Assembly: GCF_021568905.1 (NCBI RefSeq)
Contig: NZ_JAKGSB010000001.1
Span: 1-64,000, forward strand
DNA: 64,000 nucleotides
From: Zavarzinia marina
GTDB lineage: Bacteria; Pseudomonadota; Alphaproteobacteria; Zavarziniales; Zavarziniaceae
Direction: 5' to 3'
Of the stretch, positions 1-64,000 are shown piece after piece (within the stretch, counting starts at the first letter, position 1; each line of letters opens with the position of its first letter). The position numbers were made by a program, and so were the translations under genes. Below the pieces are notes generated by a model. It was not told the origin of the DNA. It searched no databases and was given only the letters and a program-made list of their open reading frames with translations.

Positions 1-121
1 GGCAGATGCCGGTCGCCTTGATCTCGACCAGCACCTCGCCCGCCTTCGGGCCCTCCAGCTGCACCGTGACGATTTCGAGCGGTTTGCCGGCCTCGAAGGC
101 GACGGCGGCGCGGACGTCCAT
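1..121 (-). CDS. frmA: S-(hydroxymethyl)glutathione dehydrogenase / class III alcohol dehydrogenase, N-terminus only
   Basis: Only the first 40 residues are in the window; the gene runs off the left edge. The protein begins [17 protein letters not shown] and reaches KATGIC at the edge, which matches the N-terminus of class III zinc alcohol dehydrogenases up to the first catalytic zinc Cys. The family oxidises the glutathione adduct of formaldehyde in the cytoplasm. A good ribosome binding site (GGAGGGA, 126-132 on the minus strand) supports this start. It is divergent from the DAHP synthase gene. The catalytic core is unseen, so the assignment rests on the N-terminus alone. Confidence 0.72.
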
Positions 122-223
122 GGATTCCCTCCCTCGGTTGTGGGCGGCAGTGTTCCAGAGCCCTGCCCGAGAGGCAATGGCACCAGCGGCGCATGGGCGC
201 CCTGCGCGCGGCGGGACGGTTGA

Positions 224-240
224 GGCCCGTCTGACGGGCC
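224..240. promoter_or_regulatory. 8-bp perfect inverted repeat in the frmA/DAHP synthase divergent region
   Basis: GGCCCGTC and GACGGGCC flank a single T. The repeat lies 75 bp before the DAHP synthase start and about 100 bp before the frmA start. It could be an operator or a small hairpin in a leader. No clear -35/-10 pair could be fixed in the 193-bp intergenic space. Confidence 0.35.
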
Positions 241-314
241 GTAATGCTGGCTTTCCCGGGCCAAAGTCCCTATATGTGTTGCCCCTGTTGTTGGAACGAA
301 CCGGATACGGAAAG

Positions 315-1688
315 ATGGGTAAGCCCTGGAGCCCCGAAAGCTGGCGCAACCTGCCGATCAAGCAGGTGCCGGAATATCCCGACGCCGTCGCCCTCGACGG
401 CGTGCTGGACAAGCTCCGCTCCTATCCCCCGCTCGTCTTCGCCGGCGAGGCCCGCAAGCTGAAGAAGGCACTGGGCGACGTGGCCGAGGGGCGGGCCTTC
501 CTGCTCCAGGGCGGCGACTGCGCCGAGAGTTTCGCGGAGTTCCACCCGAACAACATCCGCGACATGTTCCGCGTCATCCTGCAGATGGCCGTGGTGCTGA
601 CCTATGCCGCGTCCTGCCCGGTGGTGAAGGTGGGCCGTATCGCCGGCCAGTTCGCCAAGCCGCGCTCGGCCCCGACCGAGGAAGTGGGCGGCGTCACCCT
701 GCCGTCCTACCGGGGCGACAACATCAACGGCTCGGAATTCTCGGCCGAGGCGCGGATCCCGGATCCGGTGCGCCTGCTGCAGGCCTACGGCCAGTCGGCC
801 TCGACCCTCAACCTGCTGCGCGCCTTCGCCCAGGGCGGCTACGCCGATCTGGCGGAGGTGAACCGTTGGAACATGGGCTTCGTGCAGGGCCCGGCGATGG
901 AACGTTATCGCGACCTCGCCCAGCGGATCGAAGAGTCGCTCGACTTCATGCGCGCCTGCGGCATCACCGGCGAGACCACGCCGGCGATCCGCCAGACCGA
1001 GTTCTACACCTCGCACGAGGCGCTGCTGCTGAATTACGAGCAGGCGATGACGCGCGAGGATTCGACCCAGGGCGGCTGGTACGACACCTCGGCCCATATG
1101 CTCTGGATCGGCGAGCGCACCCGCAACCTCGATGGCGCCCACATCGAATTCATGCGCGGCATCCGCAACCCGATCGGCTGCAAGGTCGGCCCGGGCATGG
1201 AGCCGGACGAGCTGCTGCGCCTGATCGACGCGCTGAACCCGAACAACGAGGCGGGCCGCCTGACCCTGATCACCCGCATGGGCCACGATCAGGTGGAACG
1301 CAAGCTGCCGGCGCTGGCGCGCGCGGTGAAGCGGGAAGGGCGCAAGGTCGTCTGGTCCTGCGATCCGATGCACGGCAACACGATCAAGTCCGCCTCGGGC
1401 TTCAAGACCCGGCCCTTCGACCGCATCCTGGCCGAAGTGCGCGGCTTCTTCGCGGTCCATCAGGCGGAAGGCACCTATGCCGGCGGCATCCATCTGGAGA
1501 TGACCGGGCAGAACGTGACCGAATGCACCGGCGGTGCGGTGGAGATCGTCGACGAGCAGCTCGCCGATCGCTACCACACCCATTGCGACCCGCGTCTGAA
1601 TGCGTCTCAGGCCCTCGAACTCGCCTTCCTCCTGGCCGAGGGCATCAAGCAGGAACGCTCCGGCGCCAAGCTGGCGGTCGCTTCCTGA
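315..1688 (+). CDS. aroG: Class II 3-deoxy-7-phosphoheptulonate synthase (DAHP synthase)
   Basis: This 457-residue cytoplasmic enzyme condenses phosphoenolpyruvate with erythrose 4-phosphate, the first step of the shikimate pathway. Length and sequence fit the class II (plant/mycobacterial-type) family: it opens [19 protein letters not shown], has GGDCAESF near residue 62, [14 protein letters not shown] near 105, and conserved DPMHGN and [15 protein letters not shown] stretches in the C-terminal half that build the metal and substrate site. The open frame extends 103 codons further upstream, but the ATG at 315 with GGAAAG in front gives the family's normal N-terminus. A long hairpin follows the stop. 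The gene is monocistronic by spacing. Confidence 0.95.
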
Positions 1689-1692
1689 GAGT

Positions 1693-1721
1693 GATGGGCC
1701 TCGTCGGCGACGGGGCTCATC
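1693..1721 (+). terminator. Hairpin just after the DAHP synthase gene
   Basis: A 13-bp stem (GATGGGCCTCGTC with GACGGGGCTCATC, two G-T wobbles) closes a GGC loop 4 bp after the stop codon. There is no T-run after it, so it is a probable 3'-end hairpin but not a classical intrinsic terminator. Confidence 0.5.
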
Positions 1722-1740
1722 AAAACGCCCGAAATTTGGG

Positions 1741-1757
1741 CAATGCCGATGGCATTG
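1741..1757. promoter_or_regulatory. 7-bp perfect inverted repeat upstream of the NCS1 permease
   Basis: CAATGCC-GAT-GGCATTG lies about 100 bp before the permease start, in a locally AT-rich stretch. TTGCA and TGCAA, separated by 9 bp, follow just downstream. Either could be an operator controlling the permease. The regulator is not identifiable. Confidence 0.35.
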
Positions 1758-1815
1758 TCGCGCATTTGCAATAAAAACCTGCAATCGCTCCAAGGGTTTT
1801 GCGATGCGGTATGCG

Positions 1816-1844
1816 CCTCTACGCTGAGATCGGGCCAGCAGAGG
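1816..1844 (+). promoter_or_regulatory. Hairpin overlapping the NCS1 permease ribosome binding site
   Basis: CCTCT pairs with AGAGG and, after a 2-nt bulge, GCTG pairs with CAGC. The 3' arm is the start of the strong ribosome binding site AGAGGAGG (1840-1847), seven bases before the ATG. Folding would hide part of the site, so translation of the permease may be controlled by RNA structure. This is inferred from base pairing only. Confidence 0.4.
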
Positions 1845-1854
1845 AGGTATAACA

Positions 1855-3345
1855 ATGCGCCACGATTCAGATTTCGACATAAGCGAGAAGCACCCCAGCC
1901 TGTACAATGAAGACCTGGCGCCCCTGCCACCCTCGAAGAGGCGGTGGGGCTGGTTCGAAATCTTCAATGTGTGGTCGAACGATATTCAGTCGCTGTTCGG
2001 CTATACCCTCGCCGCGACACTCTTTCTGAGTTCCGGTCTCAACGGCTGGTGGGTCTTCGCGGGCATCATTCTGGCCGGCTTCATCGTCATGGCGCTGGTC
2101 AATCTGACCGGCCGGCCGTCGGTCCTCTACGGCATTCCCTATCCCGTGATGGCGCGGGCCGCGATGGGGATCCGGGGGGCGAATTTTCCCGCGCTGATCC
2201 GGGGTATCGTCGCCATCTTCTGGTATGGCGTTCAGACATATTTCGCCTCGACCGCCGTCGCCATGCTGCTTTACGCGCTCTTCGGCGGCAAGGACGGGGG
2301 CACCTTCCTGGGCCTGACCACCATGGACTGGCTGGCCTATGTATTCGTGTCCGCCTTCCAGGTCGCGCTCTTCATGCGCGGCATCGACTGGATCACCAAC
2401 TTCCTGAACTGGGCCGGCCCGCTGGTCTATGCCGTGATGATCGCCCTTGCGCTCTACATCTGGTACGACGCGGGTAACGGCATCTTCACCGCGCTCGGTA
2501 CGATCTTCAGCCCGGCCGAGGGTGCCGAAGGTGGCGGCGTGGGGGCGTTCCTCGGCGTCGTCGGCACGATGATCGCGTATTTCGCCGCGGTCATCATCAA
2601 CTACGGCGATTTTTCACGCTTCGTGAAGTCGCAGGGCGCCATGCGTTTCGGTAACTTCATGGGCCTTCCGGTCAGCCTCGCCTTCTTCTCCTTCCTCGCG
2701 ATGTTCATCACGGCGGGAACCGTCGCCATCTTCGGCACGGCGATGACCAATCCGGCCGAGATTGTCGGTCAAGTCGACAATGTCGCGCTGACCCTGATCG
2801 CCGCCCTGACCTTCTTCGGCGCGACGGTGGGGATCAATCTGGTGGCCAACTTCATTCCGCCGTCCTACGATCTCGCCAATCTGGCGCCCTCGAAGATCAG
2901 TGCCCGGACCGGCGGCCTCATCACCGCGGCAATCGCCTTCTTCATCGGTGGTCTTTGGGTCGCCGTGATCTCGAACATCGGCATCGCGGCCTTCGTCGAT
3001 ACGCTCGGTGCGGTGCTGGCGCCGCTGTACGGCATCCTGGTGGCGGACTATTACTTCGTCCACCGGTCGCGCCTGAACCTCCAGCATCTCTTCGCAACGC
3101 CGCCGTCGGGCGAGTATTTCTATCAGGACGGCTGGAACAAGCGCGCGATGATTGCCTTCGCCATCGGCGCCGTGTTCTCGATCGCCACCGTCTGGTTGCC
3201 GTTCCTCGGTTTCCTGTCGGGCTTTGCCTGGATCCTGGGGGCCGCGATCGGTGCCGGCGCCCATGTCTATCTGATGCGGGCACGCATGCGCGCGATCGCC
3301 GCCGGGCTTTCGCCCGACCTCGTTGCCCGGGAGCCGGCGGAATAA
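1855..3345 (+). CDS. NCS1 family nucleobase:cation symporter, probably uracil
   Basis: A 496-residue inner-membrane transporter of the nucleobase-cation symporter-1 family (codB/Mhp1 group). After a 35-residue polar N-terminus, about twelve hydrophobic segments follow. The stretch [16 protein letters not shown] and the helix around [16 protein letters not shown] are typical of the family. The start is fixed by AGAGGAGG seven bases upstream. The next gene, 110 bp downstream, encodes uracil phosphoribosyltransferase, so uracil is the most likely substrate. Cytosine, hydantoin or allantoin transport by the same family cannot be excluded, especially given the purine-degradation genes further along the window. 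Confidence 0.87.
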
Positions 3346-3361
3346 TCCGGAGGGTCGCGAA

Positions 3362-3385
3362 AGGGCCGGCCTGGCGGCCGGCCCT
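3362..3385 (+). terminator. Perfect 10-bp hairpin between permease and upp
   Basis: AGGGCCGGCC-TGGC-GGCCGGCCCT lies 16 bp after the permease stop and is followed by CTCTT rather than a T-run. It may attenuate read-through into upp or protect the permease mRNA. Confidence 0.5.
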
Positions 3386-3455
3386 CTTGCCGTTCGAGAA
3401 GAACGATGTGTCTGCTATAGAAACGAAGACGCGCGCGGAAACGATGAGAGGAAAC

Positions 3456-4097
3456 ATGGAGCCCGGTCGCGATGGGACGATCCTGGTGGATCACCCCCTG
3501 ATCCAGCACAAGCTGACCATCATGCGGAAGGCCGAGACCTCGACCCTCGGTTTTCGCCGCCTGCTCGGCGAGATCGCCATGCTGCTCGCCTATGAGGTGC
3601 TGCGCGACGCGCCGACCGAACTGGTCGAGATCGAGACCCCGCTCACGACCTGCATGATGCCGCAGCTCGCCGGCAAGAAACTGTGCCTCGTCTCGGTGCT
3701 GCGGGCGGGCGACGGGCTGCTGTCCGGCATGCTCGACATCCTGCCGGCGGCCCGCGTCGGCCATGTCGGGCTCTACCGCGATCCGAAGACGCTCCAGGCG
3801 GTCGAATATTTCATCAAGCTGCCGCGCGACATCGACGAGCGCATGGCGATCGTCCTCGATCCCATGCTGGCCACCGGCAATTCCGCCGTCGCCGCCGTGC
3901 AGAAGGTGAAGGACGCCGGCTGCACCTCGATCAAATTCGTCGCCCTGCTCGCCGCCCCCGAAGGCATCGCGAACCTGCGCGAGGCGCATCCGGACGTGCC
4001 GGTCTACACCTGCGCCATCGACCAATGCCTCAACGACCACGGTTACATCGTCCCCGGCCTCGGCGACGCCGGCGATCGCCTGTTCGGCACGAAATAG
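3456..4097 (+). CDS. upp: Uracil phosphoribosyltransferase
   Basis: This 213-residue cytoplasmic salvage enzyme makes UMP and pyrophosphate from uracil and PRPP. It has family signatures throughout: [11 protein letters not shown] near residue 80, the PRPP-binding loop [12 protein letters not shown] near 130 (most homologues have GGSA, so Asn replaces Gly), and the C-terminal uracil-binding [13 protein letters not shown]. Length is within five residues of typical bacterial UPRTs. ATG 3456 has GAGAGG upstream; an in-frame ATG at 3444 would add four residues. It forms a pyrimidine salvage unit with the upstream permease. Confidence 0.95.
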
Positions 4098-4111
4098 GCA
4101 CGGCATCGACA

Positions 4112-4211
4112 CCCCTCACCCCTACCCTCTCCCCGCAAGCGGGGCGAGGGAGTCCGTCCCTTGCTCGGCCAAAGCCCTCGCCCCTTCGGGGAGAGGGTTG
4201 GGTGAGGGGGG
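4112..4211. repeat. Intergenic palindromic repeat (CTCACCC...GGGTGAG type)
   Basis: The space between the convergent upp and esterase genes holds two imperfect hairpins, CCCTCTCCCCGCAAGCGGGG and CCCCTTCGGGGAGAGGG, arranged so that the ends (CCTCACCCCTACCC and GGGTTGGGTGAGG) are themselves inverted repeats. Similar composite repeats are scattered in intergenic spaces of many Alphaproteobacteria. It may serve as a bidirectional 3'-end hairpin for the two genes. Confidence 0.65.
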
Positions 4212-4242
4212 AACACCAACGGTTCCCTCTCGCCCGGGATCT

Positions 4243-5214
4243 CTACGGCAGCACGAATTCGAGCAGCAGGGTGCGTTGCAGGAAGCTGGTGTTGTCGTCC
4301 GAGAGGATGAGGGCGCGGGTCTTGCCGGCGCCGTCCCGCCAGAGCGCCAGACATTCGAAATTGTCGACCGTCAGGGGCGGGATCAATTGCGCCAGCTCGC
4401 GGTCCTGGACCGGGCCGGTGCCATCGAGGATCGCCTTCGGGATCACCGAGAGGCGGGCGCCCGGGCCGCCGGTCACGGTGAAGCGGCGTTGCAGGAGCAG
4501 GAAGTCGCCATCCGGCAGGACCTTCAGATCGGTCGGCTTGTAGATGCCGGTGGCGGCCAGTTTCAGTTCCCGGGCGGCGCCGTCGCCCGTGGCCGGGAAC
4601 AGCCAGCCGGTCTGGTTGCCGGCGCCATCGAGCAGGCTTTCGGCGAAACCGATCAGGCGCCCGTCCGGCAGCGCGAACAGGGCTTCGAGGCCGCCGTTCG
4701 GCTCCGCCGCCGCGATGCCGGCGGGCAGGTTCAGGGTCGTCGGCACGGCCGCCAGGGTCTGATAGCGGAGAATCCGGTGGCGATGCTCGAAGCCGACGGC
4801 GAAGGCGCCGTCGGGCAGCAGGGTCAGGGATTCCGCGTCGCCCCATTCCTTGTTGCCGGCAAGGGAGGCGCCGTCCTCGCCGCGCAGGGGCGCGATGTCG
4901 ACATCCGCCAGGCCGGCGATGCGCCCCTCCGTCCGCTCGATCACGGCCGTCATGGACCAGCCGTTGTCGGAGACCGCGGTCAGATGCGCGCCGTCGGCGG
5001 CGACCACCATGCCCGACCACCCGCCGAAACCCTTGGCCGTGGCCACGAGGTTCAGACCGCCGGCATAGGCGAGCGCGCCGACTGCATCGCGCGTGCCGTC
5101 ATCGGGATCGAGGGCGACCGGATAGGCCGAGACCTCGACCGGGGCCGCGATGGCCGGGCCGGCGCAGAGGCCGGCGGCGAGAAGGGCGGCGAGCGCCGCC
5201 CGCGGGAATGCCAC
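4243..5214 (-). CDS. Exported phytase-like esterase (PF13449 type)
   Basis: A 323-residue protein with an N-terminal signal peptide (AALAALLAAGLCAGPAIA, cleavage near residue 24), so it is periplasmic or exported. The mature part resembles the 'esterase-like activity of phytase' family, a beta-propeller-like fold with motifs such as AVSDNGWSMTA, DAESLTLLPDG, GLEALFALPDGR and PTDLKVLPDGDFLLLQRR. The start is GTG; it lies 4 bp after the cobT stop, so it is probably co-transcribed with cobS and cobT. This arrangement suggests, but does not prove, a periplasmic hydrolase linked to cobalamin or envelope physiology. The true substrate is unknown. Confidence 0.8.
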   Translation of the reverse strand: MAFPRAALAALLAAGLCAGPAIAAPVEVSAYPVALDPDDGTRDAVGALAYAGGLNLVATAKGFGGWSGMVVAADGAHLTAVSDNGWSMTAVIERTEGRIAGLADVDIAPLRGEDGASLAGNKEWGDAESLTLLPDGAFAVGFEHRHRILRYQTLAAVPTTLNLPAGIAAAEPNGGLEALFALPDGRLIGFAESLLDGAGNQTGWLFPATGDGAARELKLAATGIYKPTDLKVLPDGDFLLLQRRFTVTGGPGARLSVIPKAILDGTGPVQDRELAQLIPPLTVDNFECLALWRDGAGKTRALILSDDNTSFLQRTLLLEFVLP

Positions 5215-5218
5215 CGGC

Positions 5219-7156
5219 CTATCTCCGCCCGCGACCGCCCGCGACGCGCCGCGCGGGCTTTGCTTCCGGCTTTTCGTCGAAGAGGGATGCGAGCTGTTCC
5301 ATCATGGCGCCGCCCAGTTGCTCCGCCTCGACGATGGTGACGGCGCGGCGATAGTAACGGGTGACGTCATGGCCGATGCCGATGGCGATCAGTTCGACCG
5401 GCGACCGGGTCTCGATCCAGTCGATCACCTGGCGCAGGTGCTTCTCGAGGTAGGAGCCGGAATTGACCGACAGCGTGCTGTCGTCGACCGGCGCGCCGTC
5501 CGAGATGACCATGAGGATGCGGCGCTGTTCGGTGCGCGCGATCAGGCGGTTGTGGGCCCAGAGCAGGGCCTCGCCGTCGATGTTCTCCTTCAGCAGGCCC
5601 TCGCGCATCATCAGGCCCAGGTTCTTGCGGGCCCGGCGCCAGGGCGCATCCGCGCCCTTGTAGACGATATGGCGCAGATCGTTGAGGCGGCCGGGCTGGG
5701 GCGGCTTGCCCTCCTTCAGCCAGCGCTCGCGCGACTGCCCGCCCTTCCAGGCCCTGGTGGTGAAGCCCAGGATCTCCACCTTGACCGAGCAGCGCTCCAG
5801 GGTCCGGGCCAGAATGTCGGCGCAGGTCGCGGCGACGGTGATCGGGCGCCCGCGCATGGAACCCGAATTGTCCAGCAGCAGGGTGACCACCGTGTCGCGG
5901 AAGGTCGTGTCCTGTTCGACCTTGAACGAGAGGGGATGCATGGGATCGGTGACCACGCGGGACAGCCGCGCGGCATCGAGCAGGCCTTCCTCGAGATCGA
6001 ATTCCCACGACCGGTTCTGCTTCGCCATCAGGCGCCGCTGCAGCCGGTTGGCGAGCTTGGAGACGACGCCCTGCAGCGCCTGGAGCTGCTGGTCGAGATA
6101 GGCGCGCAGCCGCGTCATCTCGTCGGCGTCGCACAGGTCCTCGGCCTCGACCACTTCGTCGAATTCGGTGGTGAAGGCGCGGTAGGGCGGCTCCCCCGGT
6201 TCGTTGGTCAGGGGGCCGTTGGGGCGCCAGGGACGCGTCGCCTCCGACGGATCCTCGCCCTCGGTGCTGTCGAGATCCTGGTCGGTGTCGACTTGGACGG
6301 CGGTCTCGGACGAATCGTCGTCGCTGCTCTCCTCGGTCTCGACCATTTCGGTGGTCGAGCCCTCGGGGGCGGCGCCGTCGCCTTCGCTGTCGTCGCTCTC
6401 GCCCTCGTCGTCGTTCTCTTCCTTCGCGTCGTCGTCCTTGTCCTGGTCGTCGGGCTCGGCGTCCATGTCGTCGGAGAGGCCGAGGTCGGCGATCAGCTTT
6501 CGCGCCATCCGGGCGAAGGCGGCCTGATCGTCGGCGACGCCGACCAGGCGCTCGATGTCGCCCGCCGCCTTCTCGTCCACCCAGTCGCGCCAGAGATCGA
6601 CCATCTTGGCGGCGGATTCGGGCGGCGCCGAACCGGTCAGCCTCTCGCGCACCATCAGGGCGACGGCTTCGGACAGGGGGGCGTCCGCCCGCTCGGTCAC
6701 CCGGCTGTAGCCGCGCGATTTCGAGCGTTCGTCGATCATGGTGGCGAGGTTCTGGGCCACCCCTTCCATCGAATTGGCGCCGAGGGATTCGCAGCGTGCC
6801 TGTTCGACCGCGTCATAGACCGCGCGCGCGCTCGATCCTTCGGGCAGGAACTGGCCGTGCAGCTTGTCGTCGTGATGGCGCAGCCGCAGCGCCGCGGCAT
6901 CGGCCTGGCCGCGCACCACGGCGACGTCGGTCGCCGACATCTCGCGCCCGGGCTGGGGCAGGCGCAGTGCGGCACCGCCGCCCGCGGGCGCCTTGGCGGC
7001 GCCGGCGAAGCCGCTGCCGGGACCGGCCGGAACCGGGCGGTTGCTCACGCCTTCGGCGCCGAAGGCGATGGTCAGCTCGCGCTTGTCGGCGATGGCGCGG
7101 GTGGTCGCGGCCACCGCGCGCTTGAACGGCTCGACGGGGTTTTCGGGGCGGCCCAT
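5219..7156 (-). CDS. cobT: Aerobic cobaltochelatase subunit CobT
   Basis: A 645-residue cytoplasmic protein. With CobS it forms the AAA+ chaperone-like part of the CobNST complex that inserts cobalt into hydrogenobyrinic acid a,c-diamide using ATP. It has an N-terminal CobT domain, an extremely acidic linker (about residues 225-305, mostly Asp, Glu and Ser), and a C-terminal von Willebrand A domain with the metal-ion site DNSGSMRG. The basic C-terminus is rich in Arg and Gly. The gene starts 15 bp after cobS. CobN and the rest of the cobalamin pathway are not in this window. Confidence 0.95.
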
Positions 7157-7171
7157 GATCGGCGCCCGTCC

Positions 7172-8164
7172 TCAGGCGATGCGGACGTTGGCGGCCGACT
7201 CCGGCAGTTCCTTGCCGAAGCAGCGCTGGTAGTATTCCGCCACCGTCGCGCGCTCGACCTCGTCGCATTTGTTGAGGAAGGTCACCCGGAAGGCAAAGGC
7301 GACGTCGTTGAAGATGCGCGCGTTCTCCGCCCAGGTGATGACCGTGCGGGGCGACATCACGGTCGAGATGTCGCCGGCGATGAAGCCCGCGCGGGTCAGG
7401 TCGGCGACGCCCACCATGGCGCCGATGGTCTTCTTGCCCTCGGCGCTCTGGAACTGCGGCGACTTGGCGAGGACGATCGCCACTTCCTGGTCCTTCGGCA
7501 GATAGTTCAGGGTGACGACGATGTTCCAGCGGTCCATCTGGCCCTGGTTGATCTGCTGGGTGCCGTGATAGAGGCCCGTGGTGTCGCCGAGGCCGACCGT
7601 ATTCGCCGTGGCGAACAGGCGGAAGGCGGAGTGGGGCCGGATCACCCGGTTCTGGTCCAGCAGGGTCAGCTTGCCCTCGACCTCCAGGATGCGCTGGATG
7701 ACGAACATCACGTCCGGGCGGCCGGCGTCATATTCGTCGAACACCAGGGCGGTCGGGTTCTGCAATGCCCAGGGCAGGATGCCTTCGCGGAATTCCGTCA
7801 CCTGGCGGCCGTCCTTCAGGACGATGGCGTCCTTGCCGACGAGGTCGATGCGGCTGATGTGGCTGTCCAGGTTGATGCGGATGCAGGGCCAGTTCAGGCG
7901 CGCGGCAACCTGTTCGATATGAGTCGACTTGCCGGTGCCGTGATAGCCCTGGATCATGACGCGGCGGTTGAAGGCGAAACCCGCCAGGATCGCCAGCGTG
8001 GTCTCGCGGTCGAAGCGGTAGCTGTCGTCCAGATCCGGGACATATTCGTTGGGGACCGAGAAACCGGGAACCTCGAGGTCGCTGTCGATGCCGAACACCT
8101 GGCGCACCGAAACCTTGATGTCGGGCTTTCCGTCAGGCGTTACGGCATGGGTGGAAGCAGTCAT
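7172..8164 (-). CDS. cobS: Aerobic cobaltochelatase subunit CobS (AAA+ ATPase)
   Basis: A 330-residue MoxR-type AAA+ ATPase that forms a hexameric ring with CobT and powers cobalt insertion in the late aerobic cobalamin pathway. Walker A is [13 protein letters not shown] (near residue 80), Walker B is LVFDEYDAG, and sensor-type residues follow in [11 protein letters not shown]. The C-terminus NVRIA is typical of CobS. ATG 8164 is 25 bp downstream of the J-domain gene stop, so the order J-protein, cobS, cobT, esterase looks like a single operon. Confidence 0.95.
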
Positions 8165-8189
8165 GATCGGTCCAATCCTAACTCTGCGA

Positions 8190-8810
8190 TTACCTGGTCG
8201 TTTCCTCGCGCATGAAGCCCTTGTCGCGCAGGTGACGATAAGCTTCGATCACCTGTCTTAGCCGGGTTTCCGCGCCCTTGTCCCCCCCATTGCGGTCGGG
8301 ATGATAGCGTTTGACAAGGGTCTTGTAGCGCGACTTGACGTCCGGCGCCGCCGCCCCTGCGTCAAGTTCGAGGACGGCGAGGGCCTTTCTGTCCTCGTTG
8401 GAGAGGGGGCGGGCGGCCGGCGCCGGCCCCGATTTGGCGCCGGGATCGATTCGATAGCCGGCCTCGCCCAGAAGGTCGAAGGGATCGAGGTGGGCGGCAT
8501 GGTCCTGATGCGCGGCATTCCGCCCGGACGAGCGTTCGCCGAGGCGCCAGGTCGGGCGGTGCCAGGTCGCGTTCTGCGACTGATAACGCTCGATCTCGGC
8601 CGCCCCCATGCCCTCGAACCAGTTCCAGTTGCGGTTATATTCACGCACATGGTCGAGACAGAACCAGAACGGCTCGGCCTTCGGATCGCGCGAGCGCGGG
8701 GCGCGGTATTCGCCGGCCAGAGCGCAGCCCTCGCTGGCGCAAATGCGCAGCGGCGGCGTCTCACCCGGGCTTCGCGCCCGGCGCGGGTATGCGCTTTCCT
8801 TCCGGGACAT
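8190..8810 (-). CDS. J-domain (DnaJ-like) protein next to cobS
   Basis: A 206-residue protein with its J domain at the C-terminus (about residues 145-203), including the hallmark HPD in YHPDRNGG. J domains stimulate DnaK. The N-terminal half has two Cys (CASEGC) and a conserved WNWFEGM segment shared by alphaproteobacterial homologues found beside bolA and cobS. It may bring DnaK to the CobST complex, but that is inference from gene position. The start ATG at 8810 lacks a strong ribosome binding site; it was chosen because upstream sequence in frame does not look coding. It is divergent from bolA. Confidence 0.85.
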
Positions 8811-8895
8811 CGGTGGATTATGGGTGGCCTGATGCGGCGAAACAAGGTGGGCCGGCATGGAAACCGGCCCCCCGACGACAGACAAGGAATACAGC

Positions 8896-9165
8896 ATGCG
8901 CATGGCGGACCGAATTCGCGAAACCCTGCAGGAAGCGCTCGCGCCGATCGTGCTCGAGGTGGTGGACGATTCCGCGCGCCATGCCGGCCATGCCGGCAAC
9001 CCCGGCGGCGTCGGCGAGACCCATTTCCAGATCCGCGTGGTCGCGGCGGGTTTCGCCGGACAGAGCCGGGTGGTGCGCCATCGCCGGGTCAATCAACTGC
9101 TGGCGGCGGAATTCGGGCGCGGCCTGCACGCGCTTCAACTGACCCTGCTGGCCCCCGGCGAATGA
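8896..9165 (+). CDS. bolA: BolA family protein
   Basis: An 89-residue cytoplasmic protein of the BolA family, usually paired with monothiol glutaredoxin in iron-sulfur cluster handling and iron sensing. It begins MRMADRIRETLQEALAP and keeps the family's ETHFQIRVVAAGF and the RHRRVNQLLAAEF helix with the conserved His and Arg, ending GLHALQLTLLAP. AAGGAA eight bases upstream fixes the ATG at 8896. Its divergent partner is the J-domain gene, an order common in Alphaproteobacteria. Confidence 0.93.
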   Translation: MRMADRIRETLQEALAPIVLEVVDDSARHAGHAGNPGGVGETHFQIRVVAAGFAGQSRVVRHRRVNQLLAAEFGRGLHALQLTLLAPGE

Positions 9166-9221
9166 AGCCCTGAATTGCGCGCCGAGATTTGTATCCCGGC
9201 AGTTCGCATGTTCCGATTGTA

Positions 9222-9238
9222 ATATCCTGATTGGATAT
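9222..9238. promoter_or_regulatory. Perfect inverted repeat upstream of the ribbon-helix-helix gene
   Basis: ATATCC-TGATT-GGATAT sits 45-61 bp before the start codon in a locally AT-rich patch. Small ribbon-helix-helix proteins commonly repress their own promoters through short symmetric sites, so this is a candidate autoregulatory operator. Confidence 0.5.
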
Positions 9239-9282
9239 GATGTTATGTATCACTCGCGATGGTAGTTTCAGCGGGGCGGGAC

Positions 9283-9495
9283 ATGCGCGTGAAAAACATC
9301 AGGATCAACGGTCATCGCACCAGCGTCCGGCTGGAGCCTTCGCTCTGGGACGCGGTCGAGGACATCTGCAGGCGCGAGGGCATCAGCCTGGACGACCTGT
9401 GCAACCGCGTCGCCGCCGAGCGGCCGGGCGGCAACTACACATCCAATCTGCGCTGCTGGGTGGTCGACTACTTCAGGTTCGCCAGCGCGGCCTGA
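9283..9495 (+). CDS. Ribbon-helix-helix domain protein
   Basis: A 70-residue protein of the RHH_4 type (PF13467), a DNA-binding fold in which a beta strand of each protomer enters the major groove. The strand is RTSVRLEPSLWDAVEDIC, followed by the two helices ending in LRCWVVDYFR. Homologues are widespread in Alphaproteobacteria and mostly uncharacterised. ATG 9283 is preferred because it gives the family length; an in-frame start at 9259 would add eight residues. A symmetric site upstream suggests autoregulation. It converges on the permease gene with a 41-bp gap. Confidence 0.85.
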   Translation: MRVKNIRINGHRTSVRLEPSLWDAVEDICRREGISLDDLCNRVAAERPGGNYTSNLRCWVVDYFRFASAA

Positions 9496-9536
9496 AGGGC
9501 CGCGCGTTGGTGGTCATGCCTGCGGCCTGAAGGGCC
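9487..9536. repeat. 15-bp direct repeat around the ribbon-helix-helix stop codon
   Basis: GCGGCCTGAAGGGCC occurs at 9487-9501 and again at 9522-9536. The first copy contains the TGA stop of the ribbon-helix-helix gene; the second lies just beyond the permease stop on the other strand. Each copy holds GGCC-TGAA-GGGCC, which can form a small hairpin. Confidence 0.6.
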
Positions 9537-10775
9537 TCATTCGGCATCCACCGGCTTCGGCAGGCTGTCCGGCGTGAAGACACCGCCGAAGGGTGTCGAC
9601 GGGGCGCTGGGGGGTGCCGCAGGGGCCGGCGCCGGCGCCGCATCGCCGCCGCCGAGGCCGCCCGGCGCGAAGACGCCGCCGAAGGGGGTCGAGGGCGCGG
9701 CGCTGCCGCCGGGGGCCGTCGGGGCGTCCTGGCGCTGCTGCTGCATCCGCTCGCGCATTTCCTGTTGCAGGCGTTCCTGTTCGGCGCGCTTGGCGTCCAG
9801 GATCGACTGCACGCAGACGTCGGAATTGTGCCGGCTGCCCAGATAGATCGCGCCGCCGATGACGGCGACGAGGATCGCCGCCACGGTCGCGGGATGGCGG
9901 ATGAAGGCGTTGACCGGATTGTTCAGGATGCGCGCCGCCGTCGCCCCGCCCTGGGCGAGCGCCGCCGCCCGGCGCTGCCACGCCTCGTGGACGATGGCGC
10001 CGAACAGGGTCAGCGCGATGATCACCACGGCAACGGCCGAGATCGAGGGATCGATGCCGAGGCGGACCTTGGAGGCGAGTTCGGTCGTGAAGGTGCTTTC
10101 GGCGACGATCGAGAAGACGGTGGTGTTGTAGTTCTCGAGCGAGGCGAGGAAGGCGAGCACGGCGCTGGAGAAGATCGCGGGGCGCAGGAACGGCAGCAGG
10201 ATCTTGCGGAAGGCCTGGGCCGGCGTCGCCCCCATGTCGAGCGCCGCCTCGGTCAGCGTATGGTCGAAGCGCTGCAGCCGGGCGATGAAGATCAGCATCG
10301 AATAGGCCGAGATGAAGCACACCTGGCCGAGGATGGTCAGGAAGAAGCCGTTGAAGAAGACGCTATCGAAACCGAAGCCGAGCCCGCTGCCGAGACGGCC
10401 CCAGAACATCAGGGTCGAGATGCCGATGACGATGCCCGGCATCAGGATGGGCGAGATGAAGATGGTATAGAGCGCGCCGCGCAGGCGGGGCCCGACCTCG
10501 GACAGGGCCAGGGCCGCGGCAAGGCCGATGGGCGTCGCGAGGAGGACGACGCCGGCGCCGATGAACAGCGAATTGCCGAGGCCGGTGAGAAGCTTGGCGT
10601 CTCCCGCCAGCTTGCCGAACCAGTCGGTGGTGAAACAGTCCCACGGCACCACGCGCGGGAAGGGCGACGAATTGAACGCCGTCAGCACCATGATCACGAG
10701 CGGCCCGAACAGGAAGCCGAAGAACAGCAGGCAGAAGGCGATGGTGCCGAGCCGGCCGGCGGCGCTGGAACTCAT
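9537..10775 (-). CDS. Polyamine-type ABC transporter permease (PotC-like) with an extra C-terminal segment
   Basis: A 412-residue inner-membrane permease. Residues 1-280 are a normal PotC-type permease with about six hydrophobic segments and the ATPase-contact EAA loop EAALDMGATPAQAFRKILL near 177. The family normally ends there (about 265-290 residues). This protein continues with a seventh hydrophobic segment (about 297-313), a Gln/Glu/Arg-rich probable coiled coil (about 325-350) and a Pro/Ala/Gly-rich tail holding PSTPFGGVF twice (361-369, 392-400). Its ATG overlaps the upstream permease stop (ATGA). The extension's role is unknown; it could be a fused second gene. Confidence 0.85.
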   Translation of the reverse strand: MSSSAAGRLGTIAFCLLFFGFLFGPLVIMVLTAFNSSPFPRVVPWDCFTTDWFGKLAGDAKLLTGLGNSLFIGAGVVLLATPIGLAAALALSEVGPRLRGALYTIFISPILMPGIVIGISTLMFWGRLGSGLGFGFDSVFFNGFFLTILGQVCFISAYSMLIFIARLQRFDHTLTEAALDMGATPAQAFRKILLPFLRPAIFSSAVLAFLASLENYNTTVFSIVAESTFTTELASKVRLGIDPSISAVAVVIIALTLFGAIVHEAWQRRAAALAQGGATAARILNNPVNAFIRHPATVAAILVAVIGGAIYLGSRHNSDVCVQSILDAKRAEQERLQQEMRERMQQQRQDAPTAPGGSAAPSTPFGGVFAPGGLGGGDAAPAPAPAAPPSAPSTPFGGVFTPDSLPKPVDAE

Positions 10776-11692
10776 CGCCCGATCTCCCCGATCCTCACCT
10801 TGAAGACCCGCATCATGAGAAGCGTGAAGAGGATGCAGACGACCACCAGGATGACCGCATAGGCGGAGCCGCGCGGCCAGTTCGAGGCATCGTTGAACCA
10901 TTGATAGACGAGTTGGGTGAACCACAGGTTCGACGGCCCGCCCAGGATCTGCGGCGCCGCCAGCGCCCCGGTGGTCAGCATGAAGACCATGGTGCAGCCG
11001 GAGGCGATGCCGGGCTTCGCCATGGGGATCACGACCCGCCAGTGGATGCGCCACCACGGCGCGCCCATGTCGCGCGCCGCCTCGATCTGGTTACGGTCGA
11101 GGGCTTCGATCGCATTGTAGATCGGGAAGATCATCAGGAGGATATAGGCATAGGTGAGGCCGGCGTAGAGCGCCACGTCCTCGCGGATGAAGTCGATCGG
11201 CTCGGACCACAGGCCCAGCGTCATGCCGACGCCGTTCACCAGCCCGGTGGAACCGAACAGGATACGGAAGGCGAAGGCGCGCAGCACCTCGTTGATCCAA
11301 TAGGGCACGATCAGGCCGATCACCATCAGCCGCGCCATCGACTGGCGCGCGCCATGGGCCAGCAGATAGGCGATCGGATAGCACAATATCAGGTCGAACA
11401 CGGTGACCACGACCGAGGCCAGCACCGTCTTCGCCAGGATGGTCAGATGCAGGGTGTTGAAGCCGCCGTCGTTGCCGAAGATGAAATAGCCGTATTGCGA
11501 CAGGGTATAGACGTCGTTCGGCCCGCCCTGTTCCGAGGGCGGCAGATTGTGACTGAAGGAGATCAGCACCATGGCGATCTGCGGCAGCACGATCAGCACG
11601 AAGACCCAGAGCGCCACCGTGCCCGCGATGAAGAGACCGACGGCGGCGCCGTGGCGGGCGAAGATCTGCCGGAAATCGGCCAGCGCACCCAT
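10772..11692 (-). CDS. Polyamine-type ABC transporter permease (PotB-like)
   Basis: A 306-residue inner-membrane permease with about six hydrophobic segments and the EAA loop EAARDMGAPWWRIHWRVVIPMAKPGI near residue 205. It pairs with the downstream PotC-like permease to form the channel of a spermidine/putrescine-type importer. ATG 11692 is preferred because AAGGG lies eight bases upstream inside the end of the ATPase gene; a TTG at 11701 would overlap the ATPase stop. The gene is in a four-gene operon led by the binding protein. Confidence 0.9.
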   Translation of the reverse strand: MGALADFRQIFARHGAAVGLFIAGTVALWVFVLIVLPQIAMVLISFSHNLPPSEQGGPNDVYTLSQYGYFIFGNDGGFNTLHLTILAKTVLASVVVTVFDLILCYPIAYLLAHGARQSMARLMVIGLIVPYWINEVLRAFAFRILFGSTGLVNGVGMTLGLWSEPIDFIREDVALYAGLTYAYILLMIFPIYNAIEALDRNQIEAARDMGAPWWRIHWRVVIPMAKPGIASGCTMVFMLTTGALAAPQILGGPSNLWFTQLVYQWFNDASNWPRGSAYAVILVVVCILFTLLMMRVFKVRIGEIGR

Positions 11693-11697
11693 GGGCG

Positions 11698-12789
11698 TCA
11701 ACCCTTGGCCAGCGGCCCGTCGGGCAGCACGAGGCCGTTCTCCGCCGGAAAGCCGACCAGGATCGAGCCGTCGGGCCCGATGGGGGGCGGGCTGCCGTCG
11801 TTGACCAGCGACATGCGAAGCCTGAGCCCCGCCGAAGTCTCCAGCATCAGATGGCGCAGATTGCCCTCGAATTCGTCGCCCACCACCTTGGCTGCGATCT
11901 CGTTGTCGCCGGGCCTGGCCGGGCGCATCTGTTCCGGCCGGACGAAGACCAGACAGGCATCGCCCGCCTTGTACTGCCGCCCGCCGGCGGCGACGCCATG
12001 CAGGCTCAGCCCGCCCGCTCCCTCGGCCGAGACGCGGTCGCCGGCCCTGGCGGTCACGCTGACCGGGATCGCATTGGTCTCGCCCACGAAGGAGGCGACG
12101 AAACTGGTCTTCGGGCGGTCGTAGAGGGTGACGGGATCCGCCACCTGTTCGATCACGCCCTTGCTCATCACCGCGACGCGGTCGGACATGGTCAGGGCCT
12201 CGCCCTGGTCGTGGGTGATGTAGATGAAGGTGAGGCCGACGCGCTTCTGGATCTCCCGCAGTTCCGTCCGCATGTGCTGGCGCAGCTTGAGGTCGAGGGC
12301 GGAGAGCGGCTCGTCGAGCAGCAGGATGTCGGGCTCGACCGCAAGGGCGCGGGCGATCGCCACGCGCTGGCGCTGGCCGCCCGAAAGCTCGGTCACCTTC
12401 TTGTCGGCGGTGCCGGGGAGCGCGATCAGCTCCAGCAGTTCCTCGGCGCGCTTGCGGCGCTTGGCCTTGGAGATACCGCGCACTTCCAGCGGAAAGGCGA
12501 TGTTCTCGGCGACCGACATCAGGGGGAAGAGGGCGAGGTTCTGGAAGATCAGGGCGGTCGGACGCTTGTTCGGGCCGACGCCCTTCATGTCGTCGCCGCC
12601 GATCAGCACGCGCCCCTCGGTCGGCTGGATGAAGCCGGAGACGCAGCGCAGAAGCGTGGTCTTGCCGCAGCCGGACGGCCCGAGGAAGGAGAAGAACTCA
12701 CCTCCCGCGATCTCGAGATGGGCATCGTCCACCGCGAGATATTGGCCGAAACGGATCGACACATGGTCAAGGGTGATGGTCTTGGTCAT
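11698..12789 (-). CDS. Polyamine-type ABC transporter ATP-binding protein (PotA-like)
   Basis: A 363-residue cytoplasmic ATPase. The nucleotide-binding domain has Walker A GPSGCGKTT (near 39), signature LSGGQRQRVAIARAL (near 137), Walker B ILLLDEPLSALD and the switch His in ITHDQGEA. The C-terminal ~120 residues form a TOBE-type regulatory domain, as in PotA, which lengthens the protein to family norm. It sits between the binding-protein gene (211 bp upstream, with a palindromic repeat and a hairpin in between) and the two permease genes, with translational coupling to the first of them. Confidence 0.93.
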   Translation of the reverse strand: MTKTITLDHVSIRFGQYLAVDDAHLEIAGGEFFSFLGPSGCGKTTLLRCVSGFIQPTEGRVLIGGDDMKGVGPNKRPTALIFQNLALFPLMSVAENIAFPLEVRGISKAKRRKRAEELLELIALPGTADKKVTELSGGQRQRVAIARALAVEPDILLLDEPLSALDLKLRQHMRTELREIQKRVGLTFIYITHDQGEALTMSDRVAVMSKGVIEQVADPVTLYDRPKTSFVASFVGETNAIPVSVTARAGDRVSAEGAGGLSLHGVAAGGRQYKAGDACLVFVRPEQMRPARPGDNEIAAKVVGDEFEGNLRHLMLETSAGLRLRMSLVNDGSPPPIGPDGSILVGFPAENGLVLPDGPLAKG

Positions 12790-12840
12790 GCGCGCACCCG
12801 ACGGCCGTTACGAAAACACATTGTCCCCCCCCCCAACGCG

Positions 12841-12920
12841 TCGTCCCGGCGCAGGCCGGGACCTCGTGACGGAAGGGCGCCCACCTCCCCCCGAAGATCC
12901 CGGCCTTCGCCGGGATGACG
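12841..12920 (+). repeat. ~80-bp palindromic repeat, copy 1
   Basis: The element has outer arms TCGTCCCGGCGCAGGCCGGG and CCCGGCCTTCGCCGGGATGA, each itself a hairpin, around a short centre. A second copy lies at 50461-50544 in the opposite orientation and matches this one along its whole length, including the centre (CTCGTGACGGAAGGGC here, CTCGCGACGGAGAGGGC in the inverted copy). It lies between the binding-protein gene and the ATPase gene of the polyamine-type importer. Confidence 0.85.
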
Positions 12921-12961
12921 CCTGAAAGAGGAGGGCGCGGGGACGAAACCACGAAGAAGCA

Positions 12962-12994
12962 TCCGGGCCGGCGCGCCCCCCGCGCCGGCCCGGA
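12962..12994 (-). terminator. Strong hairpin after the binding-protein gene, inside the transporter operon
   Basis: A perfect 14-bp GC stem (TCCGGGCCGGCGCG with CGCGCCGGCCCGGA) closes a CCCCC loop 6 bp after the stop of the substrate-binding protein gene. There is no T-run. Such hairpins in ABC operons commonly let the binding protein be made in excess over the membrane components by mRNA protection or partial termination. Confidence 0.65.
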
Positions 12995-13000
12995 CGGCCG

Positions 13001-14143
13001 TCAGGCGCTCTGGAACTTGTTGACGTATTCCGCGCGCTTTTCGGCATACCAGGGGGCTTCCGGCGGCCAGGGGTTCAGCTTGGCCAGGGCTTCGCCCGGA
13101 TAGGCGTCGCCGAAATTCTTGGCATAGACCTCGCCGGCGAATTTCTCGGCCCCGGTGACGGGCGAGTTGTAGCCATGGGTCTTGATCGCCTCGCCCGCCA
13201 GCTCGGGGTCGTAGCAGGCTTCGATGAAGGCATAGACCTGCTCCATGTTCTTGGCGCCGACGGGCAGGCACATGCCGTCGACCCAGGCCATGGCACCTTC
13301 GACCGGGGCGCGGTACATCACCGGCTCGCCGGCGGTCTTCAGGGCGATGGGTGGGCCGTCCCAGGTCTGGCCCACGATCACGCCCTCGTTCAGAAGGCCG
13401 TTCTTCTGGGTGTCGGCATCGTTCCACAGAAGCTTCAGGTTCTTCTTCTTGCCGATGCAATAGTCGGTCAGCTTGGACCAGACTTCGTCCAGCTTCTCCG
13501 GCGTCTCATAGGCCGACCACATGGTGCCCGGTTCCCATTCGCCCTTGTATTCGAGGGCGAGACCGGCGCCCAGCATGCCGGAATGGCCGCGGCACATGGT
13601 CTTGCCGGCATTGGCGTCGTCCCAGACGTCGCCATAGGAGGGGAATTCGCCCGCCGGGGTGAACTTGTCGGTGCGCCACGCCACACCCTCGGTGCCCCAG
13701 ATGTGCGGGATCCACATCTGGCCCTTGCCGCCGAAGTTCCAATTGGTCTCGCCGGCCTTGGCCATGGCCGGGTTCACCTTGTCGATGGCGATCTTCGACA
13801 TGTCGAAGGGCTGCACCAGATCCAGCGGCTCCCACAGCAGCGAGCGGTTCATGGTCGGCGTGATGATGTCGAAGCCCTGGCCGTTCGTCGCCTTCATCTT
13901 GTTCAGGATGTCGTCGTTCGAACCGATGCCGGTGAAGTTGATCTTGATCCCGGTCTTCTTGGTGAAGGCCTCGCGGAAACTGTCCGGCAGATAGTCGGAC
14001 CACATCATGATGTCGATCTCGCCCGACGAGGCGAGAACGCTGCGGCTCACGATCGCCGGCATGGCCAGGGCGGCACCCCCGACAGCAGCCCCCTTCAGAA
14101 CCGAACGGCGGCTGACGCCGTTCTTCCCGCGCTTGGATGCCAT
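13001..14143 (-). CDS. ABC transporter substrate-binding protein, PotD/PotF type
   Basis: A 380-residue periplasmic binding protein for a polyamine or related compound. The N-terminus carries a twin-arginine export signal: SRRSVLKGAAVGGAALAMP, cleavage near residue 38. The mature protein starts IDIMMWSDYLPDSFREAFTKKTG, as in PotD/PotF relatives. A frame remains open far upstream, but ATG 14143 has AAGGAG nine bases before it and gives a complete signal peptide. It is the first gene of the importer operon and is divergent from a MocR regulator, so that regulator probably controls it. The exact ligand (putrescine, spermidine, gamma-aminobutyrate or other) is not readable. Confidence 0.92.
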   Translation of the reverse strand: MASKRGKNGVSRRSVLKGAAVGGAALAMPAIVSRSVLASSGEIDIMMWSDYLPDSFREAFTKKTGIKINFTGIGSNDDILNKMKATNGQGFDIITPTMNRSLLWEPLDLVQPFDMSKIAIDKVNPAMAKAGETNWNFGGKGQMWIPHIWGTEGVAWRTDKFTPAGEFPSYGDVWDDANAGKTMCRGHSGMLGAGLALEYKGEWEPGTMWSAYETPEKLDEVWSKLTDYCIGKKKNLKLLWNDADTQKNGLLNEGVIVGQTWDGPPIALKTAGEPVMYRAPVEGAMAWVDGMCLPVGAKNMEQVYAFIEACYDPELAGEAIKTHGYNSPVTGAEKFAGEVYAKNFGDAYPGEALAKLNPWPPEAPWYAEKRAEYVNKFQSA

Positions 14144-14181
14144 TGACCACTCCTTGAATTGTTCCTGCCCCGGGGAACCCC

Positions 14182-14202
14182 TGCGCCCCATGATGCGGCG
14201 CA
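14182..14202. promoter_or_regulatory. Inverted repeat in the transporter/MocR divergent region
   Basis: TGCGCC and GGCGCA flank a 9-bp centre. Next to it are GTTCC/GGAAC arms (14161-14178) and the near-direct repeat GATTAG/TATTAG (14215-14236). MocR-type regulators usually bind paired sites between divergent genes, so this 114-bp region is the likely operator zone. Confidence 0.4.
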
Positions 14203-14257
14203 AAAACGCTAGGTCGATTAGGGGAAACGGTATTAGATCCACAGGAAGAATTTTTTG

Positions 14258-15766
14258 GTGCCAGGAACAACCGTGCTGGACCGCTATTTCCTCGAACCGC
14301 TGGACCACGCGCGCCGCCTTCAGCAACAGGTCCACGACCGCCTGGTGGAGGCGATTCTGGACGGCGGCGTGCCCCCGCACGAACCCTTGCCCGCCACCCG
14401 CGACCTGGCCACCCGCATCGGCGTCTCGCGCAATACCATCGTGCTGGTCTACGAACGCCTGGTGGAGGACGGCTATCTGACCCCGGTGCGCCGAAGGGGC
14501 CATTTCATCAACGAACAATACGTCCGCCAGCAGCTCAACGTCCGACTCGACTATCGCCCATCGACCCTGTTCCGTGATGGCGAGACCGCGGGCAAGGCCT
14601 GGGCGGAGCGTCTGCGCCAGCACCCCTCGCGCAACCGCAACATCGTGAAGCCGGCCAATTGGCGCGACTATCGCTATCCCTTCATCTACGGCCAGGTGAC
14701 GACGGACAAGACCTCGATCGCGCGCTGGCGCGACTGCACGCGCCTTGCCGGCACGCCCTATCACGCCAATGCCTGGGTCGGCGACCTGATCGACGCCGAC
14801 GATCCCCTGCTGGTCGACCAGGTGATCTCCCGCGTGCTGCCCCAGCGCGGGCTGCGCGCGGGAAGGGAGGAGGTGCTGATCACCTGCGGCTCCCAGAACG
14901 CGCTCTATATGGCGGCGCAGCTTCTCGCCGGGCCCGGCTGCCGGGTCGGGATCGAGAATCCGGGCTATGTCGATGCCCGCAACATCATGGCCGCCACGGG
15001 GGCGGACCTCGTGCCCCTGCCGGTCGATGCCAATGGCGTCGTCACCGGGGCGGCGATGCGCGGCTGCGATCTCGTCTATACGACCCCCAGCCATCAATCG
15101 CCGACCAGCGTCACCCTCTCCCTGCAACGCCGCCTCGCCCTGGCCGAGGCGGCGCGCAACGACGACATCCTCCTGATCGAGGATGATTACGAGCACGAAT
15201 TGAATTTCATCGGGCCCCAGCGCCCGGCCCTCAAGAGTTTCGACACCACGGGCCGCACGATCTATCTGGGCTCGCTGTCCAAGGCCCTGTTCCCCGGGCT
15301 CCGTCTCGGCTTCGTCGTCGCCCCCGAACCCCTGATCCGCGAGATGCGGGCGCTGCGCCGCATGATGTATCGCCACCCCTCGGCCCACGACCAGCGCGCC
15401 ATGGCGATCTTCCTGATGGAAGGCCATATGGACGCCCATGTCCGGCGCCTGCGCGATCAACTGGCCCGCAAATGGACCACCATGCACCGCGAACTCGCCG
15501 CCCGCCTCCCCGACAGCCGCCCCACCGCCACCACCGGCGGTTCCTCGGTCTGGCTCCGCCTCCCCCCCGGCATCGACTGCTGGACCCTGCAACGCGCCGC
15601 CGCCCGCCGCGGCGTCCTCATCGAACCCGGCGACATCCATTTCCTGGGCCCCGAACCGCCGAGGGATTACGTGCGTCTGGGGTTTGCCGCGATCGGGTTG
15701 GACGCGATTGCGCCGGGGCTGGCGGAATTGCAGGCGGCTGTGGAGGAGGTTGAGAGGGGGGCTTGA
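14258..15766 (+). CDS. MocR-type GntR regulator with aminotransferase-like domain
   Basis: A 502-residue transcription factor: an N-terminal GntR winged helix (about residues 12-80, with RIGVSRNTIVLVYERLVEDGYL as recognition helix region, shown here in part as VSRNTIVLVYERL) fused to a class I aminotransferase fold that binds PLP (Lys in GSLSKALFPGLRLGFV). MocR proteins such as GabR and PdxR sense amino compounds or PLP. The divergent polyamine-type importer is the likely target. GTG 14258 has AGGAAG nine bases upstream; a TTG at 14255 is also possible. Confidence 0.9.
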   Translation: MPGTTVLDRYFLEPLDHARRLQQQVHDRLVEAILDGGVPPHEPLPATRDLATRIGVSRNTIVLVYERLVEDGYLTPVRRRGHFINEQYVRQQLNVRLDYRPSTLFRDGETAGKAWAERLRQHPSRNRNIVKPANWRDYRYPFIYGQVTTDKTSIARWRDCTRLAGTPYHANAWVGDLIDADDPLLVDQVISRVLPQRGLRAGREEVLITCGSQNALYMAAQLLAGPGCRVGIENPGYVDARNIMAATGADLVPLPVDANGVVTGAAMRGCDLVYTTPSHQSPTSVTLSLQRRLALAEAARNDDILLIEDDYEHELNFIGPQRPALKSFDTTGRTIYLGSLSKALFPGLRLGFVVAPEPLIREMRALRRMMYRHPSAHDQRAMAIFLMEGHMDAHVRRLRDQLARKWTTMHRELAARLPDSRPTATTGGSSVWLRLPPGIDCWTLQRAAARRGVLIEPGDIHFLGPEPPRDYVRLGFAAIGLDAIAPGLAELQAAVEEVERGA

Positions 15767-15931
15767 TGCAGACTTCTTTCCGGTCAGTCTTTTTGCTTGA
15801 GCGTTGTCCCCCCAATCCACACCCCGCGACCGATGATCCAGGCGCACGGAGGCCCCGACAAAATGGGGCTAGGCAGGGGATTGCGAACGCAGCACGGTTT
15901 GCGGCAGGGCGAACACGCTTGAGGAAGAACA

Positions 15932-17044
15932 ATGTCGGCTGACGCGAACAGCATTCTTTTCCGGCCCTTCGATGTGAAGAGCCTGCATATGAAGAACCGG
16001 ATCGTCATGGCGCCCATGACGCGGGACAAGTCGCCGGGTGGTGTGCCGGGGCCGGATGTCGCGGAATATTACCGGAAGCGCGCGGCGGGCGGCGTCGGGC
16101 TCATCATCACCGAGGGCACGACGATCGACCATGCGGCGGCGTCGGGCTCCGACAATTATCCGCGCTTTCATGGCGAGGATGCGCTGGCGGGCTGGGCCGA
16201 GGTCGTGAAGGCGGTCCATGCCGAGGGCGGACTGATCGCGCCGCAGCTCTGGCATGTCGGCATGATGCGGAGCCCGAAGCAGGTGTTCAATCCGGAGGTG
16301 CCCAGCGTCGGCCCCTCCGGCCTCAAGGTGCCGGGCAAGCGGAACGGCCACACCCTGACCGAGAGCGAGATCGGCGACATCATCGCCGCCTTCGCCAAGG
16401 GCGCGGCGGACGCCCAGCGCCTCGGCTTCGATGCGGCGGAATTCCATGGCGCGCACGGCTATCTGATCGACCAGTTCTTCTGGGACGGCACCAACGAGCG
16501 CACCGACCGATGGGGCGGCGATCTGGTGGCGCGCGGGCGTTTCGGGGTCGAGATCGTCAAGGCGGCGCGGGCCCTGGTGGGCCCCGACTTCCCGCTGATC
16601 CTGCGCATGTCGCAATGGAAGCAGCAGGATTTCACCAAGCGCCTGGCCGAGACCCCGGCGGAATGGGAAGCTTTCGTCACCCCCTTCGTCGATGCCGGCG
16701 TCGATGTCTTCCACTGCTCCACACGGCGCTTCTGGACCCCGGAATTCGAGGGTTCGGACCTCAATCTCGCCGGCTGGACCAAGAAGCTGACGGGCAAGCC
16801 CACCATCACAGTCGGCAGCGTCAGCCTCGGCGGCGCCGATGACTTCATCGCCGCCTTCGCCGGCCAGGGCGCCGAGATCGTCGGCATCGAGAACCTGGTG
16901 GAGCGGATGGAGCGCGGCGAATTCGATCTGGTCGCCGTCGGCCGCGCGCTGCTCGCCAATCCCGACTGGCCGAAGCTGGTGCAGGGCGGGCGCTATGGCG
17001 ACCTCAAGGCCTATTCGAAGGATTTCCTGCTCGAACTGGTCTGA
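15932..17044 (+). CDS. NADH:flavin oxidoreductase of the old yellow enzyme family
   Basis: A 370-residue FMN enzyme with a TIM-barrel fold. It starts with LFRPFDVKSLHMKNRIVMAPMTR, contains the active-site pattern AAEFHGAHGYLIDQF (His-x2-His variant HGAH) and the later VGRALLANPDWP FMN-phosphate region. These enzymes reduce activated C=C bonds using NAD(P)H; the physiological substrate is generally unclear. Length is standard. ATG 15932 follows GAGGAAGA. It stands alone and ends before a clear hairpin at 17115. Confidence 0.9.
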   Translation: MSADANSILFRPFDVKSLHMKNRIVMAPMTRDKSPGGVPGPDVAEYYRKRAAGGVGLIITEGTTIDHAAASGSDNYPRFHGEDALAGWAEVVKAVHAEGGLIAPQLWHVGMMRSPKQVFNPEVPSVGPSGLKVPGKRNGHTLTESEIGDIIAAFAKGAADAQRLGFDAAEFHGAHGYLIDQFFWDGTNERTDRWGGDLVARGRFGVEIVKAARALVGPDFPLILRMSQWKQQDFTKRLAETPAEWEAFVTPFVDAGVDVFHCSTRRFWTPEFEGSDLNLAGWTKKLTGKPTITVGSVSLGGADDFIAAFAGQGAEIVGIENLVERMERGEFDLVAVGRALLANPDWPKLVQGGRYGDLKAYSKDFLLELV

Positions 17045-17114
17045 CGCGAGGGCTCGCGCGGCCGCCGTTCGCGACGATGAGAAGCGAGCGCGGCCAAGGG
17101 CTTGCCGGAATACC

Positions 17115-17139
17115 GACGGGGCCTTCGCGGCCCCGTCTT
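17115..17139 (+). terminator. Terminator hairpin after the old yellow enzyme gene
   Basis: A perfect 9-bp stem GACGGGGCC/GGCCCCGTC closes the stable loop TTCGC and is followed by TTGTATTCT. It separates the oxidoreductase from the cold-shock gene. Confidence 0.7.
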
Positions 17140-17303
17140 GTATTCTGGCCTTGAATGCCTTAAGTATGACCCGTCGATCTTGTTGACGAATTTTGTTACT
17201 GCGCTTTGGCGCCCCGACGATCTTCTACTCTCAATATCGAAATGCCAGTCCCTGGGGCGTTCCCGGGGGCGAAAACCTATGCCGATCTGAGAAAGGAATC
17301 GTC

Positions 17304-17513
17304 ATGATCACGGGCACCGTGAAATTCTTCAACACCACCAAGGGCTTCGGCTTCATCCAGCCCGAGAACGGCGGCGCGGACGTCTTCGTCCACATCTCCG
17401 CCGTCGAGCGCTCGGGCCTGCGCGGCCTGGTCGACGGTCAGAAGGTCAGCTTCGAGATCGTCAAGGACAGCCGCACCGGCCGTTCCGCCGCCGACAATCT
17501 GCAGGCGGCGTAA
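17304..17513 (+). CDS. Cold-shock domain protein
   Basis: A 69-residue single cold-shock domain (CspA family) that binds single-stranded RNA/DNA and melts RNA structure. Both nucleic-acid motifs are intact: RNP1 KGFGFI and RNP2 VFVHI, after [16 protein letters not shown] upstream fixes ATG 17304. About 165 bp of unusually AT-rich sequence separates it from the previous terminator, leaving room for the long structured leader usual in this family. A true intrinsic terminator follows at 17590. Confidence 0.95.
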
Positions 17514-17589
17514 TCCACGCGCCGCGCCGGCGGTCGACCACGGATGTACTGGCGATCGCCGCGCTGAACGGCGTGATGGATTGAAGAGA

Positions 17590-17616
17590 GGTCGGGGGAT
17601 TCCCCCGGCCTTTTTT
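17590..17616 (+). terminator. Intrinsic terminator after the cold-shock gene
   Basis: GGTCGGGG pairs with CCCCGGCC (one G-T wobble) around a short loop and is followed at once by six T residues (17611-17616). It lies 77 bp after the cold-shock stop and just before the 3' end of the convergent aminotransferase gene. Confidence 0.88.
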
Positions 17617-17639
17617 CTTGCCCGATCGAGGCGTGCCGG

Positions 17640-18956
17640 TCAGAGATCGGCGCGGCCCAGCACCTTCTGCAGGATCTCGCCCATGCGCAGCATGTCGTCT
17701 TCCGGCACCGAGAGGGCGGGGGCGAAGATGACGGCATCGCCGGTCGCCTTGATGTGCAGGCCGGCATCGAACAGCAGGCGCTGCACCGTGCTGCCCTTGG
17801 CCCCCGGCGCCGCGCCCGGTGTCAGTTGAATGCCCGCCAGCATGCCGTAACCCCGCAGGTCCGCCACCTGGGGCAGGTTGCGGAAGCCGAAGACCATGTC
17901 GAGGAATTTTGGCGACAGCGCCTTGGCCCGGCCGAACAGATCCTCGTCGCGATAGATGTTCAGGGCGGCGATGCCGGCGGCGCAGGCGACCGGATGGGCG
18001 GAATAGGTATAACCGTGGAAGAGTTCCGGCCGGTCGCCCTGGGCGGCGTCGATCACCGCTTCCTGAATCTCGCCCTTCACCGCGACGGCCGACATGGGCA
18101 CCACGCCATTGGTCAGCGCCTTGGCCATGGTGATCAGGTCCGGCTTCACCGCGAATTCCTGGGCCGCGAAGGCGGAGCCGGTGCGCCCGAAGCCGGTGAT
18201 CACTTCGTCGAAGACCAGAAGGATGCCGTATTTGTCGCAGATGGCGCGGATCCGCTCCAGGTACCCCTTGGGCGGCACCACGGTGCCGATGGAACCGGCG
18301 ATCGGCTCGATGAAGACGGCGGCGATGGTCTCGCCCCCGTAGAGGCGGCACATTTCCTCCAGATCCTCGGCGCGGTCGGCGCCCGTCTCCGGCTGGCCGC
18401 GGGAGAAGCGCTGCTCCTCCGACCAGGTGTGGCGCATGTGGACGGCATCGAAGGTGACGGCGCCGAAGTCGCGGCGATTGTTGACCATGCCGGCCAGCGA
18501 GGTGCCGCCCAGATTGACGCCGTGATAGGCCCAATTGCGCGAGACGAAGCGGGTGCGCTGGCTCTGCCCCGTGGCGCGATGATAGGCAAGGCAGATCTTC
18601 ACGGCGGAATCGACCGCCTCCGAGCCCGAATTGCCGAAGAAGATACGGTCGATACCGTCCGGCAGGATGCCCGCCAGCCGTTCCGCGAATTCGAAGGAAA
18701 TCGGCGCCGCGCGCTGGAAATGCGGCGTGTAGTCGAGGGTCATGATCTGCTGATGGACGGCGTCCGCGATCTCGCGCCGGCCGTGGCCGGCGGCGCAACA
18801 GAACAGGCCCGAGGCCCCGTCCAGGATCTTCTGCCCGTCCGGCGTCCAATAGCGCACACCTTCGGCCTTGGCGAAGATCTGCGGCGCTTCCTTGAACAGC
18901 CGGTTGTTCGTGAACGGCAGCCAGTGATGATCCATCTTCGGCAGGGGGGCATTCAT
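17640..18956 (-). CDS. Class III omega-amino acid:pyruvate aminotransferase (beta-alanine type)
   Basis: A 438-residue PLP enzyme closely resembling beta-alanine/omega-amino acid:pyruvate aminotransferases: HHWLPFTNNR at the start, FFGNSGSEAVDSA phosphate-binding segment, LLVFDEVITGFGRTG with the cofactor Asp, the Schiff-base Lys in MAKALTNGVVPM, and GYTYSAHPVACAAG. It would convert beta-alanine and pyruvate to malonate semialdehyde and alanine; putrescine or other omega-amines are possible substrates. The start at 18956 (MNAPLPK) is chosen by homology; MPIM nine bases upstream is an alternative. It is divergent from a YdfG-like reductase that could act on the product. Confidence 0.9.
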   Translation of the reverse strand: MNAPLPKMDHHWLPFTNNRLFKEAPQIFAKAEGVRYWTPDGQKILDGASGLFCCAAGHGRREIADAVHQQIMTLDYTPHFQRAAPISFEFAERLAGILPDGIDRIFFGNSGSEAVDSAVKICLAYHRATGQSQRTRFVSRNWAYHGVNLGGTSLAGMVNNRRDFGAVTFDAVHMRHTWSEEQRFSRGQPETGADRAEDLEEMCRLYGGETIAAVFIEPIAGSIGTVVPPKGYLERIRAICDKYGILLVFDEVITGFGRTGSAFAAQEFAVKPDLITMAKALTNGVVPMSAVAVKGEIQEAVIDAAQGDRPELFHGYTYSAHPVACAAGIAALNIYRDEDLFGRAKALSPKFLDMVFGFRNLPQVADLRGYGMLAGIQLTPGAAPGAKGSTVQRLLFDAGLHIKATGDAVIFAPALSVPEDDMLRMGEILQKVLGRADL

Positions 18957-19096
18957 GATCGGCATTCCCATCGAGCGCACAGTCGGTGCACAGTCTGCCG
19001 GATCGCCTCCACATGATAGATCCACGGGGGCTAATTTCGATGGTCCAGAGCCTGTTCTGGCACCATCGCCTCTCGCCGTCCTTCAGGAGATTCGTC

Positions 19097-19849
19097 ATGT
19101 CCAAGACCGTGCTCATCACCGGCGCCACCGCAGGCTTCGGCGCCGCCGCCAGTCGCCGCTTCGTCGCCGCCGGCTGGAAGGTGATCGGCACCGGGCGCCG
19201 GGCGGCGCGGCTGGATGCGCTGCGCGACGAATTGGGCGCGGACAAGTTTTGCGGCGCCGCCTTCGACATGCGCGACGAGGCGGCGATCCAGGCGGCGCTC
19301 GACGGTCTGCCGGCGGATTTCGCCACGATCGACTGGCTGGTGAACAATGCCGGCCTCGCGCTCGGCACCGGGCCGGCGCAGACGTCCGATCTCGACCAGT
19401 GGCGCCAGATGATCGACACCAATATCACCGGCCTCGTCACCATCACCCGCATGCTGCTGCCCCGGCTGATCGAGGTGAAGGGCGGCATCGTCAACCTGTC
19501 GTCGGTGGCGGCCCATTGGCCCTATCCGGGCGGCAATGTCTATGGCGGCACCAAGGCCTTCGTGCGCCAGTTCTCCTATGGCCTGCGTTGCGATCTCGCC
19601 GGCACCGGCGTCCGCGTCACCTCGATCGAGCCGGGCATGTGCGAGAGCGAATTCACCCTGGTGCGCACCGGCGGCAACAAGGACGCCTATGACAAGCTCT
19701 ATGGCGGCGCCGATCCCCTCCAGCCCGAGGATATCGCCGAGACGATCTTCCATGTCGCCAGCCTGCCGGCCCATATGAACATCAATGCGATCGAACTGAT
19801 GCCGGTTTCGCAGAGCTGGTCGCCCTTCGCGGTTCATCGCAAGGGCTGA
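19097..19849 (+). CDS. Short-chain dehydrogenase, YdfG-like (malonate semialdehyde / 3-hydroxy acid)
   Basis: A 250-residue NADP-dependent short-chain dehydrogenase. It has the cofactor motif TGATAGFG, LVNNAGLALG, catalytic Ser in NLSSVAA and the YxxxK pair in YGGTKAFV. The C-terminal half (GVRVTSIEPGM, LPAHMNINAIELMPVSQSW) is strikingly like E. coli YdfG, which reduces malonate semialdehyde to 3-hydroxypropionate and oxidises serine/allo-threonine. CAGGAGA before ATG 19097 fixes the start. Head-to-head with the omega-aminotransferase gene, it probably handles the aldehyde made there. Confidence 0.9.
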   Translation: MSKTVLITGATAGFGAAASRRFVAAGWKVIGTGRRAARLDALRDELGADKFCGAAFDMRDEAAIQAALDGLPADFATIDWLVNNAGLALGTGPAQTSDLDQWRQMIDTNITGLVTITRMLLPRLIEVKGGIVNLSSVAAHWPYPGGNVYGGTKAFVRQFSYGLRCDLAGTGVRVTSIEPGMCESEFTLVRTGGNKDAYDKLYGGADPLQPEDIAETIFHVASLPAHMNINAIELMPVSQSWSPFAVHRKG

Positions 19850-19870
19850 GCCATCGTTTTTGCGCCTCTC

Positions 19871-19911
19871 TTTCGCGTTGCGGTGTAGACTTTGGATTCC
19901 GCAATGCGAAA
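19871..19911. promoter_or_regulatory. 13-bp inverted repeat before the cupin/XRE regulator
   Basis: TTTCGCGTTGCGG (19871-19883) and CCGCAATGCGAAA (19899-19911) match in 12 of 13 positions when one is inverted, with a 15-bp spacer. The second arm ends just before the ribosome binding site of the regulator gene. This is a strong candidate for the regulator's own operator. Confidence 0.65.
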
Positions 19912-19921
19912 GGGGGAGCAC

Positions 19922-20557
19922 GTGACGGGGATCGATCAGGACGAAGGCTTCGCCACCGGTTCCGGCGCGCCGGCCGTCGCCGACAAGACCCTCGAACAGG
20001 CGCTCGGCGTGCAGATCCGCCATCTGCGCCGCCAGCTCGACCTGACGGTGGCCCATCTGGCCGGCGCCGCCGGCATTTCGACCGGCATGCTCTCGAAGAT
20101 CGAGAACGGCCAGATCTCGCCCTCGCTCAACACGATCCAGGCGCTGGCTGGCGCGCTCAATGTGCCCATCGCCGCGCTCTTCGCCTCCTTCGACGAGAAG
20201 CGCGACTGTTCCTATGTGCGGGCGGGGCAGGGCGTGATCATCGAGCGGCGCGGCACCAAGGTCGGCCATCAATACGAATTGCTCGGCCATGCGCTCGGCG
20301 GCGAGATCGTCTGCGAACCCTATCTGATCACCCTTCGGGAAGAGGCGACGCCCTATACCGCCTTCCAGCACGGCGGCGCCGAATTCATCTACATGATGTC
20401 GGGCGAGATCCAGTACCGCCACGCCGACCGCATCTACGACCTGAAGCCGGGCGACGCCCTGCTGTTCGACAGCGGCGCCGCCCACGGCCCCGACCGTCTG
20501 GTCAAGCTGCCCGCCACCTATCTCTCGGTGATCATCTATCCGCGGGACAAGGAGTGA
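19922..20557 (+). CDS. XRE family regulator with cupin domain
   Basis: A 211-residue transcription factor: helix-turn-helix at about residues 30-85 (LRRQLDLTVAHLAGAAGISTGMLSKIENG region, quoted in part as AGISTGMLSKIENG) and a C-terminal cupin (AFQHGGAEFIYMMSG, LKPGDALLFDSGAAHGP) that probably binds an amino-compound ligand. Proteins of this design often sit beside amine or amino-acid catabolic genes. The GTG at 19922 directly follows AGGGGGAG; an ATG at 19904 lacks a binding site and lies inside the inverted repeat. It precedes the GlxB gene by 92 bp in the same orientation. Confidence 0.9.
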   Translation: MTGIDQDEGFATGSGAPAVADKTLEQALGVQIRHLRRQLDLTVAHLAGAAGISTGMLSKIENGQISPSLNTIQALAGALNVPIAALFASFDEKRDCSYVRAGQGVIIERRGTKVGHQYELLGHALGGEIVCEPYLITLREEATPYTAFQHGGAEFIYMMSGEIQYRHADRIYDLKPGDALLFDSGAAHGPDRLVKLPATYLSVIIYPRDKE

Positions 20558-20569
20558 GTTTCTTTTGAA

Positions 20570-20583
20570 GAAATAATTATTCC
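20570..20583. promoter_or_regulatory. AT-rich palindrome upstream of the GlxB-like gene
   Basis: GAAATAATTATTCC is a near-perfect 14-bp palindrome around AATAATTATT, 67-80 bp before the start codon, in an otherwise GC-rich region. TTGACG follows at 20589. It may be the promoter/operator region of the glutamate-synthase-like operon. Confidence 0.4.
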
Positions 20584-20649
20584 TGACCGTTGACGGCTCG
20601 CGAGGGCTCGGCTAGAACCGTGGCATCGGTCAAATCGCGGGACAGGCGC

Positions 20650-21546
20650 ATGTGCGGCATCGTCGGACTCTTCATTAAGGACCCTGCATTGGAGCCGCGT
20701 CTGGGGGAATTGCTCGCCCGGATGCTGGAGGTGATGAGCGATCGCGGGCCGGATAGTGCGGGCTTCGCGGTCTATGGCGCCGGGCGGCCCGATTTCGTGA
20801 AATTGTCGCTGCGCCCGCCCGCCGGCTTCGATGCGCGCAGCCTGATGGCAGCACTCTCGGTCGCGGGCGGCGAGGTTTCGGCGGTGACGCGCGACAGCCA
20901 TGTCATCGTCGAAATCCCGGCCAAGGCGGAGGCGGCGGCCCGCGCCCTGATCGCCGAACGCTTTCCCGAGGTCACGGTGGTCGGCTCCGGTGCGCGCATG
21001 GAAATCTACAAGGAAGTGGGCCTGCCGAAAGCGGTCGCCGAACGTTTCGGCCTGCCGGCCATGAGCGGCAGCCACGGCATCGGTCACACGCGGATGGCGA
21101 CCGAATCCGCCGTCACCACCAATGGCGCCCATCCGTTCTCGACCGGGCGGGATCAATGCCTGGTCCACAATGGTTCCCTTTCCAATCACAATGACATGCG
21201 CCGCCGCCTGACGCGGGAAGGCGTGCGCATCGAGACCGAGAACGACAGCGAGGTCGCGGCCGGTTACCTGACCTGGCGCCTGGGGAAGGGGGAGGCGCTG
21301 AACGACGCGCTGACCGCCGCGCTTTCGGCACTGGATGGTTTCTTCACCTTCGTCGTCGGCACCGAGACCGGCTTCGGCGTGCTGCGCGATCCGATCGCCT
21401 GCAAGCCCGCGGTGATGGCCGAAACCGATGCCTATGTCGCCTTCGGGTCCGAATATCGTGCGCTTGCCGGCCTGCCGGGGATCGAGACTGCCCGCGTGTT
21501 CGAGCCGGAACCGGCCACCGTCTATTTCTGGGAGCGCGCGGCATGA
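20650..21546 (+). CDS. glxB: Class II glutamine amidotransferase-like protein (GlxB / N-methylglutamate synthase subunit A)
   Basis: A 298-residue Ntn-type amidotransferase domain. Cys2 (after Met removal the nucleophile, MCGIVGLF), the DRGPDSAGF segment and CLVHNGSLSNHNDMR are typical. It corresponds to the N-terminal amidotransferase part of glutamate synthase, here encoded separately. In methylotrophs the MgsABC set makes N-methylglutamate from gamma-glutamylmethylamide or methylamine; in rhizobia the same set is called GlxBCD. Its stop overlaps the next start (ATGA). Confidence 0.9.
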   Translation: MCGIVGLFIKDPALEPRLGELLARMLEVMSDRGPDSAGFAVYGAGRPDFVKLSLRPPAGFDARSLMAALSVAGGEVSAVTRDSHVIVEIPAKAEAAARALIAERFPEVTVVGSGARMEIYKEVGLPKAVAERFGLPAMSGSHGIGHTRMATESAVTTNGAHPFSTGRDQCLVHNGSLSNHNDMRRRLTREGVRIETENDSEVAAGYLTWRLGKGEALNDALTAALSALDGFFTFVVGTETGFGVLRDPIACKPAVMAETDAYVAFGSEYRALAGLPGIETARVFEPEPATVYFWERAA

Positions 21547-22229
21547 CCACCCGTGTCATCGATCTCGCCACGGAAGGCGTGCGCGGCCTCAATGCCGCCC
21601 TTCACGCCGACAAGGCGCATAAGCATTGGCAGGTACTGAACCCCGCCGGTCTCCATTCGATCGCGGTCGGTATCGATGCCCCAACGACGGTCGAGATCGA
21701 CGGCCATGTCGGCTATTACTGCGCCGGCATGAACAAACATGCGTCCGTCACCGTGAAGGGCAATGCCGGGGTCGGCGTCGCCGAGAACATGATGTCGGGC
21801 CGGGTTCATGTGCTGGGCGACGCCAGCCAGGCGGCCGGCGCCACGGCCCATGGCGGTTCCCTGATCATCGACGGCAATGCCTCGGCGCGCTGCGGCATTT
21901 CGATGAAGGGCGTCGACATTCTGGTGAAGGGCAACATCGGCCATATGTCCGCCTTCATGGCCCAGGCCGGTACGCTGACCGTGCTCGGCAATGCGGGCGA
22001 CGCGCTCGGCGATTCGATCTATGAGGCGAAGATCTTCGTCCGTGGCACCGTCGCCGGCCTCGGCGCCGACTGCATCGAGAAGGAGATGCGGGACGAGCAC
22101 AAGGCCCTGCTGTTCGGGCGCCTGAAGGCGGCGGGGCTGGACGGCCAGGTCGACGTCGGGGAGTTCCGGCGCTACGGCTCGGCCCGCAAGCTCTATAATT
22201 TCACCACCGACAATCTCGACGCCTATTGA
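21543..22229 (+). CDS. glxC: GXGXG-domain protein (GlxC / N-methylglutamate synthase subunit B)
   Basis: A 228-residue protein equivalent to the right-handed beta-helix (alpha subunit domain 3) of glutamate synthase. The helix turns are visible as repeated Gly-rich units: VKGNAGVGVAENMMSG, VLGDASQAAGATAHGG, IDGNASARCGISMKG, VLGNAGDALGDSIYEA. It lies between, and is translationally coupled to, the amidotransferase and the FMN subunit genes. Together they form a three-subunit glutamate-synthase-like enzyme. Confidence 0.9.
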   Translation: MTTRVIDLATEGVRGLNAALHADKAHKHWQVLNPAGLHSIAVGIDAPTTVEIDGHVGYYCAGMNKHASVTVKGNAGVGVAENMMSGRVHVLGDASQAAGATAHGGSLIIDGNASARCGISMKGVDILVKGNIGHMSAFMAQAGTLTVLGNAGDALGDSIYEAKIFVRGTVAGLGADCIEKEMRDEHKALLFGRLKAAGLDGQVDVGEFRRYGSARKLYNFTTDNLDAY

Positions 22230-22242
22230 GCGGGGGCGGGAC

Positions 22243-23589
22243 ATGAGCAGTTACCACAATCCCCATACCTTCCCGCGCAAATCGGCCGCCTTCGACGATT
22301 ATGCCCTGTCGGAAATTCGGCGCGCGGCGGCGACCGGCCTCTATGACATCAGGGGCGGCGGCGCCAAGCGGAAGGTGCCGCATCTCGACGACCTTCTCTT
22401 CCTCGGCGCCTCCATGAGCCGCTATCCCCTGGAAGGCTACCGCGAGAAATGCGGGACCAATGTGATCCTGGGCGATCGTTTCGCGAAGAAGCCGATCGAA
22501 TTGAAGATCCCGGTCACCATCGCCGGCATGAGCTTCGGCTCCCTCTCGGCCGAGGCGAAGGAGGCGCTGGGGCGCGGCGCCTCCGCCATGGGCACCTCCA
22601 CCACCACGGGCGACGGCGGCATGACGCCGGAGGAACGGGGCCATTCCTCGATCCTGGTCTATCAATATCTGCCGTCGCGCTATGGCATGAACCCGGATGA
22701 TTTGAGGAAGGCCGACGCCATCGAAGTGGTCGTGGGCCAGGGCGCCAAGCCGGGCGGCGGCGGCATGCTGCTGGGCCAGAAGATCTCCGAGCGTGTGGCC
22801 GAGATGCGCTGCCTGCCACAAGGCATCGACCAGCGCTCCGCCTGCCGCCATCCGGACTGGACCGGGCCCGACGACCTCGAAATCAAGATCGAGGAACTAC
22901 GGGAGATCACCGACTGGCAAAAGCCGATCTATGTGAAGATCGGTGCCGCACGGCCCTATTACGACACGGCGCTGGCGGTGAAAGCGGGGGCCGACGTCGT
23001 CGTCCTGGACGGCATGCAGGGCGGCACGGCGGCGACCCAGGAAGTGTTCATCGAACATGTCGGCCTGCCGCTGCTGGCCGCGATCCGCCCGGCGGTGCAG
23101 GCGTTGCAAGACCTCGGCATGCACAGGAAGGTGCAGCTCATCGTCTCCGGCGGTATCCGCAATGGCGCCGATGTCGCCAAATGCCTGGCGCTGGGGGCCG
23201 ATGCGGTCTCGATCGGCACGGCGGCCCTGGTGGCGCTGGGCGACAACGACCCGGTGCACGAGACGGAATACAGGACGCTTGGCACCACCGCCGGCGCCTA
23301 TGACGATTGGCACGAGGGGCGCGATCCGGCTGGCATCACCACCCAGGACCCGATGCTGGCCAAGCGCCTCGACCCGGTGCTGGCCGGGCGGCGCCTCGCC
23401 AATTACCTGGCGGTGCTGGCGCTCGAGGCCCAGACCATCGCGCGCGCCTGCGGCAAGAGCCATGTCCACAATCTGGAGCCGGAGGATCTGGTGGCCCTGA
23501 CGGTGGAGGCGGCGGCCATGGCCAAGGTGCCCCTGGCCGGAACCGACTGGATTCCGGGCAACGAGAGTCGGGGGCGGGGCCCCTATTGA
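22243..23589 (+). CDS. glxD: FMN-binding glutamate-synthase-like protein (GlxD / N-methylglutamate synthase subunit C)
   Basis: A 448-residue TIM-barrel protein equivalent to the FMN domain of glutamate synthase. It has AGMSFGSLSAEAKEALGRGA, the GQGAKPGGGGMLLGQK loop, VVLDGMQGGTAA and SGGIRNGADVAKCLALGADAVSIG for FMN and substrate binding. Cys residues near 'MRCLPQGIDQRSACRHPDW' (19 residues) could bind an iron-sulfur cluster as in glutamate synthase, though only part of the usual set is present. It starts 13 bp after glxC and is followed 34 bp later by the GlnT-type ligase. Confidence 0.9.
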   Translation: MSSYHNPHTFPRKSAAFDDYALSEIRRAAATGLYDIRGGGAKRKVPHLDDLLFLGASMSRYPLEGYREKCGTNVILGDRFAKKPIELKIPVTIAGMSFGSLSAEAKEALGRGASAMGTSTTTGDGGMTPEERGHSSILVYQYLPSRYGMNPDDLRKADAIEVVVGQGAKPGGGGMLLGQKISERVAEMRCLPQGIDQRSACRHPDWTGPDDLEIKIEELREITDWQKPIYVKIGAARPYYDTALAVKAGADVVVLDGMQGGTAATQEVFIEHVGLPLLAAIRPAVQALQDLGMHRKVQLIVSGGIRNGADVAKCLALGADAVSIGTAALVALGDNDPVHETEYRTLGTTAGAYDDWHEGRDPAGITTQDPMLAKRLDPVLAGRRLANYLAVLALEAQTIARACGKSHVHNLEPEDLVALTVEAAAMAKVPLAGTDWIPGNESRGRGPY

Positions 23590-23623
23590 ATGGATCGAGA
23601 CTGACGGAAGGCGGGCGAGGCAC

Positions 23624-24925
23624 ATGGCGACGGATCTGGCGGCGGCGGCCAAGGAACTGGGCATCAGATATTTCCTGATCTCCTATACCGACCTCTTCGG
23701 CGTGCAGCGGGCGAAACTGGTGCCCGCCTCGGCGATCGGCGGCATGGCCCGGGACGGCGCCGGCTTCGCCGGCTTCGCCACCTGGCTGGACATGAGCCCG
23801 GCCGACAGCGATCTCTTCGCCGTGCCCGATCCCGACAGCCTGATCCAACTGCCGTGGAAGAAGGAAGTCGGCTGGCTGGCCGCCGATCTCTGGATGGACG
23901 GCAAACCGGTCGAACAGGCGCCGCGCGCGGTCCTGAAGAAGGCGATGGCGGCGGCGGAGGCCCGGGGCTTCGAGCTGAAGACCGGCGTCGAATGCGAATA
24001 TTTCCTCATCACGCCCGACGGCAAGTCGATCTCGGACGCCGCCGATACGGCGGACAAGCCGTGCTACGACCAGCTCATCCTGATGCGGCGCTACGACGTC
24101 ATCACGGAAATCTGCGATGCCATGCAGTCGCTCGGCTGGGCGCCCTATCAGAACGACCACGAGGATGCGAACGGCCAGTTCGAGATGAACTGGGAATACG
24201 ACAACGCGCTCGTCACCGCCGACCGCCACGCCTTCTTCAAATACATGGTGAAGTCGATCGCGGAGAAGCATGGCCTTCGCGCCACCTTCATGCCCAAGCC
24301 CTTCCCCAATCTGACCGGCAACGGCTGCCACATGCATGTCTCCCTGTGGCAGGGCCATGTGAACGCCTTCGCCGATCCGGCGGGCGAACTTGGCCTCTCG
24401 AAGATCGGCTATCACTTCATCGCCGGCGTGATGGCGGAAGCCCAGGCGCTCTGCGCCCTGACCAATCCGACGGTGAATTCCTACAAGCGGATCAATGCCC
24501 CGGTGACGCTGTCGGGCGCCACCTGGTCGCCCAATACGGTCACCTATACCGGCAACAACCGCACCCATATGATCCGGATCCCGGATGCCGGGCGCTTCGA
24601 ATTGCGCCTGGCCGACGGCTCGGCCAATCCCTATCTGCTGCCGGCGGCGGTGCTGGTCGCGGGGCTCGATGGCATGGCGCGGGAACTGGATCCGGGCAAG
24701 CGCCTGGACATCAACATGTATACCGAGGGGCACAGGGCGCGGAACGCGCGCAAACTGCCCCTCAACCTCCTCGACGCGCTGCGCCTGCTGGCTCGGTCGG
24801 CGGTGCTGCGCGGCGGGCTGGGCGACGATTTCGTCACGGCCTACCTCAAGCTGAAGCAGGAGGATTGGAACGCCTATTCGCGCCACCTCACCCAGTGGGA
24901 GCGCGATACCACCCTCGATTGCTGA
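23624..24925 (+). CDS. glnT: Type III glutamine synthetase-like ligase (GlnT / gamma-glutamylmethylamide synthetase)
   Basis: A 433-residue member of the glutamine-synthetase superfamily. ATP/metal and glutamate sites are visible: GVECEYFLI, NGQFEMNWEY, NGCHMHVSLW, NPTVNSYKRI and the Arg-containing GRFELRLADGSANPYL. In methylamine users the same enzyme (GmaS) joins methylamine to glutamate; in rhizobia it is annotated GlnT. The position directly behind glxBCD supports the amine-assimilation role. Which amine is used (ammonia, methylamine, other) cannot be read from the sequence. Confidence 0.9.
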   Translation: MATDLAAAAKELGIRYFLISYTDLFGVQRAKLVPASAIGGMARDGAGFAGFATWLDMSPADSDLFAVPDPDSLIQLPWKKEVGWLAADLWMDGKPVEQAPRAVLKKAMAAAEARGFELKTGVECEYFLITPDGKSISDAADTADKPCYDQLILMRRYDVITEICDAMQSLGWAPYQNDHEDANGQFEMNWEYDNALVTADRHAFFKYMVKSIAEKHGLRATFMPKPFPNLTGNGCHMHVSLWQGHVNAFADPAGELGLSKIGYHFIAGVMAEAQALCALTNPTVNSYKRINAPVTLSGATWSPNTVTYTGNNRTHMIRIPDAGRFELRLADGSANPYLLPAAVLVAGLDGMARELDPGKRLDINMYTEGHRARNARKLPLNLLDALRLLARSAVLRGGLGDDFVTAYLKLKQEDWNAYSRHLTQWERDTTLDC

Positions 24926-24959
24926 TCCCGCCGCAAAGGGCGATGCGGGCTTGACGCCG

Positions 24960-24985
24960 GGCGGTCGACAGGCTTTCTGACCGCC
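24960..24985 (+). terminator. Hairpin between glnT and purU
   Basis: GGCGGTC and GACCGCC form a perfect 7-bp stem around a 12-nt loop, 35 bp after the glnT stop. No T-run follows. A TTGACG (24951) overlaps its left side and could instead be the -35 element of a purU promoter. Confidence 0.4.
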
Positions 24986-25011
24986 AAAGTCGAGACTGTC
25001 GCGAGAGAACC

Positions 25012-25872
25012 ATGTCAAATGCTGCGATTCTGACCCTGTCCTGCCCCGATCGGCCGGGCATCGTGGCCCGTGTCTCGACCTATCTGTTCGAAGCGGGCGT
25101 CAACATCCTGGAAGCCCATCAGTTCGACGACACGGAGACCGGCCGCTTCTTCATGCGTGTCGATTTCGAAGTGGTGGCCGACGAAGCCTCGGTCGCCACG
25201 GTCCGCGACGGTTTCGCCGCGATCGCGGAGCAATTCGCCATGGACTGGCAGATGCGCGACAAGGCGGAAAAGCGGAAGGTCATGCTGCTGGCCTCCAAAT
25301 CCGACCATTGCCTTGCCGATCTCCTGTATCGCTGGCGCGCCGGTTTCCTTTCGATGGACATCGTCGCCATCGTCTCCAACCACGCGCGAGCGACCTATCA
25401 GCACCTCGATTTCGACGGCATCCCCTTCCACCACCTGCCGGTCACCAAGGAGACCAAGCTGGAACAGGAAGCCGCGATCTGGGCCCTGGTGAAGGAGAGC
25501 AAGGCGGAACTCGTCGTCCTCGCGCGCTATATGCAGGTATTGTCGGACGGGCTGGCGGCCAAGCTGTCGGGCCGCTGCATCAACATCCACCATTCCTTCC
25601 TGCCCGGCTTCAAGGGCGCCAAGCCCTATCATCAGGCTCACGAACGGGGCGTGAAACTGATCGGCGCCACCGCCCACTATGTGACCTCGGACCTCGACGA
25701 AGGCCCGATCATCGAGCAGGACGTGGAGCGGATCAGCCATCAGGACAGTCCGGAGGATCTGGTGGGCAAGGGCCGCGACATCGAGCGCCGCGTGCTGGCC
25801 CGCGCCATCGCCGCCCATCTCGAGGACCGCGTGCTGCTCAACGGGCGAAAGACCGTGGTCTTCCGCCACTGA
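25012..25872 (+). CDS. purU: Formyltetrahydrofolate deformylase
   Basis: A 286-residue cytoplasmic enzyme that hydrolyses 10-formyltetrahydrofolate to formate and tetrahydrofolate. It has an N-terminal ACT domain (residues 5-85, [19 protein letters not shown]) for allosteric control by glycine/methionine in E. coli, and a formyltransferase fold with HHSFLPGF (193-200) and the catalytic Asp in TSDLDEGPI (near 229). Placement after glxBCD-glnT suggests balancing of one-carbon units released by methylamine oxidation. It converges on the STAND gene with only 3 bp between stops. Confidence 0.95.
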
Positions 25873-25875
25873 CGG

Positions 25876-28800
25876 TCAGGACGGCGGCGCGCCGCCGTCC
25901 ATTTCGCGCTGCAATTCCAGCACACGGTCCAGCCCGGCCGGATCGCTCAGGCGCAGCGCCTTTACCATGCCGGCCCGTGCGGCCTCCGCCTCGTCGCGCT
26001 CCCGTGACAGGCCCTGGCCCCTGGCCGAAAGCCGTTCCACCGCGCGCATCAGATTGGGCAGGGCGTCCGCCGGCGTCGTGGTGGCAAGGCCCAGCATGAG
26101 ATCGGCCCGGCCGGATCCCAGCGCGGAACCCTTCAAATACCAATCCGCCGCCTGGGTCGCATCGGCCGCGCGCTTGCCCAATTCGACCGCCGCCTCGCCA
26201 TCGCCGAGCGACAGCGCCTTTTCCAGAAGCGCCCGCGCCTGATCGGGCCTGTGGCGCGCCAGCCGGACCATGGCGGCCGGATAGTCGCGGGCCACCGCTG
26301 CCTCCAGAAGCTTCACGGCGGCACCGGTCTGGCCCAGGCGCAGAAGGGCCATGGCTTCCTGATGGATGTAACGTGGCTCGTCCGGTTGGGCGGCGGCCGC
26401 CGCCGCGCAGGCCGCGATCAGGGGATCGCCCTCCGCCGGCAGGGCGGGGAAGGGCAGGGGATCGGGCAGGGCGACGCCGGCCGAGACCATCGGATCCAGC
26501 GGATCGGCCGCGCCGGCATCGCAGGTCATGGCCGGCGGCGTGCCGGGAACCGGTGGGGCGGGCGGCGCGTCCAGGAAGGCGGCGATCCGCTCCGCCGCGG
26601 TCAGGCCACGGCGCGTGCTGGCGCGCAGCAGGTCGATGACATCGCCGTCGGGCCGCGTGACCGCCGGCGCCAGATCGAACCAGCGCACGCGCGCCCCCGC
26701 CGGCCCGCCCATATTGATGCCGGCGACCATCAGCGTGCCGGGCAGCAGGGCCAGGGGACCGCTGCTGGCATAGCGCCGGGCATAGGTGGCGCCGGTCGCC
26801 GGGTCGAACAGGGCGATCATGCCGTGGTTGGTCGCGGCGGCGGCAAGCCCGCCGTGGCGCGCGAAAGTGATGTGCTCGATCGCATCAAGCTCGTCCAGAT
26901 CGCTGCCGGGCACCAGGTCCATGTCGCGCAGAAGGCGCCCGGCGGCGAGGTCGAGATGCTGGACATCGCCGCCGCCGAAGCCGATCAGCGCCTCGGTCCG
27001 GCCCGGCGCGATGGCGAAGGCGCTCGGGTTTTCGCGCAGGCCATGGATCCGCCGCAGCACCCCGCCGGTCGTGCCATCGAAGACCGTGAGGGTGCCTTCG
27101 CCGGTATAGGCGGCCAACATCGTGCCATCGGCGGTGAAAGCGGGCAGGGGATTGAACTGCTTCTGGACCGGCAGGGCGGCGATGACCGCCTTCCGGTCGA
27201 TGTCGTAGAGCACGCCGCCGTCCCACCAGAACAGGGCCAGGCGCTTGCCGTCCGGGCTCAGCGCCAGGCCGGTGAAGGTGGCGCCTTCGGGCGCCGGCCC
27301 GGTCAGCACCTTGGCCCCGGTCTCGGTGTCGATCACGTCGACCCGCTTGCTCTCTACCGGGATCGCGGCGATGCGCCGCCCGGCGGCATCGCTGGCGATC
27401 TGGAGATAGAGTTCGTCGCCGAGTCCCGGCAGCGGGTCGGACAGGGCGCCGGTCGCGATATCCATGCGCCGCAGGCCGCCGCGCCGATAGACGGCCATCA
27501 GGCTTCTGCCGTCGTCGGCCGGGACGGCGGCGGCGATATATTCGGAACCCTGGCCGAAGGCAACGCCGGTGGACTGGTCCATCACCGTCTGCGGCAGGAT
27601 GTGGGACAGGTCGATCAGTGAAATCAGCCCTTCCCGGTCGATCAGCGCGGCCCGCCGCCCGCCGCCGACGATGCGGTCCCAGAAGCCCCGCCCGGTGCCG
27701 AGGTCGGACCGCATCACGCGGCGTTGCAGGTCCAGGTTCCAGATCTCGATGCCGTGCTCGTGGGTGGCGATGACGGCAACGCCCGCTTCCTCGAACCAGA
27801 GGTGTTGGGTGGCGTCGGCGATACCCATGGGCACGGTCGACTGCAGGGCGAAATCGATGTTCGGTGTCCAGGTGGTCAGGTCGCGTCCGAAGGCCAGCAA
27901 GCCGTCGCCGATCCGCCGGAACAGGATGCCGGCGCCGACCGGGGCATCGGGCCGCGCCGCCACGAGGGCACCGTCAGCCCCCGCCAGCACCGCGAAACCA
28001 TATTGATCGGCGACCGCGACATGGGCGCGGTCGGCCGATACGGCGATGCGCGTCACTTCCTGTTCCGCCAGCGCCGTGGTGCGCCACAGCAGGCGGCCGT
28101 CCCGGGGGTCGAAGGCAATGACGTCACCTTCGCCGGTCCCGGCGACGGCGAAATCCGGCGCCACGACGCGAAGCGCCGAAACATAGCCTTCGACCGGCAG
28201 GGTATAGGCCTGCTTGCCCCCGGCCAGCGGCCAGGCGCGGATGCCACCTTCGAAGCGCGAGGCGATCACCAGCGTGCCGTCCGTCGAGAGAGCGGCACCG
28301 GCCACCTGATCGCCGCCCTCGAAAGTGGCGACCACCGCGCCGTCCGTCAGGTTTCGCAGTTCGAGGCCATGGTCCCCGGTCACGGTCAGCACAAGGTCGG
28401 GTCCGACGAAACGAGCCAGCGTAACCGTGCCGGTGCCGATGGCGAAACTGTCGATGAAGCGTCCGCTGTCCATGTCGATGACATGCAGCGTGCCCTTGCC
28501 GTCGCCCACAACGGCCCGCGCGCCGTCGTCGGAGATAGAGATGTCGCCGGCGAAATTGTCTTGGCCGGGCATGCGGATGGTCGCGATCAGAATGTCCTGG
28601 TCCAGCGCCTGGCGCGCGGTCTCGACGGCGGCGGGCACCAGGGGGCGGGGCGGTTCCTCGCCGGGGCTGGGCAGGGCTTCGACCAGTAGGGCCATGGCGC
28701 GGTCACCGGCGCCTTCGGTCATGGCGGCCTGGGCCTTTTCGGTCAGGGCACGGGACATGGATTCCTGGGCGTCGATGCGGCGCCGGTCGGCCTCGTCGGC

Positions 28801-30933
28801 ATTGCGTTCGGCGATCACCGCCTGGCGCTCGGCCTCCGCCTGGCCGGTGAAGCCGAACCAGGCGCCGACACCGGCACCCGCCGCCAGCACGGCCAGCACG
28901 GCGGCGGTCAGGCGCAGGCGGCGCAGGCGCCGCTTCTCGGCGGCGGCGGCACTGGTCGAGGAAATCTCGATGAATTCGGCCAGCGAAGGCGGCAGTTCCG
29001 CGCCGCGCCGGGCCAGCAGATCCTCCGCCTCCGACAGGGCCAGACCCTTCTGGAGGAGAAGGGTGGCGTCGCGCTCGCGCTGGGTCCAGGTCGCGGCGGC
29101 GGCCTCGATCCTTGCGCGGCGCTCGATGTCGTCGCGGTCGTGGGCGATCTGTTCGGCGGCGCGCGGCCAATGGGTGATCAGGGCTTCATGGGCGAGGCGC
29201 ACCCGCTCGCCCTCGACCACGAGGAGACGGGCTTCGACCAGGGTCGAAATCAGATGATCCGCCGCGGCCGACAGCGCCAGATCCTCGCGCGCCACCGGGC
29301 GCGAGGTGGCATTGCCGTGGCCGCCCTGGCCGACGGTGACGAGCTGGCGCAGCAGGGCGGGGAAGGCGGCACGCTCCGCATCCGACAAGTCGGCATGGAC
29401 CGCCTCGGCGCGCCGCGCCAACGCGCCTTCGAGGCCGTCCAGTCGCTCGTAGGCGGCGAAGGTCAGCAGACCCTCCGGGCTCCGCTCCCGCCACATCTGG
29501 TCGAGCAGGAAGGAGAGCAGGGGCAGGGCGCCCGGCGCCGACAGCGCGGCGGCGCGGATCACTTCGTCCAGCGCCTCCCCGGTCTCGGTCCGCGCCTCGA
29601 AACGAAGCCCGGCCTCGAAGGCGGGCAGGCGGACGATCTCGCCCACCTCGGCATCGCTGGGCGGCAGCAGGAGGAAACGTGCTTCCCCATCCGACAGGGT
29701 GGCGAGGCGCGGCACCGTCGCCAGCAGGTCGAAGAAATCGGCGCGCATGGTGGCGACGACCCAGACCACGCCGGAGCCGGCCAATCGCTCCAGGGCTTCG
29801 ATGAAACGGCTGCGGGCCTCGTCGCCGATCTGTTCCTGGGTGAAGAGTTCCTCGAGCTGGTCGACGACGACGAGAAGCCGCGCCTCCGCCCCCTCCAGCA
29901 GACCGGCCGCCTTGCCGGCGGCCTCGAGCCCGAGGCGGATCACCTCGACCAGATCGCCGCTCGTCGGCGACAGGCCGAGGCCGGCGATCTCCGGCAGGGC
30001 GTCGGCGCCGAGAAGGGCGGTGGTCAGGGCGCCCAGGGGTTCGGCCCCGCCCTCCGACGGTTTCACGATCAGATGGCGGGTCAGGGCGACGCGGCCGATC
30101 ATGCCGGGCAGCTTCAGATCCGGCAGCAGGCCCGCCTTCACCAGCGACGATTTGCCGGAACCGGACGCGCCCATGACCAGGACGAAGGCCTTGTCCCGCG
30201 CGGCCTGACGTTGGAGCAATTCGCGCAATTCGTTCCGGGCGCGGGTGCGGCCGAAGAAGACGCCGGCATGTTCCGGCTCGAAGGACAGCAGGCCGCGATA
30301 GGGCGGCTGGTGCCAGCGCACCTCGCCCGCCACGCGCTCGCCGTCGGCGGACAGGCCGCGCAGGCGCCGGCGCAGCAATTCGCGCAGATGGTCTTCCAGC
30401 AAGGCTTCGAATTCGGCGCTGGCGGCGAATTCCCAGAAGGCGGCGGTGAAGCCGCCCTCGGCATCGCGGGTCCAGCGCGCCATGAAATCCTCCACGAGGC
30501 GGCGCTGGCGGCGCGCTTCCTCGAGGCGGGCGTCGTCGTCGAGATCGGCGGCGAGGGGGGCGTTCTTTCGATAGAGCAGCAGGTCGGGCCGCTTGACGGC
30601 GCGAAAGCCCGCCAGCGCATCCTCGAATTCCCATTCGGTGCCGGTCACCGGCTGGCCGGAAATGGCGCCCTGGAAACGGTCGCGCGGCAGGATGACGCCG
30701 AGGCGGGACCACAGGATGCAGACCACCAGATCGGTCTCGCGCGGGGGGACGATATTGTCCTGGAAATGGGCGCCGGCGGTCAGCGGCTCGCGCTCCCAGA
30801 GCACGGGCTCGACGATGAAATGATAAGCGAATTCCCGCGCGAGACGGCGGATCAGCCGTTCGGCGATGAGCCGTTCCGGCCGCACGTCGGCCGGCGAAGA
30901 GACGAAGATCCTGATTTTTTGCCGTTCCGCCAT
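25876..30933 (-). CDS. Giant STAND NTPase: DUF4062/TIR-like, nSTAND1, transmembrane segment, WD40-like repeats
   Basis: A single 1,685-residue protein. Residues 5-125 resemble the DUF4062/TIR-like fold (IRIFVSSPADVRPERLIAERL; TDLVVCILWSRLG; TGTEWEFEDAL). Residues ~215-600 form a STAND NTPase of the nSTAND1 type: entry motif YRGLLSFEPEHAGVFFGR, Walker A GASGSGKSS (255-263), Walker B LLVVVDQLEELF (353-364), then ATMRADFFD and a winged-helix-like part with HEALITHWPRA. A transmembrane helix lies at 674-696, followed by a charged linker, irregular beta-propeller repeats (about 785-1420) and helical TPR/Sel1-like repeats (about 1500-1660). Such proteins are sensor-switches in signalling or antiviral defence; the input and output here are unknown. 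No mobile gene adjoins it. Confidence 0.88.
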   Translation of the reverse strand: MAERQKIRIFVSSPADVRPERLIAERLIRRLAREFAYHFIVEPVLWEREPLTAGAHFQDNIVPPRETDLVVCILWSRLGVILPRDRFQGAISGQPVTGTEWEFEDALAGFRAVKRPDLLLYRKNAPLAADLDDDARLEEARRQRRLVEDFMARWTRDAEGGFTAAFWEFAASAEFEALLEDHLRELLRRRLRGLSADGERVAGEVRWHQPPYRGLLSFEPEHAGVFFGRTRARNELRELLQRQAARDKAFVLVMGASGSGKSSLVKAGLLPDLKLPGMIGRVALTRHLIVKPSEGGAEPLGALTTALLGADALPEIAGLGLSPTSGDLVEVIRLGLEAAGKAAGLLEGAEARLLVVVDQLEELFTQEQIGDEARSRFIEALERLAGSGVVWVVATMRADFFDLLATVPRLATLSDGEARFLLLPPSDAEVGEIVRLPAFEAGLRFEARTETGEALDEVIRAAALSAPGALPLLSFLLDQMWRERSPEGLLTFAAYERLDGLEGALARRAEAVHADLSDAERAAFPALLRQLVTVGQGGHGNATSRPVAREDLALSAAADHLISTLVEARLLVVEGERVRLAHEALITHWPRAAEQIAHDRDDIERRARIEAAAATWTQRERDATLLLQKGLALSEAEDLLARRGAELPPSLAEFIEISSTSAAAAEKRRLRRLRLTAAVLAVLAAGAGVGAWFGFTGQAEAERQAVIAERNADEADRRRIDAQESMSRALTEKAQAAMTEGAGDRAMALLVEALPSPGEEPPRPLVPAAVETARQALDQDILIATIRMPGQDNFAGDISISDDGARAVVGDGKGTLHVIDMDSGRFIDSFAIGTGTVTLARFVGPDLVLTVTGDHGLELRNLTDGAVVATFEGGDQVAGAALSTDGTLVIASRFEGGIRAWPLAGGKQAYTLPVEGYVSALRVVAPDFAVAGTGEGDVIAFDPRDGRLLWRTTALAEQEVTRIAVSADRAHVAVADQYGFAVLAGADGALVAARPDAPVGAGILFRRIGDGLLAFGRDLTTWTPNIDFALQSTVPMGIADATQHLWFEEAGVAVIATHEHGIEIWNLDLQRRVMRSDLGTGRGFWDRIVGGGRRAALIDREGLISLIDLSHILPQTVMDQSTGVAFGQGSEYIAAAVPADDGRSLMAVYRRGGLRRMDIATGALSDPLPGLGDELYLQIASDAAGRRIAAIPVESKRVDVIDTETGAKVLTGPAPEGATFTGLALSPDGKRLALFWWDGGVLYDIDRKAVIAALPVQKQFNPLPAFTADGTMLAAYTGEGTLTVFDGTTGGVLRRIHGLRENPSAFAIAPGRTEALIGFGGGDVQHLDLAAGRLLRDMDLVPGSDLDELDAIEHITFARHGGLAAAATNHGMIALFDPATGATYARRYASSGPLALLPGTLMVAGINMGGPAGARVRWFDLAPAVTRPDGDVIDLLRASTRRGLTAAERIAAFLDAPPAPPVPGTPPAMTCDAGAADPLDPMVSAGVALPDPLPFPALPAEGDPLIAACAAAAAAQPDEPRYIHQEAMALLRLGQTGAAVKLLEAAVARDYPAAMVRLARHRPDQARALLEKALSLGDGEAAVELGKRAADATQAADWYLKGSALGSGRADLMLGLATTTPADALPNLMRAVERLSARGQGLSRERDEAEAARAGMVKALRLSDPAGLDRVLELQREMDGGAPPS
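25879..25900. terminator. 22-bp perfect palindrome at the purU/STAND convergent end
   Basis: A perfect GC-rich palindrome (GGACGGCGGC and its complement, two central bases shared) overlaps the last codons of the STAND gene, 7 bp beyond the purU stop. It can form a hairpin in either transcript and is the likely bidirectional 3'-end signal. Confidence 0.55.
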
Positions 30934-31010
30934 CGCCGTTCTTTCGGACGATTCGCCACGCCCCCGATCCTAGGCGGCGAGCATAGCGGCGGCAGTGAGG
31001 GAATTCACTT

Positions 31011-31038
31011 CCCCGGCACGGGGGGAACCGTGCCGGGG
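31011..31038 (-). terminator. Hairpin after the Tsx-like channel gene
   Basis: CCCCGGCACGG and CCGTGCCGGGG form an 11-bp stem around a 6-nt loop, 11 bp after the channel gene stop and 78 bp before the STAND start. No T-run follows on the minus strand. It probably ends or limits the channel transcript and insulates the STAND gene. Confidence 0.6.
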
Positions 31039-31048
31039 GTGGGCGCCA

Positions 31049-31939
31049 TTACCAGTGGAATTCGACGACCAGCTGCGGCACCGAGGCTTCGGTGCCGACG
31101 GCCGTGAATTTCGGGTCATTGCCGAATTTGTTCTTCCACCACTGATAGCCGAGGCCCAGGTAGAAGTGGCCCTTCTCGGCACCCAGGTTGGGGCCGATAT
31201 CGGCCAGCAGCGCGGATTCGACCAGATATTCGATCGCGGTCGCCTGGCCGAAGCCATTGTCGCCCTTCTCGCCGGTCACGGTGAAGAAGCCCTTGAACTT
31301 GAACGGCAGGCCGACCTCGAAGGGGATGCCCCAGGCGCCGGCGACGCGCCACGTCGGATCGAAATCGTCGGGCTGGTTCAGGATGCCGTTGTAATTGTGC
31401 TCGAAATAGGCCTGCAGACCGATATTGGCGAACCCGGGGACGTCGAAGTCGATGGTCGGGCCGATGACGAACTTGCGCACGCGCGCATTGAAGGCGGCAT
31501 CCTTGTAGGACAGGTCGGTGCCGAAGGTCAGGCCGATGTCGCGGATGATGCCGCCGTATTCGGCGCCGAAGATCTTCGACGAGCTGAGGGTCTCGCGGAA
31601 GACGAAATAGATTTCCTTCGCCGCCTTGGAGCCGTCCTTGCTGGCCTCCTCGTTCTTGCTGAGGCCGGCCAGCACGTCGAGGTTCATGAAGGTCGTGCCA
31701 TAGGTCCAGCCATGGGTATGGCCCAACTGGAAGATGATCTTCGCCACGTCCTTGGGATTGGCCGGTTCCTGGTAATCGATGCCGTAGCGCAGAGCGGCGA
31801 AAGTGTCGCTCCACTGGATGATGTCGGCCTTGGCGCCGCCGGCGCCGGTCATCGTCGGGCCGGTCAGGGCCGCGCCGGCCACCAGGGCGCCCGCGGCCAG
31901 ACGGAACAGCCCGCCCTTCAATCTTTCAATCGCCCCCAT
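31049..31939 (-). CDS. Tsx-like nucleoside-specific outer-membrane channel
   Basis: A 296-residue exported protein. Signal peptide: basic start MGAIERLKGG, hydrophobic core LAAGALVAGAALTG, cleavage near GGAKA. The mature part alternates beta strands and ends in aromatic residues (VVEFHW), as outer-membrane barrels do, with GLGYQWWKNKFG and a DIIQWSDTFAALRYGIDY start resembling the Tsx/OmpK family. Tsx channels carry nucleosides and related bases across the outer membrane. AAGGAG eight bases upstream fixes ATG 31939; the ATG at 31957 precedes that site. Lying behind the NCS2 permease and urate oxidase, it is probably the outer-membrane entry for purines. Confidence 0.8.
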   Translation of the reverse strand: MGAIERLKGGLFRLAAGALVAGAALTGPTMTGAGGAKADIIQWSDTFAALRYGIDYQEPANPKDVAKIIFQLGHTHGWTYGTTFMNLDVLAGLSKNEEASKDGSKAAKEIYFVFRETLSSSKIFGAEYGGIIRDIGLTFGTDLSYKDAAFNARVRKFVIGPTIDFDVPGFANIGLQAYFEHNYNGILNQPDDFDPTWRVAGAWGIPFEVGLPFKFKGFFTVTGEKGDNGFGQATAIEYLVESALLADIGPNLGAEKGHFYLGLGYQWWKNKFGNDPKFTAVGTEASVPQLVVEFHW

Positions 31940-32076
31940 TGAACCCACTCCTTGCATCTAGATCGGTTTGACGTGTTGGCCTCGCAGCCCTGCAATTCCG
32001 CATTCCCGGGGCGTTTCCCGTCGCGATGTTGCGCGACATTTTTTTGACGCTTGATCTTGCGCCTTCAAGAAAGGTG

Positions 32077-32122
32077 CCAATGATCCGTGCAGTTCTGAAC
32101 GCGGATTAGATCATTGGTTTTT
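32077..32122. promoter_or_regulatory. 9-bp inverted repeat with inner stem and T-run
   Basis: CCAATGATC (32077-32085) pairs with GATCATTGG (32109-32117), and ATCCG/CGGAT can pair inside as an alternative. TTTTT follows on the plus strand. In the channel mRNA (minus strand) it would lie in the 5' leader, 138-178 bases before the start codon; it may equally be an operator for a purine-responsive regulator. Confidence 0.5.
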
Positions 32123-32241
32123 ATATGCTATTTCCAATTTCTCTCTTTTTCCGGGTTCCGGTCCTGTATGTACGTGAGAAGCGGTGGCTAAAAAGAGGGC
32201 AAAACTGGAAATATGCATGCATGATTTTTGGCGGTAGGTGA

Positions 32242-32279
32242 CCACCGCCGGCCAAGACCGGCGATGGTCGTGGCGGTGG
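32242..32279 (-). terminator. Hairpin after the NCS2 permease gene
   Basis: CCACCGCC and GGCGGTGG form an 8-bp stem directly after the permease stop, with a smaller GCCGG/CCGGC hairpin inside the loop. There is no T-run on the minus strand, so factor-independent termination is uncertain. Confidence 0.5.
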
Positions 32280-32280
32280 A

Positions 32281-33699
32281 TCAGACGTGTTCGCTGGCGG
32301 CGGCGCCGGCGGCTTCAGCCTCGGCCGAGGCCTTGTCGCCCAGGCCGTTGAAGAACAGGTTGAGCAGCAGGGCGACCAGGGCGGCGAGCAGGATGCCGGA
32401 CTCCAGCAGCGGGTGCAGGGCGTGCGGCAGGTGCTTGAAGAAATTGGGCGCGACCAGCGGGATCATGCCGAAGCCGACCGAAATGGCGACGACGAACTGA
32501 TTGTTCGGCTGGCTCTTGAAATCGACGTTGGCGAGGATGCGCACGCCGGTGGCGGCAACCATGCCGAACATCACGATGCCGGCACCGCCCAGCACCACCG
32601 TGGGCACGGCCTCGACCAGGGCGGCCAGCTTGGGCATGAGGCCGAGCGCCAGCATGATGGCGCCGCCGGCGGCGGTGACGTAGCGCGTGCGCACGCCGGT
32701 GACGCCGACCAGCCCGACGTTCTGCGAGAAGGACGTATAGGGGAAGGTGTTGAAGATACCGCCGATCAGGGTGCCGAGGCCGTCGGCCCGCAGCCCCTTG
32801 GTCAGGGACGCGCGGTCCACCGTCTTGCCGGTCAGTTCGCCGAGCGCCAGGAACATGCCGGTCGATTCGATCATGACGACGATCATGACGAGGCACATGG
32901 TCAGGCTGGCGACCACGTCGAACTGGGGCATGCCGAAGGCGAAGGGCACCACGACGCCGAACCAGGGGGCGTCCGCCACCTTGTCGAAATGCATCAGGCC
33001 GAAGGCGGTCGCCACGGCACCGCCGACGATGATGCCGATCAGCACCGCGACATTGCGCACGAAACCCTTGCCCCAGCGGGTCAGGGCCAGGATGACGATC
33101 AGCACGAAGAGCGCGAGGGCGAGACCGCCGACCTGTCCATAGGCCGGATTGGCGAAATCGCCGAGCTGCTGCACCGGTGCCCCGTCGACCACGCGCTCGG
33201 CCATGGACTTCAGGGTGGGCAGCCCGCCGCCGGCCCAGTTGATGCCGACGCGCATCAGGCTGATGCCGATCACCAGGATGATGGTGCCGGTGACGACCGG
33301 CGGAAAGAAGCGCAGCAGGCGCGAGACGAAGGGCGCCACCAGGAGGCCGAAGATGCCGGCGACGATGACCGCGCCATAGATGCCGAGCAGCCCGAGGTCG
33401 GGATTGTTGGCCATGGACAGCATGGGCCCGACGGCGGCGAATGTGACCCCCATCATCACGGGCAGGCGGATGCCGACGCCCGGAAGGCCCAGGGACTGGA
33501 TCAGCGTGGCGATGCCGCAGGCGAAGAGGTCCGCGTTGATCAGGGCCGAGACCTGTTCGGGGCTCAGCTTCAGGGCGCGACCGATGATCAGGGGCACGGC
33601 CACGGCGCCCGCATACATCACGAGGACGTGCTGGAGACCGAGCGTGAAGAGCCGGGGGGCCGGTAGCTTCTCGTCCACGGGATGTACGGCTGTACTCAT
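32281..33699 (-). CDS. NCS2 purine permease (urate/xanthine:H+ symporter)
   Basis: A 472-residue inner-membrane transporter of the nucleobase-cation symporter-2 family with about 12-14 hydrophobic segments. The family signature FNTFPYTSFSQNVGLVGVTG and the motif MCLVMIVVMIESTGMFLALGELTG are clear. XanQ, UacT and similar proteins share these; the location between urate oxidase and a nucleoside channel favours urate or xanthine. AAGGAAC eight bases upstream supports ATG 33699. It lies 61 bp after the urate oxidase gene in the same orientation. Confidence 0.92.
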   Translation of the reverse strand: MSTAVHPVDEKLPAPRLFTLGLQHVLVMYAGAVAVPLIIGRALKLSPEQVSALINADLFACGIATLIQSLGLPGVGIRLPVMMGVTFAAVGPMLSMANNPDLGLLGIYGAVIVAGIFGLLVAPFVSRLLRFFPPVVTGTIILVIGISLMRVGINWAGGGLPTLKSMAERVVDGAPVQQLGDFANPAYGQVGGLALALFVLIVILALTRWGKGFVRNVAVLIGIIVGGAVATAFGLMHFDKVADAPWFGVVVPFAFGMPQFDVVASLTMCLVMIVVMIESTGMFLALGELTGKTVDRASLTKGLRADGLGTLIGGIFNTFPYTSFSQNVGLVGVTGVRTRYVTAAGGAIMLALGLMPKLAALVEAVPTVVLGGAGIVMFGMVAATGVRILANVDFKSQPNNQFVVAISVGFGMIPLVAPNFFKHLPHALHPLLESGILLAALVALLLNLFFNGLGDKASAEAEAAGAAASEHV

Positions 33700-33760
33700 G
33701 GGGCAACGTTCCTTGTCAGTATGGGCCGGTCGTTTCGGGCCTCTTCGGTTGGGAAAGGGG

Positions 33761-34984
33761 TCAGTTGACGGCGGCAGCGCCGTCCTGGAACCAGCGGGCC
33801 AGGCGGCGGCGCTCGTCGATGGTCATTTCGGTGATGTTCGAAGGCGGCATGGCATGGGTCCAGACCGAGGCGACGAAGATCTGGTCGGCGTGCTTGCGCA
33901 CCGCTTCAGGCGTATCCAGGACGACGCCCTTGGGGGCGACATGGACGCCTTCCCAGACCGGCTCGGCCGTATGGCACATGGAACAGCGGCTGATCACGAT
34001 GTCGGCGGCATCGGCCAGGCCGACGGGCGCTTCGGCAACCGCGGCCGCGGGCATCAGGGCCGCGTCCTCCGCCGGGTCGATCGGCGTGACGCGGCTGATG
34101 GCGACGACGATCAGGGCGCAGACGCCGGCGATCCACCAGGTCCACCACGGCGCCGGCAGGCCCTTGTGCATCGTGTTGAAGAAGTGGCGGATCGACACCC
34201 CCATGACGATCAGCACGGCGAGGATCAGCCAGTTCAGCACGGCGCCGTAAGCCAGCGGATAATGGTTGGCGATCATCACGAAGACGACGGGCAGCGTGAT
34301 GTAGTTGTTGTGCATCGAGCGCTGCTTGCCCGTGCGGCCGAGGCTGGGGTCGGGCTTCTCGCCCTTCATCAGGGAGGCGACGACCCTGCGCTGGTTCGGG
34401 ATGATGACCATGAAGACATTGGCCGCCATCACCGTGCCCATCAGGGCGCCGGCCATCATGAAGGCGCCGCGCGGGCTGAAGATAAGGGTGAAGATCCAGG
34501 TGGCGAGCACGACGAAGCCGAAGCCGAAGATCGCCAGCCAGCCGTCGCTCTTGCTGAGCTGCGAGCGGCACAGCCCGTCGTAGATGCCATAGCCGAGCAC
34601 CAGCGAGCCGACCGAGATGGCGATCGCTTCCCACGTCTGCAGCGCCATGACCTGGGCATCGATCAGATAGAGCTGGGCGCCGAAGTAATAGACGAAGATC
34701 AGCAGGGCGAAGCCCGAAAGCCAGGTCGCATAGGCTTCCCATTTGAACCAGGTCAGTTCGTCCGGCATGTTCGACGGCGCGACCAGGAATTTCACCATGT
34801 GGTAGAAGCCGCCGCCGTGGACCTGCCAGGCTTCGCCGGCCGCGCCCTCGGGCAGGCCGGCGCGCGGCTTCAGGCTGCTGTCGAGGTGCACGAAATAGAA
34901 GGACGAGCCGATCCAGGCGATGCCGGCAATCACGTGCAGCCAGCGGATGCCCGCGCCAATCCATTCCCAGACTATCGGATCCAT
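33761..34984 (-). CDS. puuD: Membrane urate oxidase PuuD with C-terminal cytochrome c domain
   Basis: A 407-residue membrane protein with about eight transmembrane helices (residues 1-305) and a C-terminal c-type haem domain (about 325-407) with the CxxCH motif CSMCH and a Met-containing AMPPSN axial-ligand region. PuuD oxidises urate to 5-hydroxyisourate and passes electrons to the respiratory chain instead of making hydrogen peroxide, unlike soluble uricase. The N-terminus has WLHVIAGIAWIGSSFYFVHL typical of the family. It is divergent from a LysR regulator and leads the permease and channel genes. Confidence 0.95.
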   Translation of the reverse strand: MDPIVWEWIGAGIRWLHVIAGIAWIGSSFYFVHLDSSLKPRAGLPEGAAGEAWQVHGGGFYHMVKFLVAPSNMPDELTWFKWEAYATWLSGFALLIFVYYFGAQLYLIDAQVMALQTWEAIAISVGSLVLGYGIYDGLCRSQLSKSDGWLAIFGFGFVVLATWIFTLIFSPRGAFMMAGALMGTVMAANVFMVIIPNQRRVVASLMKGEKPDPSLGRTGKQRSMHNNYITLPVVFVMIANHYPLAYGAVLNWLILAVLIVMGVSIRHFFNTMHKGLPAPWWTWWIAGVCALIVVAISRVTPIDPAEDAALMPAAAVAEAPVGLADAADIVISRCSMCHTAEPVWEGVHVAPKGVVLDTPEAVRKHADQIFVASVWTHAMPPSNITEMTIDERRRLARWFQDGAAAVN

Positions 34985-35017
34985 TTTCCGGCCCCCGCTC
35001 AGCTTTCCGTCAACCCC

Positions 35018-35038
35018 GGCGCATTTTTTTTGTGCGCC
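35018..35038. promoter_or_regulatory. Inverted repeat with T-tract between puuD and the LysR gene
   Basis: GGCGCA and TGCGCC flank nine bases that are almost all T. The divergent space (34985-35128) is otherwise AT-rich and must hold both promoters and the LysR binding sites. This repeat is one candidate; LysR-type T-N11-A sites cannot be told apart by eye. Confidence 0.35.
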
Positions 35039-35128
35039 GCACTATTGCTACAGTTGCGTTGCGCTAAGAAAAGATTTTCACTGCCAATAGCACCTTCAAA
35101 TTTTTGCGAAGAATGTAAGGGGCAGCCT

Positions 35129-36064
35129 GTGGCGCTGATCGAAAACATCAAGGTCTTCGTGCGTGTGCTGGAACTCGGCAGCCTGTCGGCGGCCGGCCGA
35201 CACATGCGCCTGTCGCCGGCGGTGGTCAGCCATCGCCTGCAGCAGCTGGAGGGCCATCTGGGCGTTCGTCTGCTGAACCGGACGACGCGGCGGGTGCGTC
35301 CGACCGAACATGGCTCCGCCTTCTACGAAGCCTGCCAGGACGTTCTCGCCAGCCTCGAACGTGCGGAGGCGACGGTGGCCGATGCCGGCCGCCTGCCGCG
35401 CGGCACCCTGCGCATCACGGCGCCGCTCGGCTTCGGGCGGCAGATCCTGGCGCCGATCCTGCCCGACTTCCGCGACGAACATCCCGAGGTCTCGGTGCAG
35501 CTCCGCCTGTCGGACCATATCCTGGACCTGCTGGCGGAGGGCATGGATGTCGCCATCCGCCTCGGCACCCTCGCGGATTCGAGCCTGATCGCGCGCCGCA
35601 TCGCCGATTGCCCCCGCGTACTCTGCGCCGCCCCCTCTTATCTGGAGCGGAAGGGCCAGCCGGAGGAACCGGGGGAGTTGCTGAAGCACGATTGCCTGAT
35701 CCTGCGCCTGCCCGGCGCGCGGCCGGTGCGCTGGGTCCTGACCACGCCCGATGGGCCCGTGACCCTGCCGGTCTCGGGCCAGGTGGATGCCGATTTCGGC
35801 GACGTGCTGACCGAATTCGCGCTGCGCGGTCACGGCATCGTCCTGAAGCCCCTGTGGGAAGTGGCGCATTATCTCGAATCCGGGCGCCTGGTGCCGGTGC
35901 TCCCGGATTTCCCGCCGCCGCCGATCTCGGTCTCGGTGGTCTATCCACACCGCCGGCTGGTGGCGGCGAAGACCCGGGCCTTTTCCGATTTCATGTTCGA
36001 CCGCGGCGCCACCGCCATCCGCGACGCCCTCGGCGGTTTCGCCGCCCAATCGACGGCGGCCTGA
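35129..36064 (+). CDS. LysR family regulator of the urate cluster
   Basis: A 311-residue LysR-type transcription factor: N-terminal winged helix (residues 1-60, LGSLSAAGRHMRLSPAVVSH) and a substrate-binding domain of the CrgA/DmlR-like subgroup (GTLRITAPLGFGRQILAPIL). The start is GTG 35129 with AAGGGG seven bases upstream; the frame stays open much further upstream but without coding character. It is divergent from puuD and convergent with xdhC, so it probably controls purine degradation. The inducer may be urate or a downstream metabolite. Confidence 0.9.
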   Translation: MALIENIKVFVRVLELGSLSAAGRHMRLSPAVVSHRLQQLEGHLGVRLLNRTTRRVRPTEHGSAFYEACQDVLASLERAEATVADAGRLPRGTLRITAPLGFGRQILAPILPDFRDEHPEVSVQLRLSDHILDLLAEGMDVAIRLGTLADSSLIARRIADCPRVLCAAPSYLERKGQPEEPGELLKHDCLILRLPGARPVRWVLTTPDGPVTLPVSGQVDADFGDVLTEFALRGHGIVLKPLWEVAHYLESGRLVPVLPDFPPPPISVSVVYPHRRLVAAKTRAFSDFMFDRGATAIRDALGGFAAQSTAA

Positions 36065-36075
36065 AGGCCGGTCCG

Positions 36076-36861
36076 TCACCCGATCAGGGCGCCCAGCAAT
36101 TCGGCCGCCACCAGGGCGGCGATGACCGGGGGGCTCTTGTCCCCCAGTTTGCGACCGCCGATCGGGCAGATCAGCGGCTCCAGCAGGGCGGGATCATTGC
36201 CGTTGGCGATGAAGCCCCGGCAGAAGCGCGCGCGCTTGGTGGCCGAGCCGATCATGCCGACATAGGCGAAATCGCCGCGCACCAGGGCGGCTTCGGTGAT
36301 GGCATAGTCCAGGCGATGCTCGTGGGTCATGACGACGGCGGCGGCGCCGGGCGGGGCCGCGGCGATGGCGGCGGCTGGATCCTCGCGCATGGCGGTCATG
36401 GGCGCGTCCGCGCGCTCGTCGTACCAGCGAAGGGCGAGCGGCAGGGGCGCCAGGGCCCTGGACAGCGCGATCCCGACATGGCCGGCGCCGAACAGCAGCA
36501 CGGTCGGCCAGCCGACCGCCGCCGCCGCCTCGTCGCGCGCGATCGCGGCCGCGAGATCGGCGTCGAGCACGGCCAGCGCCAGCACGACATGGCCGCCGCA
36601 GCATTGCCCGACCGCGGGGCCGAGGGGCAGGGACATCACGGCCTCGCGCTCGCCCGCCGCCATCATGGCGCGGGCCCGGTCCGCCGCCGCCCACTCCAGG
36701 CGCCCGCCGCCGATGGTGCCGTGCAGCCTGTCGGCCGCGACGATCATGCGCGTGCCCGCCTCGCGCGGGGTGGATCCCCGGGCCTCCCGCACCGTGACCA
36801 GCACCGCCGGCTGCCCCGCCGCCGTCAGACGGGCAGCGACGGGGGCCAGCGCCTCGGTCAT
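36076..36861 (-). CDS. xdhC: Xanthine dehydrogenase accessory protein XdhC
   Basis: A 261-residue cytoplasmic chaperone that binds molybdenum cofactor, supports its sulfuration and inserts it into xanthine dehydrogenase. Conserved features are VTVREARGSTPREAGTRM, GGGRLEW, the Cys pair in GQCCGGHV that binds the cofactor, the Rossmann segment LLFGAGHVGIAL and FAYVGMIGSATKRARF. The ATG overlaps the xdhB stop (ATGA), so the protein is made in step with its client. Confidence 0.95.
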   Translation of the reverse strand: MTEALAPVAARLTAAGQPAVLVTVREARGSTPREAGTRMIVAADRLHGTIGGGRLEWAAADRARAMMAAGEREAVMSLPLGPAVGQCCGGHVVLALAVLDADLAAAIARDEAAAAVGWPTVLLFGAGHVGIALSRALAPLPLALRWYDERADAPMTAMREDPAAAIAAAPPGAAAVVMTHEHRLDYAITEAALVRGDFAYVGMIGSATKRARFCRGFIANGNDPALLEPLICPIGGRKLGDKSPPVIAALVAAELLGALIG

Positions 36862-39167
36862 TTCGCGCGGGCCCTCAGCGCCTCGATCGTGTTCAGCACG
36901 CGTTCGGGTGTCGCGGGCGCGTCGAGACGCGGACAGAGGCGGTAATCGGCAACCGAGGCGATGGCATCCGACATCGCATGGAGCACCGAGAAGGCGAGCA
37001 TGAAGGGCGGTTCGCCCACCGCCTTGGAGCGGTGGATGGTCTCTTCCACATTGGCCTGGTTCTCGAGGAGGGCGACCTCGAAATGCAGGGGGCGGTCGCC
37101 GCAGGCCGGGATCTTGTAGGTCGAAGGCGCATGGGTGCGCAGCCGGCCCTGGCCGTCCCACCACAATTCCTCGGTCGTCAGCCAGCCCATGCCCTGGACG
37201 AAGCCGCCCTCGATCTGGCCGATGTCGATCGCCGGGTTCAGGGACTTGCCGACGTCATGCAGGATGTCGACCCTGAGCACGCGGTACTCGCCGGTCAGCG
37301 TATCGACCGCGACCTCGGCACAGGCGGCGCCATAGGCGTAGTAGTAGAACGGCCGGCCCCGGCCCGCCGCCCGGTCCCAGTGGATCTTCGGCGTCTTGTA
37401 GAAACCGCTGGCGGAAAGCTGGACGCGGGCGTTGTAGGCGCGCTTCACGAAGTCGGCGAAGCTGAGCGTCTCGCCGCCGACGGTGACCGTGCCGTTCTCG
37501 AACTTCACGCTGTCCGCCGCCACCTGCCAGCGTTCGGCGGCGAAGGCGGTCAGGCGCTCGCGGATCTGGCGCGCCGCCGCCTGGGCCGCCATGCCATTCA
37601 GGTCGGAACCCGACGAGGCGGCGGTGGCCGAGGTATTGGGAACCTTGGAGGTATCGGTCGCGGTGATGCGCACGGCGCCGATGTCGAGGCCGAATTCGGC
37701 GGCGACGACCTGGCCCACCTTCACGTGAAGGCCCTGGCCCATCTCGGTACCGCCGTGGTTCAGCATGATGCTGCCGTCGGTATAGACGTGGACCAGGGCG
37801 CCGGCCTGATTATACTGCGTAGCGGTGAAGGAAATGCCGAATTTCACCGGGGTCAGGGCGATGCCGCGCCTGATCACCGGGCTCTTCGCGTTGGCCTCGC
37901 GGATCCTGGCCTTGCGCGCCGCGTAATCCGCCTTGTCGGCCAATTCGGTCATCAGGCGCGGGGCGACATTGTCTTCCACGGTCTGGTGATAGGGCGTGAC
38001 GTTCCGCGTGTCGGTACCGTAGAGATTGCGCAGCCGGACCTCGAGCGGATCGAGGCCGAGGGCATAGGCGATCTCGTCCATCACCCGTTCCGCCAGGACG
38101 ACACCCTGGGGCCCGCCGAAACCCCTGAACGCGCAGTTGGAGACCGTGTTGGTCTTCAGGGGCAGGGAGACGAAGCGCGCGGCCGGGTAGTAATAGGCAT
38201 TGTCGGCATGGAACAGGGCGCGATCCGTGATCGGGCCCGACAGGTCGGCCGACCAGCCGCAGCGCGCGGCGAAGGTGCCCTCGATGCCCAGCACCATGCC
38301 GTCATCGTCGAAGCCGACGCGATAGTCGATCACGAAGTCGTGGCGCTTGCCGGTCACGATCATGTCGTCGTCGCGGTCGGGGCGGAACTTGGCCGGGCGG
38401 CCGGTCTTCCGCGCCACCAGGGCGGCGATGCAGGCGAAGACGTTGCCGCTGGTCTCCTTGCCGCCGAAGCCGCCGCCCATGCGCCGCATCTCGACCGTGA
38501 CCAGATGCAGCGCCACGCCCAGTGCCTCCGCCACCATGTGCTGGATCTCGGTCGGGTGCTGGGTGGAGGACAGCACCTTGATCTCGCCGCCTTCGCCCGG
38601 GATCGCCATGGCGATCTGGCTTTCCAGGTAGAAATGCTCCTGCCCTCCGACGGCGCAGCGCCCCGCGATCACATGGGGGGCCGTGGACAGGGCGGCCGGG
38701 GCATCGCCCCGGTTCAGGGTCATGGGTGTGACCACGGTCCTGCCCTTGGGGCGCGCCGCCTCGATGTCGATATGGGCGTCCATATCCTCATAGGTCACCT
38801 TGGCGAGGCGGGCGGCGCGCCGTGCCGCATCCCGCGTGGCGGCGGCGACGGCGAAGATCGGGTGGCCGTGGAATTCGACCACGTCCGTCGCCAGGATCGG
38901 CTCGTCATGGGCGTGGACAGGGCTGATGTCGACGTCGGGCGGCATGTCCGCCCCGGTCAGCACCAGGACGACGCCGGGAAAATCGCGCACGGCCGAAAGG
39001 TCCATGGCGACGATCCGGGCATGGGCGCGCTGCGCCAGGCCGAAGGCGATGTGCAGCGTGCCGGGGAGCTCCGGCAGGTCGTCGATATAGGGGGCGGTGC
39101 CGGTGACGTGGCGCGCGGCGCTTTCATGGATGGTGCTGCGGTGGACCGCGAGGTCAGAGGCCGGCAT
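36858..39167 (-). CDS. xdhB: Xanthine dehydrogenase molybdopterin-binding subunit XdhB
   Basis: A 769-residue catalytic subunit that oxidises hypoxanthine to xanthine and xanthine to urate. It begins with HESAARHVTGTAPYIDDLPE, and has GQEHFYLESQ, RMGGGFGGKE, AFRGFGGPQG and the catalytic Glu in KAVGEPPFMLA. Length matches two-subunit bacterial XDHs. ATG 39167 follows AGGGGG; the gene overlaps the 3' end of xdhA by 14 bp. It works with XdhA and needs XdhC. Confidence 0.96.
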   Translation of the reverse strand: MPASDLAVHRSTIHESAARHVTGTAPYIDDLPELPGTLHIAFGLAQRAHARIVAMDLSAVRDFPGVVLVLTGADMPPDVDISPVHAHDEPILATDVVEFHGHPIFAVAAATRDAARRAARLAKVTYEDMDAHIDIEAARPKGRTVVTPMTLNRGDAPAALSTAPHVIAGRCAVGGQEHFYLESQIAMAIPGEGGEIKVLSSTQHPTEIQHMVAEALGVALHLVTVEMRRMGGGFGGKETSGNVFACIAALVARKTGRPAKFRPDRDDDMIVTGKRHDFVIDYRVGFDDDGMVLGIEGTFAARCGWSADLSGPITDRALFHADNAYYYPAARFVSLPLKTNTVSNCAFRGFGGPQGVVLAERVMDEIAYALGLDPLEVRLRNLYGTDTRNVTPYHQTVEDNVAPRLMTELADKADYAARKARIREANAKSPVIRRGIALTPVKFGISFTATQYNQAGALVHVYTDGSIMLNHGGTEMGQGLHVKVGQVVAAEFGLDIGAVRITATDTSKVPNTSATAASSGSDLNGMAAQAAARQIRERLTAFAAERWQVAADSVKFENGTVTVGGETLSFADFVKRAYNARVQLSASGFYKTPKIHWDRAAGRGRPFYYYAYGAACAEVAVDTLTGEYRVLRVDILHDVGKSLNPAIDIGQIEGGFVQGMGWLTTEELWWDGQGRLRTHAPSTYKIPACGDRPLHFEVALLENQANVEETIHRSKAVGEPPFMLAFSVLHAMSDAIASVADYRLCPRLDAPATPERVLNTIEALRARAK

Positions 39168-40644
39168 CGTCAATCCCCCTCTTGTCCCAGAGCCGGGTCG
39201 CGGCGTCTTCGTCGGTCACTTCGATGAAGACACGCATCAGCATGTTCTGCGCCGCCTTCAGGCGATAGGCGGCGGAGGCGCGCATGTCGGTCAGCGGCTT
39301 GAAATCGATGGCGAGTGCCCGCATGGCGGTCTCGAAGGCGCTCTTCTCCAGGGTATGCCCGGTCAGGGCCGCCTCGGCCGAGGGGCTGCGCTTCGGCGTG
39401 CCGGCCATGCCGCCGAAGGCAACGCGGGCGGTCACGATGCGGCCTTCGTCGACGAAGAGGGAGAATGCGCCCATCACCGCCGAAATATCCTGGTCGAAAC
39501 GTTTCGAGAGCTTGTAGGCCTTGAAGATCTGACCCGGGGCCGGGCGCGGGATGGTCACCGCCTCGACGAATTCGCCGGGCGCGCGGTCCTGCTTGCCGTA
39601 GTCGATGAAGAAATCCTCGATCGGGATGACCCGGCGGATACGGCCCTGGCGCAGATGCAGCCGGGCGCCGAGCGCGATCAGCATGGGCGGCGTGTCGCCG
39701 ATGGGCGAGCCGTTGGCGACATTGCCGCCGATGGTGCCCGCGTTGCGGATCTGGGTCGAACCGATGCGGCGGACCACGGCGCCGAAATCGGGCCAGGTCC
39801 AGCTCAGATGGGCCAGCGCGTCGGAATAGGTGACACCGGCGCCGATGGTGATGTCCGTCGTCGTCTCCTCGATGGTGGCGAGGTCGCGGGCGCGGCCCAG
39901 CCAGATCAGGGGATCGGGACGCATCAGATGCTTGGTCAGCCACAGGCCGACGTCGGTCGCGCCGGCGACGATGGTGGCGTCGGGATATTGCAGCATCAGT
40001 TCCGCCAGCCCGTCGGCGGACGCCGGCGCGTGGAACCATCGCGTCTCGTCCTCGGTCAGGCTGACGTCGGCGCCGTCGTCCATGGCCGCGAGCGCCGCCT
40101 GGGTCTCTTCCCGGCGGGCGTCGAAACCGTCGGTGATCTCCATCGCCGCGAGGCCGTGGGCGGCGCGGGCGATCGGGGCATAACCGGTGCAACGGCACAG
40201 GTTGCCCGCCAGGATCTCGTCGATCGCCTGATCGTCGGTCTCGGGCGGGAAGCCCTCCTTGGTCATGGCGAAGAGCGACATGACGAAACCCGGCGTGCAG
40301 AAACCGCATTGCGAGCCATGGCAATCGACCATGGCCTGCTGCACCGGGTGCAGCGTGCCGTCCGCCGCCGCCAGATCCTCGACCGTGATCAGTTGCGCGC
40401 CGTCCAGCGTGCCGAGAGGCTGGATGCAGGCATTCACCGCCTGATAGCGAAGCCCGCCTTCGGGGCTCGGCCGGGCGACGACGACGGTGCAGGCGCCGCA
40501 ATCGCCCTCGGCGCAGCCTTCCTTGGTGCCGGTACGGCGTTCCTCGAGGCGCAGATAGTCGAGGACGGTGGCGGTCGGGTCGACGGCATCGAGGGTCCGC
40601 GCCTCATGCCCGAGAAGGAACTTCAGGCAATTGCGCGCCGCCAT
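39154..40644 (-). CDS. xdhA: Xanthine dehydrogenase iron-sulfur/FAD subunit XdhA
   Basis: A 496-residue subunit with two [2Fe-2S] clusters and FAD. Cluster motifs are GCAEGDCGACTV with the following Cys near 70, and CGFCTPGFVMS with CRCTGY (about residues 112-150). The FAD domain contains ATIVAGATDVGLWL and TIGGNVANGSPIGDTPP. It passes electrons from the molybdenum site of XdhB to NAD+. The ATG lies 3 bp after the hydroxyisourate hydrolase stop, in the operon uraH-xdhA-xdhB-xdhC. Confidence 0.96.
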   Translation of the reverse strand: MAARNCLKFLLGHEARTLDAVDPTATVLDYLRLEERRTGTKEGCAEGDCGACTVVVARPSPEGGLRYQAVNACIQPLGTLDGAQLITVEDLAAADGTLHPVQQAMVDCHGSQCGFCTPGFVMSLFAMTKEGFPPETDDQAIDEILAGNLCRCTGYAPIARAAHGLAAMEITDGFDARREETQAALAAMDDGADVSLTEDETRWFHAPASADGLAELMLQYPDATIVAGATDVGLWLTKHLMRPDPLIWLGRARDLATIEETTTDITIGAGVTYSDALAHLSWTWPDFGAVVRRIGSTQIRNAGTIGGNVANGSPIGDTPPMLIALGARLHLRQGRIRRVIPIEDFFIDYGKQDRAPGEFVEAVTIPRPAPGQIFKAYKLSKRFDQDISAVMGAFSLFVDEGRIVTARVAFGGMAGTPKRSPSAEAALTGHTLEKSAFETAMRALAIDFKPLTDMRASAAYRLKAAQNMLMRVFIEVTDEDAATRLWDKRGIDDAGL

Positions 40645-40647
40645 CGG

Positions 40648-41007
40648 TCAACTGCCCCGATAGGTCGAGAAGCTGAAGGGCGAGGCCAGCAACGGGACGT
40701 GGTAATGCGCCGCCTCGTCCGCGATGCCGAAGCGGATGGGCACGATGTCGAGGAAGGCGGGGGCGGGCAGGGCGGTGCCCCGGGCGCGGAAATAGTCGCC
40801 GATGTGGAAGTCGAGCTGATAGACGCCGGCCCTGAAGGCGTCACCCGCCAGAAGGGGGGCGTCGCTGCGCCCGTCGTCATTGGTGACGACGGTCGCGATA
40901 TGCCGGGGGGTGCCGTCGCCGAGCGCGACGAGGTCGATCCTGACGCCTTCCGCGGGGACACCGTGGGCGGCGTCGAGTACATGTGTGGTCAGCCAGCCGC
41001 CCGTCAT
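40648..41007 (-). CDS. uraH: 5-Hydroxyisourate hydrolase (transthyretin-like)
   Basis: A 119-residue enzyme that hydrolyses 5-hydroxyisourate, the product of PuuD, to OHCU. It has the family motifs [13 protein letters not shown] at the N-terminus, a central DFHIGDYF and the C-terminal tetrapeptide YRGS that defines the enzyme as distinct from transthyretin. No signal peptide is present, so it is cytoplasmic. It is the first gene of the xdh operon and is divergent from puuE. Confidence 0.96.
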
Positions 41008-41079
41008 CGTTCCGCGAATCCTTTCACCAATTGCCCCAGCCTATGGTGAATGCGGCCGGATGCGGGAGGGAAGACTCGA

Positions 41080-41089
41080 TTTGGCCAAA
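41080..41089. promoter_or_regulatory. 10-bp palindrome between uraH and puuE
   Basis: TTTGGCCAAA is perfectly symmetric and lies midway in the 188-bp divergent region, beside the AT-rich stretch CATCTTTTAAAAAACACG. It is a candidate operator for joint control of both operons. The binding protein is not known. Confidence 0.35.
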
Positions 41090-41195
41090 CATCTTTTAAA
41101 AAACACGAATGATCGCAACGGCCGATCTGTACTATGGCTGTCGGGCGGGCGATACATGCGGGAACGACGCTTCCCAATCCCCGGTGAGAGAGGAC

Positions 41196-42113
41196 ATGAG
41201 CTGGCAGCCCCCGCGCGATTTGATCGGTTACGGCCGCACCCCGCCCCGGGTGACATGGCCGGGCGGTGCCCGCATCGCGGTGCAGATCGTGCTGAATTAC
41301 GAGGAAGGTGGCGAGAATTCGATCGAGAACGGCGACGCCGCCTCGGAAGCCTTCCTGTCCGAGGTGGTGAACGCCCAGCCGCTGCCGGGCGTGCGTCATC
41401 TTTCGGTCGAATCGGTCTTCGACTATGGCGCGCGGGTCGGCGCTTGGCGTCTGCTGCGGCTGTTCGCGGCACGGAAGGTGCCGGTCACCGTCTTCGCGGT
41501 CGCGCGGGCGGCGGAAAAGCACCCGGACCTCATCCGCGCCATGGTGGAGGAGGGGCACGAGATCGCCTCCCATGGGCTGCGCTGGATCAACTACCAATAT
41601 GTCGAGGAAGCGGTCGAACGCGCCCATGTGCGCGAGGCGGTGGAAATCCTGAGCCATGTCGCCGGCAGCCGGCCGGTCGGCTGGTATACGGGGCGCACGG
41701 GGCCCAACACGCGGCGCCTGGTCGCCGAATACGGCGGCTTTCTCTACGATGCCGATGCCTATGACGACGAATTGCCCTATTGGCAGACGGTCGAGGGCAA
41801 GCCCCTGCTGATCGTGCCCTATACGCTCGACGCCAACGACATGCGCTTCATCAACGCCCAGGGCTTCGGTGACGGCGCGCAGTTCTACACCTACCTGAAG
41901 GACAGTTTCGACACCCTCTATGCCGAGGGGGCGGAGACGCCGCGCGTGCTGTCCATCGGCCTGCACTGCCGGCTGGCGGGCAGGCCCGGGCGCTTCATGG
42001 CCGTCCAGCGCTTCATCGACTATGCCCTCGGCCACGAGGGGGTCTGGTTCGCCCGGCGGGACGAGATCGCCCGCCATTGGCACAGGCATCATCCCTTCGG
42101 AGTTCGCGCATGA
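41196..42113 (+). CDS. puuE: PuuE-type allantoinase (polysaccharide-deacetylase fold)
   Basis: A 305-residue enzyme of the carbohydrate esterase 4 fold that hydrolyses allantoin to allantoate, unrelated to the amidohydrolase-type allantoinases. The start DLIGYGRTPP, VLNYEEGGENSIENGD, the metal-site segment EGHEIASHGLRWINYQYV and TGRTGPNTRRLV match PuuE. GAGAGGA before ATG 41196 fixes the start. Its TGA overlaps the ATG of uraD (ATGA). Confidence 0.95.
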   Translation: MSWQPPRDLIGYGRTPPRVTWPGGARIAVQIVLNYEEGGENSIENGDAASEAFLSEVVNAQPLPGVRHLSVESVFDYGARVGAWRLLRLFAARKVPVTVFAVARAAEKHPDLIRAMVEEGHEIASHGLRWINYQYVEEAVERAHVREAVEILSHVAGSRPVGWYTGRTGPNTRRLVAEYGGFLYDADAYDDELPYWQTVEGKPLLIVPYTLDANDMRFINAQGFGDGAQFYTYLKDSFDTLYAEGAETPRVLSIGLHCRLAGRPGRFMAVQRFIDYALGHEGVWFARRDEIARHWHRHHPFGVRA

Positions 42114-42610
42114 GTCTCGTCGCCGGCCTCGACCGCGCCGCCTTCGTCCAGCGTTTCGGCGGCATCTTCGAGCATTCGCCCTGGATCGCGGAAGGCGCCT
42201 TCGACGCCGGCCTCGGGCCCGAGGCGGCGACGGCGGACGGTCTGCACGCCGCGCTCTGCCGGGTGCTGGACGCGGCCGGAGAGGAGGCGAAGCTGGCCCT
42301 GCTGAACGCCCATCCGGACCTTGCGGGAAAACTCGCGCTCGCCGGCGGACTCACCGCCGATTCGACGGCGGAACAGGCGGGCGCCGGCCTCGACCGGCTG
42401 ACGCCCGACGAATTGGCCCGTTTCACCACCTTGAACGACAGCTACAAGGCGCGCTTCGGCTTTCCCTTCATCATCGCGGTCAAGGGGCTGGACAAGACCG
42501 GCATCCTCGCCGCCTTCGAGACGCGGGTCGAAAATCCGCCGGCCGTGGAATTCGACACCGCGCTCGATCAGGTGAAGCGGATCGCGTTGCTCAGGCTCCG
42601 CGCGCTCTGA
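42110..42610 (+). CDS. uraD: OHCU decarboxylase
   Basis: A 166-residue cytoplasmic enzyme that decarboxylates 2-oxo-4-hydroxy-4-carboxy-5-ureidoimidazoline to (S)-allantoin. It shows the catalytic His in NAHPDLAGKLA, then TLNDSYKARFGFPFIIAVKG, all diagnostic. It is coupled to puuE, so the two final steps to allantoate are made together. It converges on the QorB-like gene with a 4-bp gap. Confidence 0.95.
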   Translation: MSLVAGLDRAAFVQRFGGIFEHSPWIAEGAFDAGLGPEAATADGLHAALCRVLDAAGEEAKLALLNAHPDLAGKLALAGGLTADSTAEQAGAGLDRLTPDELARFTTLNDSYKARFGFPFIIAVKGLDKTGILAAFETRVENPPAVEFDTALDQVKRIALLRLRAL

Positions 42611-42614
42611 ACCG

Positions 42615-43472
42615 TCAGGCGGCCAGGGCGGCCGCGACGGTCCGCGCCAGCGGCGTGGTCGGCCGGCCGATGAGGCGCGACAATTGCCCGCCGTCCTCGA
42701 AGAGCGCACCCGAAGCCGCCTTCACGTCGCTTTCCGCGAGCGCGGCGGCCAGACCCTCCGGCAGGCCGAAGCCGAGCAGGGCGGCCCGGTAGTCCGCTTC
42801 CGGCAGATCCCGATAGACCACCGGCTTGCCCGCCTGACGCCCGATCTCGGCCGCGAGATCGGCGAGCGTATAGGCGCTGTCGCCCGCCAGTTCGTAGATG
42901 CGGCCCGCCTGATCCTCGGCGCTGGCCAGCACCCGGGCCGCCGCCTCGGCGAAATCCGCGCGCGCGGCGGAGGAGATCAGGCCGGTGCCGGCCGAACCGA
43001 TCACCGCGCCGTGGGCCAGCGCCGCGCCGGTGCTGCCGGTGTAGTTCTCGGTGTACCAGCCGTTCCGCAGGAACACGAAGGGCAGGCCCGAGGCCCGGAT
43101 CGCCGCCTCGGTGTCGCGGTGTTCGACCGCCAGGCCCATGGGATTGCTGTCGGCGTGGAGGATGCTGGTATAGGCCAGCAGCCTGACTCCGGCGGCCTTG
43201 GCGGCGTCGATCACGTTGCGGTGCTGCGGGGCGCGCTGGCCGACTTCGCTCGATGAAATCAGCAACAGCTTGTCGACGCCGGCGAAGGCGGCGGCCAGGG
43301 TTTCCGGCCTGGTATAGTCGGCGCTGCGGATCTCCACGGGCAGATCGGCGGCGGCGGCGGCATTGCGCGCGATGGCGACCACATGGGCGCCGGGCGCCAC
43401 GCGGCGCAGATGGTCGATCACCAGGCGGCCCAACTGGCCCGTCGCACCGGTCACGGCGATGGTCTCGGTCAT
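42615..43472 (-). CDS. NAD(P)H-binding quinone reductase of the QorB/NmrA type
   Basis: A 285-residue atypical short-chain dehydrogenase. It starts with the dinucleotide motif [12 protein letters not shown] and follows the QorB (YtfG) pattern: [54 protein letters not shown] (quoted in part: [15 protein letters not shown]) and [11 protein letters not shown]. It probably reduces quinones with NADPH. It is divergent from an HxlR regulator, which very likely controls it, as is typical for qorB/qorR pairs. Confidence 0.9.
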
Positions 43473-43509
43473 TGTCTCGGTCCTTCTTTCAGGTTTAGAA
43501 TGAAGACCT

Positions 43510-43526
43510 GGTCTATATATGAGACC
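43510..43526. promoter_or_regulatory. Symmetric site overlapping a -10-like TATATAT, qorB/HxlR region
   Basis: GGTCT-ATATATG-AGACC is a 5-bp inverted repeat whose centre is a possible -10 element for the HxlR gene. It lies 31-47 bp before that gene's GTG start and 38 bp before the reductase start. A bound HxlR dimer could repress both genes. Confidence 0.55.
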
Positions 43527-43556
43527 TTGAGAGAGGACGTAAGGAGGCAGTTTTTC

Positions 43557-44012
43557 GTGACAGGGTTACCTTCCGATAACCACCTGCCCGATAACCAGGT
43601 TGCGGCGGCCCGGGCGCGGCTGGCCGCGTGTTTCGACGTCTGGAGCGCGGGGGATTTCGATCTGTCGCTGTGCCCGGTGCGCGGCGTGCTCGATCATCTG
43701 GGCGACAAATGGACGACCCTGATCGTGATCGTATTGGCCCTGCGCCCCCATCGCTTCAGCGAGATCCGCCGGGCGATTCCGGATATTTCGAAGCGGATGC
43801 TGACCCAGACCCTGCGGGATCTGGAACGCGACGGACTGATCGCGCGCCGCGTCTTTCCGACGAAGCCGCCCAGCGTCGAATACAGTCTGACCGCGCTCGG
43901 CCAGTCGCTGCTGGAGCCGCTGACGGCGCTGGTCACCTGGGCGGAAGCGAGCCGTCCCGCGATCGAGGCGGCGCGCACGGCCTTCGAGACGGCGGAGGCC
44001 GCCGTCCCCTGA
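43557..44012 (+). CDS. HxlR family redox/electrophile-responsive regulator
   Basis: A 151-residue winged-helix regulator. The signature [22 protein letters not shown] (key residues Cys, then GDKW) includes the conserved Cys that senses electrophiles in QorR and HypR, followed by [24 protein letters not shown] 43557 is chosen because AAGGAGG lies nine bases upstream and because the earlier ATG at 43500 would place the promoter-like palindrome inside the gene. It is divergent from the QorB-like reductase. Confidence 0.88.
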
Positions 44013-44016
44013 ACCG

Positions 44017-47000
44017 TCAGGCGATGTCGGGCAGGATGTCCTCGATCGGCACCGGCCGGGCGATGGTATAGCCCTGCGCCATGTCGACGCCGAGATCGCG
44101 CAGGAGGTCCAGGGTCGCCTGGTCCTCGACGAATTCGGCGATGGTGCGGGCACCGAACTTGTGGCCGAGATCGTTGATCGATTCGACGATGGCCCGGTCC
44201 ACCGGGCTGTTCACGATCTGGCGCACGAAATTGCCGTCGATCTTCAACTGGTCGACCGGGAACCGGCGCAGATAGGAGAAGGAACTGAGGCCGGCCCCGA
44301 AATCGTCCAGCGTGATGCCGCAGCCGATGGCCCGGACCGAAGCGACGAATTCGCTGGCCGCCTCCAGATTGTCGATGAGGGCGGTCTCGGTAATCTCGAA
44401 ATTGAGGCGGCGGGGCTCGATGCCCGAAGCTTCCAATTCGGCCCTGACGAAAGGCCAGAGGTTCGGATCGTTCAGGGAATTGGCCGAGAGATTGATCGCC
44501 AGCGAGAAGTCGCCGAGGGCGCGCAGCCGAGGTCCATAGCGGCGCAGCGTGGTCTGGATCACCCAGCGGTCGATCTCGCCCATCAGGTCGTAGCGTTCCG
44601 CCGCCGGAATGAAGGCGCCGGGGAACATCATCTCGCCGTTCTCGTCCTCGAGGCGCAGCAGGATCTCGAAATAGCGCCGGGTGCCGTCGCCGCCGTCCTG
44701 GAGATAGGTGATGCGCTGGGCGAAGATCCGGAAGCGGTCCTCGGCGATGGCGCTGCGGATGCCGGACGCGATCTGGATGTCGCGGTGGTAACGCCCGGCC
44801 TCGCTCTCTTCCGGGCGATAGAGGCTGACCCGGTTGCGCCCGGTCGATTTCGCCGTGTAGCAGGCGACGTCGGCGCGGCTCATCAATTCGCCGACGGCGA
44901 TGCCCTCGACCGGGATTTCGGCGATGCCGGCGCTGGCGGTCAGGGCGAAGCCGCGGCCTTCCCAGGCGAAGGGCAGGGCGGCGACGGCGCGGATCACGGC
45001 CTTGCCGATCTGTTCCGCCTCGTCCAGGGGGCATTCCATCAGGATGGCGAATTCGTCGCCGCCCAGGCGGTGAACCTCGTCGCCGGGCCGGATGTTGGCG
45101 CGGATGGCCTCCGCGACCGCGACCAGCAGCGCGTTGCCGGCGGCATGGCCGGCGCTGTCGTTCAGGATCTTGAAGCGGTCGAGATCGATGAAGCACAGGC
45201 TGATCCGCCGGCGGCCCAGCCTGACCATCTCGTCCGCCTCGGCCAGGCGCTGCTCCAGCGCCTTGCGGTTGGGCAGGCCGGTCAGGGGATCGATCAGGGC
45301 CGATTGCGCCAGCTCGTTCTGCAGCGTGCGGGCCGGGGTCACGTCCTGGAACACCAGTACCGCGCCGATCAGCCGGCCCTCGACGTCGCGGATCGGCGCC
45401 GCGGAATCCCGCACCGTCAGGCGCTTGCCGTCGCGGGTGGTCAGACTGGTGTCGTCGCGCATGTAATAGGGGACGAGGTCTCGCAGGCACGCCCGGACCG
45501 CGCAGGGCGGGTGATTGCCCATGGGATCGACCACGTCGAAGATGTCGTGCACCGGACGGCCCACCGCTTCGCCGAGGGTCCAGCCGGTCATGGCTTCGGC
45601 CACCGGGTTCATGAACGTGATGTTGGCGTCGGTATCGGTACAGATCACCGCGTCGCCGATCGAACAGAGCGTGATCCGCAGGCGCTCCTTCTCCTCGAAC
45701 AGGGCGGCGGTCAGGGCGCGCAGGTCGTCTTCCGAACGCTTCTGCGCGCTGATGTCGACATGGGTGCCGATCATGCGCCGCGCGCGTCCGTCCGCATTGC
45801 GGGCGACGACCCGGCCCCGGTCGAGAATCCAGATCCAGCGGCCGTCGCGGTGACGCATGCGGAATTCGCATTCGAAACCGTCGACGCCGCCGTCGATGCA
45901 GGCGGCGTCGAGCTCTTCGGCATGGGCCTTGTCGTCCGGGTGGATCAGGCGGGTCCATTCCGCCGAACTGTCCGATATCTCGTCGTCGCCATAACCGAGC
46001 ATCGCCTTCCAGACGGGCGAGTAATAGGTGCGGCCGGCGGTGATGTCGCGATCCCAGACGCCGTGGCGCGCACTTTCGAGCGCGAAATTCCAGCGGCTCT
46101 CGCTCACCGCGAGCGCCTCCTCGGCGCGTTTGCGCTGGTCGATGTTTTCGATCTGGGAGATGAACTGAACGACGCGGCCGTCCTCGTCACGCATCGCGGA
46201 CACCGCGAGATGGCCCCAGACCGCCTTGCCGTCGGCCCGGATGTACCGCTTTTCCAGGAAATAGCTGTCCGCTTCGTTGCGCAGCAGGCGATCCACCTGG
46301 GCGAGGTCCTTGGAAAGATCCTCCGGGTGGGTGAACTGGGCGAAATTCATCCGCGTCAATTCGTCGGCGGTATAGCCCAGCATGTCGCACAGGGCCCGGT
46401 TGACGCGGGTCAGACGGCCGTCGCTCGTCACCAGCGTCATGCCGATGGCGGCATTGTCCATGGCGCCACGAAAACGTCGCTCGCTTTCCACGAGGCTGGA
46501 CTGGCCGCGGCGGTGCTGGTCCAGCGTCAGGGCGACGAAGAAGGGCGCGACGAGGGCGAGCCAGACGGGAAGATTTCGGGACGGGCCGTCGCCGCCGTCC
46601 GCGTCCGGATCGGCGAAGCCCATCGCCATCAGCACGAGAATGGCGCAGGCGGCCGAGAGTATGGCCATGGCGAAACGGTCGAGACGGACCGCCGCCAGCA
46701 TCAGGACGACGCAGATCAGCACCATCGGTGCCTGGCTGACCGTCGACAGGTAGAAGGAGAGGATCAGGCAGGTGCTGGCGACGATGCCGAATTCGAGGCC
46801 CCGGCGCCCGCCGAAGGTTCTGGCGATGGCCTTGGCGTCGGCCGCGAAGACGATCGGCATGACGATCACGGCGCCCAGCGCCGAGCCCGACCACCAGCCC
46901 CAGAACACCGTCCAGAAGCCGCCGGCGCCGTCATGGCCGAAGCCGCAGAGCCCGGCGCCGAGGGCGGCGACGAAGGGCGCGGCGATGCCGGCCACGGCCA

Positions 47001-47424
47001 GCACGGGCAGTTCGATCATGGCGGCGCCGCGGTCGAACGGCAGACGGTCGATCAGCCAGGCGGCCACGGAAATCTCGAGGATATCGGCCGCGGTCAGGGC
47101 ACCGGCGGCGGTCGGGGGGGCACCGAAGGCAAGCGCGGTGGCGAAGCCGCCGACGGCGGCGCCGAACAGCAGCGCCGCGACGTTGAGGTCGCGGTCGCGG
47201 AACATCAGCGCGATCAGGACGGCGTTGGCGGGCCAGACGGTCGGGGCGTGTCCGGTCAGGCGCGTGAGCAGAATGCCGGCGACGGCGAGCACCGCGTAGA
47301 GGCCGAAGGCCCCGACCACGGTCCGCGTCGCGTCATTGCGTCTCTCGGCGGCACGGGAATCCCGCCGTCGCCCCAGCAGCGAAGAGGCGGTGGAATAGGC
47401 GCGTTCGTGGGGGGGAGCCGTCAA
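44017..47424 (-). CDS. MASE1-PAS-PAS-PAS-GGDEF-EAL cyclic-di-GMP protein
   Basis: A membrane sensor of about 1,135 residues. Residues ~30-310 are a MASE1 membrane sensor with 8-10 helices (PTVWPANAVLIALM). Three PAS domains follow (about 313-430, 441-560, 580-695), then GGDEF (about 705-870) with an intact RLGGDEF at 786-792, and EAL (about 880-1130). The EAL triplet is EIL (about 920-922) in YFEILLRLEDENGE; the DDFGAG loop and NLSANSL are intact, so phosphodiesterase activity is possible. The TTG at 47424 is preferred since AAGGGAGA lies eight bases upstream; a TTG at 47472 lacks one. No partner receptor is nearby. Confidence 0.9.
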   Translation of the reverse strand: MTAPPHERAYSTASSLLGRRRDSRAAERRNDATRTVVGAFGLYAVLAVAGILLTRLTGHAPTVWPANAVLIALMFRDRDLNVAALLFGAAVGGFATALAFGAPPTAAGALTAADILEISVAAWLIDRLPFDRGAAMIELPVLAVAGIAAPFVAALGAGLCGFGHDGAGGFWTVFWGWWSGSALGAVIVMPIVFAADAKAIARTFGGRRGLEFGIVASTCLILSFYLSTVSQAPMVLICVVLMLAAVRLDRFAMAILSAACAILVLMAMGFADPDADGGDGPSRNLPVWLALVAPFFVALTLDQHRRGQSSLVESERRFRGAMDNAAIGMTLVTSDGRLTRVNRALCDMLGYTADELTRMNFAQFTHPEDLSKDLAQVDRLLRNEADSYFLEKRYIRADGKAVWGHLAVSAMRDEDGRVVQFISQIENIDQRKRAEEALAVSESRWNFALESARHGVWDRDITAGRTYYSPVWKAMLGYGDDEISDSSAEWTRLIHPDDKAHAEELDAACIDGGVDGFECEFRMRHRDGRWIWILDRGRVVARNADGRARRMIGTHVDISAQKRSEDDLRALTAALFEEKERLRITLCSIGDAVICTDTDANITFMNPVAEAMTGWTLGEAVGRPVHDIFDVVDPMGNHPPCAVRACLRDLVPYYMRDDTSLTTRDGKRLTVRDSAAPIRDVEGRLIGAVLVFQDVTPARTLQNELAQSALIDPLTGLPNRKALEQRLAEADEMVRLGRRRISLCFIDLDRFKILNDSAGHAAGNALLVAVAEAIRANIRPGDEVHRLGGDEFAILMECPLDEAEQIGKAVIRAVAALPFAWEGRGFALTASAGIAEIPVEGIAVGELMSRADVACYTAKSTGRNRVSLYRPEESEAGRYHRDIQIASGIRSAIAEDRFRIFAQRITYLQDGGDGTRRYFEILLRLEDENGEMMFPGAFIPAAERYDLMGEIDRWVIQTTLRRYGPRLRALGDFSLAINLSANSLNDPNLWPFVRAELEASGIEPRRLNFEITETALIDNLEAASEFVASVRAIGCGITLDDFGAGLSSFSYLRRFPVDQLKIDGNFVRQIVNSPVDRAIVESINDLGHKFGARTIAEFVEDQATLDLLRDLGVDMAQGYTIARPVPIEDILPDIA

Positions 47425-47583
47425 TCTGTCGATCTCCCTTGCCTGGAGTTCGGATTCGAACGGCGGCCGCAAGAGCCGAGCGCGCTGGATTTTAGACGTT
47501 CTGTCATGATCGTTTCGCTGACCTGGCCCGATCGGCCCAGATTGGATGTATTGCGATCCTCTCCGGTGGGAATTAAGGACAGG

Positions 47584-48609
47584 TTAAGCAGATACCGAGA
47601 GCGGCGCTCGCAGGTTGTGCCGCCGGCGATATTCGCGCGGCTGCAACCCCGTCCATTTCTTGAAGGCGCGATGGAACGAACTGGGTTCGGAAAAGCCGAG
47701 ACGGGCCGCGATCTCGGCGACGCTGGCGTCACCCCGGGCCAGGCACTGGACCGCGAGGTCGCGGCGCAGCGAATCCTTGATCGACTGATAGCTCTCGCCC
47801 TCGCCGTCGAGGCGGCGGCGGAGCGTCGAGGCGGACATGTGCAGGCCCGCCGCCAGCGTGTCGAAATCGGGCCATTCGGTCGGTGGCTGGCGGCGCAGGC
47901 TCTGGCGCACCCGGACCGTCAGACTGTCGTTTGAACGGTATTTGACCAGGATGTTGGCCGGCGCCTTGCGCAGAAAGGACTTCAGTTCCGCCTCGCTGCG
48001 CTTCACCGGCAGGTCCAGGACGGCGGCGTCGAATTCCAGCCGCGTGCGCGACCGCCCGAAATGCAGGTCGTGGGTGAAGAGGGTGCGGTAGTCGTCGGTA
48101 TAGGCGGGTTCCGGACAGCGGAACGATGCGGCCCGCAGCGGAATGCGCCGTCCCGCCAGCCAGCAGGTCAGGCCGTAGACGATCAGCCAGAAGGTGCAAT
48201 AGGTGAAGGCCCGGCGCGGCGGGCCGTGCTCATCGAGGGTGATCGCCGCGCGCTCGCCCTCCAGCGACAATCGGGCCTCGAAATCGTCGAGGATCAGGCC
48301 GATGAAGCGCAGCGCCCGGCGCAGACCCTGGCCCACCGTCGGCGCGCCATGGGCGCTGCGGCACATCAGGGTGAAACTGCCCGGACGCATGGGATGGCTG
48401 TCCATGGCGAAGAATTCGCAATCCAGCGCCTGCGCGAGGCCGAGCCAGAGCGCGGCATATTGAGTCGCCGGCACCCGCGCTTCCGCCTCCCGCAGCAGGG
48501 CGGGGTCGATGCCGGCCGCCGCCAGAAGCGCCTCCACCCGGACATCGCGGGCACGTGCCTCCACCAGGGCTTCCTCGACCAGATGAATCGAAATGGTGCC
48601 GCGCTGCAT
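47584..48609 (-). CDS. AraC family regulator with arabinose-binding-like N-terminal domain
   Basis: A 341-residue transcription factor of the OruR/ArgR-like group (PF12625): an N-terminal sensor domain of ~190 residues and a C-terminal AraC DNA-binding domain (about 230-330) with LAAGLHMSASTLRRRL and the second helix region VAEIAARLGFSEPSSFHRAF. ATG 48609 (MQRGTISIHLVEEAL) gives the family length, although its ribosome binding site is weak. It is divergent from the acyl-CoA synthetase gene and probably regulates that fatty-acid operon; a strong palindrome lies between them. Confidence 0.9.
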   Translation of the reverse strand: MQRGTISIHLVEEALVEARARDVRVEALLAAAGIDPALLREAEARVPATQYAALWLGLAQALDCEFFAMDSHPMRPGSFTLMCRSAHGAPTVGQGLRRALRFIGLILDDFEARLSLEGERAAITLDEHGPPRRAFTYCTFWLIVYGLTCWLAGRRIPLRAASFRCPEPAYTDDYRTLFTHDLHFGRSRTRLEFDAAVLDLPVKRSEAELKSFLRKAPANILVKYRSNDSLTVRVRQSLRRQPPTEWPDFDTLAAGLHMSASTLRRRLDGEGESYQSIKDSLRRDLAVQCLARGDASVAEIAARLGFSEPSSFHRAFKKWTGLQPREYRRRHNLRAPLSVSA

Positions 48610-48689
48610 GGTTCCGGCCTGGCGCCCCCTCCTGTTGCAAAAACGGTCGAACGATTTGGAGCCTGGGGCCATTGTAGCCGTCATGCAAT

Positions 48690-48703
48690 TGGGCTTAAGC
48701 CCA
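48690..48703. promoter_or_regulatory. 14-bp perfect palindrome between AraC regulator and acyl-CoA operon
   Basis: TGGGCTTAAGCCCA is perfectly symmetric and is flanked by ATGCA and TGCAT on its outer sides. It lies 49 bp before the acyl-CoA synthetase start and 81 bp before the regulator start. It could be an operator or the core of a divergent promoter. Confidence 0.55.
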
Positions 48704-48751
48704 TGCATCAAACGGCGGATGCCGCAACAAAGCCGCAAGGGAGACGCGCAG

Positions 48752-50401
48752 ATGAAGCGTGCCTATGATTCCGTGATCGCCAATTTCTCGGTTCCGGCGC
48801 TCGAGAAGGAACTGCTGAAGGGCAGTCTGGCCGGCGGTCTCAATGCCTGTCTCGAATGCTGCGACGCCCATGTCGGCGCCGGCAAGGTGGCCCTCCACTA
48901 CGAGAGCAAGGACGGGGCGAGCGCCGACTACACCTTCGAGCAGATGCAGGCGCTGTCGGCCCGCTTCGCCAATGTCCTGAAGGCCCGGGGCGTCAAGCCG
49001 GGCGACCGGGTCTCCGGCCTGCTGCCGCGCACCCCCGAGCTGCTGATCACCATCCTCGGCACCTGGCGGGCCGGCGCGGTCTATCAGCCGCTGTTCACCG
49101 CCTTCGGCCCGAAGGCGATCGAGCACCGGGTGAAGACGGCGGAAAGCCGCTTCGTCGTCACCGATCTCGGCAATCGGGGCAAGCTGACGGACGTCAAGGA
49201 TTGCCCGCCGGTCCTGACCGTGGGCGATGCGGTGCCGGACGGCGACCTGAACTTCCATGCCGAACTGGACGCCCAGTCGACCGATTTCGAGCCGGTGCCG
49301 CGCGCGCCCGACGATGCCTTCCTGCTGATGTTCACCTCCGGCACCACGGGCCTGCCCAAGGGCGTGCCGGTGCCCCTGAAGGCGCTGCTCTCCTTCGGCG
49401 TCTACATGCGCGATGCCGTCGATCTGCGGCCGGACGACGTGTTCTGGAACATCGCCGATCCGGGTTGGGCTTACGGCCTCTATTACGCCGTCACCGGGCC
49501 CCTGCTGCTCGGCCATGGCACCATGTTCTACGACGGTGGCTTCACGGTCGAATCGACTTATGGCCTGATCGAGAAGCTGGGCATCACCAATCTCGCCGGC
49601 TCGCCCACCGCCTATCGCCTGCTGATCGCGGCCGGGGCGGAAGCGGCGGCGGCGGTCAAGGGCAGGCTCCGCGTCGTCTCCTCCGCCGGCGAGCCCCTGA
49701 ACCCGGAGGTGATCCGCTGGTTCGACGAACATCTGGCCGCGCCCATCAACGATCACTACGGCCAGACGGAACTCGGCATGGTGGTCAACAACCACCATGG
49801 TCTCGACCATCCGATCCGCATGGGTTCCGCCGGTCTCTCCATGCCCGGCTATCGCGCCGTGGTGGTGAACGAGGAGGGCACGGAAGAAATGCCGGTCGGC
49901 AAGCCCGGCATCCTGGCGATCGACCGCAGCCAGTCGCCGCTGTTCTGGTTCCCCGGCTATCTGAACCGCGACACGCCCAGCTTCGTCGGCCCCTATTACC
50001 TGACCGGCGATACGGTCGAATGGAACGACGACGGTTCGGTCAGCTTCGTCGGCCGCTCGGACGACATCATCACCTCGTCCGGCTATCGCATCGGGCCCTT
50101 CGACGTCGAAAGCGCCCTGATCGAACATGCGGCGGTGATCGAGGCGGCTGTGGTCGGCAAGCCGGACCCCGAGCGGACCGAGATCGTCAAGGCCTTCGTC
50201 GTCCTCGCCAAGGGGTTCGAGGCGTCGGACGCGCTGGCGGAAGAATTGCAGCAGCATGTGCGCAAGCGTCTCTCGACCCACGCCTTCCCGCGCGAGATCG
50301 AATTCGTCGCCGATCTGCCGAAGACCCCCAGCGGCAAGGTCCAGCGCTTCATCCTGCGCAACCAGGAAGTCGCCAAGTCGAAGGAAAGCAACGCCGCCTG
50401 A
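48752..50401 (+). CDS. Acyl-CoA synthetase (AMP-forming)
   Basis: A 549-residue adenylate-forming ligase that activates a carboxylic acid with ATP and CoA. Motifs are complete: FTSGTTGLPKGV (A3), DHYGQTELG (A5), YLTGDTVEW (A7), GRSDDIITSSGYRIGP (A8) and the catalytic Lys in PKTPSGKVQRF (A10). The overall form resembles medium/short-chain acyl-CoA ligases. AAGGGAG upstream fixes ATG 48752. It leads an operon with a dehydrogenase, thiolase and acyl-CoA dehydrogenase, so the acid is probably then beta-oxidised. The chain length or branching is not readable. Confidence 0.92.
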   Translation: MKRAYDSVIANFSVPALEKELLKGSLAGGLNACLECCDAHVGAGKVALHYESKDGASADYTFEQMQALSARFANVLKARGVKPGDRVSGLLPRTPELLITILGTWRAGAVYQPLFTAFGPKAIEHRVKTAESRFVVTDLGNRGKLTDVKDCPPVLTVGDAVPDGDLNFHAELDAQSTDFEPVPRAPDDAFLLMFTSGTTGLPKGVPVPLKALLSFGVYMRDAVDLRPDDVFWNIADPGWAYGLYYAVTGPLLLGHGTMFYDGGFTVESTYGLIEKLGITNLAGSPTAYRLLIAAGAEAAAAVKGRLRVVSSAGEPLNPEVIRWFDEHLAAPINDHYGQTELGMVVNNHHGLDHPIRMGSAGLSMPGYRAVVVNEEGTEEMPVGKPGILAIDRSQSPLFWFPGYLNRDTPSFVGPYYLTGDTVEWNDDGSVSFVGRSDDIITSSGYRIGPFDVESALIEHAAVIEAAVVGKPDPERTEIVKAFVVLAKGFEASDALAEELQQHVRKRLSTHAFPREIEFVADLPKTPSGKVQRFILRNQEVAKSKESNAA

Positions 50402-50460
50402 GCATTCCCCCCGCAAGGGGAGGGGCGGTGTCGAGCAGCAGCAATTACGCCCTCTCATAT

Positions 50461-50544
50461 CGTCGTCCCGGCGGAGGCCGGGACCTTGAGGGGATTAGGT
50501 GGAGCCCTCTCCGTCGCGAGATCCCGGCCTGCGCCGGGATGACG
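50461..50544 (-). repeat. ~84-bp palindromic repeat, copy 2 (inverted)
   Basis: Read on the minus strand, this element begins CGTCATCCCGGCGCAGGCCG and ends CCGGCCTCCGCCGGGACGAC, and aligns along its length with the copy at 12841-12920. It lies between the acyl-CoA synthetase and dehydrogenase genes, 42 bp before the latter's start, leaving the ribosome binding site (AGGAG) intact. A fragment resembling the 4112-4211 repeat (CCCCCCGCAAGGGGAGGGGC) sits just upstream at 50407-50426. Confidence 0.85.
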
Positions 50545-50585
50545 AGTGGGGGGTGGGTCGAGACGATTTTTTTCAGGAGCCTGAC

Positions 50586-51350
50586 GTGCAGATCACGGGC
50601 AAGACCTTCATCACGACCGGCGGCGCTTCGGGCCTCGGGCTCGCCACGGCCAGGATGGTGGTGGCGGCGGGCGGCAATGCCGTTCTCGTCGACGTCAATC
50701 CGAACGGGGCGGCGGTCGCCGACGAACTGGGACCCAACGCGATCTTCGTGAAGACCGACGTCACCAATGCCGATGACGCCCAGGCCGCCGTCGACGCGGC
50801 GCTGGCCAGGTTCGGCGCGGTCCATGGTCTGGCCAATTGCGCCGGCATCGTCATCGGCGAGAAGGTGGTGGGCCGCGAGGCGCCCCACAAGCTCGATACG
50901 TTCGCCAAGGTGATCGGCGTCAATCTGATCGGCGCCTTCAACATGCTGCGCGTCGCCGCCTTCGCCATGGCCAGGAACGAGCCGGGCGAGGACGGCGAGC
51001 GCGGCGTGATCGTCAACACCGCCTCGATCGCCGCCTACGACGGCCAGATCGGCCAGGCCGCCTATGCCGCCTCCAAGGGCGGCGTGGTCGGCATGACCCT
51101 GCCGATCGCGCGTGAACTGGCGCGTTCCGGCATCCGCGTCGTCTCCATCGCCCCCGGCACCTTCGAGACGCCGATGATGGCGGGCATGGCGCAGGAGGTG
51201 AAGGACAGCCTGGGCAAGCTCGTGCCCTTCCCGTCGCGGCTCGGCGATCCCGCCGAATTCGCCGCCCTGGTCAAGCATATCGCCGAGAACCGCATGCTGA
51301 ACGGCGAGGTGATCCGTCTCGACGGCGCGCTTCGCATGGCCGCGAAATAA
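50586..51350 (+). CDS. Short-chain dehydrogenase of the HSD10 type (3-hydroxyacyl-CoA dehydrogenase)
   Basis: A 254-residue NAD-dependent short-chain dehydrogenase resembling mitochondrial 17beta-HSD type 10, which acts on 2-methyl-3-hydroxybutyryl-CoA and other 3-hydroxyacyl-CoAs. Motifs: [21 protein letters not shown], catalytic Ser in [14 protein letters not shown] and YAASKGG, then [12 protein letters not shown]. The start is GTG 50586 with AGGAG eight bases upstream. It supplies the third step of beta-oxidation next to the thiolase and acyl-CoA dehydrogenase. Confidence 0.9.
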
Positions 51351-51364
51351 CGAGGAGAGGAACC

Positions 51365-52540
51365 ATGGAAGACCCCATCGTCATCGTCGGCGCCGCCCGC
51401 ACCCCCATGGGCGGGTTCCAGGGCGACCTGAAGGATTTCACCGCCTCGCAGCTCGGCTCGGCCGCGATCGGCGCCGCCCTGTCGCGCGCCGGCCTCGCGC
51501 CCGAGGCGGTCGAGGAGATCGTCTTCGGCTGCGTGCTGCCCGCCGGCCAGGGCCAGGCCCCGGCCCGTCAGGCGGCGCTGGGTGCCGGCCTGCCGCTGGG
51601 CGCCGGTGCCACCACGGTGAACAAGATGTGCGGTTCGGGCATGAAGGCGGCCATGTTCGCCCATGACCTGATCCTGGCCGGTTCCGCCGATGTCGCCGTC
51701 GCCGGCGGCATGGAGTCGATGACCAATGCGCCCTATCTGCTGGAGAAGGCGCGCGGCGGCTATCGCATGGGCCACGGCCGCGTCATGGACCATATGTTCC
51801 TCGACGGGCTGGAGGATGCCTACGACAAGGGCCGCCTGATGGGCACCTTCGCCGAGGATTGCGCGCAGAGCTTCCAGTTCAGCCGCGAGGAACAGGACGC
51901 CTATGCCATCGCCTCCCTGACCAAGGCGCAGAAGGCGATCGCCGACGGCTCCTTCGCCGGCGAGATCGTGTCCGTCACCACGAAGAAGGGCGGTGATATC
52001 TCGAGCGACGAGCAGCCACCCAAGGCCAGGATGGACAAGATCCCGACCCTTCGCCCCGCCTTCCGCGAGGGCGGCACGGTGACGGCGGCCAATTCCTCCT
52101 CCATCTCCGACGGTGCCGCGGCGCTTCTCCTGATGAAGCGATCCGAGGCCGAGAAGCGCGGCCTGACCCCGATCGCGGTGATCCGGGGCCATGCCACCCA
52201 TGCCGACAAGCCGAGCCTGTTCCCGACCGCGCCCATCGGCTCGATCGAGAAGCTCTTCGCCAGGACCGGCTGGACCAAGGCCGACGTCGATCTCTACGAG
52301 ATCAACGAAGCCTTCGCCGTCGTCGCCATGGCGGCGATCCGTGAATTGGGCCTGGATCCCGAGCGCGTGAACGTCCATGGCGGGGCCTGTGCGCTGGGCC
52401 ATCCGATCGGCGCCTCGGGCGCGCGCATCCTGGTCACGCTGCTGGCGGCCCTGCGCAAATACGACATGAAGCGCGGCGTCGCCTCGCTCTGCATCGGCGG
52501 CGGCGAAGCGACTGCCATGGCGGTCGAACTGGTGAACTGA
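51365..52540 (+). CDS. Acetyl-CoA C-acyltransferase (thiolase)
   Basis: A 391-residue thiolase that cleaves 3-ketoacyl-CoA or condenses acetyl-CoA. All catalytic residues are present: Cys in [10 protein letters not shown] (near 88), His in [17 protein letters not shown] (near 347) and Cys in [10 protein letters not shown] near the C-terminus. The ATG is 14 bp after the dehydrogenase stop, with GAGAGGA upstream. In this operon it would act in the degradative direction, releasing acetyl-CoA. Confidence 0.95.
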
Positions 52541-52541
52541 G

Positions 52542-53681
52542 ATGAACGATTTCGGTTACACCGAGGAACAGGTCCAGATCCGCGACGCGGCGCGATCCTT
52601 CGCCGCCGAGCGCCTGGCCCCCTTCGCGGCCGACTGGGACCGCAAGCACGAATTCCCGGCCGGTGCCATCGCCGAGATGGGCGAACTCGGCTTCTTCGGC
52701 ATGGTCCTGCCGGAGGAATGGGGCGGTTCCGACACCGGCAATCTCGCCTATGCCATGGCGCTCGAAGAAATCGCGGCCGGCTGTGGTGCCGTTTCCACGA
52801 TCATGAGCGTCCACAATTCCGTGGGCTGCCTGCCGATCCATAAATTCGGCACCGACGAACAGAAGGCGCGTTTCCTGCCCGACATGGCGTCGGGCAAGGC
52901 GATCGGCGCCTTCATGCTGACGGAACCCCAGGCGGGGTCCGACGCGGCGGACCTGCGCACCCGGGCCCGGAAGGACGGCAACAGCCATTACGTCCTGAAC
53001 GGCACCAAGCAGTTCATCACCTCCGGCAAGAACGCCAAGGTGGCGGTGGTCTTCGCGGTGACCGACCCGGACGCCGGCAAGAAGGGCATTTCCGCCTTCA
53101 TCGTGCCGACCGACACGGAAGGTTACAAGGTCGCCCGGATCGAGGAAAAGCTCGGCCAGCACGCGTCCGACACCTGCCAGATCATCTTCGAGGATCTGCG
53201 CCTGCCCGCCGAGAACCTGCTGGGCAAGGAGGGGGAGGGGTACAAGATCGCCCTTTCCAACCTCGAGGGCGGGCGCATCGGCATCGCCTCGCAATCCGTC
53301 GGCATGGCGCGCGCGGCTTTCGAATACGCCAGCGCCTATGCCAAGGAACGGGTGACCTTCGGCAAGCCGATCTTCGAGCATCAGGCGGTCGCCTTCCGCC
53401 TCGCCGACATGGCGACCAGGATCCAGGCCGCCCGCCTGATGGTGCATCACGCGGCAAGGCTCCGCGAGGCGGGCCTGCCCTGCCTGGTCGAAGCCAGCCA
53501 GGCCAAGCTCTTCGCCTCCGAGATGGCGGAACAGGTCTGCTCCGCCGCGATCCAGATCCTCGGCGGTTACGGCTATCTGGCCGACTACCCGGTCGAGCGG
53601 ATCTACCGCGACGTCCGCGTCTGCCAGATCTACGAAGGCACCTCCGACGTTCAGCGCATGGTCATCGCGCGCAGCCTCTGA
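52542..53681 (+). CDS. Acyl-CoA dehydrogenase
   Basis: A 379-residue FAD enzyme that introduces the alpha,beta double bond into an acyl-CoA. It has [15 protein letters not shown], the FAD-binding [20 protein letters not shown], and the catalytic Glu in [12 protein letters not shown] (near residue 368), the position used by short/medium/short-branched-chain enzymes. The start lies 1 bp after the thiolase stop. The operon lacks an enoyl-CoA hydratase, which must come from elsewhere. Confidence 0.94.
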
Positions 53682-53695
53682 TCACGGAAGCGGTG

Positions 53696-53717
53696 GCCGC
53701 CCGCGTCAGCGGGCGGC
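53696..53717. terminator. Bidirectional terminator hairpin between acyl-CoA dehydrogenase and lipoprotein genes
   Basis: A perfect 9-bp stem GCCGCCCGC/GCGGGCGGC closes a GTCA loop. The loop contains the stop codon of the convergent lipoprotein gene. It lies 14 bp after the acyl-CoA dehydrogenase stop. Confidence 0.65.
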
Positions 53718-54899
53718 ACCGAAGGCGCCGGTCCACAATTCGGTGAAGCCCGTTTCCGTGTCGTGCTCCTGCAGGCCCCAGGTGCCGCCGGCTTCGGTCG
53801 CGTTGGGGCCGAAGAAATTGCCGGCCATGGCACCGCTGCCGTTCAGGGCTTCGCCGCTGAAGCCGACGGTCATGCCGCTGTCGGTCGAGCCCGCAAAACT
53901 GGCATTGGCGGCGTCGATCGCGATGCCGTCGAAATCGATGGTCTCGCCCGTCAGGGAGGCGTCGACCGTGGCTGAATCGAAGAATTTCAATCCGGTGACC
54001 TGGGCGCTCATGGCGCCCGCGCCGAAATCCGCCCGCAGGCGAATGTCGCCGGCGAAGGTGAAGAACGCCCCCGCGCCCTCGACGACGACACCGCCCACGG
54101 TCGTCCCATTGTAGACGGCGGTCGCGGGCAGGGCGGCGATCGTGGTCAGATCCGGACTGACGGAGCCGATGGCGCCGCCGCTCATGCCGAGGAAGAATTC
54201 GGTCTCGTCCGGGTGCATGCTGGACAGGATCCAATAGGCGAAGCTCATGTGGCTGAGATCGACCGTGCCCGCGCCGTCGAGGGCCAGGCCGTTGATTTCC
54301 GTTCCGTCGGGCGGATCATAGAGCACGTCCTGAACACCGCTCATCCAGCCGCTGTCGGACACACCGATCTTCAGGCCGGGCATCAGTTCGTCGAGGGGCG
54401 CCCAGGCCGAGATGGAGGCGCCGACCACGAGATCGGGGCCGCCCGGCAGGGATTCCCTCATCTCGACCACGAAACCCTCGGCCGAACCGGGAATGCGGCT
54501 GAGGCTGGCTTCGGAGAAGGGGAATGTCACCGGCTCTATTTCGGGTATCGGGTCGAGCGTCCCGGGAAGTTCGGTGCTGCCGCCGGGGATATAGAAGGGC
54601 CCGGGCAATGTGCCGACGTCCGTTCCGGCGGCCACGATGATACCGGTCACGACGGCCGGCACCGTGCCGCCGTTGAAGCCGGCCGCCGTTTGGGCGGGGC
54701 TGACGGTCGTGGTACCGGAAGCGGGCAGAACGGCGCTGAAAGAGGTGATGGTGGGGGCCGGCGCCGGTGCCGGCGCCGGCGCGGATCCGCCGCCGCCGCC
54801 ACCCGTGCAGGCGGCGAGGCCGAGGACGGCGCCCAGGAAAAAAAGCATCCGCGGCGCTTCGCCGATCCGGGTGCCGTGCAAACGAAGATTGGATTCCAC
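53706..54899 (-). CDS. TbpB-like surface lipoprotein (probable Slam substrate), copy 2
   Basis: A 397-residue predicted lipoprotein. A basic N-terminus is followed by MLFFLGAVLGLAAC, with the lipobox LAAC, then a Gly tract and Ala-Pro repeats as a surface tether. The C-terminal third forms a TbpB-like beta-barrel domain with the signature MAGNFFGPNATEAGGTWGL. TbpB-type lipoproteins are flipped to the cell surface by Slam. The GTG at 54899 places GAGGA eight to nine bases upstream and adds the basic n-region; ATG 54848 would lack both. The ligand is unknown. It is separated from the Slam gene by two genes on the opposite strand. Confidence 0.82.
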   Translation of the reverse strand: MESNLRLHGTRIGEAPRMLFFLGAVLGLAACTGGGGGGSAPAPAPAPAPTITSFSAVLPASGTTTVSPAQTAAGFNGGTVPAVVTGIIVAAGTDVGTLPGPFYIPGGSTELPGTLDPIPEIEPVTFPFSEASLSRIPGSAEGFVVEMRESLPGGPDLVVGASISAWAPLDELMPGLKIGVSDSGWMSGVQDVLYDPPDGTEINGLALDGAGTVDLSHMSFAYWILSSMHPDETEFFLGMSGGAIGSVSPDLTTIAALPATAVYNGTTVGGVVVEGAGAFFTFAGDIRLRADFGAGAMSAQVTGLKFFDSATVDASLTGETIDFDGIAIDAANASFAGSTDSGMTVGFSGEALNGSGAMAGNFFGPNATEAGGTWGLQEHDTETGFTELWTGAFGAAR

Positions 54900-55025
54900 G
54901 GACACATTTCCTCGAAGGTGGTTTTTCGTGATCAATAACACACGAGGATTGTGTCCCACAGCCCCATAATGCAGAGAGCAGGACGCCGTTGCCGGCACGG
55001 CGGGGGGCTGCCAGAATGCGGCGCC

Positions 55026-55367
55026 ATGACCGTGACCATCTATCACAACCCGAAATGCGGCACGTCCCGCACCACGCTTCAGCGCATCCGCGCGGCGGGT
55101 ATCGAGCCCGTCGTCGTCGATTATCTGAAGACCCCTCCGACCCGCGCCGAACTGGCCAGGCTCGCGGAGGTGCCGGGTCTCGGCGCCAAGGCCCTGCTGC
55201 GCGCCAAGGAGGCGCTGGCCAAGGAGATGGGTCTGGCGACGGCGGCCGACGGCGCCATTCTCGATGCCATCGCCGAGCATCCGATCCTGCTCAATCGCCC
55301 GATCGTGGTGACGCCGAAGGGGGGGCGCGCCACCCGCCCGCCGGAGACGGTGGACGAGATCCTCTGA
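55026..55367 (+). CDS. ArsC/Spx family thioredoxin-fold protein
   Basis: A 113-residue protein of the glutaredoxin-dependent ArsC family. It has the active-site Cys in HNPKCGTSR, VDYLKTPPTRAEL, and the Arg-containing HPILLNRPIVVTPKGGRATRP that binds arsenate in ArsC. Real arsenate reductase activity is plausible, but no other arsenic genes are here, and many such proteins have other redox roles (YfgD-like). Its stop overlaps the next start (TGATG). Confidence 0.85.
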   Translation: MTVTIYHNPKCGTSRTTLQRIRAAGIEPVVVDYLKTPPTRAELARLAEVPGLGAKALLRAKEALAKEMGLATAADGAILDAIAEHPILLNRPIVVTPKGGRATRPPETVDEIL

Positions 55368-55681
55368 TGCGTTTCGTCGATCCCCGGGGCTTCACCGCCG
55401 CCCGTGCCTGGGGCGCCCTCGACATCGCGCGCTTCGATGCCGCGACCGTGCGCCTGCATTGGACCGATGCGCCCTATCGCTGGCATGTGAACGACGGCGA
55501 GGAAGTCTTCGTCGTGCTCGACGGCGAGGTCGACATGCATTGGAAGGACGAGACGGGGACGGAACGGGTCACCCGCATGGTCGCGGGCGACATCGCCCAT
55601 GCCGGCGTCGGCGCCGAACATGTCGCCCATCCGCGCGGCCCGGCCCGCATCCTGGTGGTGGAGACGCCGGGCTCGGTCTGA
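55367..55681 (+). CDS. Small cupin-domain protein
   Basis: A 104-residue single cupin barrel. Cupin motif 1 is visible as WHVNDGEEVFVVLDGEVDMHW and motif 2 as AGDIAHAGVGAEHVAHPRG, giving possible metal ligands (His, Glu, His). The function is unknown; such proteins may be small oxygenases, isomerases or ligand sensors. It is translationally coupled to the ArsC-like gene (TGATG) and converges on the Slam gene with a 6-bp gap. Confidence 0.82.
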   Translation: MRFVDPRGFTAARAWGALDIARFDAATVRLHWTDAPYRWHVNDGEEVFVVLDGEVDMHWKDETGTERVTRMVAGDIAHAGVGAEHVAHPRGPARILVVETPGSV

Positions 55682-55687
55682 ACAGCG

Positions 55688-57004
55688 TCAGAACTCCTTG
55701 GTGAAGCCGATCTGGAAGATGTCCCGGTCGTATTCGTAGATCGAGATGTTCGACTGGTTCGAGACATGGGTGTAGCGGAACTGCGGCGTGATCTTCCAGA
55801 AATTGATCTTGCGGTTCAGCAGGGTGGCTGAGGCCTGCCAGACCGTATCGTCGCGGTCGACGCCGAACAGCGGCTGCACGCCGTCATAGGCCGCTTCCGA
55901 ATAGCGGTAGGAGGCGCCGGCGGAAAAGCCCCAGGGCAGGTCGCCGTAGACCCCGGTGGCGACGCCGACAGATTTGCTCGACAGATGGTTCGCCTCCAGG
56001 CTCTCGCGATAGGCATTGGCCGAGCCATAGATCAGAAGGCTGGGGCGCACCGCATAGCGCAGCGTGAAACTGCTGTCGTAGGTCCGCCCCTCGCGCCCGT
56101 CGCCGGTCAGGGAGTCGAGCAGCGCGACCCGCCCCGATGCCTCCGCCCGCAGGCGCCGGGACAGCAGATATTGGCCGTCCACCCGGACGCCGGTCGACAC
56201 GGCATAGGGATCGAGCCCGTACCAGCGGTAATAGCCGTCGAAGGAGACGCCGACCTCGCCGCGCGACAGCAGAAGGCGCGGGCCGACGCTGAAGCTCGCC
56301 ACCGTGTCGTCGAAATCGCTGTCCTCATAGCTGCGCTGGTTCAGGCCGCCTTCGGCCTTGATGCGCCAGCGCTCGCCCAGATCGAAGCGATAGCCGCCGA
56401 AGACCCCGGTCAGGACGCCGACCCCGGATTTCCGGGTCGAGGAATCGTTCAGATAGAACGGCAGGCCGCCCAGATTCACCTCGCGGCTTTCGGGGCCGCC
56501 GGTGATGTTGCTGTCCGGCACGATGGCGACCGTCAGCCCCAGGCTCCAGCGTCGGCGCAGGCGGATCGCGTCGAGGAATTTCTCGATATTGGCCTTCACC
56601 GCCTCGGGCAGGTCGGCGGACAGCAGGCGCTCGAACTGGAAGCGCGCGCGGTCGTCGTGCTCCCCGGAGAGATAGAGTGCGCGGGCGAGCTCCAGGCGGA
56701 CCCGGACCAGGTCCGGATCATGGTCCAGGATGTCGTCGAAGATGACGGCCGCGGCCTCGTAGTCGCCGGCGGTGATGGCGATCAGGCCGAGACGGAACGC
56801 GGCCTCGATCCGGAGCTGTTCGTCCGTCGGTCCGCTTTCGGGCGACAGGGGGGCTGGCGGCGCCTCGGGCCCGGTCGCCGTCTCGGCCGCGCGCGCGGGC
56901 GACGCGGCGAGGGCGATGCCGAGGGCCGAAGCCGCCAGGAGACGCGCCGCGTGGCCGGCGACGGAAGGAACGGCGCCCCGCCGCGCCGTCCGCCGCGGCG
57001 GCAT
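55688..57004 (-). CDS. Surface lipoprotein assembly modifier (Slam, DUF560)
   Basis: A 438-residue outer-membrane protein. A signal peptide (RLLAASALGIALAASPARA, cleavage near 39) is followed by a periplasmic TPR domain (about 60-148, with AAFRLGLIAITAGDYEAAAVIF) and a C-terminal beta-barrel (about 150-438) ending QIGFTKEF with the terminal Phe recognised by the BAM complex. This is the Slam plan: the TPR part receives lipoproteins and the barrel moves them to the cell surface (type XI secretion). ATG 57004 overlaps the upstream TbpB-like stop (TGATG), so exporter and substrate are translationally coupled. Slam was first described in Neisseria. Confidence 0.87.
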   Translation of the reverse strand: MPPRRTARRGAVPSVAGHAARLLAASALGIALAASPARAAETATGPEAPPAPLSPESGPTDEQLRIEAAFRLGLIAITAGDYEAAAVIFDDILDHDPDLVRVRLELARALYLSGEHDDRARFQFERLLSADLPEAVKANIEKFLDAIRLRRRWSLGLTVAIVPDSNITGGPESREVNLGGLPFYLNDSSTRKSGVGVLTGVFGGYRFDLGERWRIKAEGGLNQRSYEDSDFDDTVASFSVGPRLLLSRGEVGVSFDGYYRWYGLDPYAVSTGVRVDGQYLLSRRLRAEASGRVALLDSLTGDGREGRTYDSSFTLRYAVRPSLLIYGSANAYRESLEANHLSSKSVGVATGVYGDLPWGFSAGASYRYSEAAYDGVQPLFGVDRDDTVWQASATLLNRKINFWKITPQFRYTHVSNQSNISIYEYDRDIFQIGFTKEF

Positions 57005-58170
57005 CACTGCGCGGCGCCGAAGGAGCCGCTGATCTCCACCACGGGGGGCGTGCCCGTGGTGTCGGGGATCATGTTGTCGCCGCTGACGTACCAGGTGCCG
57101 GCGGTCTCGTTCGCGGCGGGGCCGAAGAAGCCGCCCTCCAGCGCGGTCTGACCGTTCGGCGTGGTGCCCGTCGTCGTGGCCGGATCGAAAAAGGTCTTGG
57201 CCGTGCCGCCCGAGAAGGTCGCATTGCCCATGTCGATCGCGGCGCGGGAGAAGGTGACGCTGCCGAGCGGCGCGGAATTGCCGGCACTGTCGTAGACCAT
57301 GAGGTTATAGGCCCGGGCATTGACCAGGCCGGTGCCGAAATCGGCGCGGACCAGGAAATTGCCGGCGACGATGCTGATCCCGTCGATGCCGGAATTCACC
57401 GCCGCCGACCCCACGGTCTTGCCGATATAGGTCGCCGTGGCGGGCAGCGAGGCGATGGTGGTCAGGTCCGGGCTGCCCTCGGTCGAGAAGGACGAGCCGC
57501 CGGCCGCCATGAACTGGTATTTGGTCGCGTCGGCCGGATCGAAATCCTCCGCCACCCAATAGCCGAAGGCGACATAGCTGAGATCCGTGGTCGCCGTGGC
57601 GTCGAGGATCGTCACCTTGACGTCGCCGAGAGAAGTATATTCGGCCGCCGTGAAACCGGTCAGCGTCGCCGTTTCCGACAGGGAATGGCGCAGGCCCGGC
57701 AGGATGGTGTCGACCGCCGTCCAGTCCTTGAAGGTCGCCGTCAGTTCCTTGGCGGTGCCGCCGCCGGCGCGATTGCCGGTCAGGGTCACTTCGATCCCTT
57801 CCGGTTCCGCCGTCCTTGCCATCGCCGCCTCGTCGAAATCGAAGGGATAGTCGAGCCGCGCCGTCGTCGTCGTGGTGGTGGTCGGGCTGCCCAGCAGCAG
57901 GGCGAGCAGGCCGCCGAGCAGGCCGGTCGAGCCGCCGGTCGTGGTCGTGGAAGACGGTGTCACCACCGCGCCCTGGATGGTCGAGGCTTCGTATTGGCCG
58001 TCCGTGCCCTCCAGTTGGCCGGTCGTCGGCAGTACCTCGCGCAGGGAGACCAGGGGATTGGGCGTCGTGTTCGGCACGACCGGGGCGGTGCCCCCGCCAC
58101 TGCCGCCGTTGCAGGCGGCGATCGCCAGCGGCAGCGCCAGCATCACAGGAATCCGGACGACCTTGACCAT
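57004..58170 (-). CDS. TbpB-like surface lipoprotein (probable Slam substrate), copy 1
   Basis: A 388-residue predicted lipoprotein with the signal MVKVVRIPVMLALPLAIAAC (lipobox AIAAC) and a Gly/Pro-rich tether. A low-complexity stretch with Thr runs and a short hydrophobic patch (GLLGGLLALLLG) lies near residues 90-110. The C-terminus has the TbpB-like barrel signature LEGGFFGPAANETAGTWYV. GAGGGGGAG upstream fixes ATG 58170. It overlaps the Slam gene and is distantly similar to the lipoprotein at 53706-54899 (shared order SPDLTTIA-LPATA-Y-G-TVG and FFGP motif). No TbpA-type receptor is beside it. Confidence 0.82.
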   Translation of the reverse strand: MVKVVRIPVMLALPLAIAACNGGSGGGTAPVVPNTTPNPLVSLREVLPTTGQLEGTDGQYEASTIQGAVVTPSSTTTTGGSTGLLGGLLALLLGSPTTTTTTTARLDYPFDFDEAAMARTAEPEGIEVTLTGNRAGGGTAKELTATFKDWTAVDTILPGLRHSLSETATLTGFTAAEYTSLGDVKVTILDATATTDLSYVAFGYWVAEDFDPADATKYQFMAAGGSSFSTEGSPDLTTIASLPATATYIGKTVGSAAVNSGIDGISIVAGNFLVRADFGTGLVNARAYNLMVYDSAGNSAPLGSVTFSRAAIDMGNATFSGGTAKTFFDPATTTGTTPNGQTALEGGFFGPAANETAGTWYVSGDNMIPDTTGTPPVVEISGSFGAAQ

Positions 58171-58400
58171 ATGCTCCCCCTCGCGTCTGCCACGCGTCAG
58201 CAACCACGATCCGATCCGCCCCCGGGGACCGTGTCCCGCGCCCGTATGCCGCGGCGCGGGGAAGTCTTCACCGAAGACATGGTGAAAAATAAGTTAATAC
58301 ATCTTTCGGGAGGGGGCATACGGCCGTCGGCCCGGCCCGGCCGGCTAATTGACCCATAATGATATGGATTTAGAGTCGTTTTCGGCGGGCCGTCCCGAAA

Positions 58401-59783
58401 TCAGGCGTTGCGCAGGTACCAGAGATAGTCGAGCGCGCCGACTTCCGCGTAGAAGCGATCCATTTCCGCTTTCTTGATGGCGGTGAAGACCTGGGCGTAA
58501 CGCGCCCCCAGATAGTCGCGCATCAGATCGGACGATTCGAACAGGGCGATGGCGTCGGCCCAATGGGTGGGCAGGCGTTCCACCGTCTCGGCATAGCCGT
58601 CCTTCACCACGATGGGCGGCGGCGTCAGCTTCTTCACCATGCCGTGATGGGCGCCCGCCAGCACCGCCGCCAGCGCCAGATAGGGATTGGCGTCGGCGCC
58701 GCAGACCCGGTGCTCGACATGGCGGCTGGGGGCGGGACCGATCGGCACCCGGACCGAGACGGAGCGGTTGTTGACGCCCCAGCAGGGCGCGATCGGGGCA
58801 TAGGAGCCGAGGCGGAAACGGCGATAGGAATTGGCGCCGGGCGCGAAGATCGCCGTCGCCTCGGGCATCGTCGCGATCAGGCCGGCGATGGCGTTGCGCA
58901 TCACCTCGGGCCCGGTCTCGTCCGCGCTGGCGAAGGCGTTCCGGCCGTCGGCCCCGTTCATCGACAGGTGCAGATGCAGCCCCGATCCGGTGCGCCCGGT
59001 GAAGGGCTTGGCCATGAAGGTGGCGACCAGCCCATGCTTCTGGGCGACGCCCCGGATCGTCCGCTTGAAGAAGATCGCCTCGTCGATCGCCTTCATGGCG
59101 TCCGGCTGATGGCGCAGCGTGATCTCGAACTGGCCCGGCGCGAATTCGCTGATCGCGGTCTCGGCCGGGATGCCCTGGGTGTCGAAGGCGGCCTGCAGCT
59201 CGGTCAGGAACGCGCCGAATTCCTCGAGCGCGTTCAGCTCGTAGACCTGGGTGGTGGCGAGACGCTGGCCGGTCAGGGGCGATTTCGCCAGTTTCACCAT
59301 GCCGTCGGCGCCGATCTCTGGATCGACCAGATAGAATTCGAGCTCTGGCGCCACCACCGGCGTCAGGCCCAGTTCGCCGAAGCGCAGCACCACGCGGGCC
59401 AGCGCATGGCGGGGATCCGCCTCCTCGGGCCGTCCGTCCAGATGCCAGACCGACAGGATCACCTGGGCCGTCGGCACCGGCAGCCAGGGCGCGCGCCGCA
59501 GCGTGCCGGGCACCGGAAAGGCGAGCCGGTCGGCATCGCCTTCCTCCCAGACGAGGCCGGTCTCGTCGACGTCGGCACCGGTCACGTCGAGGCCCAGGAT
59601 CGAGCAGGGCAGGGGCCGCCCGCCGGTATAGACGGCGGCCAGTTCGTGGGCTCGCACCGTCTTGCCGCGCGCCACGCCGCTGGTATCGGTCAGGACCAGT
59701 TGCACCGCTTCGATGTCGGGATTGGCGGCGAGGAAGGCGGCGGCTTCGGCGCCGTCGGTGGCGGCGGGGTGGGTGAAAGGCAA
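58401..59783 (-). CDS. Glutamine synthetase-family ligase, gamma-glutamylpolyamine synthetase type
   Basis: A 460-residue ligase of the PuuA type. It shows VLTDTSGVARGKTVRA near the N-terminus (PuuA-like), the metal site PELEFYLVDPE, QFEITLRHQPDA, GSGLHLHLSMNG and a C-terminal Arg site in VEHRVCGADANPYLALA. Such enzymes add glutamate to amines (putrescine, spermidine, ethanolamine or other). The start is TTG at 59783, one base after the aminotransferase stop, with GGAG seven bases upstream. It is the second member of an amine-degradation pair. Confidence 0.88.
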   Translation of the reverse strand: MPFTHPAATDGAEAAAFLAANPDIEAVQLVLTDTSGVARGKTVRAHELAAVYTGGRPLPCSILGLDVTGADVDETGLVWEEGDADRLAFPVPGTLRRAPWLPVPTAQVILSVWHLDGRPEEADPRHALARVVLRFGELGLTPVVAPELEFYLVDPEIGADGMVKLAKSPLTGQRLATTQVYELNALEEFGAFLTELQAAFDTQGIPAETAISEFAPGQFEITLRHQPDAMKAIDEAIFFKRTIRGVAQKHGLVATFMAKPFTGRTGSGLHLHLSMNGADGRNAFASADETGPEVMRNAIAGLIATMPEATAIFAPGANSYRRFRLGSYAPIAPCWGVNNRSVSVRVPIGPAPSRHVEHRVCGADANPYLALAAVLAGAHHGMVKKLTPPPIVVKDGYAETVERLPTHWADAIALFESSDLMRDYLGARYAQVFTAIKKAEMDRFYAEVGALDYLWYLRNA

Positions 59784-59784
59784 T

Positions 59785-61155
59785 TCAGGCTCCGGCTAGA
59801 AGATCGTCGCAGGCGGCGCCGACGCAGGCGACCAGGCGCTCCACGTCGTCCGCCGTCGTTGCGGGGCAGGTCAGGGTCATGTTGTGGAAGGGCGCGATCA
59901 GGAAGCCCCTGTTCATCAGGAACAGATGGATCGCCGCCTCGAGATCGCCGTGCATCGCCGCCGCCGCCTCCGTGCCGTTGCGCGGCGGCACGGGCGCGCA
60001 GACGAATTCTGCCCGCGCCCCGACGGAAGAGACGTGCCAGGGCAGGCCGCGCGCCGCGATCACGGTGCGAATGCCGTCCGCCAGCCGGGCCGACATCGCC
60101 AGCATGTGATCATAGGCGGCGCTGGTCATCACCCGTTCCAGATTGGCGCGCAGGGCGCGCAGCGCCATGGCATTGGCCGACAATGTGGTGCCCATGCCGG
60201 AATGGCCGGGGCCGGCCGCCGCGCGGGCGTGCTTCATCGCGGCGGCGACGGCCTCGGTGAAACCCCAGACGGCACAGGGAACGCCGCCCGCGATCGCCTT
60301 GCCGACGACGAGGAAGTCGGGTTCCAGATCCGCCGCCCTTGTCCAGCCGCCGGGCCCGGTCGAGATCGTATGGGTCTCGTCGATCAGGAGCAGGGTGCCG
60401 GTCGCCCGGCAGGCCCGCTGCACGCCGTCCAGGAAACCGGGTTCGGGCAGCACCATGCCGATGTTGGTCAGGGCCGGTTCGGTGATCACGCAGGCGATGT
60501 CGCGCGCCGCAAGCGCCGCCTCCAGCGCGGGCAGATCGTTGAATTCGACCACGGCGGTATTCGCCGTCAGGTCGACCGCCTGACCCAGCAGGCCGGGACG
60601 ATGGACCGGGCGCCCGTCCGCCAGACGCACGAAGGTCTCGTCCACCGTGCCGTGATAGCAGCCGTTGAAGACCAGCACCCGGGGCCGCCCGGTGATGGCC
60701 CGGGCCCAGCGCAGCGCGAAACGATTGGCGTCGGTCGCGGTCGCCGCCACCTGCCATTGGGGCAGGCCGAAGCGTTCGGCCAGCAGCCGGCCGATCACCG
60801 GCACGTCCGCCGTCGGCAGCATGTAGGTCAGGCCATGGCCGCCCTGATCCGCCAGCACGCGCAGGATCGGGTCCGGCGAATGGCCGAACATGGCGCCGGT
60901 ATCGCCCAGGCAGAAGTCGCGATAGCTGTGGCCGTCGACATCGGTCAGCCGTGCGCCGCGCGCTTCCGCGACGAAGAGGGGGAAGGGCGTGCCCCAGTCG
61001 GTCATCCAATGCAGCGGCACGCCGTCCGGAAAATGCCGTTCCGCTTCGGCGGCCAGCGCCCGGGACTGGGGATGGGCGGCCGAAAAGCGCGCGCTTTCCC
61101 GCGCCTTCACGGTGTCGATGCGCGCCCTGGCGATGCCGGCGATGCTGTCGTCCAT
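59785..61155 (-). CDS. Class III aminotransferase (glutamate-1-semialdehyde aminomutase-like)
   Basis: A 456-residue PLP enzyme. Motifs: FCLGDTGAMFGHSP, NGCYHGTVDE, the cofactor Asp region LLIDETHTISTGPGG, Schiff-base Lys in FLVVGKAIAGGVP and MGTTLSANAMAL. The family includes glutamate-1-semialdehyde aminomutase and many amine/omega-amino acid transaminases; the operon with a PuuA-type ligase favours an amine substrate. ATG 61155 follows GAAGGGAC. It is divergent from a zinc alcohol dehydrogenase gene. Confidence 0.88.
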   Translation of the reverse strand: MDDSIAGIARARIDTVKARESARFSAAHPQSRALAAEAERHFPDGVPLHWMTDWGTPFPLFVAEARGARLTDVDGHSYRDFCLGDTGAMFGHSPDPILRVLADQGGHGLTYMLPTADVPVIGRLLAERFGLPQWQVAATATDANRFALRWARAITGRPRVLVFNGCYHGTVDETFVRLADGRPVHRPGLLGQAVDLTANTAVVEFNDLPALEAALAARDIACVITEPALTNIGMVLPEPGFLDGVQRACRATGTLLLIDETHTISTGPGGWTRAADLEPDFLVVGKAIAGGVPCAVWGFTEAVAAAMKHARAAAGPGHSGMGTTLSANAMALRALRANLERVMTSAAYDHMLAMSARLADGIRTVIAARGLPWHVSSVGARAEFVCAPVPPRNGTEAAAAMHGDLEAAIHLFLMNRGFLIAPFHNMTLTCPATTADDVERLVACVGAACDDLLAGA

Positions 61156-61315
61156 GTCCCTTCGTCCCCGCGTTGGCGAGAGGGGCGGATCATGCTGCCG
61201 CCATGGTCCCCTTCGCAAGAGGATCGACCGCGCTCATCCCAAAATGCAGTTGCGGCGACCCGCCAGTGACGATCACTGTCGACCGGGTGGCAGGGCGGAG
61301 GCGAGAGGGCGGCGC

Positions 61316-62305
61316 ATGACGTATCGCGCGATGGTGTCGGAACAGGCCGGCCGCCCCCTGATCCGCTGCGACCGGGCGTCGCCGCCCCTCGCGCCCGGCC
61401 AGATCAGGATCAGGGTCGCGGCCTGCGGTGTCTGCCGCACCGACCTCCATCTGGTCGACGGCGAACTGCCGGACCGCAAGGGGGCGGTCGTGCCGGGGCA
61501 CGAGATCGTCGGCCGCGTCGCCGAATGCGGACCCGGCGTCGCACGCTGGAAGACGGGCGACCGGGTCGGCGTTCCCTGGCTGGCCTGGGCTTGCGGGGCG
61601 TGCCGCTATTGCCGCCGGGGTCAGGAGAATCTCTGCGCCGAGGCCCGTTTCACCGGCTATACGGTCGACGGCGGCTATGCCGAGGAAGTGGTGGCCGAAG
61701 CCGATTTCGTCCTGCCCATTCCCGACCGCTACGACGATGTTTCGGCGGCGCCGCTGCTCTGCGCCGGGCTCATCGGCTATCGCACCTGGGCCATGGCGGG
61801 GCCGGCGGAAACCCTGGGTATCTACGGCTTCGGCGCCGCCGCCCACCTGATCGCCCAGATCGCCGTCGCCAAGGGGCAGAGGGTCTTCGCCTTCACCAGG
61901 CCCGGCGACCGCGCCGCGCAGGATTTCGCCCGCGGCCTCGGCGCGGTCTGGGCCGGGGAGTCGGGTCAGGCACCGCCCGAGGTGCTGGACGCCGCCCTGA
62001 TCTTCGCGCCGGTCGGCAATCTCGTGCCGCTGGCGCTGTCCCAGGTCGACAAGGGCGGCACCGTCGTCTGCGGCGGCATCCACATGAGCGAGATCCCTGC
62101 CTTCCCCTACGAGATCCTGTGGCACGAGCGCGTGCTCCGCTCCGTCGCCAATCTGACCCGGGCCGACGGTGAAGCCTTCATGGCGCTCGCGGCCGAAATT
62201 CCGCTCCATGCGGCCAGCGTGCCCTATCCCCTGCATCGCGCGAACGAGGCGCTGGGCGATCTCCGCACCGGGCGGCTTCAGGGGGCCGCGGTTCTCGTTC
62301 CCTGA
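61316..62305 (+). CDS. Zinc-dependent alcohol dehydrogenase
   Basis: A 329-residue medium-chain dehydrogenase. Catalytic zinc residues are in ACGVCRTDLH and PGHEIVG; the structural zinc Cys are in CGACRYCRRGQENLC; the Rossmann motif is IYGFGAAAHLI (variant GFGAAA). It resembles AdhA/AdhP-like alcohol dehydrogenases in Proteobacteria. Its substrate is unknown; an aldehyde from the neighbouring amine pathway is possible but not shown. It converges on the APH-like kinase gene. Confidence 0.9.
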   Translation: MTYRAMVSEQAGRPLIRCDRASPPLAPGQIRIRVAACGVCRTDLHLVDGELPDRKGAVVPGHEIVGRVAECGPGVARWKTGDRVGVPWLAWACGACRYCRRGQENLCAEARFTGYTVDGGYAEEVVAEADFVLPIPDRYDDVSAAPLLCAGLIGYRTWAMAGPAETLGIYGFGAAAHLIAQIAVAKGQRVFAFTRPGDRAAQDFARGLGAVWAGESGQAPPEVLDAALIFAPVGNLVPLALSQVDKGGTVVCGGIHMSEIPAFPYEILWHERVLRSVANLTRADGEAFMALAAEIPLHAASVPYPLHRANEALGDLRTGRLQGAAVLVP

Positions 62306-62308
62306 GAC

Positions 62309-63790
62309 CTAAAGAAGGCGGCGCGCCGCCGCCGCCAGATCGGCGATCGGGCCGCCGGCGGGAAGCCGGTGCCAGTCGATCGGGCCCAGGTCGTAGGACT
62401 CCTGCCGGGCCGCGACCTCGGCCGTGGCGTCGGAGGCATCGTCGCGCCGCCCGCCGATCCGCGCCTGCCGCGCGTCGAGGGGCAGGTCCAGCCAGATCCC
62501 GGTGAAATCGGGCCACAGCGCGGCGATGTCGGCCCGTTCGCCGGGTCTGGCGAAGACCGCGTCGACGATCACGCTCCGCCCCTCGGCGAGACCGGCGCGC
62601 GCGGCCGCCGCCATCGCGGCATAGACGCGGTCCGAGGCGTCGGGCGTATAGGCTTCGGGCGGCAGGCGCTCGGTCTCGGCAACCCCGCCGAGGCGCTTCC
62701 GGATCACGTCGGTGCGAAGGTGGAGCGCGCCCGGCACCAGTCCGACATGGGGCGCCAGGGCCCGGGCGACGGTGGTCTTGCCGGTGCCCGACAGGCCGCC
62801 GACGGCGATCAGCCGGGGCGGCGCCGGGCTCAGCGCCGCTTCGGCGATCGCAAGCAAATTCCCGATCTCGGCGGTCGGCGCCTCCGTGCCCTTCGGTGCC
62901 CCGTGCCAGGCGGCATGGGCGACGAAGGCGCGGATCGCGGCGCGCAGCGCGACGAAGGCGGGCATCAGCCGCGCCCCGCCCGGCCCATGACCGCCATAGC
63001 TCTCGAACAGGCTCAGGGCCAGGTCGGGACGGTCGCGCCGGCCGAGATCCATGACCAGGAAGGCGAGATCGTAGAGCACATCCCCGGTCGCCAGCGCATC
63101 GTCGAATTCGAGGGCGTCGAAGGGCACCAGGCGGCCGTCGATCAAGGCGATGTTGCCGAGGTGGAGATCGCCGTGGAAGCGCCGCCACCAGCCCTGGGCC
63201 GCGCGCTCGGTGACGTGCCGGTCGGCTTCCTCGAAGGCCGGCACCAGGCGCTCGACCAGCGCCGTCAGGCGTGCGGCCGGCACCACGTCGGCCATGGCGC
63301 GAATGGGCGCGAGGCAGGACTCCAGCAGGCGGGATGCCGGCCGCGGCCCGATCGGCGGCACCGGGCAGTCCCGGTGGAAGCGGGCGAGGCGCAGCCCCAG
63401 GTCGGCGATCATGGCGGCATCGATCCGCCCGTCGGCGAGCGCGGTCGTCGCCAGGGCATCGTCGGGAAAGCGGCGCATGACCACGACCGGCTCCACCGCT
63501 TCCCCCGGACCGTCGAGGGCGAGCGTGCCGTCCGCCGCGCGCGTGACGTGGGACAGGCCCAGATAGAGTTCGGGCGCGGTCATCCGGTTCAGGCGCAATT
63601 CGGCGGCGCAGGCGGCCTCGCGCCGGGCCATGGTGGCGAAGTTCAGATAGCCGAGGTCGACCGGGCGCTTGATCTTGAAGGCCCGTTCGCCCGCCAGGAA
63701 GACATGGGCGCAGGAGGTGTCGATTCGCCGGACGGGGGCGCCGCCGTGGGTCGCCGGGTCGGCCAGGAAGGCGATGATCTCGTCATGCAT
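62309..63790 (-). CDS. Fusion of aminoglycoside-phosphotransferase-like domain and P-loop kinase
   Basis: A 493-residue two-domain protein. The N-terminal part (about 1-310) is an APH-like kinase fold with the Brenner-type loop FHGDLHLGNIALIDG and the metal Asp in FDALEFDD. The C-terminal part (about 330-493) is a P-loop kinase with Walker A GGLSGTGKTT. Homologues occur widely in Proteobacteria, often annotated as AAA family ATPase, and are often near universal-stress or oxygen-regulated genes. Substrates are unknown; resistance should not be assumed. ATG 63790 is used; a TTG at 63799 has a better ribosome binding site (GGGGAG). An FNR-type box lies 41 bp upstream. Confidence 0.85.
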   Translation of the reverse strand: MHDEIIAFLADPATHGGAPVRRIDTSCAHVFLAGERAFKIKRPVDLGYLNFATMARREAACAAELRLNRMTAPELYLGLSHVTRAADGTLALDGPGEAVEPVVVMRRFPDDALATTALADGRIDAAMIADLGLRLARFHRDCPVPPIGPRPASRLLESCLAPIRAMADVVPAARLTALVERLVPAFEEADRHVTERAAQGWWRRFHGDLHLGNIALIDGRLVPFDALEFDDALATGDVLYDLAFLVMDLGRRDRPDLALSLFESYGGHGPGGARLMPAFVALRAAIRAFVAHAAWHGAPKGTEAPTAEIGNLLAIAEAALSPAPPRLIAVGGLSGTGKTTVARALAPHVGLVPGALHLRTDVIRKRLGGVAETERLPPEAYTPDASDRVYAAMAAAARAGLAEGRSVIVDAVFARPGERADIAALWPDFTGIWLDLPLDARQARIGGRRDDASDATAEVAARQESYDLGPIDWHRLPAGGPIADLAAAARRLL

Positions 63791-63830
63791 CGAATTCAAC
63801 GCCGATACTCCCCGCCCTTCGGGCCTTGCA

Positions 63831-63844
63831 TTGATCCAGGTCAA
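63831..63844. promoter_or_regulatory. FNR/FixK-type box
   Basis: TTGATCCAGGTCAA matches the FNR/FixK consensus TTGAT-N4-ATCAA except for one base (G for A). It lies in the divergent region, 41 bp before the APH/kinase start and about 60 bp before a probable Crp/Fnr gene. It suggests oxygen-responsive control of one or both. Confidence 0.8.
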
Positions 63845-63905
63845 GGATTGTCGCCCCGGTCTCTGGACATCTAGCATCGGATTGTGATCGGGATGTGGAT
63901 CTGAA

Positions 63906-64000
63906 ATGCGGGATCGCGTGCAGGAAACGGCGAATTGCAGGGGCGCGGCGCACCGCCGCCAGCATCCCGACGCGCATACCTGCGACCTGTGCGAGGCCCG
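63906..64000 (+). CDS. Probable Crp/Fnr family regulator, N-terminus only
   Basis: The first 31 codons of a gene running off the right edge. The peptide contains a Cys at residue 11 and ends HTCDLCEAR, a CxxCxxxR pattern seen at the N-terminus of FNR/FixK-type regulators that bind an oxygen-sensitive iron-sulfur cluster. The FNR box 61 bp upstream is consistent with autoregulation. The fragment is short and the ribosome binding site is weak, so the call is tentative. Confidence 0.42.
   Translation, partial: MRDRVQETANCRGAAHRRQHPDAHTCDLCEA

Follow-up and report, generated by a model that had tools for sequence, protein, structure and literature searches.

Known Slam systems and their relation to the Zavarzinia locus

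Among the closest known counterparts of the locus analysed here are Slam1 and Slam2 of Neisseria meningitidis (type 11 secretion system, T11SS, cluster 1A; TbpB, LbpB, HpuA and fHbp as cargo), which likewise combine a TPR part with a SlipAM barrel and show gene linkage. Slam alone acts as the translocon for TbpB in proteoliposomes, and Skp is a holdase that aids Slam in Neisseria (PMC9090332). In the survey by Hooda 2017, lipoprotein genes adjoined 185 of 353 Slams, and among those 185 lipoprotein clusters 120 contained TonB-dependent receptors and nine contained several lipoprotein genes (PMC5449769). DUF560 proteins fall into ten clusters, nine of which are mostly from water or soil organisms and have no characterised members, and one subcluster is from Sphingomonadaceae (PMC8406197). 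From marine Rhodobacteraceae/Roseobacteraceae, loci have also been reported in which the cargo is a lipoprotein and TonB receptors are few (Grossman 2025, PMC12282271), and aquatic alphaproteobacterial Slam loci are already described in surveys (Grossman 2021; Grossman 2025). The initial annotation of this DNA had presented a Slam locus in an alphaproteobacterium as surprising, a framing that finds no support: DUF560/T11SS proteins have already been reported as widespread among Proteobacteria of water and soil, with Sphingomonadaceae (PMC8406197) and Rhodobacteraceae/Roseobacteraceae (PMC12282271) among them. Slam loci of the Zavarzinia kind are known as widespread, and the present one is a further example.

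Here, we have analysed a window of 64,000 nucleotides (the whole stretch of DNA under study) from Zavarzinia marina, which encodes one Slam and two TbpB-like lipoproteins, SlpA and SlpB. The host is a freshwater-type alphaproteobacterium, and no paper naming both Zavarzinia and lipoprotein was found among those searched. Unlike Neisseria Slam1/Slam2, the locus has a shorter TPR part, single-lobe cargo, no TbpA or HpuB beside it and a free-living host, whereas its cargo resembles that of N. meningitidis in its predicted SPII lipidation and its C-terminal 8-stranded TbpB-like barrel. The T11SS cluster 3 loci of Rhodobacteraceae/Roseobacteraceae also come from aquatic Alphaproteobacteria with rare TonB-dependent receptors, and some share with Zavarzinia a lipoprotein (282-375 aa there) bearing an 8-stranded barrel; in contrast to them, the Zavarzinia locus has two lipoprotein cargos and no adjoining DUF1194, glyoxalase or thymidylate synthase genes (PMC12282271). 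Sphingomonadaceae DUF560 proteins (subcluster 1C, PMC8406197) are a similar case of environmental Alphaproteobacteria with Slam beside TbpB_B_D proteins, although Sphingomonas surface proteins can carry several barrels (PMC12282271), unlike the single-barrel SlpA and SlpB.

Organization of the locus and identification of Slam

The features of the locus are collected in Table 1, and the gene coordinates given in the initial annotation for Slam, SlpB and SlpA proved right.

Table 1. Features of the Slam locus of Z. marina (positions in the window)
Feature	Position	Strand	Remarks
SlpA, second TbpB-like lipoprotein	53706..54899	minus	397 aa; GTG start; lipobox LGLAAC, Cys31
SlpA C-terminal barrel	53709..54053	minus	PF01298
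ArsC-family arsenate reductase (glutaredoxin type)	55026..55367	plus	between SlpA and Slam; backbone gene, outside the system
Cupin protein	55367..55681	plus	coupled to ArsC; backbone gene kept with or without Slam
Slam / T11SS outer-membrane protein	55688-57004	minus	438 aa; signal peptide, short TPR region, barrel, C-terminal Phe
SlipAM barrel of Slam	55691..56548	minus	PF04575 model positions 1-288
TPR region of Slam	56612..56809	minus	residues 66-131; TPR_19, partial TPR_Slam
TGATG overlap, SlpB stop / Slam start (translational coupling)	57002..57006	minus	one base shared
SlpB, TbpB-like lipoprotein	57004..58170	minus	388 aa; lipobox LAIAAC, Cys20; Gly/Thr-rich tether; single handle and C-terminal barrel
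SlpB C-terminal 8-stranded barrel	57010..57360	minus	TbpB_B_D PF01298; VIA-align Z 15.2 to NHBA C-terminal domain

The 438-residue protein is identified by its sequence as a Slam/DUF560 (T11SS) outer-membrane protein. A Pfam scan matched SlipAM PF04575 over 288 of 288 model positions (E 2.2e-27, 96.8 bits against a cut-off of 22) and, at residues 66-131, TPR_19 above its cut-off (E 1.2e-7), while TPR_Slam PF24575 matched in part (23.5 bits against a cut-off of 35.2); with the C-terminal Phe, these matches agree with the earlier description of a DUF560/Slam exporter consisting of TPR and a barrel ending in Phe. It is the only Slam of the genome, and its named relatives are those of Zavarzinia MAGs and Z. 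aquatilis. The locus can be regarded as an ordinary example of a Slam (type 11) export system.

The claimed translational coupling between Slam and a lipoprotein is borne out by the one-base overlap of the Slam ATG with the SlpB TGA. SlpA forms a transcription unit of its own, encoded on the strand that also carries Slam and SlpB, and two opposed genes (ArsC and cupin) lie between it and Slam. No Irr-type operator (TTTAGAANNNTTCTAAA, up to three mismatches) was present in the window, where almost none would be expected by chance; scanning for sigma-70 promoters yielded nothing useful ahead of either SlpB or SlpA, and no terminator-like site was found. The genome also contains two Skp-family (OmpH) genes.

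The two predicted cargo lipoproteins

SlpA and SlpB are paralogues (35% identity) with the same architecture: each has a lipobox, a tether rich in Gly/Pro or Thr, a single handle and a single 8-stranded barrel. The GTG start of SlpA is preceded by GAGGAA; a longer ATG frame in the mechanical ORF list (53706-55280) was rejected as the SlpA gene, its extra length being antisense through ArsC. The TbpB_B_D domain was detected in SlpA above the cut-off by the Pfam scan (E 8.8e-7) and the genome search (32.8 bits against a cut-off of 26), and in SlpB at 23.5 bits against the same cut-off by the former (E 8.8e-5) and above it by the latter (26.2 bits). The Pfam scan gave nothing notable beyond this domain for either protein. 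LPAM_1 matched SlpA below threshold only, and both lipoboxes were read from the sequence. The lipobox, tether and barrel signature previously attributed to both lipoproteins are all present, the signatures being FFGPNATEAGGTW and FFGPAANETAGTW. The NCBIfam model NF041636 (slam_lipo) scored 27 bits for each protein against a curated cut-off of 80, and neither belongs to that equivalog. According to the genome profile search, the genome has exactly two TbpB_B_D genes, SlpA and SlpB, both at the Slam locus. An alignment of cargo proteins contained no invariant His or Met, and its sole invariant Cys is the lipid anchor.

As the initial annotation had proposed, structures of the two lipoproteins were predicted, using AlphaFold2 and a five-sequence alignment. 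Overall model confidence was moderate (pLDDT 57.6 for SlpA and 62.6 for SlpB); the handle and barrel were better modelled, confidence was low elsewhere and the tether was unordered. Foldseek placed TbpB, NHBA and fHbp entries at the top for both models. By VIA-align, SlpB matched NHBA (6cuj) with Z 15.2 (rmsd 2.5, 143 residues aligned), followed by fHbp (4aym, Z 14.9), haemophilin (6om5, Z 13.4), the TbpB C-lobe (5kkx, Z 13.3), HphA (8glo, Z 13.2) and HpuA (Z 12.1), and SlpA matched NHBA (Z 15.1), fHbp (Z 14.0) and the TbpB C-lobe (Z 13.3). On the evidence of these models, SlpA and SlpB are predicted to fold like Slam-dependent or surface-exposed proteins already known (NHBA, fHbp, haemophilin, HpuA and the TbpB C-lobe), and the C-terminal barrel lipoproteins NHBA and fHbp appear to be their closest solved folds, with approximately 12-24% identity over the aligned part. 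Such likeness gives a class and not a ligand, and there is no reason to assume heparin or factor H as ligand in a free-living bacterium. TbpB proper, bilobed and with TbpA adjacent, was rejected for SlpA and SlpB, each having a single lobe and no TonB-dependent receptor near. Taken together, sequence, fold comparison and genus- and class-wide linkage support the assignment of a Slam with two TbpB-like lipoproteins.

Variation among Zavarzinia relatives

Synteny comparison revealed a conserved backbone of SDR-thiolase-acyl-CoA dehydrogenase, ArsC-cupin, and glutamine-synthetase-like plus aminotransferase genes. Conservation of Slam with its cargo, which the initial annotation had suggested surveying, was found in part: the two are adjacent in four related genomes (G002, G004, G005 and G006), absent in G001 and split in Z. 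aquatilis (G003). In G001, a 100% complete genome of the same genus, the backbone is present, acyl-CoA dehydrogenase and ArsC lying 75 bp apart, and neither Slam nor a cargo gene was found; weak cargo-profile matches there cover only the Gly/Pro tether and were not accepted as cargo genes. In Z. aquatilis, Slam adjoins the cupin gene and the sole detected cargo gene lies on another contig, which leaves an orphan Slam. G002 carries Slam with a SlpB-like gene coupled to it and, further on, a second cargo gene; in G005, Slam precedes the cargo, the reverse of the SlpB-then-Slam order in the window. Judged by these arrangements, cargo genes are relocated and altered more readily than Slam.

Compared with G005, the window shows 38% identity in SlpA, 57.5% in Slam, 83% in cupin and 90% in acyl-CoA dehydrogenase; compared with G002, the values are 63% (SlpB), 79% (Slam) and 87% (cupin). 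In both comparisons, cargo diverges faster than Slam. In a Slam tree of 75 rows, the six family Slams formed one clade (support 100/100) among other Alphaproteobacteria, apart from a beta/gamma-type group of 21 rows that tops the PF04575 scores and presumably corresponds to the Neisseria Slams; the sole named Sphingomonadaceae Slam (L027) fell in another clade. Such a topology would fit vertical descent, with Slam lost in G001. The rapidly diverging cargo, the swapped gene orders and the orphan Slam of Z. aquatilis are the more interesting details of the system.

Slam-cargo linkage and TonB-dependent receptors across Alphaproteobacteria

Among 385 alphaproteobacterial genomes, PF04575 was found in 43, PF01298 in 29 and both in 23, a strong co-occurrence of Slam and TbpB_B_D (odds ratio 64, p 6e-20; p-values here are indicative only, because the loci were picked by score and not at random and in a few cases come from the same genome or from relatives). 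Of the six TbpB_B_D genomes lacking a PF04575 match, five do carry a Slam detected by a purpose-built profile, which raises the proportion to 28/29. In a profile survey, at least 34 of the 52 alphaproteobacterial Slams had a cargo-type barrel within 8 kb, and at least 27 had one within 300 bp. A TonB-dependent receptor lay within 8 kb of Slam at 3/52 alphaproteobacterial loci versus 10/26 loci of other Pseudomonadota (indicative Fisher p 6e-4); all these neighbourhood rates are lower bounds because some contigs are short. No such receptor turned up when the large neighbours at ten alphaproteobacterial loci were scanned against Pfam. The Z. marina genome encodes 11 TonB-dependent receptors; as had been claimed, none adjoins the Slam locus, and the closest on the same contig is approximately 780 kb away. 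Since absence is the rule in Alphaproteobacteria (3/52), a missing receptor says little about the ligand by itself, and neither it nor the alphaproteobacterial host is unusual.

Proposed export and function of the cargo

Considering the above, Slam-mediated export of SlpA and SlpB to the cell surface is very likely. Both proteins would be made with SPII signal peptides, exported by Sec and lipidated; Lol and Skp would bring them, unfolded en route, to the outer membrane, across which the Slam barrel would pass them, steered by the C-terminal 8-stranded barrel of the cargo. They would end up attached to the outer leaflet, exposing the handle and loops to the outside. Sec export, lipidation, Lol/Skp delivery, Slam passage and outer-leaflet anchoring all follow from family membership. 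SlpB and Slam would be synthesised in step through their stop-start overlap, and this one Slam probably serves SlpA as well. Some features run against an export reading: SlpA and Slam have two opposed genes between them, the TPR region is short with a partial TPR_Slam below its cut-off, the models are weak outside the barrel and handle, and slam_lipo matches stay below the cut-off.

With regard to function, the cargo would most likely serve surface binding or attachment with no dedicated TonB-dependent receptor as partner, a role that we favour with moderate confidence over nutrient capture passed to a distant TonB receptor; the chances that the role is TonB-independent are about even. For an environmental bacterium, a putative ligand other than host iron proteins is plausible. 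The main competing explanation is nutrient uptake, in which SlpA and SlpB would be haemophore or TbpB-like receptors handing a ligand to a TonB-dependent receptor encoded elsewhere. Haemophilin and HphA among the structural matches of SlpB and the 11 receptors of the genome are in line with this possibility, as is the situation in Neisseria, where a cargo gene need not adjoin its Slam and may lie away from it. However, not one of the 11 receptor genes is close by, such genes are seldom found beside alphaproteobacterial Slams, no Irr-type operator was detected in the window, and the lack of an invariant His, Met or non-anchor Cys in the cargo disfavours a conserved His-ligated haem site, Tyr ligation still being possible. 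We therefore consider uptake unlikely, although not remote.

A less probable alternative to export of both proteins is that SlpB is the sole client, SlpA being a leftover or facing the periplasm. The position of SlpA outside the Slam operon, at a different backbone spot, would fit this explanation, whereas SlpA is intact and has a better barrel-family score than SlpB, the G005 protein most closely related to it is encoded approximately 100 bp from Slam, and the genome has no second Slam to serve it. Finally, assignment of the 438-residue protein to some other class of TPR-barrel outer-membrane protein (PgaA or autotransporter type), the outcome named in the initial annotation as fatal to the Slam assignment, is close to refuted. 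Weak DUF2860 and autotransporter matches speak for it; against it, PF04575 matches over the full model far ahead of every other family, and Slam is linked class-wide to TbpB_B_D cargo.

A tentative generalization, for which the odds fall slightly short of even, is that alphaproteobacterial Slams mostly display fast-changing, TonB-receptor-independent lipoproteins (for example, for attachment or cell-cell contact) and that one Slam serves cargo sets that are swapped, moved and lost independently, as in Z. aquatilis. Being small and intact, with a single Slam and a pair of paralogous single-lobe cargos, and belonging to a genus that has named cultured species, the locus is a clean test case, which could be used to examine whether environmental Slams export lipoproteins and what role such cargo may play without a host iron protein or a partner receptor.

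Slam neighbourhoods and variation at the conserved backbone

Both G001, which belongs to the same genus as Zavarzinia marina and lacks Slam and cargo, and its Slam-bearing relative G003 carry extra genes in the interval separating the cupin and glutamine-synthetase-like genes (Table), which indicates that this interval is a variable site within a conserved backbone. The cargo gene adjoining Slam in G004, another relative, lies in two overlapping frames and represents either a broken gene or an assembly error.

Two small alphaproteobacterial genomes (G088 and G184) have in common a row of Slam, a barrel protein and a CHASE2-adenylate cyclase. In G045 and G172, the protein whose gene separates Slam from the first cargo gene shows a weak FG-GAP match or none, and has barrel-like matches of its own.

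Features in the compared genomes
Feature	Genome	Coordinates	Strand
Flotillin-like gene (long), two small genes	G001	L125:8269-11102	
Flotillin-like gene (long), two small genes	G003	L056:10027-12856	
Slam-adjoining cargo gene	G004	L051:9227-10242	
Slam, barrel protein (900-940 aa), CHASE2-adenylate cyclase	G088	L078:7107-13448	
Slam, barrel protein (900-940 aa), CHASE2-adenylate cyclase	G184	L087:2691-9055	
Intervening protein, 710 aa	G045	L052:5736-7868	
Intervening protein, 1312 aa	G172	L062:4000-7938	
Giant frame, ~10 TbpB-type barrels, 3156 aa, lipobox	G348	L190:1-9469	minus
Giant frame, ~3 TbpB-type barrels, 1111 aa	G348	L190:9628-12963	
Giant frame, ~9 TbpB-type barrels, 2518 aa	G348	L191:3-7559	
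Orphan Slam, ancestral spot	G003	L056:7604-8848	
Orphan cargo lipoprotein	G003	L059:7748-8779	

Multi-barrel and unlinked cargos

In G348, an alphaproteobacterial genome of 2.3 Mb whose sole Slam match is weak and diverged, the TbpB-type barrels of each giant frame lie within a single polypeptide. Two to three barrel copies have been reported in Sphingomonas proteins, whereas the giant frames contain far more.

Six to ten or more matches to the cargo barrel family TbpB_B_D are dispersed over each of four genomes (G180, G256, G275 and G351), each with one Slam, and many unlinked cargos thus seem to be served by a single exporter. In G003 (matching Z. aquatilis), the orphan Slam and the orphan cargo are located on different contigs, and this unlinked pair provides a natural case for Slam working in trans.
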